The notes under the pieces were generated by a model that had not been told where the DNA came from, searched no databases, and worked only from the letters and a program-made list of their open reading frames with translations. This document shows, in pieces, positions 1-64,000 of a DNA stretch of 64,000 bases (its first letter is position 1; every line of letters starts with the position of its first letter). The position numbers were made by a program, and so were the translations under genes. The stretch lies in NCBI RefSeq assembly GCF_009749465.1, contig NZ_WBIS01000006.1:1-64000 (forward strand), written 5' to 3'. The DNA is from Agromyces terreus. GTDB lineage: Bacteria > Actinomycetota > Actinomycetes > Actinomycetales > Microbacteriaceae.

Positions 1-499
1 TTCCGCTTCTCCCTGACCGCCGCGGCGACAAGTAAGAATCTACAAGCCCCCACCCCCACCACACAAATCCACCCCACATCCCGGGCGTGTCGCACCAACC
101 CCACCACCACAAAACCCAGACCAACGGCCCAAAACCCCCAAACCGCCTCCCTCCGCGGTATATGCGCCACCGACCCTCCACACAGCAGCCGCCGGCATGC
201 GGCCGTCGGCACTGATCGATGGAATGACGCCCGACGGTGCGGGAGAGTCAGAGCAGCCGCGGATCTTCACGCCGGCCCGGTCGAAGGGCATGGGCAGCGA
301 GTCGGAGCATCGAGATGCTCCGTCCCGTGACGGGAGAGCTCTTCGATCAGCAGCAGCACGGAGGCGCACGTTCCGCTCACCGGGAGACGCAAGAGTCTGC
401 TCTCTTCGCCTCGAGCTCGGGCCCCTCCTCGGCTCGGCGATCGCCGCAGGGCGCGCTGCGCGTCGACGATGCGCCGGCCGGTTGCGGTGAACGCGACAA
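1..499. other. Non-coding region downstream of tyrS
   Basis: I see no convincing gene here. Open frames across the stretch have low-complexity Arg/Pro/Gly-rich translations and resemble no family. The top strand from about 40 to 160 is rich in C and A, so the bottom strand is G/T rich with many G-runs. Small inverted repeats occur, for example GGAGCATC-GA-GATGCTCC at 304-321 and CCCGT-G-ACGGG at 324-334. A possible leftward promoter lies at the edge: -35 TTGTGT at 61-66 and -10 TAGATT at 37-42, 18 bases apart. It would drive something left of the window. Confidence 0.5.
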
Positions 500-538
500 C
501 GACCCCGCTCCCCTGCCGGATGCAGGTGAACGGGGTCG
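500..538 (-). terminator. Hairpin terminator after tyrS
   Basis: Inverted repeat CGACCCCGCTC (500-510) and GAACGGGGTCG (528-538) forms an 11-bp stem with one mismatch-like pair. It lies 21 bases beyond the tyrS stop on the minus strand. There is no clear U-tract, as is common for GC-rich Actinobacteria, so its terminator role is inferred from position and stem strength. Confidence 0.6.
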
Positions 539-559
539 CCCTCGAGAATTGTCGGATCG

Positions 560-1861
560 CTACACGACGAAGACGCCGGCAAGCGTCTTCTTGCCGCGAC
601 GGAGCACGGCCATGCCGCCGGGCGACACACGCCCCTCGATCGTCGCGGTCTCGTCCTCGATCTTGACGTTGTCGAGCGAGACGCCGCCCTGGGCGATCGC
701 GCGGCGGCCCTCGCTCACGGACTTCACGAGGCCGGTGTCGACGAGCAGCTGCGCGATCGGCGCGTCGGGCGAGGTCGTCGTGTTCGGCAGCTCGCGCAAC
801 GCCGACTCGAGCGTCGTCTCGTCGAGCGCCGACAGGTCGCCCTGTCCGAAGAGCGCTTCGGACGCCGCGATGACGGCGGCCGTGGCATCCGCCCCATGCA
901 CCAGCGTGGTGACCTCGTTCGCCAGCGTTCGCTGGGCCTCACGCCGGAAGGGCTCGCTCTCGACGAGCGCCTCGAGCTCTTCGATGCGCGCGCGGGAGAG
1001 GAACGTGAACACCTTGAGCCGCGAGATCACGTCGGCGTCGTCGGTGTTGAGCCAGAACTGGTAGAAGCGGTACGGGCTGCACATCTCGGCGTCGAGCCAG
1101 ATGGCGTTGCCCTCGCTCTTGCCGAACTTCGTGCCGTCGGAGTTCGTGATCAGCGGCGTGCCGATGGCGTGCACGCTGCGACCCTCGACGCGGTGGATCA
1201 GGTCGGTGCCGCTCGTGAGGTTGCCCCACTGATCGCTGCCGCCGGTCTGGAGCACGCAATCGTACTGGCGGAAGAGCTCGAGGTAGTCGAAGCCCTGCAG
1301 GATCTGGTAGCTGAACTCGGTGTAGCTGATGCCGGCGTCGGAGTTCAGGCGCGAGGCGACCGCGTCCTTCTTCAGCATGGTGCCGACGCGGTAGTGCTTG
1401 CCGATCTCGCGCAGGAAGTCGATGGCGCTGAGCCCGCCGGTCCAGTCGAGGTTGTTGACGAGGCGCACCGCGTTCTCACCCTCGGCAGAGAGGAAGCGGC
1501 CGACCTGGCCCTGGAGTCGACCGACCCACTCGACGACGGTCTCCTTGGTGTTCAAGGTGCGCTCCGCGGTCGGTCTCGGATCGCCGATGAGCCCGGTGGA
1601 ACCGCCGACGAGACCGAGCGGCTTGTGGCCCGCGAGCTGGAGCCGTCGCATGGTGAGCAGCTGCACCAGGTTGCCGAGGTGCAGGCTCGGCGCGGTCGGA
1701 TCGAATCCGCAGTAGTACGTGATCGGATCGCCGGCGAGGAGTGCCTTCAAGGCGGCTTCGTCGGTCGACACATGCACGAGGCCGCGCCAATGCAGCTCCT
1801 CCCAGACGTCTGCGAACGCGTCGTCGTTGTGCTGGGATGCGAGGATCACGGGGGCTGACAC
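560..1861 (-). CDS. tyrS: Tyrosyl-tRNA synthetase
   Basis: Charges tRNA(Tyr) with tyrosine in the cytoplasm; class I aminoacyl-tRNA synthetase, 433 aa, normal for bacterial TyrRS. The HIGH-type motif PSLHLGN is near residue 60 and the KMSKS-type motif GTKFGKSEGN lies in the middle; a C-terminal S4-like RNA-binding domain holds the last 60-70 residues. I chose the GTG at 1861 because recognisable similarity starts there and because TAGCCT lies 7 bases upstream (1869-1874), as in a leaderless mRNA. Upstream in-frame starts add about 46 residues with no family similarity. In relatives tyrS follows argH directly; here a plus-strand gene pair and mpg intervene. Confidence 0.95.
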   Translation of the reverse strand: MSAPVILASQHNDDAFADVWEELHWRGLVHVSTDEAALKALLAGDPITYYCGFDPTAPSLHLGNLVQLLTMRRLQLAGHKPLGLVGGSTGLIGDPRPTAERTLNTKETVVEWVGRLQGQVGRFLSAEGENAVRLVNNLDWTGGLSAIDFLREIGKHYRVGTMLKKDAVASRLNSDAGISYTEFSYQILQGFDYLELFRQYDCVLQTGGSDQWGNLTSGTDLIHRVEGRSVHAIGTPLITNSDGTKFGKSEGNAIWLDAEMCSPYRFYQFWLNTDDADVISRLKVFTFLSRARIEELEALVESEPFRREAQRTLANEVTTLVHGADATAAVIAASEALFGQGDLSALDETTLESALRELPNTTTSPDAPIAQLLVDTGLVKSVSEGRRAIAQGGVSLDNVKIEDETATIEGRVSPGGMAVLRRGKKTLAGVFVV

Positions 1862-1985
1862 CTGAGCAAGGCTACCAGCGCCGTGCCGCCGGTGCGATGA
1901 AGCCTGGAGCATTGAGATCAACGGATTAATGTTGTAGCGTTGATTCAACGAGTTCAATGCCAGAGGCTTCAGCGAGAGGGCGACA

Positions 1986-2648
1986 ATGTACGTGATCACC
2001 GCAGACCAGGTGTCCAGCCGTCATCAGCCCGACCGCGCCGCGACGCTCATCGAGACGCTGACGTCACGACACGGCCACGCGCTCGTCCTGCCTGCCGACC
2101 AGACGGCGGGAGACGAGGTCCAGCTGATCACCGCCTCGGCGCCGACCGCGCTCGCGATCGTGCTCGACGCGACGCGAGACGGCAGTTGGAGCGTCGGACT
2201 GGGCATCGGCGAGGTGCGCACCCCCCTCCCCGAGGCCGCGCGCAAGGCCAGCGGGACGGCCTTCATCGCCGCCCGCGAGGCCGTGCAGGCGGCCAAGCGG
2301 GCCGACGGGCGGTTCGCGCTGCGCGCGGCATCCGACGTCCAGGACGACGGCGGGCGACGAGAGGGCCTCGATGCCGACGGGGTCGAGGCCCTGGTCCGTC
2401 TTCTCGTCCTCCTGCGCGAGCGTCGCACCGACCTCGGGTGGGAGGTCGTGGACCTCGCAGATGCCGGCCACCTGCAGAAGGACATCGCGGCCGTGCTCGG
2501 CGTGAGCCCCGCGGCGGTGAGCGCCCGCCTGAAGTCCGCCATGTGGCGTGCCGAAGTCGAGACGTTGCCCGCACTCGAACGCCTGCTCGCCGCGCTCGAC
2601 GCCGACACCGGCACCGGACGCGAACCCGGACGCGCCGAGCCGACCTGA
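1986..2648 (+). CDS. SatD-like protein with C-terminal helix-turn-helix
   Basis: 220 aa. The N-terminus (MYVITADQVSSR, then a stretch beginning near DRAATLIETL) resembles the SatD family, a poorly understood family of small cytoplasmic proteins. The C-terminal part, about residues 130-195, has sigma/MarR-like helix-turn-helix character (DLADAGHLQKDIAAVLGVSP), so DNA binding is plausible. A purine-rich site (GAGAGGGCGACA) precedes the ATG. The next gene, a small membrane protein, follows after 67 bases on the same strand, so the two are probably cotranscribed. They point against all neighbours and separate tyrS from the arginine operon. Molecular function is unknown; the SatD call is from memory of family sequence and is moderate. 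Confidence 0.7.
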   Translation: MYVITADQVSSRHQPDRAATLIETLTSRHGHALVLPADQTAGDEVQLITASAPTALAIVLDATRDGSWSVGLGIGEVRTPLPEAARKASGTAFIAAREAVQAAKRADGRFALRAASDVQDDGGRREGLDADGVEALVRLLVLLRERRTDLGWEVVDLADAGHLQKDIAAVLGVSPAAVSARLKSAMWRAEVETLPALERLLAALDADTGTGREPGRAEPT

Positions 2649-2715
2649 GCGCCGCGCGTCGGTCGTCCTCGCTACGCTGATCGAGTCCGCCCTGCCGGTC
2701 TCGCGAAGGAGCACC

Positions 2716-3321
2716 GTGTTCGATCTGACCACCGTCGCCGACACCATCGCGTCGATCGCGCTCGTGATCTCCCTCGCGGGTGCATGCGCGATCTCGGTGA
2801 TCGCCTACCTCCGACCTCGGGCGCTCTTCGTCTGGATCGCCGCAGGCTCCCTCGCGATCGCGCTGATGTGCGCGTCCGCGCTCTCGACGCCGATCGCATC
2901 CGGCTTCGCACCGCTGCTCACGGCGCTCGCCCTCGCGGTCGCCGTCTTCGGCGGCAGCCCGGCCGCGGGCACCGCGCTGCGCCTCGCCATGGGGACGAGC
3001 GTCTCGCCCGGCATCCACGGCGGCATCCTCATCGCCTCGAAGCCCGTGACCGACGCCGAACGACAGGGCCTCGTCGCCGCCCCGAGGCAGGAAGTGCTAC
3101 GCGGCGGGCTCGTCATCGGCATCCTCGAACGCATCGCCACGACGGGTGCGATCGTGGCCGGCTTCCCCGAGGCGATCGCCATCATCGTGGCGGTCAAGGG
3201 CGTCGGCCGGTTCACCGAGCTCGAAGCAGCCGAAGCACGGGAGCGGTTCATCATCGGCACGCTCGCCAGCCTGATCTGGGCGTGTGCAGCCGGCCTGGTC
3301 GTGCACCTCGCCGCGCGCTGA
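2716..3321 (+). CDS. Small multi-pass membrane protein, partner of SatD-like gene
   Basis: About 201 aa from the GTG at 2716, which has AAGGA at 2706-2710; a longer upstream frame reads through the previous gene and is not credible. The hydrophobic profile predicts roughly five membrane segments: residues 10-30, 38-55, 60-80, a middle one around the EAIAIIVAVKG segment, and a C-terminal one. The segment GRFTELEAAEARERFIIGTLAS near the C-terminus is a signature I associate with DUF3307-like and SatD-linked membrane proteins. It lies right behind the SatD-like gene on the plus strand. No enzymatic motif is visible; function unknown. Confidence 0.65.
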   Translation: MFDLTTVADTIASIALVISLAGACAISVIAYLRPRALFVWIAAGSLAIALMCASALSTPIASGFAPLLTALALAVAVFGGSPAAGTALRLAMGTSVSPGIHGGILIASKPVTDAERQGLVAAPRQEVLRGGLVIGILERIATTGAIVAGFPEAIAIIVAVKGVGRFTELEAAEARERFIIGTLASLIWACAAGLVVHLAAR

Positions 3322-3373
3322 GCGACGAAGTCGCGGTCGTCGTGCCCGACCCTGCAGGCGGGTGAGTGCACGG

Positions 3374-4084
3374 TCAGGCGTGAGATCGCGCGTGGCGACG
3401 GTAGGGCGAGACGCCCGGATCGCCCGGAATCCAGAACCGCCACGGGTACGCCGCTCCCCCGCCGGCGCCGCTGATTCCGGTGCGCGGGCCTGATGAGAAC
3501 GGCACCGGCGTCTGCACGACGCGAATCGAGAACGGGGCCGACAGGAGATCGGCGCCGCTCGCCGCGAGCGGGACACCGAGGGCGCGGGCGAGGCGGGCCG
3601 GACCGCGGGCGAGGTCGCGATCGGATGCCGCGGGGCGGCGGCTCCGCGCGAGCTCGAGTCCCTCGACGACGGTGCCCCCGCGCAGGAGCACGCCCGACGC
3701 CGTCCCCTCGTGGCCCGCGACGATGTTGAGGCACGTGTGCATGCCGTAGGTGAAGTAGGCGTAGAGATGCGCCGCCTCGCCGAACATCACCGACGTGCGC
3801 GGCGTCCGGCCGCGGAAGGCGTGCGAACCGGGGTCCTCGCCGACTCCCCGATACGCCTCGACCTCCGAGAGGCGGACGGCGACGCTCCCGTCCTCGGCGT
3901 CGAACGAGAGCACCGCGCCGAGGAGCAGCGGCGCGAGCTCGACCGGGTCTCGCGCGAAGAACTCCCGTCCGGCCGCGACGACCGTGGGCGCGGCCACGCC
4001 CGGTTCGGACCCGGCAGCCGACGGGGCGGGCTCGGGCGGCCGGTCGCCGGGCGGCCGGCCGCGATCGGGGTCGGGTCGCGGCAT
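3374..4084 (-). CDS. mpg: DNA-3-methyladenine glycosylase (AAG/MPG family)
   Basis: 236 aa. Excises alkylated purines such as 3-methyladenine, starting base-excision repair. The AAG fold is recognisable from EFFARDPVELAPLLLG through the conserved VEAYRG.EDP.SHAFRG.T.R motif, the YFTYGMH.C.NIV core and the LLRGG segment; the C-terminal GxRxGIS motif is present. The ATG at 4084 lies 8 bases past the argH stop and has GAGCGG upstream, so the gene is probably the last of the arginine operon transcript. The first 35 residues are Pro/Arg-rich and not conserved; an internal start is possible. Confidence 0.92.
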   Translation of the reverse strand: MPRPDPDRGRPPGDRPPEPAPSAAGSEPGVAAPTVVAAGREFFARDPVELAPLLLGAVLSFDAEDGSVAVRLSEVEAYRGVGEDPGSHAFRGRTPRTSVMFGEAAHLYAYFTYGMHTCLNIVAGHEGTASGVLLRGGTVVEGLELARSRRPAASDRDLARGPARLARALGVPLAASGADLLSAPFSIRVVQTPVPFSSGPRTGISGAGGGAAYPWRFWIPGDPGVSPYRRHARSHA

Positions 4085-4092
4085 CCGCTCGC

Positions 4093-7775
<3,683 letters not shown>

Positions 7776-7779
<4 letters not shown>

Positions 7780-8690
7780 GCCGCCACCACCTCGGTGCCG
7801 ATGCCCGCGGGCGTGAAGATCTCGAGCAGGATCGAGTGCGGGATGCGGCCGTCGATGATCGCGGCCTTCGCGACGCCGCCTTCGACCGCCTCGAGACAGG
7901 CGGTCATCTTGGGGATCATGCCCGACTCGAGCCGGGGCAGGAGATCGGCGAGTTCTCTCGAGTCGATCTGCGAGACGAGCGAGTCGCGGTTCGGCCAGTC
8001 GTGGTAGAGCCCGGCGACATCGGTCAGCACGACCAGTTTGGCCGCACCGAGCGCGATCGCGAGCGACGCGGCCGCGGAATCGGCGTTGACGTTGAGCGAC
8101 TGCCCCGGTTGATCGGCGTCGGGCGCTATGGAGGAGACGACCGGGATGCGCCCCGCCTCGAGCTGCGCGATGACCGCTGCCGGATCCACTTCGACGACGT
8201 CGCCCACCTGCCCCAGGTCGAGCTCTTCGCCGTCGACCACGACCCCGCGCCGACGACCGCGGAAGAGGCCCGCGTCCTCTCCGGAGAGTCCGATGGCGAG
8301 GGGCCCGTGCTCGTTCACGAGCGAGACGAGCTCGCGGTTCACCTGGCCGGAGAGCACCATGCGCACCACGTCCATCGCCTCCGGCGTGGTGACGCGGTAT
8401 CCGCCGCGGAACTCGCTGGCGATGCCGAGGCGCTCGAGCATCGACGAGATCTGGGGGCCGCCGCCGTGCACGACGACGGGCTTGATGCCGGCGTACCGGA
8501 GGTAGACCATGTCTTCGGCGAACGCCCGCTGCAGTTCGGGGCTCACCATGGCGTTGCCGCCGAACTTCACGACCACGGTCTCGCCGTGGAACCGCTTCAG
8601 CCACGGCAGTGCGTCGATGAGGACGTGGGCCTTCGCGGAAGCCGACGATTCCGCGTCGAGGGTCTCGGTCTGTGCGCGCGTCTGCATCAT
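7776..8690 (-). CDS. argB: Acetylglutamate kinase
   Basis: 304 aa, amino acid kinase fold; phosphorylates N-acetylglutamate, commonly the arginine-inhibited step. The phosphate-binding [10 protein letters not shown] is near residue 40, GGGPQI follows near 75, and the C-terminal region [23 protein letters not shown] matches ArgB. It starts at the ATG at 8690, which overlaps the argJ stop by one base pair group (ATGA). The arginine-sensitive type is suggested by the N-terminal extension before the kinase core, but sensitivity cannot be read here. Confidence 0.96.
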
Positions 8691-9841
8691 CAGCTCGCGT
8701 ACGCGCTGTTCTCATGCACGTAGTCGTGCGTGAGGTCGTTGGTGAGGATGGTGGCGGATGCCTCGCCCGCGTGCAGCTCGACGAGCACGTGCGTGGCGCG
8801 GGGCGTCAGGTCGACCTCGTCGCGGGCGGCGTCGGGTCGGCCGGCGTGGCACACGCGCACCCCGTTCATCGACACGTCGACGAGGTAGGGGTCGAAGGGC
8901 GCCTGCGTCGTGCCGATCGCCGCGAGCACGCGGCCCCAGTTGGGATCGTTGCCGAAGATCGCCGCCTTGAAGAGGTTGTTGCGGGCGACCGAACGGCCCA
9001 CCTCGACCGCGTCGTCTTCGGTGACGGCACCGCGCACCTCGATGGCGATGTCGTGGCTCGCTCCCTCGGCGTCGGCCTGGAGCTGCTCGGCGAGCGAGCG
9101 GCAGGCCGCGGTGAGCGCCGCGCGGAACGCCGCGGCGTCGGGCACGATTCCGGAGGCGCCCGAAGCGAGCAGGGTCACCTGGTCGTTCGTCGACATGCAG
9201 CCGTCGGAGTCGAGCCGGTCGAAGGTGACTCGGGTCGCCTCGCGCAGCGCCGCATCGAGCTCGCCGCTCGGCAGGTCGGCGTCGGTGGTGAGCACGACGA
9301 GCATGGTCGCGAGCCCGGGCGCGAGCATGCCCGCCCCCTTCGCCATGCCGCCGATGCGCCAGCCGTCGCCGTCGACGACGACCGTCTTCGGCTTCGTGTC
9401 GGTCGTCATGATCGCCCGTGCGGCGTCGCCGCCGCCGTCGGCCGAGAGCCGGGCAGCGGCGGAGAGCACGCCCTCTTCGAGCACCTCGCCGTCGAGCTGG
9501 TCGCCGATGAGGCCGGTCGAGCAGACGAGCACGTCGCCGGCGGCGATGCCCAGAGCGGATGCCGCGGCCTCGGCCGTGCGATGCGTGACCTGGAACCCCT
9601 CGGGGCCCGTGAAGCAGTTCGCGCCGCCCGAGTTGAGGACGATCGCCGACACGACGCCGTCGAGGATCACCTGCTGCGACCAGAGGATCGGGTTCGCCTT
9701 GGCGCGGTTGGAGGTGAACACCGCCGCCGCGGCAGCGGACGGACCGCGGTTGACGACGACGGCGAGGTCGAGCGCGCCCGACCGCTTGATGCCGGCGGCG
9801 ATTCCGGCGGCGTCGAATCCGGCGGGAGAGGTGACGGTCAC
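8690..9841 (-). CDS. argJ: Glutamate N-acetyltransferase / amino-acid acetyltransferase
   Basis: 383 aa. Transfers acetyl between acetylornithine and glutamate, recycling the acetyl group; it self-cleaves to two chains. The cleavage motif MLAPGLATM is visible, with the nucleophile at Thr179, and the family's TND motif ([12 protein letters not shown]) follows. No argA or argE gene is seen nearby, consistent with the recycling (ArgJ) pathway. The start ATG overlaps the argC stop at 9838-9841. Confidence 0.96.
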
Positions 9842-10881
9842 GGTGCGACTCCATTCAGCGGAAGGCCGGTCGATTCGGCGAGGCCGAGCGCGATGTTCGC
9901 CGACTGGATCGCGGCGCCCGCGGTGCCCTTGACGAGGTTGTCGACGGCGGCGACGACGACGACGCGACCGGCGGCCTCGTCGATCGCGAGCCCGATGAGC
10001 GCCGTGTTCGCGCCCTGCACGTCGGCGGTGCGCGGGAACTGCCCCTCGGGCAGGAGCTGCACGAACAGCTCGCCGGCGTAGGCGTCCTCCCAGGCGGCCC
10101 GCACCGTCGCGGCATCCGTGCCGGGGACGATGCGCGCCGCCGACGTGGCCAGGATGCCGCGGCTCATCGGCACCAGCACGGGCGTGAACGAGATCGTGGG
10201 GGCCGCGGCGCCGGCCCAGCGCAGCGCCTGCTGGATCTCGGGGATGTGCCGATGCGTGCCCCCGACGGCGTAGGGATTGGCCGATCCGAGGATCTCGGAC
10301 GCGAGCAGGTTCGTGCGCAGGCTCTTGCCGGCGCCCGAGGGGCCGACCGCGAGCACGGAGACCAGGTCGACGTCTTCGATGACGCCCGCGCGGATGCCGG
10401 GGGCCAGCGAGAGCGCGACCGTCGAGGCGTTGCAGCCGGGAGCGGCGATGCGGCGAGCGCCGGTGAGCCGCTCGCGCTGGGTACCGGAGAGGCGGGGAAG
10501 CTCCGGCACTCCGTACGCCCAGGCGCCGTGGTGCTCGCCGCCGTAGAACGAGGCCCAGGCTTCGGAGGACTCGAGGCGGTGGTCGGCGCCGCAGTCGATG
10601 ACGAGCGTGTCGGCGGACAGCTCGGCGGCCACGGCGCCCGAGGTACCGTGCGGCAGGGCGAGGAAGACGAGGTCGTGGCCCGCGAGGGTCTCGGCGTTCG
10701 TCTCGCGGAGCGTGAGGTGCGTGTAGGAACGCAGATGCGGCTGCACGGCGACGAGGGACTGGCCGGCGTTCGAATGCGCGGTGACCGTGCGCACCTCGAA
10801 CTCGGGATGATCGGCGAGGAGGCGGAGGATCTCTCCTCCGGCATAGCCGGACGCGCCGGAGACGGCGACGGAGTACGTCAT
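9838..10881 (-). CDS. argC: N-acetyl-gamma-glutamyl-phosphate reductase
   Basis: 347 aa from the ATG at 10881. NADPH-dependent reduction of acetylglutamyl phosphate, third step of arginine synthesis. The Rossmann GASGYAGGE is at residues 9-16 and the catalytic cysteine is C150 in [15 protein letters not shown] ends 5 bases before this ATG; the GTG three codons upstream would overlap the ribosome site and is less likely. First structural gene of the operon, preceded by an Arg-rich leader frame and a hairpin. Confidence 0.96.
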
Positions 10882-10906
10882 GGAAACCACCTTATGGTCT
10901 GAACGA

Positions 10907-10934
10907 GCGGGGCGATGTTCCGGCGACGCCCCGC
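10907..10934 (-). promoter_or_regulatory. Hairpin between leader peptide and argC (candidate attenuator)
   Basis: GCGGGGCG (10907-10914) and CGCCCCGC (10927-10934) form an 8-bp GC stem with a 12-base loop. It lies after the stop of the Arg-rich leader frame and before the argC ribosome site. An alternative overlapping repeat, AGGCCT-GA-GGCCT, ends at the leader stop codon, so mutually exclusive folds are conceivable. No long U-tract follows. Attenuation is an inference. Confidence 0.4.
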
Positions 10935-10942
10935 GTCAGGCC

Positions 10943-11050
10943 TCAGGCCTTCGCAGGGGTCGCCGACATTCGGCGCTCGCCACGACGTCGGTTGCGCACG
11001 ACCGAGACACGCGTGACGCGTGCGGCGGCGACGAACCCGATGGCGGACAT
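10943..11050 (-). CDS. Arg-rich leader peptide upstream of argC (putative)
   Basis: A 35-codon frame starting at the ATG at 11050. It encodes 8 arginines, seven of them after residue 12, including the cluster R-N-R-R-R-G-E-R-R at residues 19-27. The codons used there are CGC, CGA and CGT, and CGA/CGT are less favoured in this genome. A -10-like TATGGT lies 6 bases upstream of the ATG (11057-11062) with TTTGCG at 11082-11087, so the message may be leaderless. The frame stops 61 bases before argC. The arrangement looks like an amino-acid leader peptide controlling argCJBDFH; nothing here proves translation. Confidence 0.5.
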   Translation of the reverse strand: MSAIGFVAAARVTRVSVVRNRRRGERRMSATPAKA

Positions 11051-11113
11051 GCGTCGACCATATCGGCGGCGCGGCGCCGATCGCAAACCGGGGGCCGCCC
11101 GACCGACCCGACC

Positions 11114-12787
11114 TCAGCGCGGGGCGACCACCGAGTCCGCCGGCGCCGCGGGCCGCGGCACCGAGTCGAGGAGCAGCCGGGTGTACGGATGCCGCGGCGC
11201 GTCGAGGAGTTCGGCCGTGGCACCCCGCTCGACGACCTCGCCGCGTCGCATGACGAGCGTCTGCTCGCACACCCGCCGCACGACCGCGAGATCGTGGCTG
11301 ATGAAGAGCAGCGTCAGCCCGCGTTCGCGCCGGAGCCCGGCGACGAGGTCGAGCACCTGCGCCTGCACCGAGACGTCGAGCGCGCTCGTCGCCTCGTCCA
11401 TGACGAGCACCTCGGGCTCGATCGCGAGGGCACGTGCGATCGCCACGCGCTGTCGCTGTCCGCCCGACAGGGTGCGCGGTCGGGCGGCGGCGTGCTCCGC
11501 CGTGAGGCCGACGCGCTCGAGCAGTTCGACCGCCCGGTTGCGCGCCGCTGCGCGCGGCATCCGGGTGTGCAGTCGCAGGGCCTCCTCGATCGACCGGCCG
11601 GCCGTGACGCGGGGGTCGAGCGAGAGGTACGGGTCCTGGAACACCATCTGCACGCTGCGGGCGCGCTCGAGCCGCTCGGCTCGGCCGCGTGGGCCCGCCG
11701 CGCGGTCGCGCCCGCCGATCGACAGGGTGCCGCCGTCGCTCGGCTCGAGGCCGACGATCATGCGGGCGAGCGTCGACTTGCCGGATCCGGACTCCCCCAC
11801 CACGGCGAGCGCGCCGCCGCGCTCCAGCTCGAAGGAGGCGTCGGCGACCGCGATGACGGGCGGCCTCCCCCGCGGACGGTAGGTCTTCGACAGGCCCGTC
11901 ACCGACAGTGCGGGGGCGGGTGCGGCCGACGGCGCATCCGACGATCCGGGGCCCGAGCCGGCCGGAGCGGAGGCGGTGGGCGCTTCGGGAGGCTCGGCGG
12001 AGGCAGCCGGGCCGGCGGCGAGCGTCGGCGTCGCCGCGACCAGGCGGCGGGTGTAGTCGGCCTCGGGGGCGACGAGCACGCGCATCGCGGACCCCTCCTC
12101 CTCGACGCGGCCGGCGCGCATCACCACGAGGCGGTCGCAGACGGATGCCGCGAGTGCGAGGTCGTGCGTGATGAGCAGCATGCCCATGCCCCGCCCCTCT
12201 CGCTGCTCGACGAGCACGCGCATGATCTCGGCCTGCGTCGTGACATCCAACGCCGTCGTCGGCTCGTCGCACACGAGCAGCTTCGGCGCACTCGTGAGCG
12301 CGCCCGCGATCATGACCCGCTGCAGCATGCCGCCGGAGAACTCGTGCGGGTACTGGGTCAGATGATCGGCCGGGCGAGGCAGCCGCACGGCGGCGAGCAG
12401 GTCGAGCGCGCGCGCCTCGGCGTCGGCGGCCGGAAGCCCGTCGCAGAGCCGGAGCGTCTCGGTCAGGTGGTCGCCGAGGGTGCGCATCGGGTTGATGCCG
12501 GCGCGCGGATCCTGGAAGATCATGGCCGCCGAGTGCCGGCGCAGGGCGCGCACCTCGCGCGCGGCCGCGCCGAGCACCTCGTGCCCGTCGAGCATCACGC
12601 TGCCGTCGAGCCGCGAACCGGTCGGCGTGAGGCCGAGCACCGCGCGAGCGGTCAGCGACTTGCCCGAGCCGGACTCGCCGACGAGGCCGACGGTCTCGCC
12701 CTCGGCGACCCCGAGCGAGATGCCGTGCAGCAGCCTGCGGCCGTCGGCGAGGTCGATTGTCAGGTTGCGGATGTCGAGCAGGCTCAT
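11114..12787 (-). CDS. Peptide/nickel-type ABC transporter, fused double ATPase (DppD-DppF)
   Basis: 557 aa with two complete ABC ATPase halves. Half one has Walker A GESGSGKS at 37-44 and the signature SGGMLQR at about 151-157; half two has Walker A at 331-338 and the signature SGGQRQR. They are joined by an Ala/Pro/Ser-rich linker at about residues 258-292. In many systems these are two proteins, so this is a fusion. It energises uptake through the two permeases just upstream. The ATG at 12787 overlaps the permease stop (ATGA). The substrate is unknown. Confidence 0.9.
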   Translation of the reverse strand: MSLLDIRNLTIDLADGRRLLHGISLGVAEGETVGLVGESGSGKSLTARAVLGLTPTGSRLDGSVMLDGHEVLGAAAREVRALRRHSAAMIFQDPRAGINPMRTLGDHLTETLRLCDGLPAADAEARALDLLAAVRLPRPADHLTQYPHEFSGGMLQRVMIAGALTSAPKLLVCDEPTTALDVTTQAEIMRVLVEQREGRGMGMLLITHDLALAASVCDRLVVMRAGRVEEEGSAMRVLVAPEADYTRRLVAATPTLAAGPAASAEPPEAPTASAPAGSGPGSSDAPSAAPAPALSVTGLSKTYRPRGRPPVIAVADASFELERGGALAVVGESGSGKSTLARMIVGLEPSDGGTLSIGGRDRAAGPRGRAERLERARSVQMVFQDPYLSLDPRVTAGRSIEEALRLHTRMPRAAARNRAVELLERVGLTAEHAAARPRTLSGGQRQRVAIARALAIEPEVLVMDEATSALDVSVQAQVLDLVAGLRRERGLTLLFISHDLAVVRRVCEQTLVMRRGEVVERGATAELLDAPRHPYTRLLLDSVPRPAAPADSVVAPR

Positions 12788-13647
12788 GCCGGCGCACCTC
12801 CTCCGATGCGGTCGGAGAGCTCTTCTCCGATGATGTTGACGGCCACGACCGCGATCACCACGGCGACCGCGGGCACGATGGCCGGCAGGAAATGCCCGCC
12901 GACGATGCCGGCCTGGGCCTCGTTGATCATGGCGCCCCAGTCCGGCGTCGGGGGCTGCACGCCGAGACCGAGGAACGACAGGCCGGCGAGCTCGGCGAGC
13001 ACGTAGCCGAAGTTGAGGGTCGACTGGGCGCCGACGATCGGGGTGACGTTGGGGAGCACGCTGCGGAACGCGATGAACGCTCCGCCGAATCCCGCCACCC
13101 GGTAGGCGGCGACGTACGGGCGGGTGCGCTCGGCCTTCACGAGCGAGCGCGTCAGCCTGGCGACGAACGGCGCGTAGGCGATGCTCATGGCGATCACCGG
13201 GGCGACGAGGCCCTTGCCGAAGAGGGCGACGGCCATGATGGCCAGCAGCAGCGACGGAAACGCGAAGAGCACGTCGAACACCCGGCCGAGGGCGGCGTCG
13301 ATCCAGCCGCCGCGCCAGCCCGCCAGGAGGCCGAGCAGCATGCCGACGGCCGTCGAGCCGATGACCACGAGCAACGGGCCGAGCAGCGCGGTGCGGGCGC
13401 CGTAGAGGAGCCTGCTCAGGAGATCGCGGCCGAGGCCGTCGGTGCCGAGCCAGTGCGCGGGGCTCGGGGGTGCGTTGACCGCGAGGAAGTCGGGGGCGTC
13501 GGGCGGGTACGGGGCGATGGCGGGCGCGAACACGGCCCCGAGCGTCATCGCGGCGAGCACGAGGACCGCGACCGTGAAGGTCGGCCGGCCGATGAACGAT
13601 GCGCGGGGCGCGCGGAGCACGCGCATCGCGAGGGTCGGGGTGGTCAT
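12784..13647 (-). CDS. ABC transporter permease (DppC-type)
   Basis: 287 aa, with an N-terminal membrane segment after a short cytoplasmic tail and the binding-protein-dependent transport domain in the C-terminal two thirds. The HWLGTDGLGRDLLSRLLYGAR stretch near residue 65 is typical of DppC/OppC, and the EAA-loop region precedes GLSFLGLGVQPPTPDWG, another DppC signature. It overlaps its upstream partner permease by 4 bases. Works with the DppB-type permease to form the channel. Confidence 0.92.
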   Translation of the reverse strand: MTTPTLAMRVLRAPRASFIGRPTFTVAVLVLAAMTLGAVFAPAIAPYPPDAPDFLAVNAPPSPAHWLGTDGLGRDLLSRLLYGARTALLGPLLVVIGSTAVGMLLGLLAGWRGGWIDAALGRVFDVLFAFPSLLLAIMAVALFGKGLVAPVIAMSIAYAPFVARLTRSLVKAERTRPYVAAYRVAGFGGAFIAFRSVLPNVTPIVGAQSTLNFGYVLAELAGLSFLGLGVQPPTPDWGAMINEAQAGIVGGHFLPAIVPAVAVVIAVVAVNIIGEELSDRIGGGAPA

Positions 13648-14651
13648 CTGGCACCAGCTCCTGCGGCGGATCGGGGGTCGATCACGGGTTCGAGGACGTC
13701 GACGACCGCGTTCACCACGACGAAGGCGGTGACGACGAACATCACGATGGCCTGCACGACCGGGAAGTCGAGCCGGTCGACCGACTGCACGAGCAACGAC
13801 CCGATGCCCGAGAGACCGAACGCGGCCTCGACGATCGTGCTGGCCACGATGAGTCCGGCGACGAGCACGCCGCTGACCGTGAGGATCGGGCCGAGCGCGT
13901 TGCGGAACACGTGCCGGCGGATCACGGTGCCGCGCTTCAGCCCGCGGCTCGTGGCGACCTCGACGTGCTCACGGCCGAGCTGCTCGACCATCGAGGAGCG
14001 CGTGACCTTGCCGACGAGCACGACGAACACGATCGCGAGCGCGATCGACGGCAGCACCAGGTGGTACACCATGTCGCCGAACCCGTCCCCGGAACCGAAG
14101 GTCGGGAACCAGCCCAGTTGCACCGCGAACACCGAGATGAGCACGATCGAGCCGACGAACGAGGGGATCGCCGAGAGCACGGTGAGCCCGATCAGCGTGA
14201 CCCGATCGAGCGCCTTCCCCCTGTTGAGCGCCGCGACGATGCCGGCGCCGACCCCGACGACCGCGATGCCGATCCCGGCCATGACGACGAGCATGAGCGT
14301 GACCGGCAGCCGGTCGCCGATGACGGTCGCGACATCCTGCCGGAACTGCAGCGACCGGCCGAAATCGCCGTGCAAGGCGCCGACGACCCAGTCGAGGTAC
14401 TGCTGCCACGGCGGCAGATCGAGCCCGTACTGCGCGGTCACCTGGGCAACGGCCTCGGCACTGGGCTTCCGGCCGCGCAGGAGGAAGCTCACCGGATCGC
14501 CTGGCACGAGGAACCGGGAGAAGAACACGAGCAGGGACGCCAGGAACAGGGTGAGCGCGAGACCGCCGAGCTTGCCGGCCACCCTGCGCAACCCGGCGCC
14601 GGTGAATCGGCCGTGCGCGCCGGAGCCCGCGGCCGCCTGCGCGGCGGCCAC
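13644..14651 (-). CDS. ABC transporter permease (DppB-type)
   Basis: About 335 aa from GTG 14651; the family is usually 310-340 aa. It opens with a hydrophobic segment (GLALTLFLASLLVFF), then FLVPGDPVSFLLRG, the typical DppB periplasmic entry, and ends with further membrane helices. The start is uncertain: the frame stays open upstream but overlaps the binding-protein gene. GTG at 14651 lies just after that gene's TAG stop; a TTG at 14675 is an alternative. Neither has an obvious ribosome site, so coupling is likely. Confidence 0.85.
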   Translation of the reverse strand: MAAAQAAAGSGAHGRFTGAGLRRVAGKLGGLALTLFLASLLVFFSRFLVPGDPVSFLLRGRKPSAEAVAQVTAQYGLDLPPWQQYLDWVVGALHGDFGRSLQFRQDVATVIGDRLPVTLMLVVMAGIGIAVVGVGAGIVAALNRGKALDRVTLIGLTVLSAIPSFVGSIVLISVFAVQLGWFPTFGSGDGFGDMVYHLVLPSIALAIVFVVLVGKVTRSSMVEQLGREHVEVATSRGLKRGTVIRRHVFRNALGPILTVSGVLVAGLIVASTIVEAAFGLSGIGSLLVQSVDRLDFPVVQAIVMFVVTAFVVVNAVVDVLEPVIDPRSAAGAGAR

Positions 14652-14661
14652 GGCGGTGCGG

Positions 14662-16308
14662 CTATCGAGCGCCAATGGTCGCAGCCCACGGGAAGTAGAG
14701 GAAGGCGATCGACGGTGCGACACCGGTGATGCGCTCGCCCTGGTAGACGGTCGTGGGGCTCGAGGAGAGCGGCAGCCAGGGCAGCTCCTCGTTCGCGATG
14801 TGCTGGAGCCGGTCGGCCAGCTTCGCACGGGCCTCGGGGTCCGCGGTGCCGACCGCCTCGGTCGCGATGTCGTCGAACTCGGCGTCGCTCCATCCGCCGT
14901 AATTGCTGAACTCCCCCGTGCGGAGCACCGCGAACATCTCGAGCGGGTCGGGGCTGGAGAGGTACCACGTCGTGAAGAAGAGGTCGACGCCCTCGCGCGC
15001 GCTCGGGTCGGAGAACAGCGCAGTGTACGCGCTCGGCGTCACGGTCTCGATCTCGGCCTCGAGGCCGATCGATTTCGCCGCGGCGACGGTGGCCTGGGAC
15101 ACCACGGTGAACTCGTTCGTGATCGGCGCCGTGGCGATGACGATCTTCTGCCCGGTCGCACCGGCCTCCTCGATGAGGCGCTTCGCGGCCTCGACATCGT
15201 GCGGATACTCCTCGAGCCCGCTGAACGCGTCTTCACGGGTGGCGTCGGATGCCCCGCCCCAGACGGACGGCGTCGTCAGCGCGTTCGACACCTCGCCGTA
15301 GCCTCCGGCGCCGGCCGAGAGGATGCCCTCGCGGTCGAGCGCCATGAGCAGCGCCCTGCGCACGCGCACGTCGCCGAGCGGGCCCTCGAGGTTCGAGACG
15401 ACGAGGTCGTTGACCGCCGTGGTGAGCCCGAACGACACCTCGCCGCCGGTGGCCTGCAGTTGCGGGATGCCGTCGACCGGCAGCATCCAACCGCCGTCGA
15501 CGTCGCCCGACGTCATCGCGTTGATGCGGGCCGTCGGGTCGCCGAGGAAGACGAACCGCACCTCGCCGGCCTTCGCCTGGAGGGACGGATCCCAGTAGTC
15601 GTCGAAGCGGGTCAGCGTGATGGACTCCCCCGACGTCCAGTCGCTGAGCTCGAACGGCCCGGTGCAGTCGACCAGCCCGGTCGAGTTGCCGTAGTCGGCG
15701 CCGGCCGCGGCGAGCGCCGCCGCCGACTCGATCACGCCGGCCGCACCGCCGAGGCCCTGGTTGAACTGGCTGTCGGGCACCGCGGTCGTGACGGTCACCT
15801 CGAGGTCGCCCGTCTGCTCGATCGACGTGACGTTCTGGTACACCGAGTACCAGAACGAGCCGACGGCCGGGTCGAGGTGGCGCTGCATCGAGGCGACGAC
15901 GTCGGCCGCGGTGAGCGGCGCGCCGTCGTGGAAGGTCACTCCGGGGCGGATCTCATAGACCCACGTGGTCGGCGTCGGGTTGGCGAAGGACTCCGCGAGC
16001 CCGGGCGACAGCGAGTAGTCGGGGTTCAGCCGCAGCAACGACTCGCACACGTTCGACAGGATCTGGTTGTCGGCGTAGTCGAACGCGTAGGCGTAGTCGA
16101 GCGAGTACGGCTCGGCGTAGGTCGCCCAGGTGAACGAGTCGATGTCGCCCGAGGGCTCGGTCGTCTGGCTCGTGAGCTCGAACTCGGGGGCAGTGCCCGA
16201 CGTCTCGGGGGCGGCCGTGCACGCGGTCAGCACGAGCGCGCCGGCGGCGAGCGCTGCCGGGAGCAGGGCCCCGCGGCGTCGGCCGCGGCGGGAACGGATG
16301 TCGGTCAT
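14662..16308 (-). CDS. Extracellular solute-binding lipoprotein (family 5)
   Basis: 548 aa. An Arg-rich N-terminus, hydrophobic stretch and lipobox LTAC with the acylated Cys at residue 30 mark a lipoprotein anchored outside the membrane. The mature part matches the bacterial extracellular solute-binding protein family 5 used for peptides, nickel or opines: TWVYEIRPGVTFHDGAPLTAADVV is the family's signature region. It is cotranscribed with the amidohydrolase upstream and the permeases downstream. The ligand is not deducible. Confidence 0.92.
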   Translation of the reverse strand: MTDIRSRRGRRRGALLPAALAAGALVLTACTAAPETSGTAPEFELTSQTTEPSGDIDSFTWATYAEPYSLDYAYAFDYADNQILSNVCESLLRLNPDYSLSPGLAESFANPTPTTWVYEIRPGVTFHDGAPLTAADVVASMQRHLDPAVGSFWYSVYQNVTSIEQTGDLEVTVTTAVPDSQFNQGLGGAAGVIESAAALAAAGADYGNSTGLVDCTGPFELSDWTSGESITLTRFDDYWDPSLQAKAGEVRFVFLGDPTARINAMTSGDVDGGWMLPVDGIPQLQATGGEVSFGLTTAVNDLVVSNLEGPLGDVRVRRALLMALDREGILSAGAGGYGEVSNALTTPSVWGGASDATREDAFSGLEEYPHDVEAAKRLIEEAGATGQKIVIATAPITNEFTVVSQATVAAAKSIGLEAEIETVTPSAYTALFSDPSAREGVDLFFTTWYLSSPDPLEMFAVLRTGEFSNYGGWSDAEFDDIATEAVGTADPEARAKLADRLQHIANEELPWLPLSSSPTTVYQGERITGVAPSIAFLYFPWAATIGAR

Positions 16309-16320
16309 GGGCGGGTCTCC

Positions 16321-18078
16321 TCAGGATGCGGTGGCGGCGGCCGGTTCGGCCGATTCGGACGGATGGTCTCGGGGCGTTCGCCGCTCGGCGTCGGACGTTT
16401 CGGCGACACGGACCTCGCCGCCGCGCACGTACACGGGCTCGCCCTCGATCCAGGTCGAGGCGACGGCGGCGGTGTGGATCGCCGCGGCCGGCAGGTCGAA
16501 CGGATTCGGTTCGACGACGACGAGGTTCGCGAGGTAGCCCTCGCGGACGTGGCCGGTGTCGTGGTCGCGGTGATTCACCCACGCGCTGCCCGAGGTGTAG
16601 GCGGCGAAGGCGGTCTCGAGGTCGAGTCGCTGGTGGACACCGCCGAGCGGTTCGGTGCCGGCATCGGCGTCCGGGGCGATGCGCGTCACGGCGATGTGGA
16701 TCGCGGCGAGCGGGTCGGCCGACGAGACCGGCCAGTCGCTGCCCGCCGCGAGCCGGGCGCCGCCGCGCACGAGGTCGCCGAACGGATACTGCCTGGCCTC
16801 GGCACCATCCTCGAGGAACGGAAGGGTGAGCTCGTCGAGCTGCGCCTCATGGGCCGCCCAGAGCGCCTGCAGGTTGGCCGCGGCGTCGAGCGGGGCGAAG
16901 CGCGCGGCATCCGACTCGGCGACGATCTGCAGGTGCGCGAGATGGTGCCGGCCGTCGGTCGGACCGTTCGCCGCGCGCGCCGCCTCGACGGCGTCGAGGG
17001 CCTCGCGGACGGCGCGGTCGCCGAGGGCGTGGAAGTGCACCTGCATGCCCGCGGCGTCGAGGGCGGCGACCGCCTGCCGCAGCACATCGGGGTCGAGGAA
17101 GGAGAGCCCGCGATTGCCGGTGGCGTGCCCGTGGGCGTCACGGTACGGGGCGAGCATCGCGGCCGTCTGGTTCTCGGCCACGCCGTCGACCATGATCTTC
17201 GCGGTGCCGAGCGAGAGGCGACGGGGGTCGACGACGGCCGCGACCGCGTCGCGGCGGCGCAGCATGGCGTCGACCTGCTCGAGTCCGGCGGAGCGTTCCC
17301 ACCACTGCGCGCCGACGACGTGCCCCCGGAGCGTGCCCTCCTCCACCGCCCGCAGGTACGCCGCGGTCGGGTCGGGCGTGGCCGCCGACTCCACAGCGAC
17401 CATCGCGTCCTGCCAGCCCGTCACGCCGAGCGAGAGCAGCAGCTCCTGCGCACGCAGCAGGCCGCGGTACTTCAGGTCGTCGTCGATCTCGGGCCGCACG
17501 CCCGCGAACAGGTCGCCGGCCCCCTCGTGGAACGTGCCCGCCGGGCGCCCGTCGTGCTCGCGCTCGATGCGCCCATCGGACGGGTCGGGCGTGTCCGCGT
17601 CGATCCCCGCGAGCCGGATCGCCGCGGAATTCGCCCACGTGCTGTGGTGGTCGCGGCTCATGAGCAGCACCGGACGGTCGGGCACGACCGCGTCGAGCAG
17701 GCCCCGCACGGGCGACCCTCCCGGGAAGTCGTGCATCGACCAGCCCCCGCCGAGCACCCAGGGCTCGTCGGGGTGCTCCAGCGCGTACGCGAGGACTCTC
17801 GCGACCGCGTCGGCGGCATCCGTCGCACCGGTGAGGTCGCACTGGAGCAGTTCGACGCCGCCGCCGACGGGGTGGATGTGAGCGTCCTGGAACCCAGGGG
17901 CGAGCAGTGCGCCGGCGAGGTCGATCACTCGGGTGTCCGCTCCGACGAGGCTCGCGGCCCGCGACTCGGGGACGAGCGCGACGATGCGGCCGTCGCGCAC
18001 GCCGACGGCGTGACCGTGCACTGGCGAACCGGTGCCGGTGAAGACCGGGCCGCCGGTGAAGAGGATGTCGACCGTCAC
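16321..18078 (-). CDS. Amidohydrolase family 3 (YtcJ-like)
   Basis: 585 aa. Metal-dependent hydrolase of the amidohydrolase superfamily: the HxH metal motif is in FQDAHIHPVGG near residue 63, and the later HFHALGDRAV and the C-terminal SDWPVSS segment match the YtcJ-like family 3. The start is GTG 18078, with CGGAGG just upstream; the longer frame runs through the operator and promoter. It is the first gene of an operon with a peptide-type transporter, so the likely role is cleaving an imported amide or N-acyl compound. It has no obvious signal peptide. Substrate unknown. Confidence 0.88.
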   Translation of the reverse strand: MTVDILFTGGPVFTGTGSPVHGHAVGVRDGRIVALVPESRAASLVGADTRVIDLAGALLAPGFQDAHIHPVGGGVELLQCDLTGATDAADAVARVLAYALEHPDEPWVLGGGWSMHDFPGGSPVRGLLDAVVPDRPVLLMSRDHHSTWANSAAIRLAGIDADTPDPSDGRIEREHDGRPAGTFHEGAGDLFAGVRPEIDDDLKYRGLLRAQELLLSLGVTGWQDAMVAVESAATPDPTAAYLRAVEEGTLRGHVVGAQWWERSAGLEQVDAMLRRRDAVAAVVDPRRLSLGTAKIMVDGVAENQTAAMLAPYRDAHGHATGNRGLSFLDPDVLRQAVAALDAAGMQVHFHALGDRAVREALDAVEAARAANGPTDGRHHLAHLQIVAESDAARFAPLDAAANLQALWAAHEAQLDELTLPFLEDGAEARQYPFGDLVRGGARLAAGSDWPVSSADPLAAIHIAVTRIAPDADAGTEPLGGVHQRLDLETAFAAYTSGSAWVNHRDHDTGHVREGYLANLVVVEPNPFDLPAAAIHTAAVASTWIEGEPVYVRGGEVRVAETSDAERRTPRDHPSESAEPAAATAS

Positions 18079-18110
18079 AGCCGCCTCCGTTCTGAATCGA
18101 TGTGGAGGCG

Positions 18111-18140
18111 ACAGTACGTCGGTTCGAACAGTGCTGTCAA
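18111..18140 (-). promoter_or_regulatory. Promoter of the amidohydrolase-transporter operon
   Basis: Consensus -35 TTGACA on the minus strand (18135-18140) lies inside the palindromic operator; 18 bases further is TACTGT (18111-18116). The transcript leads into the GTG at 18078 about 30 bases later. A mirror-image promoter serves the TetR gene. Confidence 0.65.
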
Positions 18141-18157
18141 CACTGTTGACAGCACTG
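18129..18157. promoter_or_regulatory. 29-bp palindromic operator shared by the divergent tetR and amidohydrolase promoters
   Basis: Arms of 13 bases, CAGTGCTGTCAAC and GTTGACAGCACTG, flank the centre ACT. Both -35 elements (TTGACA) fall inside the arms, so a bound dimer would cover both promoters. This is the classic architecture for a TetR repressor that regulates itself and the neighbour operon. Confidence 0.8.
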
Positions 18158-18176
18158 TTGTCCAAGTTGTTATCAT
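18146..18176 (+). promoter_or_regulatory. Promoter of the tetR gene
   Basis: -35 TTGACA (18146-18151) and -10 TTATCA/TATCAT (18170-18176), 18-19 bases apart, lead into the ATG at 18263 with a leader of about 80 bases. Confidence 0.55.
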
Positions 18177-18262
18177 CGAGGCGACGGCACTCCGGCCATC
18201 GCGCGTCCCCCAGCCTCGTCGCGTGGCAGGATGGTGCCACCACGAGCAAGGGAGAGCGCACG

Positions 18263-18964
18263 ATGACGACCGCCACCGGACGCTCCGCGAAGCCCCGCGA
18301 CGGCGGCAAGGTGCGCCTGGACCGCGAGACGATCGTGGCCGCCGGCCTCGAGCTCGCCGCGGCATCCGGCACCACCGCGCTCTCGGTGCGCGACCTCGGA
18401 GCCCGCCTCGGCACCGACCCGACCGCGATCTACCGGCACTTCCGCAACAAGGAGCAGCTCATGCAGGCGCTCCTCGACGAGCTCAACGTCCAGGCCGTCG
18501 CCGCCGTCACCGCCGAACCCGCCGACTGGCGCGCACGCCTGCGACAGCTCGCGAGCGCCACGCTCAGCGGATTCACCGCGCACCCCGCGATCGCGGTCGA
18601 GGCCGTCGTGCTCACCACGCACGGGCCCGGCGAGCTCGATGCCGTCGAGCTCATGCTCGACGCCTTCTCACGCGCGGGCCTCTCCGACGACGACGTCGTG
18701 CATCATTACGCGCTCCTCGCCGGCCACACCCTCTCGACCGCGGCGGGCATCGCCCGCAGCCGAAGCGCCCGGCCCGCCCCCGTCGACGGCACGAGCCCCT
18801 GGTTCGACGGCCCCATCCTGGCCGACCCGCGAACTCACCCGCGCATCGCCGCACTCGGCGTGCAGATCACCGAACTCGACGACCGCGACCTGTTCATGCT
18901 CGGCGTCGAGTCGATCATCCAGTCGGCGGAACGCACGGCGACCGCCCCGACCGATCGCCCCTGA
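18263..18964 (+). CDS. TetR-family transcriptional regulator
   Basis: 233 aa. The N-terminal helix-turn-helix spans about residues 24-68 (ETIVAAGLELAAASG through DPTAIYRHFRNKEQLMQALLDEL), the hallmark of TetR repressors; the rest is a ligand-binding helical domain of the TetR_C type. The ATG at 18263 is preceded by AAGGGAGAG. It is divergent from the amidohydrolase operon and shares a 29-bp palindrome with it, so it probably represses that operon and itself until a ligand, likely the transported substrate or its product, is present. Confidence 0.93.
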   Translation: MTTATGRSAKPRDGGKVRLDRETIVAAGLELAAASGTTALSVRDLGARLGTDPTAIYRHFRNKEQLMQALLDELNVQAVAAVTAEPADWRARLRQLASATLSGFTAHPAIAVEAVVLTTHGPGELDAVELMLDAFSRAGLSDDDVVHHYALLAGHTLSTAAGIARSRSARPAPVDGTSPWFDGPILADPRTHPRIAALGVQITELDDRDLFMLGVESIIQSAERTATAPTDRP

Positions 18965-18985
18965 GCGCGACCGGATGCCGCGGAC

Positions 18986-19390
18986 TCAGCCCCGCGCGTG
19001 GATCCAGGAACGGTCGATCAACGACGCGAGCACATCGAGGTCGACCGTCGACAGGCGGCCGACCCACAGGCATTCGGCACCCAGCTTGACCTTGCCGAGA
19101 CGCTCGACCAGCGCCTCGCCGCCCGGGATCTGCAGCCCGTAGAGCGCCACGTTCGCCTTGCGCGGCGAGAACCCCAGGATGGGCCAATCGCCCTCGCGCC
19201 CCGATGCGTAGCGGTACCGCCGCACCCCGTAGCCGACGATCGACGGGCCCCACATGACCGCGTCGGTATCGGTCACGCGATCGAAGAGCTCCCGCAGGAT
19301 GAGGCCGTCTTCGCGCCGACCGGCCGGCTCGACGGCATCGAGGAAGTCGGCGACGGATGCCCCGGTCGGAACGGTCTTCGGTTCGGCCAT
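18986..19390 (-). CDS. DUF1801 domain protein
   Basis: 134 aa. The whole sequence fits the DUF1801 (YdhG-like) fold: VADFLDAVEP near the start, DAVMWGPSIVGYGVRRY in the middle, then WPILGFSPRKANVALYGL. Such small cytoplasmic proteins have no proven biochemical function. TACCCT lies 5 bases before the ATG at 19390, so the message may be leaderless. It stands between the convergent TetR gene and pheT. Confidence 0.85.
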   Translation of the reverse strand: MAEPKTVPTGASVADFLDAVEPAGRREDGLILRELFDRVTDTDAVMWGPSIVGYGVRRYRYASGREGDWPILGFSPRKANVALYGLQIPGGEALVERLGKVKLGAECLWVGRLSTVDLDVLASLIDRSWIHARG

Positions 19391-19449
19391 GGTTCAGGGT
19401 ATCGCCGGGCCGCGGCATCCGACAGCCCCGACCCGGCGCCCCCGGCGTC

Positions 19450-21972
19450 CTACTCGCGGATCGCGGCGCCCGTGCGCTCCCCGGCCAGCGCGGCGCCGGC
19501 GAGCTTGGCCTCGCTGGCCTCGGCCGCGGTGAGCGTGCGGTCGGGAGCCCGGAAGCGCAGCGCGAACGTGAGGCTCTTCGACCCGTCGGGCACACCGTGG
19601 CCGCGATAGTCGTCGACCAGGTGCAGCTCCTCGAGGAGGTCGCCGGCGCCGTCGCGGACCGCGGCCGCGACCGCCGCGGCCGGCGCCCCTGCGTCGACGA
19701 CGAGCGAGAGGTCCTGCGTCGCGGCCGGGAACGTGCCGATCGACCGCGCCTCGGGCTGCGGGTCTGCGAGCTCGACGACGGCATCGAGGTCGAGCTCGAG
19801 CACGGCGACCACACGGGGCAGGTCGGCCGCCTCGGCGACCGAGGGCAGCAGTTCGCCCGCGAAGCCGACGGCACGGCCGCCGACCCGCAGTTCGGCCGTG
19901 CGCCCCGGATGCATCGCGTGATGCGACCCCTGGACGATCTCGAAGTCGGCCCCGGTCGCGAGGCCGATGCGGCGGACCGCGTCGAGCGCGTCGACGATGC
20001 CGGCGGGAACGGCGGACTGCCCCGGCTGCTTCGTGACCGCATCGCCCACGAACAGCGCCGCGACGTGGCGGGGCTGCGGCGGGATGCCCGCGTTCAGGAC
20101 GGCGAGCTCGGCGTCGTCGGGCAGCACGCCGCCGGCCGGCAGCGAACCCGTGCCGTAGTCGCGGCCGATCTCGGGCAGGAAGACGAGCCCGAGCTCGAAC
20201 AGGGCGAGATCGACGAGTCCGCGCGAACGGTTGCGCTTCGCGGCGCCGAGCAGGCCCGGCAGCAGCGAGCGTCGTAGGAGCGCGTTCGAGGCGTCGAGCG
20301 CGTTCGCGAGCCGGACGGATGCCACGGGGCCGCCGTCTGCGCTGCCGTACCGAGCGTTGTCGTCGGCGTTCGCGAACGGGAAGGAGAGAACCTCGGTGGC
20401 GCCGCCCGCGGCGAGCACCTCGGCGACCCGGCGGCGGATGCGCTGCGAACGCGTGAGCCCGCGCCCGGGAGGCGCCACGGGCAGCACCGACGGGATGCGC
20501 TCGTAGCCGCCGAGCCGGGCGACCTCTTCGACGAGTTCTTCGCGACCCGTGAGGTCGGGCCGCCACGACGGCGGGACGACGGCGAGCCCGCCGTCGACCT
20601 CGGTGATCGTGCCGCCGATCTCGGCGAGCGCGTCGTGCACCTCGGCGTCGGAGTAGTCGACGCCGATGACCTTCGAGACGTACCGGTGCGGCAGCACGAT
20701 GGCATCCCGCTCGTCGACGTCGCGGATCTCGGCGACGCCCTCGGCGACGCCTCCGGCGAGGTCGACCATGAGCTGGGCGACCCGAGCCGACGCAGCCGCC
20801 GCGATCGCCGGGTCCACGCCGCGCTCGTTGCGCTTGGACGCCTCGCTCGGGAGCTTGTGCCGTCGTGCCGAGCGGGCGATGGTGACGGGGTCGAAGTTCG
20901 CGGCCTCGATGAGCACGTTCGTCGTGGCATCCGACATCTCGGTGTCGGCACCGCCCATGACGCCCGCGATGCCGATGCCGCCGCGGTCGTCGGCGATGAG
21001 CAGGTCTTCGACGTGGAGCGTGCGCACCTTCTCGTCGAGCGTCGTGATCGTCTCGCCCTCGACCGCGCGCCGGACCACGATGCCGCCCCGGAGCTTGTCG
21101 AGGTCGTACCCGTGGGTCGGCTGACCGAGCTCGAGCATGACGTAGTTGGTGATGTCGACGAGCAGGGAGACCGAACGGATGCCGGCGAGCTTCAGCCGGG
21201 CGATCATCCAGGCGGGCGTCGGACGGGTCGCGTCGACGCCGCGCACGATCTGCGTCGTGAACACGGAGGCGCCGGCGCGGTCGCGCACGGGAGCCTCGTC
21301 TCGGATCTCGACGGGGAACGGTGCCGACGCGGCATCCGTCACCGGCACGGCCGCGACCGGATCGCGGAACGCGGCGCCCGTCGCGTGGGCGTACTCGCGC
21401 GCGACGCCTCGGATCGAGAACGCGTACCCGCGGTCGGGCGTGACGTTCAGCTCGACGGCCGTGTCGTCGAGGCCGAGGAGCTTGATCGCGTCGGTGCCGA
21501 CCGGCGCATCGATGCCGAGCGTCGAGAGCCGGAGGATGCCGTCGTGGTCTTCGCCGAGGCCGAGTTCGCGCGCCGACGCGATCATGCCGTCGGAGACGTG
21601 GCCGTAGGTCTTGCGCGCCGCGATCGGGAACGGGCCGGGCAGCACCGCGCCAGGCAGGGTCACGACGACCTTGTCGCCGACGAAGAAGTTGCGGGCGCCG
21701 CAGACGATGCCGTGCACCGCGTCGCCCCCGTCGGCCGCGCGTTCACCCTCGGGCGCGACGCGCACCTGGCACCAGCGGATGGTCTTGCCGTTCGTCTGCG
21801 GCTCCTCGACGAACTCGAGCACCTCGCCGACGACGATCGGGCCGACCAGGTCGAACGTGTGCACGTCCTCCTCTTCGAGACCGATCTCGACGAGGGCGGC
21901 GTGCACCTGCTCGGGCGTCGTCCCGGGGACGAGCTCGACGTACTCGGCGAGCCAACTCAGCGGCACTCGCAT
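19450..21972 (-). CDS. pheT: Phenylalanyl-tRNA synthetase beta subunit
   Basis: 840 aa, normal for PheT. Forms the alpha2-beta2 enzyme with PheS. Visible parts: the N-terminal tRNA-binding OB fold at about 40-150, the B3/B4 editing module (GVDATRPTPAWM, then VVRRAVEGETITTLD), the B5 domain, and a C-terminal ferredoxin-like anticodon-binding domain ending in the FALRFRAPDRTLT segment. It starts 4 bases after the pheS stop. In Actinobacteria pheST is usually followed by argC; here an accessory block intervenes. Confidence 0.97.
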   Translation of the reverse strand: MRVPLSWLAEYVELVPGTTPEQVHAALVEIGLEEEDVHTFDLVGPIVVGEVLEFVEEPQTNGKTIRWCQVRVAPEGERAADGGDAVHGIVCGARNFFVGDKVVVTLPGAVLPGPFPIAARKTYGHVSDGMIASARELGLGEDHDGILRLSTLGIDAPVGTDAIKLLGLDDTAVELNVTPDRGYAFSIRGVAREYAHATGAAFRDPVAAVPVTDAASAPFPVEIRDEAPVRDRAGASVFTTQIVRGVDATRPTPAWMIARLKLAGIRSVSLLVDITNYVMLELGQPTHGYDLDKLRGGIVVRRAVEGETITTLDEKVRTLHVEDLLIADDRGGIGIAGVMGGADTEMSDATTNVLIEAANFDPVTIARSARRHKLPSEASKRNERGVDPAIAAAASARVAQLMVDLAGGVAEGVAEIRDVDERDAIVLPHRYVSKVIGVDYSDAEVHDALAEIGGTITEVDGGLAVVPPSWRPDLTGREELVEEVARLGGYERIPSVLPVAPPGRGLTRSQRIRRRVAEVLAAGGATEVLSFPFANADDNARYGSADGGPVASVRLANALDASNALLRRSLLPGLLGAAKRNRSRGLVDLALFELGLVFLPEIGRDYGTGSLPAGGVLPDDAELAVLNAGIPPQPRHVAALFVGDAVTKQPGQSAVPAGIVDALDAVRRIGLATGADFEIVQGSHHAMHPGRTAELRVGGRAVGFAGELLPSVAEAADLPRVVAVLELDLDAVVELADPQPEARSIGTFPAATQDLSLVVDAGAPAAAVAAAVRDGAGDLLEELHLVDDYRGHGVPDGSKSLTFALRFRAPDRTLTAAEASEAKLAGAALAGERTGAAIRE

Positions 21973-21976
21973 GTCT

Positions 21977-23017
21977 TCAGACCACCATTCCGAACTGCTG
22001 GGAGAAGCGGATGTCTCCCTCGACCATTTCGCGCATGTCCTGCACGTCGTTGCGGAGCATCAGGCCGCGCTCGATGCCCATGCCGAACGCGAACCCCGAG
22101 TAGACGTCGGGGTCGATGCCCGCCGAACGCAGCACGTTCGGGTGCACCATGCCGCAGCCGCCCCACTCGATCCAGCGCGGGCCGGACTTGAACGTGGGAT
22201 GCCAGAAGTCGAGCTCGGCCGACGGCTCGGTGAACGGGAAGTAGCTGGGCCGCAGCCGCACCTTCGCCTCGTCGCCGAAGATCGACTTCACGAAGTGGTC
22301 GAGGGTGCCCTTGAGGTGCGCCATGGTGAGGCCCTTGTCGACGGCGAGCCCCTCGAACTGCATGAACACCGGCAGGTGGGTCGCGTCGAACTCGTCGGTG
22401 CGGTAGACGCGGCCGGGTGCGAGCACGTAGATCGGCACCTCGCGGTCGAGCATCGAGCGCACCTGCACGGGGCTCGTGTGCGTGCGCATCACGAGGTGCG
22501 CCTCGGGCGGGTCGACGAAGAAGGTGTCCTGCATGGCGCGCGCGGGGTGGTCGGCGTCGAAGTTCAGCGCGTCGAAGTTGAACCACTCGCTCTCGACCTC
22601 GGGCCCCTCGGCGATCTCCCAGCCCATGCCGGTGAACACATCGCAGACGCGGTCTTCGAGCAGCGAGAGCGGATGCCGCGACCCGACGGCGCCGCGCGAC
22701 GGCAGCGCCGTGACGTCGACCGCCTCGGCCTCGAGCTGCGCGGCCGCCTCGGCGGCGACGATCTCGGACTCGCGCGCCGCGAACGCCTGATTGACGCGCC
22801 CGCGCGCGCCGCCGACCAGTTTGCCGAGCGCGGCCTTCTGGTCGTTGGGGACGTTGCGGAGTTCGGCGTTCAGCTGGGCGAGTTCGCTCTTCTCGCCGGT
22901 GTGCTCGGCGCGGACGGCCTTCAGCGCGGCGGAATCGCCGGCCGAGGCGATCGCGGCGAGCGCCGCGGCGACGGCGGACTCGACGGACTGCTCGGTGATT
23001 TCACGGGGCTCGGACAC
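21977..23017 (-). CDS. pheS: Phenylalanyl-tRNA synthetase alpha subunit
   Basis: 346 aa. Catalytic subunit, class II synthetase; the N-terminal coiled coil is at about residues 1-85, motif 1 around HPLSLLEDRVCDVF, motif 2 near HTSPVQVRSML and motif 3 GFAFGMGIERGLML. The start is the GTG at 23017; TAGACT at 23026-23031 lies 8 bases upstream, suggesting a nearly leaderless transcript. It heads the pheST pair. Confidence 0.97.
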   Translation of the reverse strand: MSEPREITEQSVESAVAAALAAIASAGDSAALKAVRAEHTGEKSELAQLNAELRNVPNDQKAALGKLVGGARGRVNQAFAARESEIVAAEAAAQLEAEAVDVTALPSRGAVGSRHPLSLLEDRVCDVFTGMGWEIAEGPEVESEWFNFDALNFDADHPARAMQDTFFVDPPEAHLVMRTHTSPVQVRSMLDREVPIYVLAPGRVYRTDEFDATHLPVFMQFEGLAVDKGLTMAHLKGTLDHFVKSIFGDEAKVRLRPSYFPFTEPSAELDFWHPTFKSGPRWIEWGGCGMVHPNVLRSAGIDPDVYSGFAFGMGIERGLMLRNDVQDMREMVEGDIRFSQQFGMVV

Positions 23018-23080
23018 GAGAACCGAGTCTACCGGTCGCCCGCGGGCCTCAGCCGCGCGGCGGGGAGCCCCGTCGAGGAG

Positions 23081-24010
23081 TCAGGGCCTCCTGCCCTCGG
23101 CCTCCCGCGCCGCAGCCGTCGCGTCGGCGACGAGCAGCGCCTGATTCGGGTCCTCGTCGGGCTCGGGTGCGGCCTTCGCCGGGTGGAAGCGGCGGTCGGT
23201 GCGCTTGGCCAGCCAACGGGCGAACCACGAGAGGGAGAGGTTCATCGCGAGGTACAGCACGAACGCGATGCACCAGAGGGTGAACAGGTAGCGGTTGCCG
23301 TAGTAGCTGCCGAGGTTGTTGAGCGTGACGCGCAGCAGTTCGGGATATCCGACGATGTAGGCGAGCGACGTGTCCTTCAGGAGCACGACGAGTTGGGCGA
23401 CGATGATCGGCAGCATCTGGCGGAACGCCTGCGGGAACTCCACGAGCATCTTCGACTGGAGCGGCCGCATGCCGACGCTGAGCGCCGCCTCGCGCTGGCC
23501 CCGCGGCAGTGCGACGAGGCCGGCGCGCAGCGCCTCGCCGATGAGGGCGCCGTTGTAGATCGCGAGGGCGGAGACCACGGCCCAGTACTGGCCGGTGCCC
23601 GCGACGAGGAGGATGAAGAGCATCATCAGCAGCACGGGCATGCCGCGGAAGAACTCGATCAGCACGGCCGTCGGGACGCGGATCCAGGCGATCTCGGAAC
23701 TGCGCAGGAGCGAGAGCACGATGCCGATCGCGATCGCGAGCACCGCGGCGACGGCTGCCGCGCGCAACGTGCCCCACACACCGACGCCGATGATGAAGCC
23801 CCACATCTCGGGGTCGAGCACGATGTCCCAGCGGCTCGGATCGAACATGCCCGGCAACGTGATGCCGCCGGACTCGCGGGGGGTGTTCAGCGTGACGATG
23901 ACCCAGCCGAGACCGGCGACGACGAGGACGGCCGTGACGACCGAGAGGATCCGGGACAGTCGCCGGGCGCGCGGGCCGGGCGCGTCGAACAGCACGCTGG
24001 CGTTGCTCAT
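23081..24010 (-). CDS. gluD: Amino-acid ABC transporter permease (GluD-type)
   Basis: 309 aa with about five membrane segments and the His/Glu/Gln/Arg permease motif EFFRGMPVLLMM plus the EAA loop EALRAGLVALPRGQREAA. The ATG at 24010 overlaps the gluC stop (ATGA), so the 5-codon longer frame is unlikely. The N-terminal region has an extra 40-50 residues with one helix, as in GluD of corynebacteria. Probably glutamate uptake. Confidence 0.88.
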   Translation of the reverse strand: MSNASVLFDAPGPRARRLSRILSVVTAVLVVAGLGWVIVTLNTPRESGGITLPGMFDPSRWDIVLDPEMWGFIIGVGVWGTLRAAAVAAVLAIAIGIVLSLLRSSEIAWIRVPTAVLIEFFRGMPVLLMMLFILLVAGTGQYWAVVSALAIYNGALIGEALRAGLVALPRGQREAALSVGMRPLQSKMLVEFPQAFRQMLPIIVAQLVVLLKDTSLAYIVGYPELLRVTLNNLGSYYGNRYLFTLWCIAFVLYLAMNLSLSWFARWLAKRTDRRFHPAKAAPEPDEDPNQALLVADATAAAREAEGRRP

Positions 24011-24657
24011 CGCTGCACCACCCACTTCCGTTCGAGTTGGGTCGCGAGCAGGCCGAGCGGCACGGTCACGACGAGGTAGAAGAAGGCGACGCCGATGAGG
24101 ATCGCGATCACGGCGTCGCCGTGCGCGTTCGCGAGCGTGCGCCCGACGCCGAAGAGCTCGCTCACGAAGCCGACGCCGCCGACGACCGAGGTGTTCTTCG
24201 TGAGGGCGATGAAGACGTTGATGAGCGGCGGGATGGTCATGCGGAACGCCTGCGGCAGCACGATCAGCGAGACGGTCTGCGTGAAGCCGAACCCGAGGCT
24301 GCGGGCGGCCTCCGCCTGACCGATCGGGACGCCGTTGATGCCGGAGCGCAGCGCCTCGGCGATGAACGGCGCCGTGTAGACCGCGAGCGCGATCATGCCG
24401 GCGATGATGAACGGGAGCCGCGAGCCGAGGATCGGCACGATCACGGCGCAGAAGAGGACGACGAGGGTCAGCGGCGTGTTGCGGACGATCTCGGTGTAGA
24501 CGGTCGCGATCACGCGGAGCGTGGAGATGGGCGAGATGCGCATCGCCGCGATGACCGTGCCGAGCACCAGCGCGCCCGCCCCGCCGACGGCGAGGAGCAG
24601 CAGCGTGACGCTGAAGCCCTGCAGGTAGAGCGGGAGATTCGCGATGACGACGTCCAC
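24007..24657 (-). CDS. gluC: Amino-acid ABC transporter permease (GluC-type)
   Basis: 216 aa with 5 predicted membrane helices; the conserved EIVRNTPLTLVVLF motif and the EAA loop EALRSGINGVPIGQAEAARSLG mark the polar amino-acid family. It starts at GTG 24657 with AGAGGA upstream. A strong hairpin (24689-24708) separates it from the binding-protein gene. Confidence 0.9.
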   Translation of the reverse strand: MDVVIANLPLYLQGFSVTLLLLAVGGAGALVLGTVIAAMRISPISTLRVIATVYTEIVRNTPLTLVVLFCAVIVPILGSRLPFIIAGMIALAVYTAPFIAEALRSGINGVPIGQAEAARSLGFGFTQTVSLIVLPQAFRMTIPPLINVFIALTKNTSVVGGVGFVSELFGVGRTLANAHGDAVIAILIGVAFFYLVVTVPLGLLATQLERKWVVQR

Positions 24658-24688
24658 GCGGTTCCTCTCGGGTGGAAGGGAGGTGGAC

Positions 24689-24708
24689 CCGGGCCCCGAG
24701 GGGCCCGG
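24689..24708 (-). terminator. Intercistronic hairpin between gluB and gluC
   Basis: CCGGGCCCC (24689-24697) and GGGGCCCGG (24700-24708) form a 9-bp all-GC stem with a 2-base centre. Such a stem may partly terminate or stabilise mRNA so that the binding protein is made in excess over the permeases. No U-tract is seen. Confidence 0.5.
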
Positions 24709-24719
24709 ATCCGTTCGGA

Positions 24720-25580
24720 TCAGTAGCGGTCGACCGCGGGCGGGTCGACGAACGGCAGCACCGTGCCGGCCGTCGAGTTCCAGGCCTCCTCGTAGCGTCC
24801 GTCCTCGTAGGACTCCTCGAGCACGTCGTTGATGAACATGCGGAATTCGGTGTCGTCGAGCTTCACGCCGATGCCGTACGGCTCCTCGGTGAAGGGCTCG
24901 CCGACGACCTTGAACTCGCCCTCGTTCTGCGCGGCGAGGCCGGCGAGGATCACGTTGTCGGTCGAGACCGCGACGACGGCGCCGTTGCGGAGCGGCTCGA
25001 GGCAGTTCGAGTACGTGTCGGTCTCGAGCACGTCGGCGCCGAGCTCCTTGAGGTTCGCCGCGGGCGTCGAACCCGTGACGGAGCAGACCGGCTGGCCGAC
25101 GAGGTCGTCCTCGCTCGTGATGTCGTCGTTGTCGGCGAGCACGAGGATCGACTGACCGGCCATGTAGTACGGACCGGCGAACGAGATGACCTTCTTGCGG
25201 TCGTCGTTGATCGTGTACGTCGCGACGACCAGGTCGACCTGGCCGTTCTCGATGAACGGCTCACGGTTGGCCGACACGGTCTCGACCCACTTGATGTCGC
25301 CCTCGTCGATGCCGAGCTCGGAGGCGATGATCTTGCCGATCTCGACGTCGAAGCCCTCGGGCTCGCCCGACGGCCCGGCCAGGCCGAACAGCGGCTGGTC
25401 GAACTTGGTGCCGATCGTGATCGTGCCGGCCTCCTGGAGCGCGGCCATGGTGGTGCCGGCCTCGAAACTGGCTGCGGGCTCGTCGGATGCGTCGTCGCTG
25501 CCGCCGTCGCTGGTGCAGCCGGCGAGTGCGATCATCGTGGCCGCCGCTGCGGCGACCAGCGCGATTCTCCTGCGTGTCAT
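24720..25580 (-). CDS. gluB: Glutamate-type amino-acid-binding lipoprotein
   Basis: 286 aa. The signal sequence ends in LAGC with the lipidated Cys at residue 22; the mature region matches family 3 solute-binding proteins (ITIGTKFDQPLFGL, EPEGFDVEIGKIIA, TYTINDDRKKVISFAGPYYMAGQSILV). A low-complexity Asp/Ser segment follows the cysteine, usual for a surface lipoprotein. The start ATG at 25580 has AGGCAGGAAC upstream. Ligand specificity, likely glutamate, is inferred from the gluABCD order. Confidence 0.9.
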   Translation of the reverse strand: MTRRRIALVAAAAATMIALAGCTSDGGSDDASDEPAASFEAGTTMAALQEAGTITIGTKFDQPLFGLAGPSGEPEGFDVEIGKIIASELGIDEGDIKWVETVSANREPFIENGQVDLVVATYTINDDRKKVISFAGPYYMAGQSILVLADNDDITSEDDLVGQPVCSVTGSTPAANLKELGADVLETDTYSNCLEPLRNGAVVAVSTDNVILAGLAAQNEGEFKVVGEPFTEEPYGIGVKLDDTEFRMFINDVLEESYEDGRYEEAWNSTAGTVLPFVDPPAVDRY

Positions 25581-25630
25581 GTTCCTGCCTCTTTCTCTTG
25601 TGGTTGCCTGCCCGCTCGTGGCGGACGCGG

Positions 25631-26419
25631 CTAGTGGTCGAGGATCTTGGAGAGGAAGTCCTTCGCGCGATCGGACTTCGGGTGGTCGAAGAAGTCGGCG
25701 GGCGTCGCCTCCTCGACGATCTTGCCGTCGGCCATGAACAGCACCCGGTCGGCCGCCTTGCGCGCGAAGCCCATCTCGTGCGTGACGACGATCATCGTCA
25801 TGCCGTCCTTCGCCAGGCCGACCATGACGTCGAGCACCTCGTTGATCATCTCGGGATCGAGGGCGCTCGTCGGCTCGTCCATGAGGATGAGCTTCGGATT
25901 CATCGCGAGCGATCGGGCGATGGCGACGCGCTGCTGCTGCCCGCCCGAGAGCTGGGCCGGGAGCTTCTTCGCCTGGTTGGCCACGCCCACGCGCTCGAGC
26001 AGCGTCATCGCCTCGGCCTCGGCCTGCTTGCGCGGCATCCGCTTGACCTTCATCGGCGCGAGCGTGATGTTCTCGAGCACCGTCTTGTGCGCGAACAGGT
26101 TGAAGGACTGGAAGACCATGCCGACGTCGGCACGCAGCTTCGCGAGCGCGGCGCCCTCTTCTGGAAGCCGTTGGCCGTCGATGCTGATGGAGCCCGAATC
26201 GATCGTCTCGAGCCGGTTGATCGCCCGGCACAGCGTGGACTTGCCCGACCCGCTCGGCCCGATGACCACGACGACCTCGCCGCGATTGACGACCGTGTTG
26301 ATGTCGTTCAGCACATGGAGTTCGCCGAAATGCTTCTCGACATGCTCGATGACGACGAGCGGCTCGCCCCGACGCACCGAGATGTTGGACGTCGGCGGTG
26401 CAGGCTGGGTGGGCTCCAT
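25631..26419 (-). CDS. gluA: Amino-acid ABC transporter ATPase (GluA-type)
   Basis: 262 aa. Walker [10 protein letters not shown] near residue 55, signature SGGQQQR and Walker [13 protein letters not shown] are all intact. The N-terminal 20 residues are poorly conserved. A -10-like TAGTTT (26427-26432) sits 7 bases before the ATG, so the transcript is probably leaderless. A GlnR-like palindrome at 26472-26489 lies about 50 bases upstream of the start site. Confidence 0.92.
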
Positions 26420-26426
26420 ACCCCCA

Positions 26427-26432
26427 AAACTA
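26427..26432 (-). promoter_or_regulatory. -10 element of gluABCD promoter
   Basis: TAGTTT ends 7 bases before the gluA ATG, placing the transcript start at or next to the start codon. No good -35 is seen, as expected for an activator-dependent promoter. Confidence 0.45.
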
Positions 26433-26471
26433 GGGTGTGCGGACCTCGCCGCGCGCGGGACGCGGCCTGTT

Positions 26472-26489
26472 GGTTACCGTTTCGTAACC
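26472..26489. promoter_or_regulatory. GlnR-like operator upstream of gluABCD
   Basis: GGTTAC-N6-GTAACC is an 18-bp palindrome. It fits the actinobacterial GlnR consensus GTnAC-n6-G(a/t)AAC on both strands. It lies 53-70 bases upstream of the gluA start, an activator-type position. GlnR controls nitrogen uptake; no GlnR gene is in the window. Confidence 0.6.
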
Positions 26490-26501
26490 CGCGAGGAGCC
26501 C

Positions 26502-27305
26502 TCAGCTGCTGCGTTGGGCGAACGCGCTCTCGTACAGGCAGACGGATGCCGCGGTCGCGAGGTTCATCGACTCCGCGTGCCCATAGATCGGCACCGTGAC
26601 CACCCGATCGGCGAGTTCGAGCTGCTCGTCGAGCAGACCGCGGGCCTCGTTCCCGAACACCCACGCCGTCGGACGGCCGAGCACGCCGTCGGTGCGCAGC
26701 TGCAGGAGATCGTCGCCCTTGACGTCGGCGGCGAGCACCGTGAGCCCGGCGGCGCGTGCGCGCCCGAGCACGTCTTCGAGGTCGGCCCCGACCGCGACGG
26801 GGACGTGGAAGATGGAGCCCGTCGAGCTGCGCACGACCTTGGGGTTGTACAGGTCGACCGCACGGCCCGTGAAGACGACCGCGTCGGCGCCCGCGGCATC
26901 CGCAGCCCTGACGATGGTGCCCGCGTTGCCGGGGTCGCGCACCTCCTCGAGGATCGCGACGAGCTTCGGCGACGACGCGAACACCTCCTTCACGGCCGTC
27001 GGGAACTGCCGGCAGACCGCGACGAAGCCCTGCGGGGTGACCGTGTCGGCCATCGCGTCGAGCACCTCCTCGGTCACGTACTCGAGCTCGACGTCGACGC
27101 CCTCGGCGGCCTCGGCGATCTCGGGGTGGCGTTCGAGCGCGGTCGGGGTCGCGAACAGCTCGAGCACGAGCTCGGGGCGGAACCGCAACGCCTCGGACAC
27201 GGCCTGCGGACCCTCGAGCAGGAACAGGCCGCTCTCGGAGCGCGACGCCTTCTTCGCGAGTTTCGCGACGGATCGCACGCGGGGGGAACGGGGGTTCTCG
27301 AGCAT
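26502..27305 (-). CDS. RNA methyltransferase, SpoU/TrmH family
   Basis: 267 aa. SPOUT 2'-O-methyltransferase: an N-terminal substrate-binding domain (about 1-100) and a C-terminal knotted domain with [24 protein letters not shown], and near the end GNEARGL and [15 protein letters not shown], the three conserved motifs. It likely modifies 23S rRNA (TsnR/RlmB-like) but could be a tRNA enzyme. TAGACT is 6 bases before the ATG at 27305, a leaderless arrangement. It follows the rplT terminator. Confidence 0.9.
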
Positions 27306-27380
27306 GCGGCAAGTCTACGGGCGGGGCGCGGTCCTGCCGCGGACCTCCGCGCCGGCCGGCATCGACTGCCGAGGACGCAG

Positions 27381-27413
27381 AACGGCCCGGCACCACTGGG
27401 GTACCGGGCCGTT
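27381..27413 (-). terminator. Rho-independent-like terminator after rplT
   Basis: AACGGCCCGG (27381-27390) and CCGGGCCGTT (27404-27413) make a 10-bp perfect stem with a 13-base loop, starting 20 bases beyond the rplT stop. It terminates the infC-rpmI-rplT message. Confidence 0.8.
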
Positions 27414-27432
27414 CAGGGGATCGAGCAGCTGC

Positions 27433-27819
27433 TTACGCGGCCGTCTTCGGGGCCGAGGTGTCGGCCGGGAGCGCCTTCTTGGCGGACTCGACGAGCGCCG
27501 CGAACGTCGCGGGCTCGTTGACCGCGAGCTCCGCGAGGATGCGGCGGTCGACCTCGATGCCCGCAAGGCCGAGGCCCTGGATCAGGCGGTTGTAGGTGAG
27601 GCCGTTCGCACGCGAGGCCGCGTTGATCCGCTGGATCCAGAGACGACGGAAGTCGCCCTTCTTCTTGCGGCGGTCGTTGTACGAGTAGACGAGGGAGTGG
27701 GTGACCTGCTCCTTGGCCTTGCGGTACAGACGCGAACGCTGGCCGCGGTAACCCTCGGCGCGCTCGAGGATGACCCGGCGCTTCTTGTGGGCGTTGACCG
27801 CCCGCTTCACTCTTGCCAT
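27433..27819 (-). CDS. rplT: Ribosomal protein L20
   Basis: 128 aa; 50S assembly protein that binds 23S r[29 protein letters not shown] and [13 protein letters not shown] are the family hallmarks. The basic N-terminal half is typical; the tail rich in Ala/Lys is a normal extension. AAGGAAGAG lies upstream of the ATG. Last gene of the IF3 operon; L20 represses this operon in other bacteria. Confidence 0.98.
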
Positions 27820-27851
27820 GACTCTGTCTCTTCCTTAACGGGTCTCGCGGC

Positions 27852-28046
27852 TCAGTGGCCGAGAAGCTTCTTGATGACCTTGGCGTCGGGGGCCGACACG
27901 ACCTTGTCCTGGTTCAGACGGGCCTTGCGCTTGGAGGCCTTGACCTCGAGGTTGTGGCGCATTCCGGCCTGCTGCTTCTTGATCTTGCCGCTGCCGGTGA
28001 TCTTGAAGCGCTTCTTGGACCCGGAGTGGGTCTTCTGCTTCGGCAT
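27852..28046 (-). CDS. rpmI: Ribosomal protein L35
   Basis: 64 aa, the normal length. [23 protein letters not shown] and the [14 protein letters not shown] core are diagnostic. Located between infC and rplT, 54 bases after the infC stop. Confidence 0.97.
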
Positions 28047-28100
28047 CTCGTGTGTCTCCTTGGTTCTGCCGCCAACTCGTGGCGGACGTGGGGGTCTGGC

Positions 28101-28718
<618 letters not shown>

Positions 28719-28983
28719 GCGGGTACTCCTCTACTCAAGCTTCTTCACTCGATGGGAGACCGGATGCCGCCCATCGTTCCGAGAGCGAAGATCCACGCAC
28801 GCCGCACGGAATCACACCGTGCAACTCTGCGGCCCCCTGTCTACCTCGCGGCCCTGACGGGCGAAGAGGCGGAGGGCGTTCAACCCGGTAACCTTGATGA
28901 AGCGGTATGCGCGGGTGGGAGAATCTCCACTTTCGTTGCCGGAACAAATCCCGGCAGACCGGAGCATTGCTCCGGACCGAACG
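28719..28983 (-). promoter_or_regulatory. Structured 5' leader of infC-rpmI-rplT
   Basis: About 260 bases between the promoter and the infC start hold no gene. Several hairpins can be read: CCGGAGC-ATT-GCTCCGG (28959-28975), GCCGG..CCGGC (28938-28955), GTGGGAGA/ATCTCCAC (28915-28930), GCACGG..CCGTGC (28804-28822) and GATGGG..CCCATC (28751-28775), the last just before the ribosome site. A protein-binding (L20 or IF3) leader is plausible, but I cannot match it to a named RNA family. Confidence 0.45.
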
Positions 28984-29013
28984 AGTCTAGCAGAGGATGT
29001 CTGTGACCAGCAA
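28984..29013 (-). promoter_or_regulatory. Promoter of infC operon
   Basis: -10 TAGACT (28984-28989) and -35 TTGCTG (29008-29013) on the minus strand, 18 bases apart, overlap the start of the divergent DUF1844 gene. Confidence 0.55.
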
Positions 29014-29398
29014 TTCAGGCGAGGCCACCCCGACCGGAGCGCACGAGGGCGAGCACGACGCCCCGCATCACGCGGTCGACGAGGCCACCCGCGACATCGC
29101 CGAGGTGCCGGCGGTCGAGATCATCACCACGGCCTCGGTGCACCTCATGAGCGCCGCCGCGGTCAAGGTCGGCCTCGCCGACGACCCGGCGCAGCAGATC
29201 GACCTCGACGAGGCCCGAAAGCTCATCAACGCGCTCGCGGGACTCATCACGGCCGGGGCGCCCGAGATCAGCGACATGCACGCGCGCTCCCTGCGCGACG
29301 GGCTCCGCTCGCTGCAGCTCGCCTTCCGCGAGGCATCCGTGATCCCCGACCCGATCGGCCAGGGCCCCGGCGAGAAGTGGACCGGCCCGGTCAACTGA
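29003..29398 (+). CDS. DUF1844 domain protein
   Basis: 131 aa from GTG 29003, which has AGAGG six bases upstream (28992-28996); the ATG at 28997 is an alternative but touches that site. The DUF1844 core runs from about residue 40: [15 protein letters not shown], then [16 protein letters not shown] and [17 protein letters not shown] low-complexity acidic/His stretch precedes it. Small cytoplasmic proteins of unknown function; its position next to infC is widespread in Actinobacteria. Confidence 0.88.
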
Positions 29399-29437
29399 GC
29401 GCCGCGGCGGCGCGGTCGCCGAGGCATCCGCCCGGCC

Positions 29438-30217
29438 TCAGCGCTGGCAGTTCGGGCACCAGAACGTGACCCGTTCCTCGAGTTCCGTACGGCCCAGCTC
29501 GCCCCGATCGATGCGGGTTCCGCACCGCCGGCACGGCTCGCCCGCGCGGCCGTAGACCCAGAGCCGCTGCCCACGGCGGTCGACGCCGGTGGTGACCCTG
29601 GCGGGGCGGTCGCGGTTCGCGACGATCAGCCGGCGCCCGAGGTCGACCGCGGCGGCGAGGTCGGGCACGTCGTTCACGAGGCGCTGCGGTCGGATGCCGC
29701 GGAGGAAGCACAGCTCGTTGACGTACACGTTGCCGAGGCCGGCGAGGTTGCGCTGATCGAGCAGGGCGACCCCGATCGCCACGTCCGGCTCGGCCGCGAG
29801 GCGACGCTCGGCGGCCGCGGCATCCCAGTCGGGCCCGAGCAGGTCTGGTCCGAGGTGCCCCACCGCCTCGTCTTCGCCCTGCCTCGGCACGACCTCGACC
29901 AAGCCGAGCTCGAACCCGACCGCGACGGAATCGGGCGACTCGAGCACCGCGCGAGCCAGATGGGCCGGGCGGTTCCAGCGCTCCCCCGGGCTGAACACGC
30001 GCCAACTCCCCTCCATCTTGAGGTGGGAGTGGATCGTCGTCTCGCCGACCCGGATCAGCAGATGCTTGCCCCTCGAGAGCACCTCGTCGACCGTGCCGCC
30101 GGCGAGGTCGACCGTCGCGTAGCGCGGCACCCGGAAGTCGGTGCGCGTCAACTGCCGCCCTTCGAGGGCCCGGCGAAGCCGACCGGCCGTCTGGTAGACG
30201 GTGTCACCCTCGGGCAT
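29438..30217 (-). CDS. nei: Formamidopyrimidine-DNA glycosylase/endonuclease VIII family (Nei-like)
   Basis: 259 aa. N-terminal Pro-Glu catalytic pair (MPEGDTVYQ), the H2TH region near residues 130-190 (NLAGLGNVYVNELCFL), and a C-terminal zinc finger with Cys pairs (CRRCGTR and WCPNCQR) are complete. Excises oxidised bases and nicks the strand. The presence of Glu at position 3 plus VYQ points to the Nei branch seen in Actinobacteria. Its start lies inside the 3' end of the helicase gene, overlapping by 14 bases, so it depends on coupled translation; no ribosome site is seen. Confidence 0.92.
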   Translation of the reverse strand: MPEGDTVYQTAGRLRRALEGRQLTRTDFRVPRYATVDLAGGTVDEVLSRGKHLLIRVGETTIHSHLKMEGSWRVFSPGERWNRPAHLARAVLESPDSVAVGFELGLVEVVPRQGEDEAVGHLGPDLLGPDWDAAAAERRLAAEPDVAIGVALLDQRNLAGLGNVYVNELCFLRGIRPQRLVNDVPDLAAAVDLGRRLIVANRDRPARVTTGVDRRGQRLWVYGRAGEPCRRCGTRIDRGELGRTELEERVTFWCPNCQR

Positions 30218-33200
30218 CGAGCCGCAGCCCCTTCGGCGTCTCGCCGAACCCGGCGGCCTTCAACGCCGCGCCGAGCGGCGTCGAGAGCACGAACGCGCCG
30301 TTGACGGCCTCGACCGCGAGCCGGCGGACCCGACCGCCGCGCACGAGCCCGGCGACCGCTTCGGCCGCGGTGCCGAGCACCTCCGGATCGTCGGCGTACG
30401 CCAGCATCGTCTTGCCGCCGCGCTCGACGTAGAGCACCAGTTCGCCGTCGACCAGCACGACCAGCGCGCCGGCCTTGCGAGCCGCACGGTGCGAGCTCTC
30501 CCCGGGCGGCTCGGGCCACGGCAGGGCGGCGCCGTAGGCGTTCGCCGGGTCGGTCGCGGCGAGCGCGAGCACCGAGCGCCCACCCGTCGTGCCGTCGGAG
30601 CGATCGGCGCGATCGGAATGGGTGCGCAGCCGGTCGACGGCGCCCGTCGCGGCGAACTGCGCCGCACCGAGCCGCTCGATGAAGTATCCGCGCCGCGAAC
30701 GCCCGGAGTCCTCGAAGCCGCGGAGGGTGCGATAGGCGAGGGCGAATCCGCCGACCACGCCCTCGGCGACCACCGCCCCGCGGGTGACGACGCCGTAGCG
30801 GTCGAGCAGCATCTCGCCGAGCGCATGCGCCCGTCGGGTCGCGTCGTCGTCGGGGACGGGCAGGATCGACCATCGGCCGGCCACCGACGGCGGACCGGAT
30901 CGCATCACGGCCGACGAGGCGCGCGGCAGCGCTGCCCGGCCGCGGAGCATCCGCGACCTCGGCGCCGAGCGTGGGGCGCGGTGTGCGCTGCGGCCGCCGG
31001 CGAGCAGCGCCCGAACGGGAGCGAACGTGTCGTTCGTGACGAGCCCCGCCCACACCAACCCCCAGAGGGCCTCGGCGAGTTCGTCGTCGGCGACCGGCTG
31101 GTCGAGTTCACCGAATCGCCCGACGGCATCGGCGAGCTGACGGAAGAAGTACGCGCCGCCCGAGCCGAGCGCGACGAGCACCTCGCGCTGGAGCGGCGTG
31201 GTCTCCACCCCCGGCGGCGGGTCGAGCGTGAGGGGCGCGGTGTCGGCCAGGTGCAGCGTGATCCAGCCGTCGTCGCCCGCGAGGGCCGCGGCACCGGACC
31301 AGACGACCTCTCCGGTGGCCATCAGCTCGTCGAGCATCGCCGGGCTGTAGTCGGCGACGCGCGCCGGCAGCACCAACGACTCCCATGCCGACGCGGGGAT
31401 GCGTGCGCCCTCGAGCTGCTCGACCGCCGCGAGCACGCCGTCGATGCCGCGCAGCGGCCTGCCGAGATGCTGCCACTCGGGCAGGAACCTCGCGTAGGCC
31501 CGTTGCGGCACCGGCTCGACCTCGTGACGGAGCGCCGCGAGCGAACGACGACGAAGGCGTCGGAGCACGTCGGCGTCGCACCACTCGGTCGCGGTGCCGT
31601 TCGGACGGAACTCCCCCTCGACGACGCGGCGTTCGTCGGCGAGCCGACGCAGCGCCGCCTTCGCGACGGCGACGCCGATGCCGTAGCGCTGCGCCGCCTC
31701 CTCGGCCGAGAACGGCCCGTGGGTGCGTGCATAGCGCCCGACGAGGTCGCCGAGGGGATCGCCGACCTGCTCGGCGAACGCGACCGCGACGCCCGGCGGC
31801 ACGGGGACGCCCAGCGCGTCGCGGAGGCGCCCGACGTCTTCGACCGCGGCCAGATGGGCTCGGCCCGCGAACGTGAGCCGGACTGCCCGTCGTGCCGCGA
31901 CGAGCTCATCGGCCGCCGCGGCGGCGTCGGTGCCCTCGGCGACGCGCGCGACCAGCTCGTCGTCGGTGAGCGGGCCGAGCAACCGCAGGAGATCGGCGAC
32001 GCCCTCGACGCCGCGGACCCGCCAGTCGTCGGCGAGCCGCTGCAGCTCGCGCTCGGTCGTGTCGATGACGCCCGGATCGAGGAGCTCGCGCAGCTCGACC
32101 CGCCCGAGGAGTTCCCCGAGCAGGGTCGCATCGATCGCGAGCGCCGCAGCGCGGCGCTCGGCGAGCGGCGAATCGCCCTCGTACATGAACGCGCCGACGT
32201 ACCCGAAGAGCAGCGAGCTCGCGAACGGGCTCGGCGACTCGGTCGTCGTCTCGACGAGGCGCACCCGACGTGCCGCGACGTCTCGTGCGAGCTCGACGAG
32301 GGACGGCACGTCGTAGACGTCCTGGAGCACCTCGCGGACCGTCTCGAGGATGATCGGGAAGGTCGGGAACGCACTCGCGACCTCGAGGAGCTGGGCCGAT
32401 CGCTGACGCTGCTGCCACAGCGGCGAGCGGCGCCCCGGCCGATAGTTCGGCAGGAGCAGCGCACGTGCCGCGCACTCGCGGAACCGGCTGGCGAACAAGG
32501 CGGATCCGCCGACCTCCTCGGTGACGAGCTGCTCGAGCTCGTCGGCTTCGAAGACGAAGAGCTCCGCTCCGGGCGGGTCGATGCCGGTGTCGGGGACGCG
32601 CACGATGATGCCGTCGTCGGCCGCCACCGCAGCGCCGTCGACGCCGAGTCGTTCACGCACCCGCGCCGCGACGGCGAGCGCCCACGGCGCGTGCACCGGC
32701 ATGCCGAACGGGGAATGCAGGATGACCCGCCAGTCGCCGAGTTCGTCGCGGGTTCGCTCCACGACGAGCGTGCGATCGGAGGGGACATGCCCGGTCGCCT
32801 TCGCCTGGTCGGCGAGGAAGGCGATCAGGTTGCTCGCCGCGAACGTGTCGAGCCCGGCGCCGGTGATGCGCGTGCGCGCATCGGACTCGGGCGCCGCCGC
32901 GATCTCGCGCATGAAGGCGCCGAGCGCGCGGCCGAGCTCTGCGGGGCGGCCGAGGCCGTCGCCCTTCCAGAACGGGACCCGGCCCGGCTGGCCGAACGCC
33001 GGGACGACGTTCACGCGGTCGAAGGTGATCTCCTGGATGCGCCAGCTCGTCGCGCCGAGTGCGAACACGTCGCCGACACGGGACTCGTAGACCATCTCCT
33101 CGTCGAGCTCGCCGACTCGCCGCCCGCCTGCCTCGTCGCCGACGAGGAACACGCCGAACATGCCGCGGTCGGGGATCGTGCCGCCGCTCGTGACGGCGAG

Positions 33201-34769
33201 CCGTTGCGCTCCGGGCCTGCCGACGATCGTGCCGGCCTCACGGTCCCAGACGACGCGCGGCCGGAGCTCGCCGAACCGATCGGACGGGTACCGGCCGGCG
33301 AGCAGGTCGAGGGTCGCGTCGAACGCCGAACGCGGGAGGCCGCCGAACGGGGCCGCCCGGCGGACGGCGTCGAACCATTTGTCGACGTCGAGCGGTTCGA
33401 GCGCGGCCGCGGCGATGGTCTGCTGCGCCAGGATGTCGAGCGGGTTCGCGGGCACGCGCATGGTCTCGATCGCGCCCGCTAGCATGCGCTCGCTCGTCAC
33501 CGCCGCATGCACGAGATCGGCCCGCTGCTTCGGGAAGATGACCCCGCGCGAGACCTCGCCGACCTGGTGGCCCGCGCGCCCGAGCCGCTGCAGCCCGCTC
33601 GAGACCGACGGCGGCGACTCGACCTGCACGACGAGATCGACGGCGCCCATGTCGATGCCGAGCTCGAGGCTCGACGTGGCCACGACGCACCGCAGCCGGC
33701 CGCTCTTGAGGTCGTCTTCGATCTCGGCGCGCTGTTCCTTGCTCACCGAACCGTGGTGCGCGCGCGCGAGCACCGCCGGCGCGCCCGCGGTCTGCCCGGA
33801 CTGCGCCATCACGGCCGCGGGCGGACCGCCCGCCGCGGCCGCCACGACGAGCGCCTCGCGTTCGGACGCCTCGAGCGAGAGCTCGTTGAGCCGTGCCGTC
33901 AGCCGCTCGGCGAGCCGCCGCGAGTTCGCGAACACGATCGACGAGCGGTGCGCGAGCACCTGGTCGAGGATGGCCTCCTCGACGTGCGGCCAGATCGAGC
34001 CGGTCGCGTCGTCGCTCGCGGGCAGCTGCGCCATGTCTTCGACGGGCACCACGACGCGCAGGTCGAACCGCTTCTCGCTCGGAGGGGCGACGATCTCGAC
34101 CGGTGCGCTCGCGCAGAGGAACCGCGCCACCTCTTCGACGGGGCGGACGGTCGCCGAGAGCCCGATGCGCTGCGCCGGTTTCGGCAGGAGCGCGTCGAGC
34201 CGCTCGAGCGAGAGGGCGAGATGCGCGCCGCGCTTCGTCGCGGCGACCGCGTGGATCTCGTCGACGATGACCGTCTCGACCGCGCGGAGCGTGTCGCGAG
34301 CCTGCGAGGTGAGCATGAGGAAGAGCGACTCGGGCGTCGTGATGAGGATGTCGGGCGGCGTGCGCAGGAGTGCACGGCGATCGGCGGCCGGCGTGTCGCC
34401 CGAACGGACGCCGACGCTCACCCTCGGCGGCTCGACGCCGAGGCGCTCGGAGACCCGGGCGATGCCCGTGAGCGGGGCCCGCAGGTTGCGTTCGACGTCG
34501 ACGCCGAGCGCCTTCAGCGGCGAGAGGTAGAGCACGCGTGTTCCAGCGGGAGGCGGCTCGGACCCGGCGGCCGTCGGAGCCGCGTGGAGCCGGTCGATCG
34601 CCGAGAGGAACGCCGAGAGCGTCTTGCCCGAGCCGGTGGGCGCGACGACGAGCGCGTGCGCACCGCGCCCGATCGCCTGCCACGCGGCCGCCTGCACGGC
34701 CGTGGGCGCGCGGAAGGACTCCGCGAACCAGGTTCGCGTGGCTTCGGAGAAGGCATCGAGCGCGGCCAC
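30204..34769 (-). CDS. lhr: Lhr-type ATP-dependent DNA helicase
   Basis: About 1521 aa, the usual size of actinobacterial Lhr. Walker A (APTGSGKT) is at 43-50, a DEIH box (IVDEIHAVAATKRGAH) at about 185, and QRLGRAGHQ (motif VI) near residue 405, followed by the winged-helix and beta-barrel Lhr core and a large Lhr-specific C-terminal region. The start GTG 34769 has AGGATGGAGAC upstream. A 3'-to-5' helicase involved in DNA repair, cotranscribed with nei, which supports a base-damage repair role. The long upstream extension of the frame is antisense to the decarboxylase gene. Confidence 0.93.
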   Translation of the reverse strand: MAALDAFSEATRTWFAESFRAPTAVQAAAWQAIGRGAHALVVAPTGSGKTLSAFLSAIDRLHAAPTAAGSEPPPAGTRVLYLSPLKALGVDVERNLRAPLTGIARVSERLGVEPPRVSVGVRSGDTPAADRRALLRTPPDILITTPESLFLMLTSQARDTLRAVETVIVDEIHAVAATKRGAHLALSLERLDALLPKPAQRIGLSATVRPVEEVARFLCASAPVEIVAPPSEKRFDLRVVVPVEDMAQLPASDDATGSIWPHVEEAILDQVLAHRSSIVFANSRRLAERLTARLNELSLEASEREALVVAAAAGGPPAAVMAQSGQTAGAPAVLARAHHGSVSKEQRAEIEDDLKSGRLRCVVATSSLELGIDMGAVDLVVQVESPPSVSSGLQRLGRAGHQVGEVSRGVIFPKQRADLVHAAVTSERMLAGAIETMRVPANPLDILAQQTIAAAALEPLDVDKWFDAVRRAAPFGGLPRSAFDATLDLLAGRYPSDRFGELRPRVVWDREAGTIVGRPGAQRLAVTSGGTIPDRGMFGVFLVGDEAGGRRVGELDEEMVYESRVGDVFALGATSWRIQEITFDRVNVVPAFGQPGRVPFWKGDGLGRPAELGRALGAFMREIAAAPESDARTRITGAGLDTFAASNLIAFLADQAKATGHVPSDRTLVVERTRDELGDWRVILHSPFGMPVHAPWALAVAARVRERLGVDGAAVAADDGIIVRVPDTGIDPPGAELFVFEADELEQLVTEEVGGSALFASRFRECAARALLLPNYRPGRRSPLWQQRQRSAQLLEVASAFPTFPIILETVREVLQDVYDVPSLVELARDVAARRVRLVETTTESPSPFASSLLFGYVGAFMYEGDSPLAERRAAALAIDATLLGELLGRVELRELLDPGVIDTTERELQRLADDWRVRGVEGVADLLRLLGPLTDDELVARVAEGTDAAAAADELVAARRAVRLTFAGRAHLAAVEDVGRLRDALGVPVPPGVAVAFAEQVGDPLGDLVGRYARTHGPFSAEEAAQRYGIGVAVAKAALRRLADERRVVEGEFRPNGTATEWCDADVLRRLRRRSLAALRHEVEPVPQRAYARFLPEWQHLGRPLRGIDGVLAAVEQLEGARIPASAWESLVLPARVADYSPAMLDELMATGEVVWSGAAALAGDDGWITLHLADTAPLTLDPPPGVETTPLQREVLVALGSGGAYFFRQLADAVGRFGELDQPVADDELAEALWGLVWAGLVTNDTFAPVRALLAGGRSAHRAPRSAPRSRMLRGRAALPRASSAVMRSGPPSVAGRWSILPVPDDDATRRAHALGEMLLDRYGVVTRGAVVAEGVVGGFALAYRTLRGFEDSGRSRRGYFIERLGAAQFAATGAVDRLRTHSDRADRSDGTTGGRSVLALAATDPANAYGAALPWPEPPGESSHRAARKAGALVVLVDGELVLYVERGGKTMLAYADDPEVLGTAAEAVAGLVRGGRVRRLAVEAVNGAFVLSTPLGAALKAAGFGETPKGLRLDARG

Positions 34770-34831
34770 GTCTCCATCCTGCCGCCACCGACCGACATCC
34801 GGGCCGGATGGCCGGGAATCGGGCCGGCGGA

Positions 34832-36211
34832 TCAGCCGAGCGCGCGGCGCACGGCGTCGAGGGCCGTCTCGACGGCCGCGGCATCTGTCGAGCGATTGCT
34901 GACGGAGAATCGCAGCACGTCCCGGCCGTGCCAGCGCGACGGATGCGCGAGCGCGGCGCCGTCGGCGTCGAGGGCACGTGCGATCTCGGCCGCCTCCCGG
35001 CCGTGGAAGGCCGCGCACACCTGCGTGAAGCAGACCTCGTTGAGCACCTCCACCCCCGGCATCGCCCGGAGCCCGTCGGCCAGCGCCGCCGCGGCGTCGG
35101 CGAGTCCGTCGACGAGCGCGACCACGCCGTCGCGGCCGAGCGCGCGCAGGGCCGCGTAGCTCGGCACGCCCCGTGCACGACGCGAGAGCTCCAGCACGCG
35201 GTCGGCCGGGTCGACGCCCGACTCCGCGGCCGGGAGGTACGCGGCGTGCATCGTCATCGCCGCCACGAGATGCGAGGGCTCGGCGACCGCGACGATGCCG
35301 GCGTCGTACGGCACGTTGAGGGTCTTGTGCGCGTCGGTGGCCCAGGAATCGGCCCGCTCCACCCCCTCGACCAGGCGGCGCAGACGCGGGCTCGCCGCCG
35401 CCCACAGTCCGAACGCCCCGTCGACGTGCACCCAGGCGCTCGCGGCGCGGGCGAGGTCGATGGACGCCTCGAACGGGTCGGACGCCCCGGAGTGGATGTT
35501 CCCCGCCTGGAGGCAGACGATCGCGGGGCCGTCGACGTCCGCGAGCGCCGCCTCGAGCGCCTCGGGGACCATGCGCCCCTCGGCATCGGCCGCGACGTCG
35601 ACGGGACGCCCGAGCCCGAGCACCCGCAGGGCGACGTCGACCGAGGGGTGGTGCTCCTCCCCCGCGAGCACCCGGATGCGCGGCGCCCCCTGGATGCCCT
35701 CGACCGCGTCGTCCCAGCCGACCCCTGCGAGCACCGCATGACGCGCCGCCGCGAGCGCGACGAGGTTCGCGGTCGTCGCACCGGTCGTGAAGCCCGCGAC
35801 CGTGCCGCCCGGAAGCCCGAGCAGCTGGCAGACCCACTCGCCCGCGAGTTCCTCGGCCGCGTTCACGCCGGGCGTCACCTCCCGGAGCGCCGCGTTCTGG
35901 TCCCACGCGCTCACGAGCCAGTCCGCCGCGAGCGCGGCCGGCGCGGTGCCGCCGATGACCCAGCCGAAGAACCGGGACGACTGCATCGTCATGAGCCCCG
36001 GCTCGATCGCCGCCGCGAGCGCTGCGACGACCTCGTCGGCATCGGCGCCGGTCCCGGGCAGTTCGCGCCCGAGGGCGTCCTTGACCGCCTCGATGTCGGA
36101 CTCGGGCACGATCGCACGCGCCGCCACGCCGTCGAGCCAGGCGCGGGAGAGCGTCGCCGCGGTCTCGAGCGGCGCGCGGTACTCGTCGTCCGATCCGGAT
36201 GCCCCGCCCAT
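34832..36211 (-). CDS. PLP-dependent group II amino-acid decarboxylase
   Basis: 459 aa, cytoplasmic. The PLP lysine is K296 in SWATDAHKTLNVPYDAG and the ring-contacting Asp is D264 in VHVDGAFGLW; the GFTTGATTANLVALAAARH segment binds the cofactor phosphate. Relatives decarboxylate aromatic amino acids, glutamate or diaminobutyrate; the substrate here cannot be read. GGAGGAACGC precedes the ATG at 36211. It stands alone between lhr and the SseB-like gene; no amine catabolic genes are adjacent. Confidence 0.9.
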   Translation of the reverse strand: MGGASGSDDEYRAPLETAATLSRAWLDGVAARAIVPESDIEAVKDALGRELPGTGADADEVVAALAAAIEPGLMTMQSSRFFGWVIGGTAPAALAADWLVSAWDQNAALREVTPGVNAAEELAGEWVCQLLGLPGGTVAGFTTGATTANLVALAAARHAVLAGVGWDDAVEGIQGAPRIRVLAGEEHHPSVDVALRVLGLGRPVDVAADAEGRMVPEALEAALADVDGPAIVCLQAGNIHSGASDPFEASIDLARAASAWVHVDGAFGLWAAASPRLRRLVEGVERADSWATDAHKTLNVPYDAGIVAVAEPSHLVAAMTMHAAYLPAAESGVDPADRVLELSRRARGVPSYAALRALGRDGVVALVDGLADAAAALADGLRAMPGVEVLNEVCFTQVCAAFHGREAAEIARALDADGAALAHPSRWHGRDVLRFSVSNRSTDAAAVETALDAVRRALG

Positions 36212-36290
36212 GCGTTCCTCCGGGCGAGAGTCTGCACCCGTGCCGGCGAGGCGGCAACCCCACCAGACGGCCGGGCGCCTCGCGAACGCC

Positions 36291-37205
36291 TCAGCCCGAC
36301 GCGGGCGCGGCGCGCAGGCGGACCTTCAACGAGTCGACGCCCGTCGCGATCGCGTCGTCGGCGGCCCAGCGGCGAGCCAGACGCGCGAGCACGATGTCGA
36401 GCTCGGATCGGTCGAGCCCCGCGACGAGCGAGAGCTCCACGATCAGCTCGGGCCCCGCGAGCCGCGCTTCGGGATCGCCGGCCTCGAGTTCGAAGCCGAG
36501 CACGGCGAGCTCGGTCGACACGGAACGGGCGAAGGCCATGCGCACCTCGGCCGATTCGAACGGCGGATGCCACTGATGCGACTGCGCGACGGCCCAGACG
36601 GCCGGCCGGCGAAGCACGAACTCCGTCGGCGAGCCCGGGTCGAGCACGACGAGATCGGTGCCGTCGTCGGCGGCGGCCAGCGCGACGCGGATGCCGTCGG
36701 CGGGCACCGGCCGGGCCACGGGGTTCCACGACGACATCGCGTCGACGGAGGCGAACACCGGAAGCACCCGGCGCCCGTCGGGGCCCTCGACGGTCACGAT
36801 CGAGAGCTCCTGGCTCTTCTCGATCGGGAGCCCGTGCTCGCCGATCTCGGTGCCGCCGGACCCCGCTGAGCCGGAAGGGTCGCCGAGCTCGGCGAGCAAG
36901 GGGATCAGCAGGCGGGAGCCGCCGAATTCGGCGACGACCTCGGCCTGACCGCCGCTGCCGTCCCGGAACGCCGCGAGCGCGGCCGCGAGCGGTGCGGGCG
37001 CCCGGCCGTCGTCGGCCGAATGCGGGTTCGGCGCGAAGGATCGCCCGGCCCAGGGCACGCCCGCGGAATCGGTGCGGCCGCCGGCCTCGTCGTGCTGCCC
37101 GGGCCCGGAACCGGTCGCCGCGTCGGACCCCTGCCCGCCCGCGGCATCCGCTGGACCGGGACGGCCGTGCCCGACGCCGTCGCCGGGGTCAGTGCGACGC
37201 GACAT
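36291..37205 (-). CDS. SseB-like protein
   Basis: 304 aa. The SseB domain covers about residues 75-285 ([48 protein letters not shown]). The N-terminal 70 residues are Gly/Ala/Asp-rich and look disordered. The family has no clear biochemical role but often neighbours hisA. Its ATG at 37205 overlaps the hisA 3' end by 17 bases, so it is part of the his transcript. Confidence 0.85.
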
Positions 37206-37938
37206 CCAGCGCCTCGGGCAGCGTGAACGCGCCCGCGTAGAGCGCCTTGCCCACGATCGCGCCCTCGAGGCCGAGCGGCACGAGCTCGCGGAGCGCCGCG
37301 ATGTCGTCGAGGTTCGAGATGCCGCCGGATGCCACCACGGGGCGGTGGGTGCGGTCCATGACCTGGCGCAGCAGTTCGAGGTTCGGGCCCTGGAGCGTGC
37401 CGTCCTTCGTGACGTCGGTGACGACGTAGCGCGCGGCGCCGGCCTCTTCGAGACGGTCCATGACCTGCCACAGGTCGCCGCCGTCCTTCGTCCAGCCGCG
37501 AGCCGCGAGCGTCGTGCCGCGCACGTCGAGCCCGACCGCGATGGCCTCCCCGTACTGGGCGATGACGGATGCCGCCCACTCGGGGTTCTCGAGCGCTGCC
37601 GTGCCGAGGTTGATGCGCTTCGCCCCGATCGCGAGCGCGTGCTCGAGCGACTCGTCGTCGCGGATGCCGCCGGACAGCTCGATGTTCACCCGGCCGCGGA
37701 CCTGTCGGATCGCCTTCTTCAGGATCCCGCCGTTCGACCCGCGCCCGAAGGCCGCGTCGAGGTCGACGAGGTGGATCCACTCGGCGCCCTGATCGGCCCA
37801 GTCGACCGCCGCGTCGATCGGGTCGCCGTAATTGGTCTCGGTACCGGCTTCGCCCTTGGTCAGGCGAACGGCCTTGCCGCCCGCCACGTCGACCGCGGGG
37901 AGCAGCACGAGGCGGGGGGTCTTGTTGAACTCACTCAT
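37189..37938 (-). CDS. hisA: Phosphoribosyl isomerase A (HisA/PriA type)
   Basis: 249 aa, beta-alpha barrel. Acid-base Asp17 in PAVDVAGGK and Asp175 in VTDVTKDG are present. In Actinobacteria lacking trpF, this enzyme also isomerises phosphoribosylanthranilate (PriA); whether that holds here depends on trpF being absent from the genome. The ATG at 37938 has AGGA five bases ahead; a GTG one codon earlier is possible. Confidence 0.93.
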
Positions 37939-38045
37939 CACTGTCCTCGGGAATTCGGATGCCGCAGAACCGCGGCATCGGCACAGTCACAGCATCCTAG
38001 TCCGAGGCGGCCGTCGTTCCCGGACCGTGTGACGCGACGGGTCGG

Positions 38046-38684
38046 TCACCCGAGCGAGCGGATCCAGTTCGACAGCAGCCGGATGCCGGCCTCCGCGGAC
38101 TTCTCGGGGTGGAACTGGGTGGCCGAGAGCGGCCCGTTCTCGACCGCGGCGAGGAAGGGGGCTCCGTGCTCGGCCCACGTGAGCCGGGGCCGCGGGAACG
38201 GCGGCGAGACGTCGAGCGTCCACGACTGGGCGGCGAACGAGTGCACGAAGTAGAACCGCTCGTCGGCGATGCCCTCGAAGAGCACCGAGCCCTCGTCGGG
38301 GCGCACCGTGTTCCAGCCCATGTGCGGGAGGACCGGGGCCGGCAGCTCGGAGACGACTCCCGGCCATTCGCCGAGCCCCTCGGTGTCGTTGCCGCGTTCG
38401 ACGCCGTGCTCGAAGAGCACCTGCATGCCCACGCAGATGCCGAGCACGTGGCGACCGCCCGCCAGCCGGCGGTCGATGATCTCGTCGCCGCGGACCGCCC
38501 TCAACCGGTCGGCGACGGCCTGGAAGGCGCCGACGCCGGGCACGAGCAGCCCATCGGCCTCGAGCGCGGCACCGCGGTCGGCGGTGACCTCGACCTCGGC
38601 GCCAGCGCGCTCGAGCGCCTTCGCCGCCGAGTGCACGTTGCCCGAGCCGTAGTCGAGCACGACGACGCGTGGGCGACGCGTCAC
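38046..38684 (-). CDS. hisH: Imidazole glycerol phosphate synthase, glutaminase subunit
   Basis: 212 aa, class I glutamine amidotransferase. Nucleophile C84 in GICVGMQVL, and the His-Glu of the triad in TQFHPEKS. Supplies ammonia to HisF; hisF is not in this window. Starts at GTG 38684, overlapping the hisB stop by 4 bases (GTGA). Confidence 0.95.
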
Positions 38685-39295
38685 AGCGCGCCCTTGGTGG
38701 ACGGGATGCCCGACACCAGCGGGTCGAATGCCTTCGCCTGACGGAACGCGCGCGCGAACGCCTTGAACTCGGCCTCGGCGATGTGGTGCGCGTCGCGCCC
38801 GCCGAGGACGTTCACGTGCACGGTGAGCCCGGCGTTGTACGTGATCGCCTCGAAGACGTGCCGCACCATCGACCCCGTGAAGTGGCCGCCGATCAGGTGG
38901 TACTCGAAGCCCGCAGGCTCACCGGCGTGCACCAGGTAGGGGCGCCCCGAGATGTCGACCACCGCCTGCACGAGCGCCTCGTCGAGCGGAACGAGCGCGT
39001 CGCCGTAGCGGGAGATGCCGCGCTTGTCGCCGAGGGCCTGGCGAATCGCCTGACCGAGCACGATGCCGACGTCTTCGACCGTGTGGTGCACGTCGATGTG
39101 GGTGTCGCCCGTGGCGCGAACCGTGAGGTCGGTCAACGAGTGCTTGGCGAACGCCGTGAGCAGGTGGTCGTAGAACGGCACCGAGGTCTCGATGTCGCTC
39201 GAGCCGGTTCCGTCGAGGTCGATCGAGAGGTCGATGCTGGACTCGCTCGTCTCGCGCTGCACTCGCGCCGTGCGCGGTGCGGTCGAAGTCGTCAT
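38681..39295 (-). CDS. hisB: Imidazoleglycerol-phosphate dehydratase
   Basis: 204 aa, monofunctional dehydratase length. Metal-binding motifs HHTVEDVGI and [16 protein letters not shown] are intact, as is the [14 protein letters not shown] start. The ATG overlaps the hisC stop by 4 bases, showing coupled translation. Confidence 0.97.
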
Positions 39296-40452
39296 GCGTC
39301 CATCCTATTCGCGGGTCGATCGGTCGCATCGGGCACCGACGCGGCGCCCGATGCGATCTTCGACGCGTCGTCTCCTCGGGGCGCGAACTCGGCGATCGCC
39401 TCGAGGAACGCCGTCGTCTCGGCCTCGGTGCCGGCCGTCACGCGAAGGCATCCGGGCAGCCCGATGTCGCGGATCAGGATGCCGCGGGCGAGCAGCGCCT
39501 CGAACACCCGGTGGGGCTCGTCGACGCCGCCGAAGAGCACGAAGTTCGCACCGCTGCGGTACGGGTGGAACCCGAGTCGCGAGAGCTCGTCGGAGATGCG
39601 CTCCCGCTGCCCGCGGATGTCGTCGACCATCGCGAGCATCTCGGCGCTGTGGTCGAGCGCCGCGAGCGCCGCCGCCTGCGTGAGCGCCGACAGGTGGTAG
39701 GGCAGGCGGACGAGCCGGAGCGCGTCGACGACCGCGGGGTCCGCGGCGAGGTAGCCGACCCGGGCGCCGGCGAACGCGAACGCCTTGCTCATCGTGCGCG
39801 ACACGATGAGCCGGGGCCGGCCTTCGAGCAGCTCGAGCGCGCTCGGCGTGCCGGGATCGGCGAACTCGTGGTACGCCTCGTCGACCACGACGATGCCGCG
39901 GGCGGCGTCGACGACGGCCGCGATCGTCTCGTGCGAGAGCGGGGTGCCGGTGGGGTTGTTCGGCGAGCAGAGCAGCACGAGGTCGGGATCGTGCTCGCGG
40001 ATCGCGGCGACGGCCGTCTCGGGGCCGAGCTCGAACTCCGCGTCGCGGGGCGCCTCGACCCAGGCGGTGCCGGTGCCGGAGGAGAGCAGCCCGTACATCG
40101 AGTAGGTGGGCCCGAAGCCGAGCGCGGTGCGCCCTGGGCCGCCGAACGCCTGCAACACGTGCTGGAGCACCTCGTTGGAGCCGTTGGCCGCCCAGATCTG
40201 GGCCGCCCGGAGGTCGTGACCGAGATAGCCGGCGAACGCCGCGCGCAGTTCGGAGAACTCGCGATCGGGGTAGCGGTTCAGCTGGAGGATCGCGGCCGCG
40301 ACGCGTGCGACGATGTCGTGCGCCACCGCCTCGGGAATCGGATGCGTGTTCTCGTTGACGTTGAGCGCGACGGGAACGGCCTTCTGCGGCGCTCCGTACG
40401 GGCTTCTGCCGCGAAGATCATCGCGGATGGGCAGGTCGTCGAGAGTGGTCAC
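39292..40452 (-). CDS. hisC: Histidinol-phosphate aminotransferase
   Basis: 386 aa, PLP aminotransferase class I/II; converts imidazole acetol phosphate to histidinol phosphate. PLP lysine K223 in [21 protein letters not shown] and NPNNPTG-like (CSPNNPTGT) motifs are present. It starts at GTG 40452, 7 bases after TAGCAT (40460-40465), so the transcript may be leaderless. First gene of hisC-B-H-A; hisD is not visible. Confidence 0.95.
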
Positions 40453-40513
40453 CCGATCAATGCTAGCGAGCCGCGGCGCGGCGACTCGGCGCCCACGACA
40501 CCGGACGACACCT

Positions 40514-40921
40514 CTACGGCACGGCCGGGAGCGCGAGCCGTTGACCCGGCTGGACGGTCGAGTCTCGGAGCCCGTTGAGCCGCATGATCTCGGAGATGAC
40601 CTCGCGCGGGTCGCTCGCGGGCGCGATCGACTCGGCGATGGCCCACAACGACTCGCCGTCGGCGACGGTGAGGTAGGAGAGCCCGACGTTCGAGGGCGAA
40701 TCCATCTCGGCCGCGGCTCCCCCGCTGCCGAGCACGAGGGAGAGGGCGAACACCGTGATGGGAACGGCGGCGAGCGCCGTCAGCACGACGCGCCCGCGCC
40801 TGGTGAGGCGGAGCCGGCTGTGCACGGCCCCTCGCAGCGCCTGCGCGTCGAAGCCGGCGGGCACGGAGTCGGTCGCGGGCGAACCGCCGACCATCACGGG
40901 ACTGACCATCACTGCGCTCAT
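40514..40921 (-). CDS. LysM-domain membrane protein (YneA-like cell-division inhibitor)
   Basis: 135 aa from ATG 40921, with a perfect AGGAGG upstream. One N-terminal membrane anchor at about residues 45-65 (VVLTALAAVPITVFALSLVLG) and a LysM peptidoglycan-binding domain at about 80-132 (YLTVADGESLWAIAESIAP, VISEIMRLNGL). It diverges from lexA, where SOS-induced division inhibitors such as YneA/ChiZ are found. A longer frame upstream covers the promoter and lexA region and is not used. Confidence 0.8.
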   Translation of the reverse strand: MSAVMVSPVMVGGSPATDSVPAGFDAQALRGAVHSRLRLTRRGRVVLTALAAVPITVFALSLVLGSGGAAAEMDSPSNVGLSYLTVADGESLWAIAESIAPASDPREVISEIMRLNGLRDSTVQPGQRLALPAVP

Positions 40922-40989
40922 CTCGCACCTCCTGTAGCGAGTCGCATCCGGCCCTCGGCCGGGAGGGCCGGATGCGAAACTCTGTTCCG

Positions 40990-41019
40990 AATATATCTTC
41001 GAATGTCGAAGACCGCAAG
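40990..41019 (-). promoter_or_regulatory. Promoter of the LysM gene with an embedded palindrome
   Basis: -10 TATATT (40990-40995) and a -35-like CTTGCG (41014-41019), 18 bases apart. Within the spacer lies CTTCGA-ATG-TCGAAG (40997-41011), a perfect 6+3+6 inverted repeat that could be a LexA-variant or another operator. Confidence 0.5.
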
Positions 41020-41062
41020 AGGATCGACCGAGAAGAAATCGCGGCCGGATCTCGCGACACAC

Positions 41063-41078
41063 TCGAACGGATGTTTGC
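41063..41078. promoter_or_regulatory. LexA (SOS) box upstream of lexA
   Basis: TCGAAC-GGAT-GTTTGC closely fits the actinobacterial SOS box TCGAAC-N4-GTTCGA. It overlaps the -35 TTTGCC (41074-41079) of the lexA promoter, whose -10 is TACAGT (41098-41103, spacing 18). Autorepression is implied. Confidence 0.7.
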
Positions 41079-41174
41079 CGCGCCACTGCGGTGCGGATAC
41101 AGTTTCGAATGTCCGACGACAGTCGATCAGACACCACCGACATTCGTTCGGCGGATCTACCCCGAGGAGCGACG

Positions 41175-41864
41175 ATGAGCACCGAACTCGACGACCTGCG
41201 CGAGTCCGGTCGCAGCCGACGCCGCAAGAGCCTCAGCGCCAAGCAGATCTCGATCCTCGAGGCGATCCAGCGTTCGGTCTCCGATCGCGGGTACCCGCCG
41301 AGCATGCGCGAGATCGGCGACGCCGTTGGGCTCTCGTCGCTGTCGAGCGTGACCCACCAGCTCAATCAGCTCGAGCTCGCGGGCTACCTGCGACGCGACC
41401 CCAATCGGCCCCGTGCACTCGAGGTGCTCATCGAGCTCCCCGGCGTCGAGCCGCGCCTCCCGTCCGCGGGCGATCCCGCCCCTGTCGGCGACGCCGCCAT
41501 GGTGCCGCTCGTCGGGCGCATCGCCGCCGGCGTGCCCATCACGGCCGAGCAGCAGGTCGACGAGGTCTTCCCGCTCCCCCGGCAGCTCGTCGGCAAGGGC
41601 GAGCTGTTCATGCTGAAGGTCGTCGGCGACTCCATGATCGACGCCGCCATCTGCGACGGCGACTGGGTGGTCGTGCGCTCGCAGCGCACCGCCGAGAACG
41701 GCGAGATCGTCGCGGCGATGCTCGACGGCGAGGCGACCGTCAAGGTCTTCCGTCAGCGCGACGGCCACACCTGGCTGCTCCCCCGCAACAGCGCGTTCGA
41801 GCCGATCCTGGGCGACGCCGCCGAGGTGCTCGGCAAGATCGTGGCGGTGCTCAGGTCGGTCTGA
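41175..41864 (+). CDS. lexA: LexA repressor
   Basis: 229 aa. N-terminal winged helix at about residues 18-80 ([12 protein letters not shown]..., [19 protein letters not shown]), then the cleavage site A118-G119, catalytic Ser153 (GDSMID) and Lys190 (EATVKVF). The ATG at 41175 has GAGGAG five bases upstream. The transcription start inferred from the promoter is near 41110, so the upstream ATG at 41109 is not needed. Represses SOS genes and is cleaved via RecA, whose gene is also in this window. Confidence 0.96.
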
Positions 41865-41884
41865 GCCCCACACCGCAGCGCCTG

Positions 41885-41914
41885 CGCCAGCGCCAGCGCC
41901 AGCGCCAGCGCCAG
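41885..41914. repeat. Tandem hexamer repeat (CGCCAG)5
   Basis: Five perfect CGCCAG copies start about 20 bases after the lexA stop, before the terminator. A degenerate copy precedes them. Non-coding. Confidence 0.9.
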
Positions 41915-41939
41915 AGGCACGATCCCTCCGAATGCGGAA

Positions 41940-41970
41940 CGGCGGGCGACGCACGATGCGTCGCCCGCCG
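41940..41970. terminator. Bidirectional terminator between lexA and metE
   Basis: CGGCGGGCGACGCA (41940-41953) pairs with TGCGTCGCCCGCCG (41957-41970), a 14-bp perfect stem with a 3-base loop. It sits between the convergent lexA and metE genes. Confidence 0.85.
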
Positions 41971-41986
41971 TCCGGCGTGAGATCTC

Positions 41987-44332
41987 CTAGGCCGAGACCG
42001 GTTCCCGGACGGCCGAAGCTCGAACCTCGTTCGTCGCGGCGACGAGGTTCTCGAGCGAGGACACCGTCTCCTCGTAGCCGCGGGTCTTCAGGCCGCAGTC
42101 GGGATTGACCCAGAGACGCGTCGCGGGGATGCCGCCGACGGCGCGCTCGAGCAGCGCGGTGACCTCGTCGACGCTCGGCACCCTGGGCGAGTGGATGTCG
42201 TACACGCCGGGGCCGATGCCGTGGTCGAACCCGCTCGCGGCGAGGTCGTCGACCACCTCCATGCGGCTCCGGGCCGCCTCGATGGAGGTGACATCCGCGT
42301 CGAGATCGCGGATCGCGTCGATGACGACCCCGAACTCGGAGTAGCAGAGGTGCGTGTGGATCTGCGTCGCCGGGTGCGCGCCGGCCGTCGCGAGACGGAA
42401 CGAGCCCACGGACCAGTCGAGGTAGGCCGCCTGGTCGGCCAGCTTCAACGGCAGGAGCTCGCGCAGCGCGGGCTCGTCGACCTGGATGATGCGGATGCCC
42501 GCCGACTCGAGGTCGCCGATCTCGTCGCGCAGCGCGAGGGCCACCTGGCGTGCGGTGTCGGCGAGCGGCTGGTCGTCGCGCACGAACGACCAGGCGAGGA
42601 TCGTCACGGGGCCGGTGAGCATGCCCTTGACGGACTTCTCGGTCAGCGACTGCGCGTAGGCCGCCCACTCGACCGTCATGGGTTCGGGGCGCGAGACGTC
42701 GCCCCAGAGGATCGAGGGGCGCGTGCACCGCGACCCGTACGACTGGACCCAGCCGTTCACGGTCACGGCGAAGCCGTCGAGGAGCTCGGCGAAGTACTGC
42801 ACCATGTCGTTGCGTTCGGGTTCGCCGTGCACGAGCACGTCGAGGCCGATGCGCTCCTGCAGCCGGATGACCCGCTCGATCTCCTCGCGCATCTGCGCGC
42901 GGTACCCCTCGGCCGAGACGGCGCCGCTCAGGAGGCCAGCCCGTGCGCGGCGGATCTCAGCGGTCTGGGGGAACGAGCCGATGGTCGTCGTCGGAAGCTC
43001 CGGGAGGTCGAGGGAGGCCTGCGCCGCGACCCGCTCCTCGTACGCGGTGCGCGAGAAGTCGGCGTCCTCGAGCGCCGCGAGACGGTCGCGAACACGCGGA
43101 ATGCGCACGCCGGGCGCCTGCACGCGGTCACGGAGCGCCGCGGATGCCGCGTCGAGGTCGGCCTCGACGGCCGCGCGCCCCTCGGCGAGGCCGCGCGCGA
43201 GCACCGTGACCTGCGCCACCTTCTGGTCGGCGAACGCGAGCCAGCTCGCGAGCCGGGGGTCGAGCTGCGGCTCGTCGGCCACGTCGTGCGGCACGTGCAG
43301 CAGCGAGGTCGAGGTCGACACCGCGACCGAACCTGCGAGCGAGCGCACCGCCTCGACGCGCGCGAACGCGTCGGCCAGGTCGCCGCGCCAGATGTTGTGG
43401 CCGTCGACGACGCCCGCGACGAGCGTCTTCGCGGCGAGCGACTCGGCGGTGGCGGGATCGAACGCGTCGGGCAGCGATCCTCGCACGAGGTCGAGCCCGA
43501 TGGCCTCGACCGGTGTCGCGGCGAGGGCGGGCAGCGCCTCGTCGAGCGAGCCGTAGGGCGCGGCGACGAAGATCGAGGGCCGGGCGTCGAGCGCGCCGAG
43601 CGCCCCGTAGACGCCGCCCACGGCAGCGACGAGGCGCGCGCGCGGCTCGTCGAGGCTCTCGCTGACGAGCGCGGGCTCGTCGAGCTGCACCCATTCGGCC
43701 CCGGCCTCGGCGAGCTGCTCGAACAGCCCGGCGTAGACGGGCACGAGGTCGTCGAGCCGATCGAGCGGGCGGAAGCCCTCGGGAGCGCCGTCGGCCGGCT
43801 TCGCGAGCGCGAGGAAGGTGATCGGGCCGACGATCACGGGGCGCGTGAGGTACCCGGCTTCGCGTGCCTCGAGGAAGCCCGCGACGATGCGCTCGGCGTG
43901 CAGCGAGAACGCGGTCGTCGGCGAGATCTCGGGAACGAGGTAGTGGTAGTTCGAGTCGAACCACTTCGTCATCTCGAGCGGTGCGTGCTCGCCTTCGCCC
44001 CGCGCGACGGTGAAGAGGCCCGCGAGGTCGACGCGGCCGTCGGCGTCGACGAGATGCGCGAACCTCGGCGGAACGGCGCCGACCGCGATCGCGGCGTCGA
44101 GCACCTGGTCGTAGAACGAGAACGACTCGGGGATCGAGGAGTCCTCGCGGCCGAGCCCGAGACCCGCGAGGCGTTCGCGCGTCGCGGCCCGCAGGTCCGC
44201 GGCGACGGATTCGAGCTCGCCGGCATCGATGCGGCCGGCCCAGAACGCCTCGACGGCGCGCTTGAGCTCTCGGCGTCGCCCGATCCGCGGGTACCCGATG
44301 ATCGTTCCGGTGGGGAAGGTGCGTGCGGTCAT
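41987..44332 (-). CDS. metE: Cobalamin-independent methionine synthase
   Basis: 781 aa, full-length MetE. Transfers a methyl group from methyltetrahydropteroyltriglutamate to homocysteine. N-terminal half begins GYPRIGRRRELK; the C-terminal half has the zinc ligands in HTHLCYSEFG and VNPDCGLKTR, and EP.RNDMVQYF. The start ATG overlaps the metF stop by 4 bases (ATGA), a coupled pair in which MetF makes the methyl donor. Confidence 0.97.
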   Translation of the reverse strand: MTARTFPTGTIIGYPRIGRRRELKRAVEAFWAGRIDAGELESVAADLRAATRERLAGLGLGREDSSIPESFSFYDQVLDAAIAVGAVPPRFAHLVDADGRVDLAGLFTVARGEGEHAPLEMTKWFDSNYHYLVPEISPTTAFSLHAERIVAGFLEAREAGYLTRPVIVGPITFLALAKPADGAPEGFRPLDRLDDLVPVYAGLFEQLAEAGAEWVQLDEPALVSESLDEPRARLVAAVGGVYGALGALDARPSIFVAAPYGSLDEALPALAATPVEAIGLDLVRGSLPDAFDPATAESLAAKTLVAGVVDGHNIWRGDLADAFARVEAVRSLAGSVAVSTSTSLLHVPHDVADEPQLDPRLASWLAFADQKVAQVTVLARGLAEGRAAVEADLDAASAALRDRVQAPGVRIPRVRDRLAALEDADFSRTAYEERVAAQASLDLPELPTTTIGSFPQTAEIRRARAGLLSGAVSAEGYRAQMREEIERVIRLQERIGLDVLVHGEPERNDMVQYFAELLDGFAVTVNGWVQSYGSRCTRPSILWGDVSRPEPMTVEWAAYAQSLTEKSVKGMLTGPVTILAWSFVRDDQPLADTARQVALALRDEIGDLESAGIRIIQVDEPALRELLPLKLADQAAYLDWSVGSFRLATAGAHPATQIHTHLCYSEFGVVIDAIRDLDADVTSIEAARSRMEVVDDLAASGFDHGIGPGVYDIHSPRVPSVDEVTALLERAVGGIPATRLWVNPDCGLKTRGYEETVSSLENLVAATNEVRASAVREPVSA

Positions 44333-45321
44333 CGTCTCGTGACGTTCCTCTCGTTGGCGGTCTGGGTCTTCGGCATCAGCCCGAGCCGGTCGACGACGTC
44401 GAGCACGGCCTCGTGGCGGTTGTACGTGTAGAGGTGCAGGCCCGGCGCCCCGCCCGCGAGCACCTCGGCCGCGAGGTCCGTCGCGAACGAGATGCCGATG
44501 TCGGTCTGACCGGCGGCATCCGGTTCGATCTCGAGCGCGATCGAGTACTCCGCGGGCGGTTCGACGCCGGTGAGCTCGGTGAGCTTCGCCAGCCGGGCGG
44601 GCGTCGTGGTCGGCATGATGCCCGGAAGGATGGGGATGCTCACCCCGGCCGCGCGAGCGCGCTCGACGAAGGACAGGTAGTCGTCGGCCTCCCAGAACAG
44701 CTGGGTGATCGCGAGGTTCGCTCCCGAGACCTCCTTCGCGAGCAGCACGTCGACGTCGCGGGCGGCGTCCTTGGAACGAGGGTGGCCGGTCGGGAAGGCC
44801 GCGACGGCGACCCGCGTGCGGTCGGCACGCTTCCGGATGCGGCGCGCACCCGGGTTGCCCGGGACCGCCACCTGCGCGAACGGCTCGCGTTCCTGCTGCA
44901 CCCGGTGGATGAGCTGGACGAGCTCCGCCGCGGTCGCCAGGTCGCCGAGCGGCGCATCCTCACCGGCGCCGGCGGGCGGGTCGCCGCGGAGCGCGAGGAA
45001 GCTGCGGATGCCGGCGTCGAGGAAACGGCGCACGAGCTCGTTCGCCTCGGCGTGGGAGGAGCCGACGCAGGTGAGGTGGGCCATCGGCTCGATGTCGGTG
45101 TTCTCGAGGATGTAGCGGAGCACGGTCAGCGAGCGGTCGCGCGAGGACCCGCCGGCGCCGAAGGTCACCGAGATGAACGCCGGATCGACCTGCGCGAGGC
45201 GGTCGATGGTGCGGCCGAGCGCGATCGCGGCGGCGTCGGTTCGCGGCGGGTAGAGCTCGAACGACACCGGCGTCTGCGGTGCACCGCTCGATGCGGTCGT
45301 CTCGTCTCGGTGCTGCGCCAT
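44329..45321 (-). CDS. metF: Methylenetetrahydrofolate reductase
   Basis: 330 aa from ATG 45321, which has GGGGAG upstream. Flavin-dependent reduction of methylene-THF to methyl-THF, supplying MetE. The FELYPPRT start, SVTFGAGGSSRD and LRGDP segments match MetF. An upstream in-frame extension of 44 residues is not conserved. Leader of about 150 bases to the possible promoter (TATGGT at 45473-45478). Confidence 0.94.
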   Translation of the reverse strand: MAQHRDETTASSGAPQTPVSFELYPPRTDAAAIALGRTIDRLAQVDPAFISVTFGAGGSSRDRSLTVLRYILENTDIEPMAHLTCVGSSHAEANELVRRFLDAGIRSFLALRGDPPAGAGEDAPLGDLATAAELVQLIHRVQQEREPFAQVAVPGNPGARRIRKRADRTRVAVAAFPTGHPRSKDAARDVDVLLAKEVSGANLAITQLFWEADDYLSFVERARAAGVSIPILPGIMPTTTPARLAKLTELTGVEPPAEYSIALEIEPDAAGQTDIGISFATDLAAEVLAGGAPGLHLYTYNRHEAVLDVVDRLGLMPKTQTANERNVTRR

Positions 45322-45478
45322 GCTCTGCTCCCCGGTGGACACCGTGGGGCGGGGCGGGCACACAGGCCGCGCACCCCGGCCGTCACGGCTGGTGGTCTCG
45401 CGGGCGGGTGCCGGGCTCGGCTGTCGCTCCAGGTGTTCGGCATCGGGCCGCACACGTTTCGATCAAGATCAGACCATA
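45322..45478 (-). promoter_or_regulatory. Leader region of metFE
   Basis: About 150 bases precede metF. A -10-like TATGGT lies at 45473-45478. A short frame beginning at TTG 45466 (27 codons, two Cys, stop at 45383) is possible. I do not recognise a SAM, SAH or cobalamin riboswitch. Confidence 0.3.
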
Positions 45479-45584
45479 CGCGGATGTCGCGGACCACCGC
45501 ACGGGATGTGACGCACTTTGACGCCGGACGACGTGATGCGTCGGACGAGCACCCCGTGCGGCGCGGGAAGTCGCGGTCGGTTTC

Positions 45585-47105
45585 TCAGGAGGCCGATGCG
45601 GCGGAGAAGACGTCGAGCTGGGCGGCCTGCTCGGGTGAGACGAGCGCCCGCACCCTCGTGCCGTCTTCGGCGTAGTCGACCGAGACGACCCGGGCCGACT
45701 CGTGCAGCGTCGAGACGACGTCGCCGCGGTCGTACGGCACGAGGAGGTCGATCTCGACCGACGGGTCGGGCAGCATGCGCGTGATCGCGGCGAGCACCTC
45801 GTCGACGCCCTCGCCCGTGCGCGCCGAGGCGAAGACCGCGTCGGCGGCGAGCCCGCGCAGCACGAGACGCTCCTCGGGCCCGACGAGGTCCGCCTTGTTG
45901 AAGACGATGAGCTCGGGGATGTCGCGGGCGCCGACATCGCCGATGACGTCGCGGACCGTGGCGATCTGGCCTGCGGGGTCGGGGTGCGCGGCGTCGACGA
46001 CGTGGACGATCAGGTCGGCGTCGCCGACCTCTTCGAGCGTCGACCGGAACGCCTCGACGAGCTGGTGCGGGAGGTTGCGGACGAACCCGACGGTGTCGGC
46101 GATCGTGTAGACGCGGCCGTCGGCGGTCGTGTTGCGTCGCACGGTCGCGTCGAGCGTCGCGAAGAGGGCGTTCTCGACGAGCAGCCCCGCACCCGTGATG
46201 CGGTTGAGCAGGCTCGACTTGCCCGCGTTCGTGTATCCCGCGATCGCGACCGACGGCACGGCGTTGCGACGCCGGTTGGCGCGCTTCGCGTCGCGCGCGG
46301 GCTTCATGCCGACGATCTGCTTGCGCAGCTTCGCCATGCGCGAGTGGATGCGGCGGCGATCGAGTTCGATCTTCGTCTCGCCCGGACCGCGGGAGCCCAT
46401 GCCCGCGCCGGCGCCGCCGACCTGGCCGCCGGCCTGACGCGACATCGACTCGCCCCAGCCGCGGAGGCGAGGGAGCAGGTACTCGAGCTGCGCGAGCTCG
46501 ACCTGGGCCTTGCCCTCACGGCTCTTGGCGTGCTGGCTGAAGATGTCGAGGATCACGGCCGTGCGGTCGATGACCTTGACCTTCACCACGTCTTCGAGCG
46601 CACGCCGCTGACTCGGTGCGAGCTCGGTGTCGGCGATGACCGTGTCGGCGCCGACGGCGGCGACGACGTGGCGCAGCTCTTCGGCCTTGCCTCGCCCGAG
46701 GTAGGTGCTGGGGTCGGGGTGCGGCCGGCGCTGCAGGAGCCCGTCGAGCACCCGGGCGCCGGCGGTCTCGGCGAGGGCCGCGAGCTCGCGCATCGAGTTC
46801 TCGGCGTCCTCTTGGGAGCCCTGCGAGTACACGCCGATGAGCACGACGTTCTCGAGGCGCAGCTGGCGGTACTCGACCTCGGTGACGTCCTCGAGCTCGG
46901 TCGACAGGCCCGCCACGCGCCGCAGCGCCGCACGGTCTTCGCGCTCGAACTGGTCGCCGTCGGTCGTGGAGCGGCTCGCGGCATCCGTTCGCATGATGGC
47001 GGATGCCTCGCCCGCGCCGAACCGCGCCACGCTCGCGGTCGGCTCCGCGTTGCGCAGCACCCGGTCGACGGCGTCGTCGGTGGGGCGGTCTTCGGCTTCG
47101 TTCAT
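45585..47105 (-). CDS. hflX: Ribosome-associated GTPase HflX
   Basis: 506 aa. The HflX domain occupies about residues 80-280 (ending with GPGETKIELDRRRI), then the G domain with G1 GYTNAGKSS at 290-298, G3 DTVGFVRNLP and G4 NKAD. Rescues stalled ribosomes and may bind RNA. The N-terminal 70 residues are charged and low complexity. TAGGGT is 7 bases before the ATG at 47105, consistent with a leaderless mRNA. Confidence 0.95.
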   Translation of the reverse strand: MNEAEDRPTDDAVDRVLRNAEPTASVARFGAGEASAIMRTDAASRSTTDGDQFEREDRAALRRVAGLSTELEDVTEVEYRQLRLENVVLIGVYSQGSQEDAENSMRELAALAETAGARVLDGLLQRRPHPDPSTYLGRGKAEELRHVVAAVGADTVIADTELAPSQRRALEDVVKVKVIDRTAVILDIFSQHAKSREGKAQVELAQLEYLLPRLRGWGESMSRQAGGQVGGAGAGMGSRGPGETKIELDRRRIHSRMAKLRKQIVGMKPARDAKRANRRRNAVPSVAIAGYTNAGKSSLLNRITGAGLLVENALFATLDATVRRNTTADGRVYTIADTVGFVRNLPHQLVEAFRSTLEEVGDADLIVHVVDAAHPDPAGQIATVRDVIGDVGARDIPELIVFNKADLVGPEERLVLRGLAADAVFASARTGEGVDEVLAAITRMLPDPSVEIDLLVPYDRGDVVSTLHESARVVSVDYAEDGTRVRALVSPEQAAQLDVFSAASAS

Positions 47106-47198
47106 TCTGTCAACCCTACTTCGCTCTCGGTTCCCGGTCGGCCTGCGGTCCCGGTTCGCTCACGGCCCGTGTCGATCACGGTGCGCTACCGTGCTGCC

Positions 47199-47807
47199 AT
47201 GGGCTCCGACCACTACTTCTCCGCATCCCCCCGGAGCGACTCGCGCACCCGGACCATCCGCGTGCACCTCGCCGGTCGCGACGTCGACCTCGCGACCGCC
47301 GCCGGAGTGTTCAGCCCCGACCATCTCGATCAGGGCACCCGCGTGCTCCTCGAGGCCGTGCCGGCGCCGCCCGCCTCCGGGCATCTGCTCGACCTCGGCG
47401 CCGGGTGGGGCCCCATCGCGCTCGCGATGGCGCTCCAGGCTCCGGATGCCACGGTGTGGGCGGTCGACGTCAACGAGCGCGCCCTCGAACTCGTGCGAGC
47501 CAACGCGGCGCGCCTCGGCCTCGACAACGTCAACGCGGTGCTGCCCTCGGATGTTCCCGACGACCTCGCGTTCGCGACGATCTGGTCGAACCCGCCGATC
47601 CGCGTCGGAAAGCAGGAGCTGCACGCGATGCTCTCGACCTGGCTCCCCCGGCTCGACGAGGACGCGGCCGCGTGGCTCGTCGTCGCCAAGCACCTCGGCG
47701 CGGAGTCGCTGCAGCGGTGGCTCGCCGAAGAGCTCTCGTTCGACGTCGAACGCGCCCAGACGTCGAAGGGCTTCCGCGTGCTCGCCGCCGCGCGGCCCGT
47801 CGGCTGA
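47199..47807 (+). CDS. RsmC-like methyltransferase (single MTS domain)
   Basis: 202 aa. SAM-binding DLGAGWGPIALAMA near residue 68 and the SNPPIR motif (N-P-P-[IY]) at about 130 place it in the MTS family with RsmC/RlmG-like rRNA guanine methyltransferases. Only one MTS domain is present, about half of E. coli RsmC. The ATG at 47199 has TACCGT 6 bases upstream (47187-47192), a leaderless arrangement. Divergent from hflX, converging on dapF. Confidence 0.85.
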   Translation: MGSDHYFSASPRSDSRTRTIRVHLAGRDVDLATAAGVFSPDHLDQGTRVLLEAVPAPPASGHLLDLGAGWGPIALAMALQAPDATVWAVDVNERALELVRANAARLGLDNVNAVLPSDVPDDLAFATIWSNPPIRVGKQELHAMLSTWLPRLDEDAAAWLVVAKHLGAESLQRWLAEELSFDVERAQTSKGFRVLAAARPVG

Positions 47808-47889
47808 CGCCGGCGACGGAGGATTCCGGTCGGCCCGCGGCGACCGCCCAGCGCGCGCCGGAGCGACGATCAGGCGAGCGCCGAAGCCT

Positions 47890-48771
47890 TCACGCGAGCG
47901 CCAGGACGCCGTCGAACACGAGCTCGGCCGGACCCGAGAGCGCCACGTGCTCGCCGTCGGCGCCGTCGAACATGCGCACGCCGACGATGCCCCCCGGCAC
48001 CTGCACGCGCCAGTCGTTCGGCGCCCCCGCCCCGGCCCAGTGCCGCACGGCGAGCGCCGAGGCCACCGCCCCGGTGCCGCACGAGAGCGTCTCGCCCGAG
48101 CCGCGTTCGTGGACGCGCATGCGGATGCGACCGACGCCCGCCTCGACGAGCGGCTCGGCCGGAACCACGAACTCGACGTTCGCGCCGGCCGAAGGGGCGG
48201 GATCGAGGATCGGCAGGTACCCGAGGTCGAGGCCCGCGAGCTCGTCGTCGTCGGCGAGGGCCACGACGACGTGCGGATTGCCCACATCGATGCCGAGACC
48301 CGGACGCGCGACCGGAAGGCCCTTGGCACGCACGAGCGGCTCGGCCCCGTCGAGCCGCCAGGCGCCCATGTCGACCTCGAATCCATGCTCGGAACGGCTC
48401 ACCCGACGAACTCCCGCGCGCGTGCCGATCGCGATCGACCCGCCGGGCGCGAGCTCGACGAGCCCCTGATCGAGCAGGAACCGGGTGAACACCCGGACGC
48501 CGTTGCCGCACATCTCGGACGCGGAGCCGTCGGCATTCCAGTAGTCCATGAACCAGACCGCGTCGGGGGCTTCGGCCACGATCGAGGCACCCGCTGCGAG
48601 CTTCGTCGAGCGCACCGCGCGGATGAACCCGTCTGCGCCGACGCCGAAGTGACGGTCGCACACCGCGGCGATCTGCGTCGGCGTGAGCTCGGTGCCGCCC
48701 TCGGGGTCGGCGAACAGCACGAAGTCGTTGCCGGTGCCGTGGCCCTTGGTGAAGCGCAGGTCGAAGGACAT
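47890..48771 (-). CDS. dapF: Diaminopimelate epimerase
   Basis: 293 aa. Interconverts LL- and meso-diaminopimelate for lysine and peptidoglycan synthesis. The two catalytic cysteines are C88 (EMCGNGVR) and C232 (LSCGTGAVA). TAGACT lies 6 bases before its ATG (48778-48783), within the miaA 3' end, so it may have its own leaderless promoter. Confidence 0.96.
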
Positions 48772-48775
48772 CTGC

Positions 48776-49696
48776 TCAGTCTAGGGCCGTCAGCCGCGCC
48801 AGTTCCCGGGCGCGGGCGGCGCCGTCGGCGGCGTCGAGGTCGGCCGCAGCGCGGTATCGGCGGAACCACCCGACCTGTCGGCGGGCGTAGGTGCGCGTGA
48901 GCTGCTGGGTCTCTGCGACGGCCTCGGCGCGCGACATCCGCCCCTCGAGTTCTGCGAGCGCCTGCGCGTAGCCGATCGCCCGGCGCGCCGTCACCCCCGA
49001 CTCCAGGCCGAGCGGCAGCAGCGCGCGCACCTCGTCGACGAGCCCGACGTCGAACATCCGGGCGGCGCGGGCGTCGAGACGGCCGATCAGCTCGGCGCGG
49101 TCGCTCCGCAGGTGCACGATGCGGTGCGCGCGCCACGGAACCGGCTCGTCGGGCAGGCGCGCGGCCTTCGGCTCGCCCGTGAGCTCGATGACCTCGAGCG
49201 CCCGCACGAGCCGACGCCCGTTCGACGGGTCGACCGCCTGCGCCGTCTCGGCGTCGATCTCGCGCAGGCGGGCGTGCAGCAGGCCGGGGCCCAGCTCGGC
49301 GAGATCGGCCTCGAGACGCGCGCGCACCGCGGCATCCGTTCCCGGGAACCGGAAATCGTGGATCACCGACGACACGTACAGACCGGAGCCCCCGACGAGC
49401 AGCGCCACGTCGCCGCGATCGACGATCTCGTCGACCGCGCGTCTCGCGTCCCGCTGGTACGCCGCGACGGATGCCTCGTCGGCGACCTCGAGCACGTCGA
49501 GCAGGTGATGCGGGATACCGCGCCGCTCGTCGGGCGCGAGCTTGGCCGTGCCGATGTCCATGCCGCGGTAGAGCTGCATGGCATCGGCGTTGACCACCTC
49601 GGCCGATCGACCGGCGCGGGCGAAGGATTCGGCGAGGTCGAGCGCGAAGTCCGACTTGCCGGTGCCGGTCGCGCCGACGACCGCGATGAGCGTCAT
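48776..49696 (-). CDS. miaA: tRNA dimethylallyltransferase
   Basis: 306 aa. Adds a dimethylallyl group to A37 of tRNAs reading UNN codons. P-loop GATGTGKS at residues 8-15 and the [17 protein letters not shown] and IPHHLLD motifs are present. GGAGGGCATCGC precedes the ATG at 49696. MiaB, encoded just upstream, acts on its product. Confidence 0.95.
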
Positions 49697-49712
49697 GCGA
49701 TGCCCTCCGCGA

Positions 49713-51326
49713 TCAGCGGAGGTCGTCGTCGAGGTCGTAGATGGGGAAGGTTCCGAAGCCGGGCTTGATGAGCGGCTCGGCCGTCGAGGGCAGCACGCGC
49801 ACCGTCGGAAGCCCGAGCGAGACGCGGGCGCCGCCCCCGCCCGAAGCGTCTGCGCCGGGAGAGGCGGGAACGCCGCAGCTCTCGGCCTGCGAGCGATCCC
49901 ATGCGTCGCCCGAGCGCGTGCGGCGGATGCGCAGGGGCGCACCGGCGGGTGCGTCGGCGATGAGGTGGAACGGCGCCGCCTGCGTGATGACCACGGACAC
50001 CACGTCGCCCGGACGAGGCATCGCGGAGCCGTTCGGCACCTCGAAGTGCACGAGCCTGCTGTCTTCGGCGCGGCCGCTCAGGCGGTGCGTCTCGGCGTCC
50101 TTCTTGCCCTCGCCCGTGGACACGAGCACCTCGACCGCACGCCCCACGAGCTTCTGGTTCTCCTCCCAGGAGATGCGCTCCTGCAGCGCGGTGAGACGCT
50201 CGTAGCGCTCTTGCACGACCTCTTTCGGGATCTGGTCGTCCATGGTCGCGGCGGGCGTGCCGGGGCGGATGGAGTACTGGAACGTGAAGGCGGAGGCGAA
50301 CCGCGCCGCCTCGACCACGCGCATGGTCTCGAGGAAGTCCTCCTCGGTCTCGCCGGGGAACCCGACGATGATGTCGGTCGAGATGGCCGCGTTCGGGATC
50401 TTCGCACGCACCCGGTCGAGGATGCCGAGGAACTTCTCGGAGCGGTACGACCGGCGCATCGCCTTCAGGACGCGGTCGGATCCGGACTGCAACGGCATGT
50501 GCAGCTGCGGCATGACGGCGGGGGTCTCGGCCATCGCGTCGATGACGTCGTCGGTGAAGGCGGCCGGATGCGGGCTGGTGAACCGGATGCGCTCGAGGCC
50601 CTCGATCCGGCCGGCCGCCCGCAGCAGCTTGCCGAACGCCTGACGGTCGCCGAACTCGACGCCGTAGGAGTTCACGTTCTGCCCCAGGAGCGTGACCTCC
50701 ATCGCGCCGTCGTCGACGAGCGCCTGCACCTCGGCGAGCACGTCGCCCGGTCGACGGTCCTTCTCCTTGCCGCGCAGCGACGGCACGATGCAGAACGTGC
50801 AGGTGTTGTTGCAGCCGACCGAGATCGACACCCAGCCGCTGTAGGTCGAGTCGCGCTTGGTCGGCAGCGTGGACGGGAACACCTCGAGGGCGTCGAGGAT
50901 CTCGAGCTGGGCCTCGTCGTTGTGGCGCGCCCGTTCGAGCAGGCTCGGCAGCGAGCCCATGTTGTGCGTGCCGAACACGACATCGACCCAGGGTGCCTTC
51001 TCGAGGATGACGTTCTTGTCCTTCTGGGCGAGGCAGCCGCCGACGGCGATCTGCATGCCCGCGTGACGCCGCTTGACCCCGGCGAGGTGGCCGAGGTTGC
51101 CGTAGAGCTTGTTGTCGGCGTTCTCGCGGACCGCGCAGGTGTTGATGACGACGATGTCGGCCTCGGCGCCGTCGGCCGGGACGTAGCCCGCCGCCTCGAG
51201 CGACCCCGAGAGGCGTTCGGAATCGTGCACGTTCATCTGGCAGCCGAAGGTGCGCACCTCGTAGGTGCGGGGTGCGGGCGCGGCGCCGTGGGCCTCGGCG
51301 ACCGAGACGTCGTCAGTGATGCTCAT
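49713..51326 (-). CDS. miaB: tRNA-2-methylthio-N6-dimethylallyladenosine synthase
   Basis: 537 aa. Radical SAM methylthiotransferase. N-terminal cluster cysteines are C29, C64 and C98; the radical SAM triad is C172, C176, C179 (CNNTCTFC); a TRAM domain follows at about residues 405-470. The C-terminal 60-70 residues are Gly/Ser-rich and family-specific. The start has GGAG before ATG 51326, 12 bases from the recX stop. Confidence 0.95.
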
Positions 51327-51338
51327 GATGACTCCAGT

Positions 51339-52019
51339 TTACGAGCCCTCGGCTGCGAGCGCCTGCGTCACCGCCTGACGGACGACCTCGCCCGAGTACC
51401 CGCGGCGCTGGAGGAAGGCGGAGAGGCGGCGCTCGGCCACCTGGTGCTCGAGCCCCCGCAACTGGCGCACGCGACGCTCGGCCACCGCGAGCGCGTTCTC
51501 GAACTCGGTCTCGGGGTCGAGGCCGTCGAGCGCGGCCCGGGCCGCCTCGGCGTCCACGCCGCGACGAGAGAGCTCTTGGAGAATGGCGCCGCTGCCCTTG
51601 CCCCGCCGACCCGCGTTGACGTGCACGAGCTGCTCGGCGAGGCGTGCGTCGTCGAGGTACCCGAAGCGCTCGTACCGCTCGATCCACTCCTCGATCTCGG
51701 CCGCGTCGAGCCCGTGCTCGACGAGGGCCGAACGCACCTCGGCGACGGACAGCGACGACCGGCGCAGTCGCGCGACGATGATGCGATCGATGCGCTCGTC
51801 GCGCTCGGGCCCGGTCTCGCGGTCGACGTCGGGATCGGCCTCGTCGTCGCGCTCGGGCCCGGGGTCGACCGCCGTCATGACCGGCCGGCGTCGGCCGCCC
51901 GAGCGGGAACCCCCGACCCGGGCAGCCGGGGCCGCAGGGGCAGCGCCCTCGGACTCGCGCCCGGGTTTCGCCCAGGGCAGGTACGAGACCGGTGCGATGT
52001 GCTCTGCTTCGTCGTTCAT
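51339..52019 (-). CDS. recX: Regulatory protein RecX
   Basis: 226 aa. Modulates RecA filaments. The three-helix RecX repeats cover about residues 75-220 (VARLRRSSLSVAEVRSALVEHGL, ERFGYLDDARLAEQLV, RGYSGEVVRQAV). The first 70 residues are low complexity. The ATG at 52019 has GGGGGAG upstream, and the gene lies 77 bases after recA. Confidence 0.92.
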   Translation of the reverse strand: MNDEAEHIAPVSYLPWAKPGRESEGAAPAAPAARVGGSRSGGRRRPVMTAVDPGPERDDEADPDVDRETGPERDERIDRIIVARLRRSSLSVAEVRSALVEHGLDAAEIEEWIERYERFGYLDDARLAEQLVHVNAGRRGKGSGAILQELSRRGVDAEAARAALDGLDPETEFENALAVAERRVRQLRGLEHQVAERRLSAFLQRRGYSGEVVRQAVTQALAAEGS

Positions 52020-52096
52020 CGACGCTCCCCCGGTCTCGTACCCGATCCGCCGGCATGCCGGTCGGCCATGATCGTCACCGCACTGCGGCGGTTCGC

Positions 52097-53170
<1,074 letters not shown>

Positions 53171-53374
53171 GATTGGCTCCTTCGTGGGCGATGCGGCTGC
53201 CTCTAGGCTGTCGTTGCTCGGGTGGGTCGTGACCCGCGCCGTGCGGCGACAAGGCGGTTGCGGTGTGTTCCGACGTCAGAACCGTATGGCCGACCACCGA
53301 CATCCGTCGGGCGAACCGTCGAGATGTGGAGAGTCGCGTCGAAGCTCCTGCTGTTGAGGAGCGTATCGGATCGA

Positions 53375-53390
53375 CCGAACAGATGTTCGA
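53375..53390. promoter_or_regulatory. LexA (SOS) box upstream of recA
   Basis: CCGAAC-AGAT-GTTCGA fits the SOS consensus with one mismatch, about 205 bases before the recA ATG. The leftward transcript could use the GATACG element nearby. Isolated half-sites TCGAAC (53406-53411) and GTTCGA (53427-53432) lie just upstream. Confidence 0.75.
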
Positions 53391-53447
53391 TCGCCGCCCC
53401 GCGTGTCGAACATGCCTTCGGCGCACGTTCGATCGGAGATCGTCGCC

Positions 53448-53693
53448 TCAGCGCGTGCCGTGCGCGCCCGACGCCCCCGGCGTCGGTCTGCCGACGCCGT
53501 GCCGGCGCTCCTCCGGCACATCCGCCGCATCGCAGAGGGCGAACCACACCGTGCGCGCCGGCACCCCGGCCGCGAGCGCCTCGCGCGCCGTGCGCCCGCC
53601 GACGCCCGCCAGCGCCAGGTCGGCGACCACCACGGCGCCGTACCCCGCGCCGAACTCGTGATCGACGGCGAACCGGAACTCGCTCAACTTCAC
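53448..53693 (-). CDS. DUF3046 domain protein
   Basis: 81 aa. Matches the DUF3046 family found beside recA in Actinobacteria: KLSEFRFAVDHEFGAGYGAVVVADLALAGVGGRTA and WFALCDAADVPEERRHG. The start is GTG 53693 with AGGAG ten bases upstream. Function unknown; may act in the recA neighbourhood. Confidence 0.88.
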   Translation of the reverse strand: MKLSEFRFAVDHEFGAGYGAVVVADLALAGVGGRTAREALAAGVPARTVWFALCDAADVPEERRHGVGRPTPGASGAHGTR

Positions 53694-53726
53694 TGGGACT
53701 CCTGTGGACGAGACGGGCGGGAGACG

Positions 53727-53760
53727 AACGATCGGCCGGTCGAAGGACCGGCCGATCGTT
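53727..53760 (-). terminator. Terminator after clgR
   Basis: AACGATCGGCCGGTC (53727-53741) and its complement (53746-53760) form a perfect 15-bp stem with a GAAG loop, just after the clgR stop. Confidence 0.85.
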
Positions 53761-53781
53761 GATCGTGAGACGTGTGGGAGC

Positions 53782-54090
53782 TCAGCGCACCATCATGCCC
53801 GCGTCGAACTCGGCGACGAGCTCGTCGGGCAGGCTGTCGGGCACGACCGAGAGGCTCTCGAGCACGGCGAGCCGATCGCCGACCTCGTGCATGATCACCG
53901 AGATGGGCGTGTCGAGCGCTTCTGCGACCGATGCGAGGATCTCGGAGGAGGCCTCTTTCTGACCGCGCTCCACCTCGCTCAGATAGCCGAGCGCGACGCT
54001 CGCCTTGGACGCGACCTGACGAAGGGTACGACCCTTCTGCAGTCGGAAGTCCCTCAGAACATCGCCGATCTCCTGTCGAACCAGAACCAT
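53782..54090 (-). CDS. clgR: XRE-family regulator ClgR
   Basis: 102 aa. A helix-turn-helix near residues 20-65 (RTLRQVASKASVALGYLSEVERGQKEASSEILAS) and a ClgR-like tail ending in DELVAEFDAGMMVR. In Actinobacteria ClgR activates clpP and clpC protease genes and others. AAGGAGG precedes the ATG. A TAGACT -10 lies at 54146-54151. The tail with Val-Arg end resembles degradation-sensitive ends, which fits ClgR's own turnover by Clp. Confidence 0.88.
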   Translation of the reverse strand: MVLVRQEIGDVLRDFRLQKGRTLRQVASKASVALGYLSEVERGQKEASSEILASVAEALDTPISVIMHEVGDRLAVLESLSVVPDSLPDELVAEFDAGMMVR

Positions 54091-54145
54091 CGGGAACCTC
54101 CTTCGTACTGCCTGCGACTCCGCCGGAGCCGGAAACGGGAGCGTC

Positions 54146-54174
54146 AGTCTACCTGAAACTCGGTGCTTCCAATC
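54146..54174 (-). promoter_or_regulatory. Promoter of clgR
   Basis: -10 TAGACT (54146-54151) with a -35-like GATTGG 17 bases upstream gives a leader of about 50 bases to the clgR start. Confidence 0.45.
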
Positions 54175-54318
54175 TAGCGTCGCACACTGGGGCTTTCGTG
54201 TGAACCTGGCAGATGTAACAGGGTCTTCACGATCGGTATTCCGCGGTTCGCGAGACCGATCCGAAGTGCGGTCGGATGCCGCGGCGCAGCCGGTCGATCG
54301 ACCGATGCGGGTCGATGG

Positions 54319-54828
54319 TCAGAGTCGCTCGAGCACGGCCGACAGGGCCGCGGCCACCGTCGCCCGCCGGATGCCGGCGCGATCGCCGTGCAGGCCGAGC
54401 TCGATCGCCTCCACCCGGTCGCCCGCGGCGACGGCCACGAAGACCGTGCCCGGCGGCTTGCCGTCCTGCGGATCCGGTCCGGCGACGCCGGTGGTCGCGA
54501 CGCCGAGGTCGGCGGGCCGCCCGTCGATCGCGAGCGCACGCCGCACCCCGACGGCCATCTGGCGCGCCACCTCGGGATGCACCGCGCCCTCCTGTTCGAG
54601 GAGCGCGGCCGAGACGCCGAGCAACGAACGCTTCACGGCCGAGTCGTAGGCCACGACTCCCCCGTTGAGCACGGCGGAGGCGCCGGGGACATCCGCGATC
54701 CGAGCCGCGACGAGGCCGCCCGTCAACGACTCGGCGACCGCGATGCGCAGGCCCCGCCGCGCCAACTCGGCGACCAGCCGGGTGGCGTCCGGATCCACCT
54801 CGTCGGGCCGCGGCATCCGCTCGACCAT
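54319..54828 (-). CDS. cinA: CinA C-terminal domain protein (nicotinamide-nucleotide amidase)
   Basis: 169 aa, C-terminal domain only. Visible motifs: AVAESLTGGLVAARIADVPGAS, GVVAYDSAVKRSLLGV, and GVATTGVAGPDPQDGKPPGTVFVAV. Relatives deamidate NMN in NAD recycling. It is 3 bases after pgsA. Common order in Actinobacteria: ftsK-pgsA-cinA-clgR-recA. Confidence 0.93.
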   Translation of the reverse strand: MVERMPRPDEVDPDATRLVAELARRGLRIAVAESLTGGLVAARIADVPGASAVLNGGVVAYDSAVKRSLLGVSAALLEQEGAVHPEVARQMAVGVRRALAIDGRPADLGVATTGVAGPDPQDGKPPGTVFVAVAAGDRVEAIELGLHGDRAGIRRATVAAALSAVLERL

Positions 54829-54830
54829 GC

Positions 54831-55433
54831 TCAGGACGCGGGCCGGTCGCTGCGGGCCAACCGCACCGCGTCACGCACGTAGAGCAGACCCGACCAGAGC
54901 GTCAGCACGACGGCCGCGGTCATGAGCACGAGGTTCACCCAGTGCACCCACTCGCCGAACACGGTCCAGAGCGGAACGAGGGCGAACGAGATCGCGACGG
55001 CCTGGACGAGGGTCTTCAGCTTGCCGCCCGAGGAGGCGGGCACGACGTTGCCGCGTCGCAGCTCGACGAACCGCCAGACCGTGATGCCGACCTCGCGCAC
55101 GACGATGAGCGCGGTCACCCACCACGGCAGCTCGCCGAGGATCGACAGGCACACGAGCGCGCCGCTCGTGAGCAGCTTGTCGGCGATCGGGTCGAGGAGC
55201 TTGCCGAGATCGGTGACGAGGCCCCGCGAGCGGGCGATGTGGCCGTCGATGCCGTCGGTCGCGATGGCGATGATGAAGAGGGCCGCGGCGGCCCAGCGGA
55301 GCCATCCGTCGGCGCCGTCGTCGGCGAGCAGCATCCAGAAGAAGACCGGAGCGAGCAGGATGCGGACGATCGTGATCGCGTTCGGGAGGTTCCAGTTCGC
55401 CGATCGCCCTGGGCTTGCGGCGGAGGAGGTCAT
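54831..55433 (-). CDS. pgsA: CDP-diacylglycerol-glycerol-3-phosphate 3-phosphatidyltransferase
   Basis: 200 aa, integral membrane. The CDP-alcohol phosphotransferase motif is intact (DGIDGHIARSRG..TDLGKLLDPIAD) near residues 63-88, and about five membrane helices follow. Makes phosphatidylglycerophosphate. TATCCT is 7 bases before the ATG at 55433 (55441-55446): leaderless candidate. Confidence 0.95.
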   Translation of the reverse strand: MTSSAASPGRSANWNLPNAITIVRILLAPVFFWMLLADDGADGWLRWAAAALFIIAIATDGIDGHIARSRGLVTDLGKLLDPIADKLLTSGALVCLSILGELPWWVTALIVVREVGITVWRFVELRRGNVVPASSGGKLKTLVQAVAISFALVPLWTVFGEWVHWVNLVLMTAAVVLTLWSGLLYVRDAVRLARSDRPAS

Positions 55434-55528
55434 GCTCGAAAGGATACCGGCCCGACGCGGCCCGGGCGCGACATCAGCCCGCGCGCGGCAACGGAGCGGG
55501 AGAACCGGCCGTCACGCACCGACCGGGC

Positions 55529-58480
55529 TCAATCGCGGCCGGTGAGGCCCCACGCGTCTTCATCGTCGTCGCCCTCGACCTCGGGCAGGCCCTGCGTGGC
55601 CCTCGCGACCGGGTCGTCGTCATAGCGGTCGTCGGGCGCGCCGTAGCCGTCGGCCGGCGACGTCGGCTGCGACGAGGTCGCGCCGACCGGCGCTGCGCCC
55701 TGGACCGCCTGCGCCGGCTGCGGCGCCGGTGCGGTTGCGGCCGGTGCGCCCGGCTCGCCGCGCAGCCGCGCGAGCACGCCGGGGAGCTGTTCGGCGGTGA
55801 CGAGCACGTCGCGCGCCTTGGAGCCCTCGGACGGGCCGACGATCTCGCGGGACTCGAGCAGGTCCATCAGGCGGCCCGCCTTGGCGAAGCCGACCCGGAG
55901 CTTCCGCTGCAGCATCGACGTCGAACCGAACTGGGTCGACACGACGAGCTCGGCCGCCGCGAGCAGCAGTTCGAGGTCGTCGCCGATGTCGGCGTCGATC
56001 TCCTTCTTCTCGACCGACGCCGCGACATCCTGCCGATACTCGGGCCGAGCCTGCCGAGTGACGTGCTTGACGACCTTCTCGATCTCGGTCTCGCTCACCC
56101 ATGCGCCCTGCACGCGCACCGGCTTGGAGGCGCCCATCGGGAGGAACAGTCCGTCGCCCTGCCCGATGAGCTTGTCGGCGCCGGGCTGGTCGAGGATGAC
56201 CCTGGAGTCGGTGACGCTCGTGACCGCGAAGGCCAGACGCGAGGGCACGTTCGCCTTGATGAGCCCCGTCACGACGTCGACCGACGGCCGCTGCGTGGCG
56301 AGCACGAGATGGATGCCCGACGCACGGGCCAACTGCGTGATGCGGACGATCGAATCCTCGACGTCGCGGGGGGCGACCATCATGAGGTCGGCGAGCTCGT
56401 CGACGACGACCAGGAGGTAGGGGTACGGCTTCAGCTGGCGCTCACTGCCGGCGGGGAGCACGATCTCGTCGTTCACGACGGCCTTGTTGAAGTCGTCGAT
56501 GTGCCGGAACCCGAACGACGCCAGGTCGTCGTAGCGCATGTCCATCTCTTTCACGACCCACTGCAGCGCCTCGGCCGCCTTCTTGGGGTTCGTGATGATG
56601 GGCGTGATCAGGTGCGGGACGCCCGCGTAGGGCGCGAGCTCGACGCGCTTGGGGTCGATGAGCACCATGCGCACGTCGGCCGGCTTGGCGCGCATGAGCA
56701 ACGAGGTGATCATCGAGTTCACGAAGCTCGACTTGCCGGAACCGGTCGAGCCGGCGACGAGCAGGTGGGGCATCTTCGCGAGGTTGGCGACGACGTGCCC
56801 GCCGCCCACGTCTTTGCCGACGCCGATCGTCATCGGATGCTTCGCGTTCACGGCGGCCGTGGAGCGGAGGATGTCGCCGAGCGTCACGATCTCGCGGTCG
56901 GCGTTCGGGATCTCGACGCCGATCGCGCTCTTGCCGGGGATCGGCGAGAGGATGCGCACCTCGTTGGACGCGACGGCGTACGCGAGGTTCTTCGACAGGG
57001 CGATGACGCGCTCGACCTTGACGCCCGGCCCGAGCTCGATCTCGTACTGCGTGACGGTGGGGCCGCGCGAGAACCCGGTGACCTTCGCGTCGACGCCGAA
57101 CTGGTCGAGCACGCCCGTGATCTGGCGCACGACCTCGTCGTTCGCCGCCGAACGCGACTTCGCGGGCGCTCCGGCCGCGAGCGTGGACGACGCGGGCAGA
57201 TTGTAGGGCCGGTCGGGCTCGGGTTCTGCGGGAAGGCCCGCACCGGGGAGCGGCGCTCCGGCCGCGCCGCCCGCCGCGAGGTCTGCCGCGGCCGCGTCGT
57301 CGAAGACGTCGAACGCGCCGGTCGCACCCGCGTCGTCGCCGCGGAGCCCGGTGCCGCCGTGCTGCACGTCGCCCGTGAACCGCTGCAGGGCCGACTCGGC
57401 CCGCTCGAGGTCGCCGACCACCTCGGCGCCGTACCCCGCCGCCCCGCCGACGCCCTCGATGGGCGACTCGAAACTGCCTTCGGCCGACCCAGCGCCGAAC
57501 ACGGCCGTGATGCCGTCTGCGCCGGGCGCCGCGAACTCGGGATCGACCTCGCGGTTGGAATCGTTGCGCCGCCACCACGGCAGCATGCCGCCCTTGCCGG
57601 GCGCCTCGTCGTCGCCCGACGCCTCGAGCGCGTCGATGCCGTCGAGTTCGACCGGCACCGACTTGCGACCGTGCTTGGGCTTCTCGGCCTTCGCCGGGGT
57701 ATCGGACGCGTCGACGTGCTCGGGCTCGCCGAACAGCCAGGCGTACAGTTCGCGGAACCGTGCCGGGATGCGGTTCGGCGGGGTCTTCGTGATGATGAGC
57801 AGCGACAGCAGCAGCAGCACGATGACGACCGCCGTGGCTCCGACCGGGGTGATGAGCAGCGCGAGGGGCTCGGCGAGCATCCACCCGAGGATGCCGCCCG
57901 CGCGCGCGAGCACCGGCATGCCTTCGCTGGGCGCCGGACGACCGCCGAAGAGATGGCAGAGGCCCGACACGGTCAGGAGCAGGATGGCCAGGCCGATGCC
58001 GATGCGCGTGTTGTCGTGCACCGAACTCGGGTGGCGGAACAGCCACACCGCGAAGAGCACCATGATGACGGGCAGCGCGAACGCGACGCGACCGACGAGC
58101 AGCCCGAAGGTCCAGGAGTCGAGGTTCTGGGCGAACGGCTCGTTGATGAAGAACCACTCGACCACGGCGCCCGCGATCGCGAGGAGCACGAGGAAGAACG
58201 GCAATCCGTCGCGACGCTCCTCTTTCGAGAGCGACTCGGGCCCGAGGGCGCGGGCGGCGCCGCCCGTGACGTGGGCCATGCCCATCCACATGCGGACGAG
58301 CACGTTCGGACGATCGGATGCCGCGGGGCTCGACTTCGTCGAAGCGCCCCGCGTCGTGGCGGCCGGCAGCTTCTTCGTCGGCGTCGTCCTGGACGCCGCC
58401 GTCTTCGACGTCGACGTCTTCGAACCACCGCGCGCGGATGCGCTCGGGGCGCGCCCGTTCGACCTGGTGCTCGTAGCCAT
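55529..58480 (-). CDS. ftsK: DNA translocase FtsK
   Basis: 983 aa. The Ala/Lys/Thr-rich N-terminus is followed by about four membrane segments (residues 95-260), a low-complexity linker, and the motor: Walker [10 protein letters not shown] and [10 protein letters not shown], then the gamma DNA-reading domain ending near [26 protein letters not shown]. Moves chromosome ends at septation. ATG 58480 preferred: TAACGT lies 7 bases upstream (58488-58493), and a GTG two codons earlier would fall within the inferred leader. Confidence 0.96.
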
Positions 58481-58558
58481 ACCCACTACGTTAGGGCCGA
58501 CGGCCGACAGCGGGCCGCTGATCCCCGCGAGTGTCCGCGATCGTCGGCGGGCGGGGGC

Positions 58559-59050
58559 CTACCCCAGGCGGCGGACCATGGTGTCTCGTCCGCCGCGCGA
58601 CGCGACCACGGCGAACCCCTCGCTGCGATACAGGCTCTCGGCATGGTTGCCGTGCTCCACGCTCAGCGCGATCCGCGAGAATCCCGCCGCGTGCGCGGCA
58701 TCCGTCAGCGCCTGGAGGAGCGCGCGGCCGACGCCCTGCGCACGCCAGACCGGCGTCACGCCGATGATGAGCTCCGGCACGCCCGCCGCCACGAACCCGT
58801 GCGCCGGCACGTCGGCCGCGAGCAGGCGATACCAGGCCGCTCCCACCGGCCGCTGCTGCGGGTCGTCGGCGACGAATCCGCGATCGGCCGGGCGCGGCCA
58901 CCCCGCGATGTAGTTGCGGTACACGGGATCGCTCAGCACCGCCGGCCTCGGACGCGTCGAGGTGCCGTGCCAGTTCGCCGCCTCGACCACCATGTCGGCG
59001 AGGAAGGACCCATCGCCGACACCGGCCGGGCGGATCGTGAAGTCCGCCAT
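58559..59050 (-). CDS. GNAT-family N-acetyltransferase
   Basis: 163 aa from ATG 59050. Acetyl-CoA-binding motif V.P.WR.QGVGRALL (VTPVWRAQGVGRALLQAL) near residue 105 and the C-terminal SVEHGNHAESLYRSEGF match GNAT. Substrate unknown. TATCCT is 6 bases before the ATG (59057-59062), a leaderless arrangement that supports this start over the GTG at 59068. Confidence 0.88.
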   Translation of the reverse strand: MADFTIRPAGVGDGSFLADMVVEAANWHGTSTRPRPAVLSDPVYRNYIAGWPRPADRGFVADDPQQRPVGAAWYRLLAADVPAHGFVAAGVPELIIGVTPVWRAQGVGRALLQALTDAAHAAGFSRIALSVEHGNHAESLYRSEGFAVVASRGGRDTMVRRLG

Positions 59051-59128
59051 GGCCGGAGGATACGCCACGACGGTTTCGGCGGTGTTTCGCCGCTGCCGCC
59101 GACGCCGCTGCCGCCGACGCCGCCGGTG

Positions 59129-60805
59129 TTACGCCTCGATGACGAGCGGCACGAGCATCGGACGCCGGCGCAGGCGACGGCTCACCCACGTTCCGACCGT
59201 GCGGCGCACGATCTGCTGGAGCGTGTGCGCGTCGCGGGTGCCGTTCTGCGCGGCCTCGAGCAACGCCGCCGAGATCTTCGGCTTCACGTCCTCGAAGACC
59301 GAGTCGTCTTCGGCGAACCCGCGGGCGTGGATCTCGGGACCGACGATGATGCGCCCGGTCGCGGCATCCACCACGATGATGATCGAGATGAAGCCCTCTT
59401 CACCCAGGATGCGGCGGTCCTTGAGGTCGGCGTCGGTGATCTCGCCCACCGTGGAGCCGTCGACGTAGACGAACCCGAGATCGAGTTGGCCCGCGACCTT
59501 CATGTCGCCGTCGAGCAGGTCGTAGACCGTGCCGTTCTCGCCGATGAACGTGTTCGCCTCGGGGATGCCCGTGTCGTGCGCGAGCTTCGCGTTCGCGAAC
59601 AGGTGACGGTACTCGCCGTGGATCGGCAGCACGTTGCGCGGCTTGAGGATGTTGTAGCAGTAGAGGAGCTCGCCCGCGGCCGCGTGGCCCGAGACGTGCA
59701 CCTTCGCGTTGCCCTTGTGCACGACGTTCGCGCCGAGCTTCGTGAGCCCGTCGATCACGCGGTACACGGCGTTCTCGTTGCCCGGGATCAGGCTCGACGC
59801 GAGGATCACGGTGTCGCCCTCGCCCACCTCGATCTGGTGGTCGCGGTTCGCCATGCGGCTGAGCACCGCCATCGGCTCGCCCTGCGAACCCGTCGACATG
59901 TAGACGATCTCGTCGTCGGGGATGTCGCCCGCCTTCTTGTAGTCGACGAGCACGCCCTCGGGCACCTTGAGGTAGCCGAGATCGGCGGCGATGGTCATGT
60001 TGCGCACCATGCTGCGCCCGAGCAGGGCCACCCGCCGCCCGTTCTGGTGCGCCGCGTCGAGCACCTGCTGCACGCGGTGCACGTGGCTCGAGAAGCTCGC
60101 CACGATCACCCGACGCGGGGCGCGGGCGATGACCTCGTCGAGCACGGGGCCGATCGCGCGCTCGAGCGGCGTGAAGCCCGGGACATCCGCATTGGTCGAA
60201 TCGACCATGAACAGGTCGACGCCCTCCTCGCCGAGGCGGGCGAACTCGCGCAGGTCGGTCAGGCGGCCGTCGAGCGGCAGCTGGTCCATCTTGAAGTCGC
60301 CCGTCGCGAGCACCGTGCCCGCATCGGTGTGGATCGCGACGGCCAGCGCATCGGGGATCGAGTGGTTGACCGCGACGAATTCGAGGTCGAACGGGCCGAT
60401 CTGCTCGTCTTGGCCCTCTCGCACCGTGAGGCTGTACGGCTGGATGCGGTGCTCCTTGAGCTTCGCCTCGACCAGCGCGAGCGTCAGCTGCGACCCGATC
60501 AGCGGGATGTCGGCGCGCATGCGCAGCAGGTACGGCACGCCGCCGATGTGGTCCTCGTGGCCGTGGGTGAGCACGACGCCGACGATGTCGTCGACGCGAT
60601 CGCGCAGGAACCCGAAGTCGGGCAGGATCAGGTCGACGCCCGGCTGGTGCTCCTCGGGGAAGAGCACGCCGCAGTCGACGATGAGGATCTTGCCGTCGAT
60701 CTCGTAGCTCGTCATGTTGCGGCCGACCTCGCCGAGGCCGCCGATCGGGATGATGCGAAGGGTTCCGGGGGTCAGCGGGGCAGGATCGATGATGGCGTCG
60801 GGCAT
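59129..60805 (-). CDS. rnj: Ribonuclease J
   Basis: 558 aa. Metallo-beta-lactamase plus beta-CASP domains: metal motif HGHEDH at 81-86, later HSIPDALA, and the C-terminal region after 450. 5'-to-3' exonuclease/endonuclease for RNA turnover. The start ATG 60805 has AAGGAGG. Cotranscribed with dapA at 60913, 107 bases upstream. Confidence 0.96.
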   Translation of the reverse strand: MPDAIIDPAPLTPGTLRIIPIGGLGEVGRNMTSYEIDGKILIVDCGVLFPEEHQPGVDLILPDFGFLRDRVDDIVGVVLTHGHEDHIGGVPYLLRMRADIPLIGSQLTLALVEAKLKEHRIQPYSLTVREGQDEQIGPFDLEFVAVNHSIPDALAVAIHTDAGTVLATGDFKMDQLPLDGRLTDLREFARLGEEGVDLFMVDSTNADVPGFTPLERAIGPVLDEVIARAPRRVIVASFSSHVHRVQQVLDAAHQNGRRVALLGRSMVRNMTIAADLGYLKVPEGVLVDYKKAGDIPDDEIVYMSTGSQGEPMAVLSRMANRDHQIEVGEGDTVILASSLIPGNENAVYRVIDGLTKLGANVVHKGNAKVHVSGHAAAGELLYCYNILKPRNVLPIHGEYRHLFANAKLAHDTGIPEANTFIGENGTVYDLLDGDMKVAGQLDLGFVYVDGSTVGEITDADLKDRRILGEEGFISIIIVVDAATGRIIVGPEIHARGFAEDDSVFEDVKPKISAALLEAAQNGTRDAHTLQQIVRRTVGTWVSRRLRRRPMLVPLVIEA

Positions 60806-60912
60806 GGGCCCTCCTTCGGTTCGGTGTTCAGTTCGGTGCCGGCCCTGTGACCGGCGGATGTCTCGGGGCGGATGCCTGCGCGCACGGCGGCGCGCCGCGG
60901 CATCCGCTCGTC

Positions 60913-61887
60913 TTATCTGGTGGTGCCTGCGACCTTCGGCAGCGCACCGCCGGCGGCCGCGTTGCGGTCGGGCCGGAAGTTGCGGAAGTCGACGCCCGGG
61001 ATGCCCCGCACGTGATCGATCTCGTCTTCGATGAGCGCCGCCTCCCACTCTTCGGGACCGACGAGCGGCAGACGCACGCGCGGGCTCGAGATGCGGCCGA
61101 GGCCGTGCAGGATGTACTTGGCCGCGACCGTGCCCGGCACGTGCGTCATGACGGCGCGCACGAGCGGCTCGAGCTGCTGGTGGGCGGCCGTCGCCGCGGC
61201 CAGGTCGCCGCGGTTCACGGCGTCGACGATGGTGCGGTACGGCGCCGGCGCGATGTTCGCGGTGACGCCGATGAGCCCCGTCGCCCCGATCGACAGGTGC
61301 GGCAGCGCGTTCGCGTCGTCGCCCGAGAAGTACATGAGGTCGGTCTGGTTGAGCACCCGGCTGACCTCGGAGAAGTCGCCCTTCGCGTCTTTGACGGCGA
61401 GGATGTTCGGATGCTTCGCGAGCCGCAGGATCGTCTCGTACTTGATCGGCACGCCCGTGCGGCCCGGGATGTCGTAGAGGATGACCGGCAGGTCGGTCGC
61501 GTCGGCGACCATGCGGAAGTGGGTGAGGATGCCCGCCTGCGTCGGCTTGTTGTAGTACGGCGTGACGATCATGATGCCGTCGGCGCCCGCCTGCTCGGAG
61601 TGCTTGTAGAGCTCGATGGCGTGCGCGGTCTCGTTCGAACCGCCGCCCGTGATGATCTTCGCGCGCCCCGCGGCCACCTCTTTGCCGACCTCGACGAGGC
61701 GGATCTTCTCGGGGTCGGTCAGGGTCGACGTCTCGCCCGTGGTGCCCGTGACGACGATGCCGTCGGCACCGCCCTCGATCAGGTGGTCGATGTGCTTCTC
61801 GACCCCGGGCCAGTCGACTTCGCCGTCAGCCGTGAACGGGGTGACGAGCGCGACGAGTACCTGTCCGAAGGGGTTTTCCTGAGTCAC
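60913..61887 (-). CDS. dapA: 4-hydroxy-tetrahydrodipicolinate synthase
   Basis: 324 aa. Condenses aspartate semialdehyde with pyruvate, first committed step to lysine. Schiff-base lysine K166 (ILAVKDAKGD), Y138 region and TGTTGE at 47-52 are present. GTG 61887 with TAGCCT 7 bases upstream (61895-61900): leaderless candidate. With rnj downstream, a common actinobacterial pair. Confidence 0.95.
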   Translation of the reverse strand: MTQENPFGQVLVALVTPFTADGEVDWPGVEKHIDHLIEGGADGIVVTGTTGETSTLTDPEKIRLVEVGKEVAAGRAKIITGGGSNETAHAIELYKHSEQAGADGIMIVTPYYNKPTQAGILTHFRMVADATDLPVILYDIPGRTGVPIKYETILRLAKHPNILAVKDAKGDFSEVSRVLNQTDLMYFSGDDANALPHLSIGATGLIGVTANIAPAPYRTIVDAVNRGDLAAATAAHQQLEPLVRAVMTHVPGTVAAKYILHGLGRISSPRVRLPLVGPEEWEAALIEDEIDHVRGIPGVDFRNFRPDRNAAAGGALPKVAGTTR

Positions 61888-62082
61888 GCCTTACAGGCTA
61901 TCGGGTCGGGCGGATGTCGCGGGGCACGGTCGCACGAGGGCAGGGGCGTCGTCGTGCTCCCGATGCCTGTCGGTGTCTGTGTCGGTGTCGGCTGGCCGCG
62001 GGCGCGGCTCGCCGACCGGGTGCCCGGCACAATCGGCGTGTCGGCCGCGGGGCCAGCCCTCACCAACCAGATGTCGACGGCG

Positions 62083-62978
62083 TCACACGCTCAGGTGCAG
62101 GCCGCGGTCGAGCGCCGCGAGCACCGCCGCCTCCACGAGCGGCCAATCGTGCAGGATCTGGGCGGTGTCGAACCGGAGCGTCACGAAGCCGAGCGCCATC
62201 GCCGTCGCATCGCGCACCCGGTCTCGGTGACGTCCGTCGCCGTCGTGCGTGCCGCCGTCGGCCTCGAGGATCAGGCAGTCGCCGATGACGAAGTCGACCC
62301 GGCCCACGCCGCCGATCGTCACCTGGCAGCGCACGCCGATGCCGAGCCTGCGCAGACGGAACCGCACCACGGATTCGAGGCGCGCTCCGCATCGGCCCGG
62401 GCGAAGTCGACCAGCCGCCGCGCATTCGCCGGGAGCGACGCCCGCAACCGCTCGCGATCGTGCGGGCCGAGCATCCGCTGCCGGAGCGCCGACTCGAGTG
62501 CGGCGACGAACGCCTCGTCGCCCTTGCATGAACGGATGGCCGCGAGCGCGTCGACCACGCCCACCGACATCCGCCCGGCCGGCTCGATCATGCGGTGGCG
62601 GTGCGAGACGCAGCGGCATCCGGATTCCCCGTCGTCGTTCGCGACGCACACGGCTCGGCGGTCCCCCACACGCGCATTCCGGGAGGACGGGATCCGGACG
62701 TGGACCGGTTCGGCCGCACCCTCGTCGAGCGTCCAGAGGCCGTGCAGCCGTGCAGCCGAGACGCAGTCGAGCACACCGCGGTGCGCCGACGCGGCGGCGA
62801 CCCCGTCGGGTGCGTCCGCCACCACGAACACGCCCTCCCTCGACCGGAGCAGCGTTCCCGCGACGACCGCGGCCCTGAGGCTCCTCGCGGTCTCCCCCGC
62901 GGCCAGCAGTTCGGCGGTGGTGGCGACCCCGCCCAGGGTCCGGCAGTGCTCGGCGGCGCGCATCGGCGAAGGTGGCAT
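62083..62978 (-). pseudogene. DUF559-domain protein, frameshifted
   Basis: The reading frame from ATG 62978 runs through a wHTH-like N-terminal part (TLGGVATTAELLAAG) to about 62385 and then loses the family sequence. A second frame continues it from about 62385 to the stop at 62083 (LESVVRFRLRRLG, then GRVDFVIGDCLILEADGGTH). The second part holds the PD-(D/E)XK nuclease core of DUF559. One missing base near 62379-62386 explains it. It could be a real pseudogene or a sequence error. Function of intact relatives is unknown. Confidence 0.8.
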
Positions 62979-63181
62979 GCCACGAGGGTGCCGGAACGGG
63001 GCGGTCCGGTCCGGGAATCGGGGCCCGTTCGGGCACGGGTTTTGGGGAGCGGTCGGCGTGGAGGAGGAGTCGACGGTCAGCCTGGGCTGGGATTCAGGCG
63101 ACACGCCGCGCCACGATGCGGCCCGTGCGCGTGTCGGCCGGATACGCAGCCCTCACCGACGGCCGCGTTGCGGTTCGCCGC

Positions 63182-63781
63182 TCAGGAGCGGGTGTACGCC
63201 ACGAAGCGGTAGCGGATGCCGCCGGCCGACGCCTGCTCGGGTCCGCGCACGGCCTCGAACCCGGGCCCGACGTTCGGCGCGAGCACGTCGCCCGGCCGCG
63301 ACGCGAAGCCGTCGGGGTGGCGCAGCTCGGTGACCTCGAGCCGATCGGCGAGGTCGAGCGTCGCGCGGAACAGCTCGGACCCGCCGATGACCCACACGCG
63401 CTCGACATCGCCGGCGAGCGCGAGCGCCGCGTCGACGGATGCCGCGACCTCGGCGCCGTCGGCCGACCACTCGGGCTGCCGGGTGACGACGATGTTGCGG
63501 CGACCCGGCAGCGGACGGAAGCGCGGGTTCAGCGAGTCCCACGTCTTGCGGCCCATCACGACGGGTGCGCCGAGCGTGACCTGCTTGAAGTGCGCGAGGT
63601 CCTCGGGCACATGCCAGGGCATGCCGCCGTCGCGGCCGATCACGCCGCCCTCGGCCTGGGCCCAGATGAGCCCGATCCTCGGACGGGATGCCTCGCCGGC
63701 GGTGCTGCCCGCGTCGCCGTCGCCGGTCGCACCCGGAGCGGGAACGGGATCGGGCTCGCCCGCGGCATCCGCCCGGCTCAT
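63182..63781 (-). CDS. folA: Dihydrofolate reductase
   Basis: 199 aa. Reduces dihydrofolate. The catalytic region is IGRDGGMPWHVPEDLAHFKQ with acidic E at about 60, then GRKTWDSL and VWVIGGSELF. The first 33 residues are Ala/Gly/Asp-rich and not conserved; an internal start near the core is possible. Follows thyA with 13 bases, the normal pair for thymidylate synthesis. Confidence 0.94.
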   Translation of the reverse strand: MSRADAAGEPDPVPAPGATGDGDAGSTAGEASRPRIGLIWAQAEGGVIGRDGGMPWHVPEDLAHFKQVTLGAPVVMGRKTWDSLNPRFRPLPGRRNIVVTRQPEWSADGAEVAASVDAALALAGDVERVWVIGGSELFRATLDLADRLEVTELRHPDGFASRPGDVLAPNVGPGFEAVRGPEQASAGGIRYRFVAYTRS

Positions 63782-63794
63782 GATGCGGGTCCGT

Positions 63795-64000
63795 TCATAC
63801 GGCGACGGCGCCGCGGATGGCGGGGTGATGCCGGTAGTCCTCGACGACGAAGTCCTCGTACTCGTAGTCGAAGACCGAGTCGGGTGTGCGCGCGAGCCGC
63901 AGCGTCGGAGCCGGGAAGGGCTCGCGCTCGAGCTGGGTGCGCACCTGCTCGACGTGGTTGTCGTAGATGTGGCAGTCGCCGCCCGTCCACACGAAGTCGC
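63795..64000 (-). CDS. thyA: Thymidylate synthase, 3' end only
   Basis: The last 68 codons are seen; the gene continues beyond the window. The sequence [19 protein letters not shown] is the ThyA C-terminal nucleotide-binding signature, with the end MAVAV-like tail ([12 protein letters not shown]). It converts dUMP to dTMP and generates the dihydrofolate that FolA recycles. Confidence 0.93.

Follow-up and report, generated by a model that had tools for sequence, protein, structure and literature searches.

The arginine biosynthesis operon argCJBDFH of Agromyces terreus is preceded by a short, arginine-rich open reading frame (ORF) that is conserved in its genus and recurs in other genera of the Microbacteriaceae. 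We consider it likely that this ORF encodes a leader peptide, probably on a leaderless mRNA, that it ties expression of argCJBDFH to the speed at which Arg codons are read, and that it replaces the lost repressor ArgR. This judgement covers the core claim, parts of which are shared by two of the rival explanations discussed below, an opposite switch and translational control. Control by charged tRNA is deduced from codon choice and geometry; translation of the leader, stalling on it and a response to arginine are proposed steps. A preliminary description of the DNA had already suggested ribosome-mediated control of the arg operon, and the comparison of genomes supports it: the Arg codons are kept in phase, one of them is CGA in nearly all loci, the C-terminal domain of ArgR is missing, and an ARG-box-like site before argC is gone.

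Results

Leader ORF and putative promoters

The window, that is, the whole stretch of 64,000 nucleotides that was analyzed, carries argC on its reverse strand (9838..10881). It is the first gene of argCJBDFH, whose open frames continue to about 4093; the gene names are presumed from the protein families and follow the preliminary description. A frame of 35 codons had been described 61 bases before argC, and it is indeed present at 11050..10943 of the same strand (MSAIGFVAAARVTRVSVVRNRRRGERRMSATPAKA; 35 codons plus TGA, 10943..11050), with a gap of 61 nt between its stop codon and the argC ATG at 10881. It contains eight Arg codons, and the count of seven from residue 14 on holds in the translated frame. 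A gene resembling an ABC transporter lies upstream of the leader region.

As had been noted, a TATGGT element stands 6 bases before the leader ATG (11062-11057). This -10-like hexamer (11057..11062, reverse strand) has leaderless geometry and is separated by an 18-nt spacer from the -35-like hexamer TTGCGA (11081..11086, reverse strand), the two forming the putative promoter P1. Neither hexamer is close to the E. coli consensus, and a strict sigma-70 scan of 10850-11200 returned no promoter site. A TTG is found within the -35 window in 58/58 genus loci and 24/53 other family loci, the counts in a control window being 0 and 2. The gap between TANNNT and the start codon measures 6 or 7 nt in 110 of the 111 detected leaders, with 5-9 nt allowed. 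The leader ORF is probably leaderless, since with the spacing of TTG...TANNNT a transcript would begin at the leader ATG; in its promoter geometry it resembles the leaderless short ORFs of the polycysteine type.

At the start of argC itself, the sequence TAAGGT (10889..10894, reverse strand) provides both an AAGG core resembling a Shine-Dalgarno (SD) sequence and a hexamer of the -10 type, at 7 nt from the ATG. A TANNNT element 6-7 nt before argC occurs in 39/53 family loci with the leader and in 38/55 without it. Hence, argC may have a leaderless second promoter of its own, though a -35 TTG ahead of this hexamer was detected in 0/97 and 1/40 loci; because the hexamer also stands in those 39 leader-bearing loci, this promoter may bypass the leader. 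Cores of the type AAGG, GAGG, AGGA or GGAG precede argC in 52/53 leader-bearing loci of the family versus 25/55 loci without the leader. This fits a need for an SD sequence in leader-bearing loci, where the mRNA would start upstream; however, the mean SD pairing energy is alike with and without the leader (p 0.79), which counts against that reading.

Conservation of the leader

The leader was searched for with a detector demanding an ORF of 18-45 codons that starts with ATG or GTG, a TANNNT element ending 5-9 nt before the start, at least 5 Arg codons making up at least 17% of the frame, and a stop within 210 nt of argC; these thresholds were fixed after the sequences of the genus and of the family had been seen. 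Genomes with argC numbered 60/60 in the genus (Agromyces) and 113/120 in the family (Microbacteriaceae). An Arg-rich ORF of the leaderless type stands before argC in 58/60 genus genomes and in 53/108 other family loci, the latter being the 113 argC-bearing genomes minus 2 of the genus and minus G171, G150 and G068. As the same detector accepted 16/3360 dinucleotide shuffles, the leader ORF is more than chance. Applied to anchors in the window, it accepted 4/2544, possibly including the leader ORF itself.

The leader-bearing family loci are spread over 39/79 genera other than Agromyces, and in 28 of the 29 genera represented by two genomes both agree on presence or absence of the leader. The preliminary description had held that a lack of conservation of the frame or of its Arg codons would speak against its idea; what we found is conservation across the genus and those 39 genera. 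In a further set of 80 contigs, which overlaps the main genomes and is thus not independent, 62 were positive, among them 30/31 of Agromyces, 15/15 of Microbacterium and 6/6 of Leifsonia, with 0/5 of Leucobacter, 0/5 of Cryobacterium and 0/2 of Aurantimicrobium. The leader frame is therefore real and strongly conserved as judged by sequence comparison.

The two genus loci missed by the detector are L041, where a contig end cuts the leader, and L060, which is without it; L097 has a similar ORF marginally under the Arg threshold. As the sole uncut genus locus lacking the leader, L060 (genome G017) has two direct copies of CTTCCACCTCGAACACGGGAGTCGGAG before argC, together with the inverted repeat GGTGTTGTTCCCAC/GTGGGAACAACACC. 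An Arg-rich leaderless ORF was found at 0/30 loci each of argG and carA in the genus (31 genomes searched per gene), and outside the family an Arg leader was found at 0/43 argC loci. The argG gene lies elsewhere in the genome (G000:C20), and in the genus it looks leaderless too, with TAGGCT 6-7 nt before the ATG in 29/30 loci (L216-L245).

Apparent loss of ArgR and of its site

ArgR, a DNA-binding repressor, mediates arginine feedback. The preliminary description had reported that ArgR and argG are absent from the cluster. This observation extends further for ArgR, whose C-terminal domain is missing from the entire genome; argG is present outside the cluster. The ArgR C-domain (PF02863) was found in 0/60 genus genomes and 0/120 family genomes, the same search being positive in 8/14 control genomes, including C. 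glutamicum. Among 99 genomes drawn from the order, the domain was present in 91/92 genomes of other families and in 0/7 of Microbacteriaceae. Microbacteriaceae thus seem, from these searches, to have lost the usual arginine repressor.

The site appears to have gone as well. The pattern TGTATnGT or a close form, which was composed after seeing the sequences and which we call ARG-box-like by presumption, lies within 40 nt of the argC start in 37/43 loci outside the family and in 0/172 within it. The outside set comprises the 43 of 86 argC-bearing genomes that were examined upstream, a few of them with an uncertain argC start. In the last 40 nt before argC of these other families (L173-L215), forms of TGTATAGTNATGC overlap the -10 element and often abut the ATG. 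This arrangement suggests that a leaderless argC mRNA is under repression by ArgR there. Within the family, 40/79 other genera are without a detected leader although ArgR is absent from all family genomes searched.

Position, phase and choice of the Arg codons

Distances of codons were counted to the downstream RNA arm GGCGNC. In the window, three consecutive Arg codons, CGA CGT CGT (10982..10990, reverse strand), lie 26, 23 and 20 nt from this 5' arm and are the proposed control codons, and the last two Arg codons, CGC CGA (10970..10975, reverse strand), lie 11 and 8 nt before it. The latter pair may also base-pair with TCGGCG at 10966-10961 (pairing 1:2). Of the 58 genus loci, 58, 57 and 57 have Arg at 26, 23 and 20 nt, and 56 and 58 have it at 11 and 8 nt. 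Outside the genus the Arg codons scatter across 17-32 nt, with Arg again at 8 nt (53/53) and often at 11 nt (33/53). Since arms were picked on condition of an Arg codon 8 or 5 nt before them, Arg at 8 nt is partly so by construction; its identity is not, and this codon is CGA in 110/111 loci. GGCG[AGT]C motifs near the stop fall in the same reading frame 114 times and in another frame 6 times. End-product codons thus stand at a fixed distance before arm 2, as in a classical attenuator.

CGA and CGT had been described as uncommon in this DNA, and they account for 14 and 17 of 170 Arg codons in seven neighboring genes with approximate bounds. In the leaders, CGC, CGT and CGA together form the majority of Arg codons; CGA makes up 22-23%, CGT 21-24% and CGG 6-14%, and AGA or AGG occurs in none of 920; the respective figures for CGA, CGT and CGG in argC (n=1008) are 4%, 7.5% and 26%. 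The tRNA-Arg genes of the genome have the anticodons ACG, CCG, CCT and TCT, with no TCG, in a scan of 24/30 loci plus 14 stretches; the 6 loci and 2 tRNAs left out overlap scanned ones. The inosine of tRNA-Arg ACG is expected to read CGA. By this decoding rule, and given that a TCG tRNA is lacking, a single tRNA would be expected to serve CGA, CGC and CGT alike.

The peptide is kept less strictly. It drifts outside Arg, and the Arg cluster moves one to three codons between genera. The leader stop overlaps the arm in 53/111 loci and lies 13-22 nt past the arm start in 58/111, so that the C-terminus of the leader peptide is not conserved. The identity of CGA and its distance to the RNA arm are better kept than the peptide sequence.

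RNA structure between leader and argC

The whole leader of the window folds with -88.2 kcal/mol (z -3.68). Its 5' arm, or arm 2 (GGCGACCCCTGCG; 10952..10964, reverse strand), lies within the end of the ORF and is predicted to pair, with one bulged base, with a 3' arm, or arm 3 (GCGGGGCGTCGCC; 10922..10934, reverse strand; z -4.0 in the window). Across 111 loci, stem 2:3 has a mean z of -2.65, with 89% below -1.5, and arm 3 ends 36-46 nt before argC in 55/61 loci. Pair changes were analyzed in 61 loci, that is, the 53 of the family plus 8 of the 58 of the genus, and the outer 2:3 pairs co-vary, for instance from G-C to C-G or from C-G to T-A. Paired cells amounted to 194/244 versus 160.5 +- 4.6 with permuted partners, in a register fitted to maximize pairing. 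A fairer test, in which downstream regions were exchanged between genomes and re-fitted, found the own partner better in 37/53 (p 0.009) and gives weaker support for the stem than the permutation count. An antiterminator-like stem 2:3 is thus kept with pair changes, as in classical attenuators, less strongly so in the swap test. A point against the proposed mechanism is that the probability of stem 2:3 predicted for the stalled state exceeds 0.5 in 58% of the 52 loci from family members other than Agromyces.

The preliminary description had drawn attention to a hairpin at 10907-10934 after the leader stop. It does fold as described (-18.6 kcal/mol, z -2.26); it is not, however, the conserved element. 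This hairpin pairs arm 3 (10934-10927) with an alternative partner, arm 4 (CGCCCCGC; 10907..10914, reverse strand), which is lineage-specific. A general 3:4 terminator was not found, the mean z of this pairing being -0.2 over 111 loci; values below -2 occur in 8/111, the window (-1.5) not being among them. By this comparison, the conserved stem is the one formed by the leader end (10964-10952) and 10934-10922, with the 3:4 hairpin as a lineage-specific alternative. A terminator scan of 10850-11200 found no intrinsic terminator with a T-tract. Between the 3' arm and the SD sequence lies a C-rich, G-poor stretch (10895..10921, reverse strand; 11 C, 6 G), and the excess of C over G in this interval is +0.28 in leader-bearing family loci, +0.02 in those without the leader and +0.01 in other families.

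Some structures are confined to certain lineages. L067, L069, L070 and L101 have a hairpin directly before the Arg cluster, 26-68 nt before arm 2 (z -2.5 to -3.4); over the first half of all leaders, hairpin formation is not general (mean z only -0.63 in 110 loci). In Agromyces, the loci L040, L044, L049, L051 and L052 carry an extra copy of a unit of about 47 bp that runs from arm 3 to TAAGGT or TTCAGGT, L044 having two extra copies, and in four of these loci the leader stop is 127-131 nt from argC versus 82 in close relatives. A search against Rfam recognized neither a T-box nor another known element; it gave three matches, all far below the gathering score, the match on the leader strand reaching 17.9 bits versus 46. 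A degenerate DNA pattern of CGA, arm and arm was uninformative over 21 genomes, with many matches, most of them away from argC.

The end of pheT as a possible leader

In many family loci the end of pheT, which encodes a phenylalanyl-tRNA synthetase subunit, lies upstream of argC. Its stop is within 150 nt of argC in 35/55 loci without the leader and in 0/53 with it. No separate leader was detected in the genera g5, g32 and g36 (L133, L147, L144, L168, L096 and L102). Here, the pheT tails have Arg in the leader phase at 23 nt (L144 and L168 also at 20) and at 8 nt, the codon at 8 nt is CGA, and arm 2 is found in the following codons with arm 3 before argC. Strong arm pairing before argC is predicted for L133, L144, L168 and L102 (z -2.6 to -4.6), and weak pairing for L096 and L147 (z -0.6 and -0.4); in L102, the best pairing is three bases off the leader register. 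From these features, the pheT end seems to do the job of the leader in the three genera. Moreover, within pheT of g5 and g32 an in-frame GTG follows a TATGCT at a distance of 6 nt, with the -35 TTG absent, an arrangement that could give a leaderless reading of 55 codons of the pheT tail. Among 101 loci it occurs only in L133, L144 and L168, and additionally in L147, outside that list.

An origin of the leader by in-place decay of pheT is not supported as such, because many leader-bearing loci retain a pheT end, at 190-430 nt ahead of argC. Some leader ends resemble the PheT end GERFGATLRD, namely GERVKATL and GERLRATL in Lacisediminihabitans and GQRLQATLPV in Frigoribacterium (L368, L392 and L377), a resemblance for which common origin or convergence is possible. 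We advance only tentatively the scenario in which early Microbacteriaceae lost ArgR and its site and a leaderless Arg-codon attenuator arose, with the pheT end serving as leader in three genera.

Discussion

The data presented here make it very likely, in our view, that the Arg-codon leader controls argC, and probable that the position of the ribosome acts through stem 2:3. In the mechanism that we propose, a ribosome on the leader of arginine-replete cells would reach the stop codon, which is located on arm 2 or 13-22 nt past the arm start. There it would cover arm 2, stem 2:3 would not form, and transcription would end before argC. When arginine is scarce, the ribosome would wait at the RRR codons and leave arm 2 free, so that 2:3 would form and RNA polymerase would read on into argC; in the window, arm 3 could instead pair with 10914-10907. 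In trpL, the control codons lie about 18 nt before arm 2, a distance that the leader Arg codons, at 20-26 nt, resemble. The sense of the switch, anti-termination with a stop under plentiful arginine and read-through under scarcity, is taken by analogy from trp and from speF orf34 (PMC6386406, in the excerpts available), and we give it even odds.

Because no intrinsic terminator was found, the last step may be termination by Rho, atypical termination or translation. Rho sites are C-rich and G-poor. The C-rich, G-poor stretch before argC, which has no T-tract, would fit Rho, a candidate that we regard as plausible though not the expected one. The same character of Rho sites is stated in the excerpts of PMC6386406.

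Two alternatives retain part of this reading and differ in how the ribosome would act. A ribosome paused at the invariant CGA would overlap part of arm 2, a geometry that agrees equally with the opposite sense. In such an opposite switch, stem 2:3 would be inhibitory, as a pause or an atypical terminator, and a ribosome waiting at CGA would cover arm 2 and let the polymerase pass. Two observations speak for this option: no codon is better conserved than the CGA at 8 nt (110/111), from which the edge of the ribosome would reach into arm 2, and stem 2:3 is general, unlike 3:4. We nonetheless deem it unlikely, because ribosomes would meet the upstream RRR first, where arm 2 stays free, and because a ribosome at the stop would also cover the arm, so that the fed and starved states would differ little. 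Somewhat less likely still is a translational control in which the ribosome-binding site of argC is masked by the leader RNA and becomes accessible when a ribosome stalls on the leader, in spite of the AGG-type SD core in 52/53 leader-bearing loci and of the closest known architecture having been described as translation attenuation (Canestrari 2020, through passages that cite it). The predicted cost of opening the SD sequence is 4.04 kcal/mol in the stalled state versus 3.95 with the ribosome at the stop, and that of opening the interval from SD to AUG 6.34 versus 5.94 kcal/mol (110 loci); moreover, no conserved pairing to the SD sequence was found in these folds. As opening is predicted to be no cheaper in the stalled state, the folds lend no support to SD sequestration relieved by stalling, and transcription is favored over translation as the level of control.

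In fungi, the arginine attenuator peptide is a nascent-peptide sensor of arginine, and the Arg-rich peptide could itself be an arrest peptide that binds free arginine. In favor of this, the genus keeps its RRR and RR clusters close to the C-terminus; however, the non-Arg sequence drifts, and CGA and its distance to the arm are better kept than the peptide, which makes this option very improbable. We attach equally little weight to the idea that the frame occurs by chance where a promoter and an RNA hairpin are conserved, or that it encodes a small basic protein with an independent function. Arg codons are common at high G+C, and TAAGGT before argC could alone be the promoter; yet only 16/3360 shuffles were accepted by the detector, the phase is conserved, the C-terminus is not (stop on the arm in 53/111, 13-22 nt past its start in 58), and neither argG nor carA has such a leader. 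Control of argCJBDFH through the reading of Arg codons by the leader ribosome is thus the reading that we retain.

If this is right, a repressor has been replaced by ribosome-based sensing across much of the Microbacteriaceae, with the ArgR-bearing sister families as a natural comparison. A short leaderless ORF could then carry the control of a whole pathway, in a well-bounded case whose codon CGA, tRNA and short RNA stem are testable one by one.

Among the matches listed in our literature search, which covered few subscription journals, no bacterial leader peptide of arginine biosynthesis was recognized. The excerpts of a comparative survey of 2005 report no conserved RNA structures before the arginine operons of Actinobacteria, and in the part shown its genome list includes one recognized member of the Microbacteriaceae, Leifsonia xyli (PMC1262725). 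In the other families of the order, ArgR and the ARG box at argC would exert feedback on the same operon, with the difference that ArgR is a DNA-binding repressor, not found in Microbacteriaceae.

Canestrari et al. 2020 are said to have described mycobacterial polycysteine leaderless short ORFs as attenuators, in which a stalled ribosome opens the ribosome-binding site. As far as the citing passages go, the arginine leader shares with them a leaderless short ORF, a run of end-product codons, a location upstream of biosynthetic genes and a host in the Actinomycetota; it differs in the amino acid, in the conserved stem after the Arg codons and in that no relief of a hidden ribosome-binding site is predicted. 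In speF orf34 of Salmonella, according to the excerpts of PMC6386406, a ribosome at the stop prevents expression and one at the Arg codons permits it. Consecutive Arg codons and a downstream hairpin are common to both systems, and Rho takes part in speF. On the other hand, speF orf34 serves ornithine decarboxylase, not arginine biosynthesis, acts through mRNA decay, translation and Rho, and is an SD-led ORF in a 516-nt leader of gamma-proteobacteria; its core HIRRT..HIMM, as given in those excerpts, is absent from the leader peptides inspected by eye. The rbfL leader of Staphylococcus aureus likewise uses rare Arg codons in an upstream ORF to sense arginine limitation; according to the part of PMC13009471 available, it has eight residues, and pausing makes the ribosome-binding site for a biofilm regulator inaccessible, so that the sign is opposite.

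The trp, his and ilv operons have the classical attenuators. As in these, and as in ilvB1 of Mycobacterium tuberculosis in the excerpts of PMC13236596, end-product codons precede arm 2, and mutually exclusive 2:3 and 3:4 pairings are possible in the window; unlike in these, no intrinsic terminator was found, 3:4 is not general and the start is leaderless. We class the arginine leader with the amino-acid leader peptides because it has the cognate codons, their distances and the stem, though not the intrinsic terminator. Judged by its sequence, it would be a leaderless member of this group that serves arginine biosynthesis.
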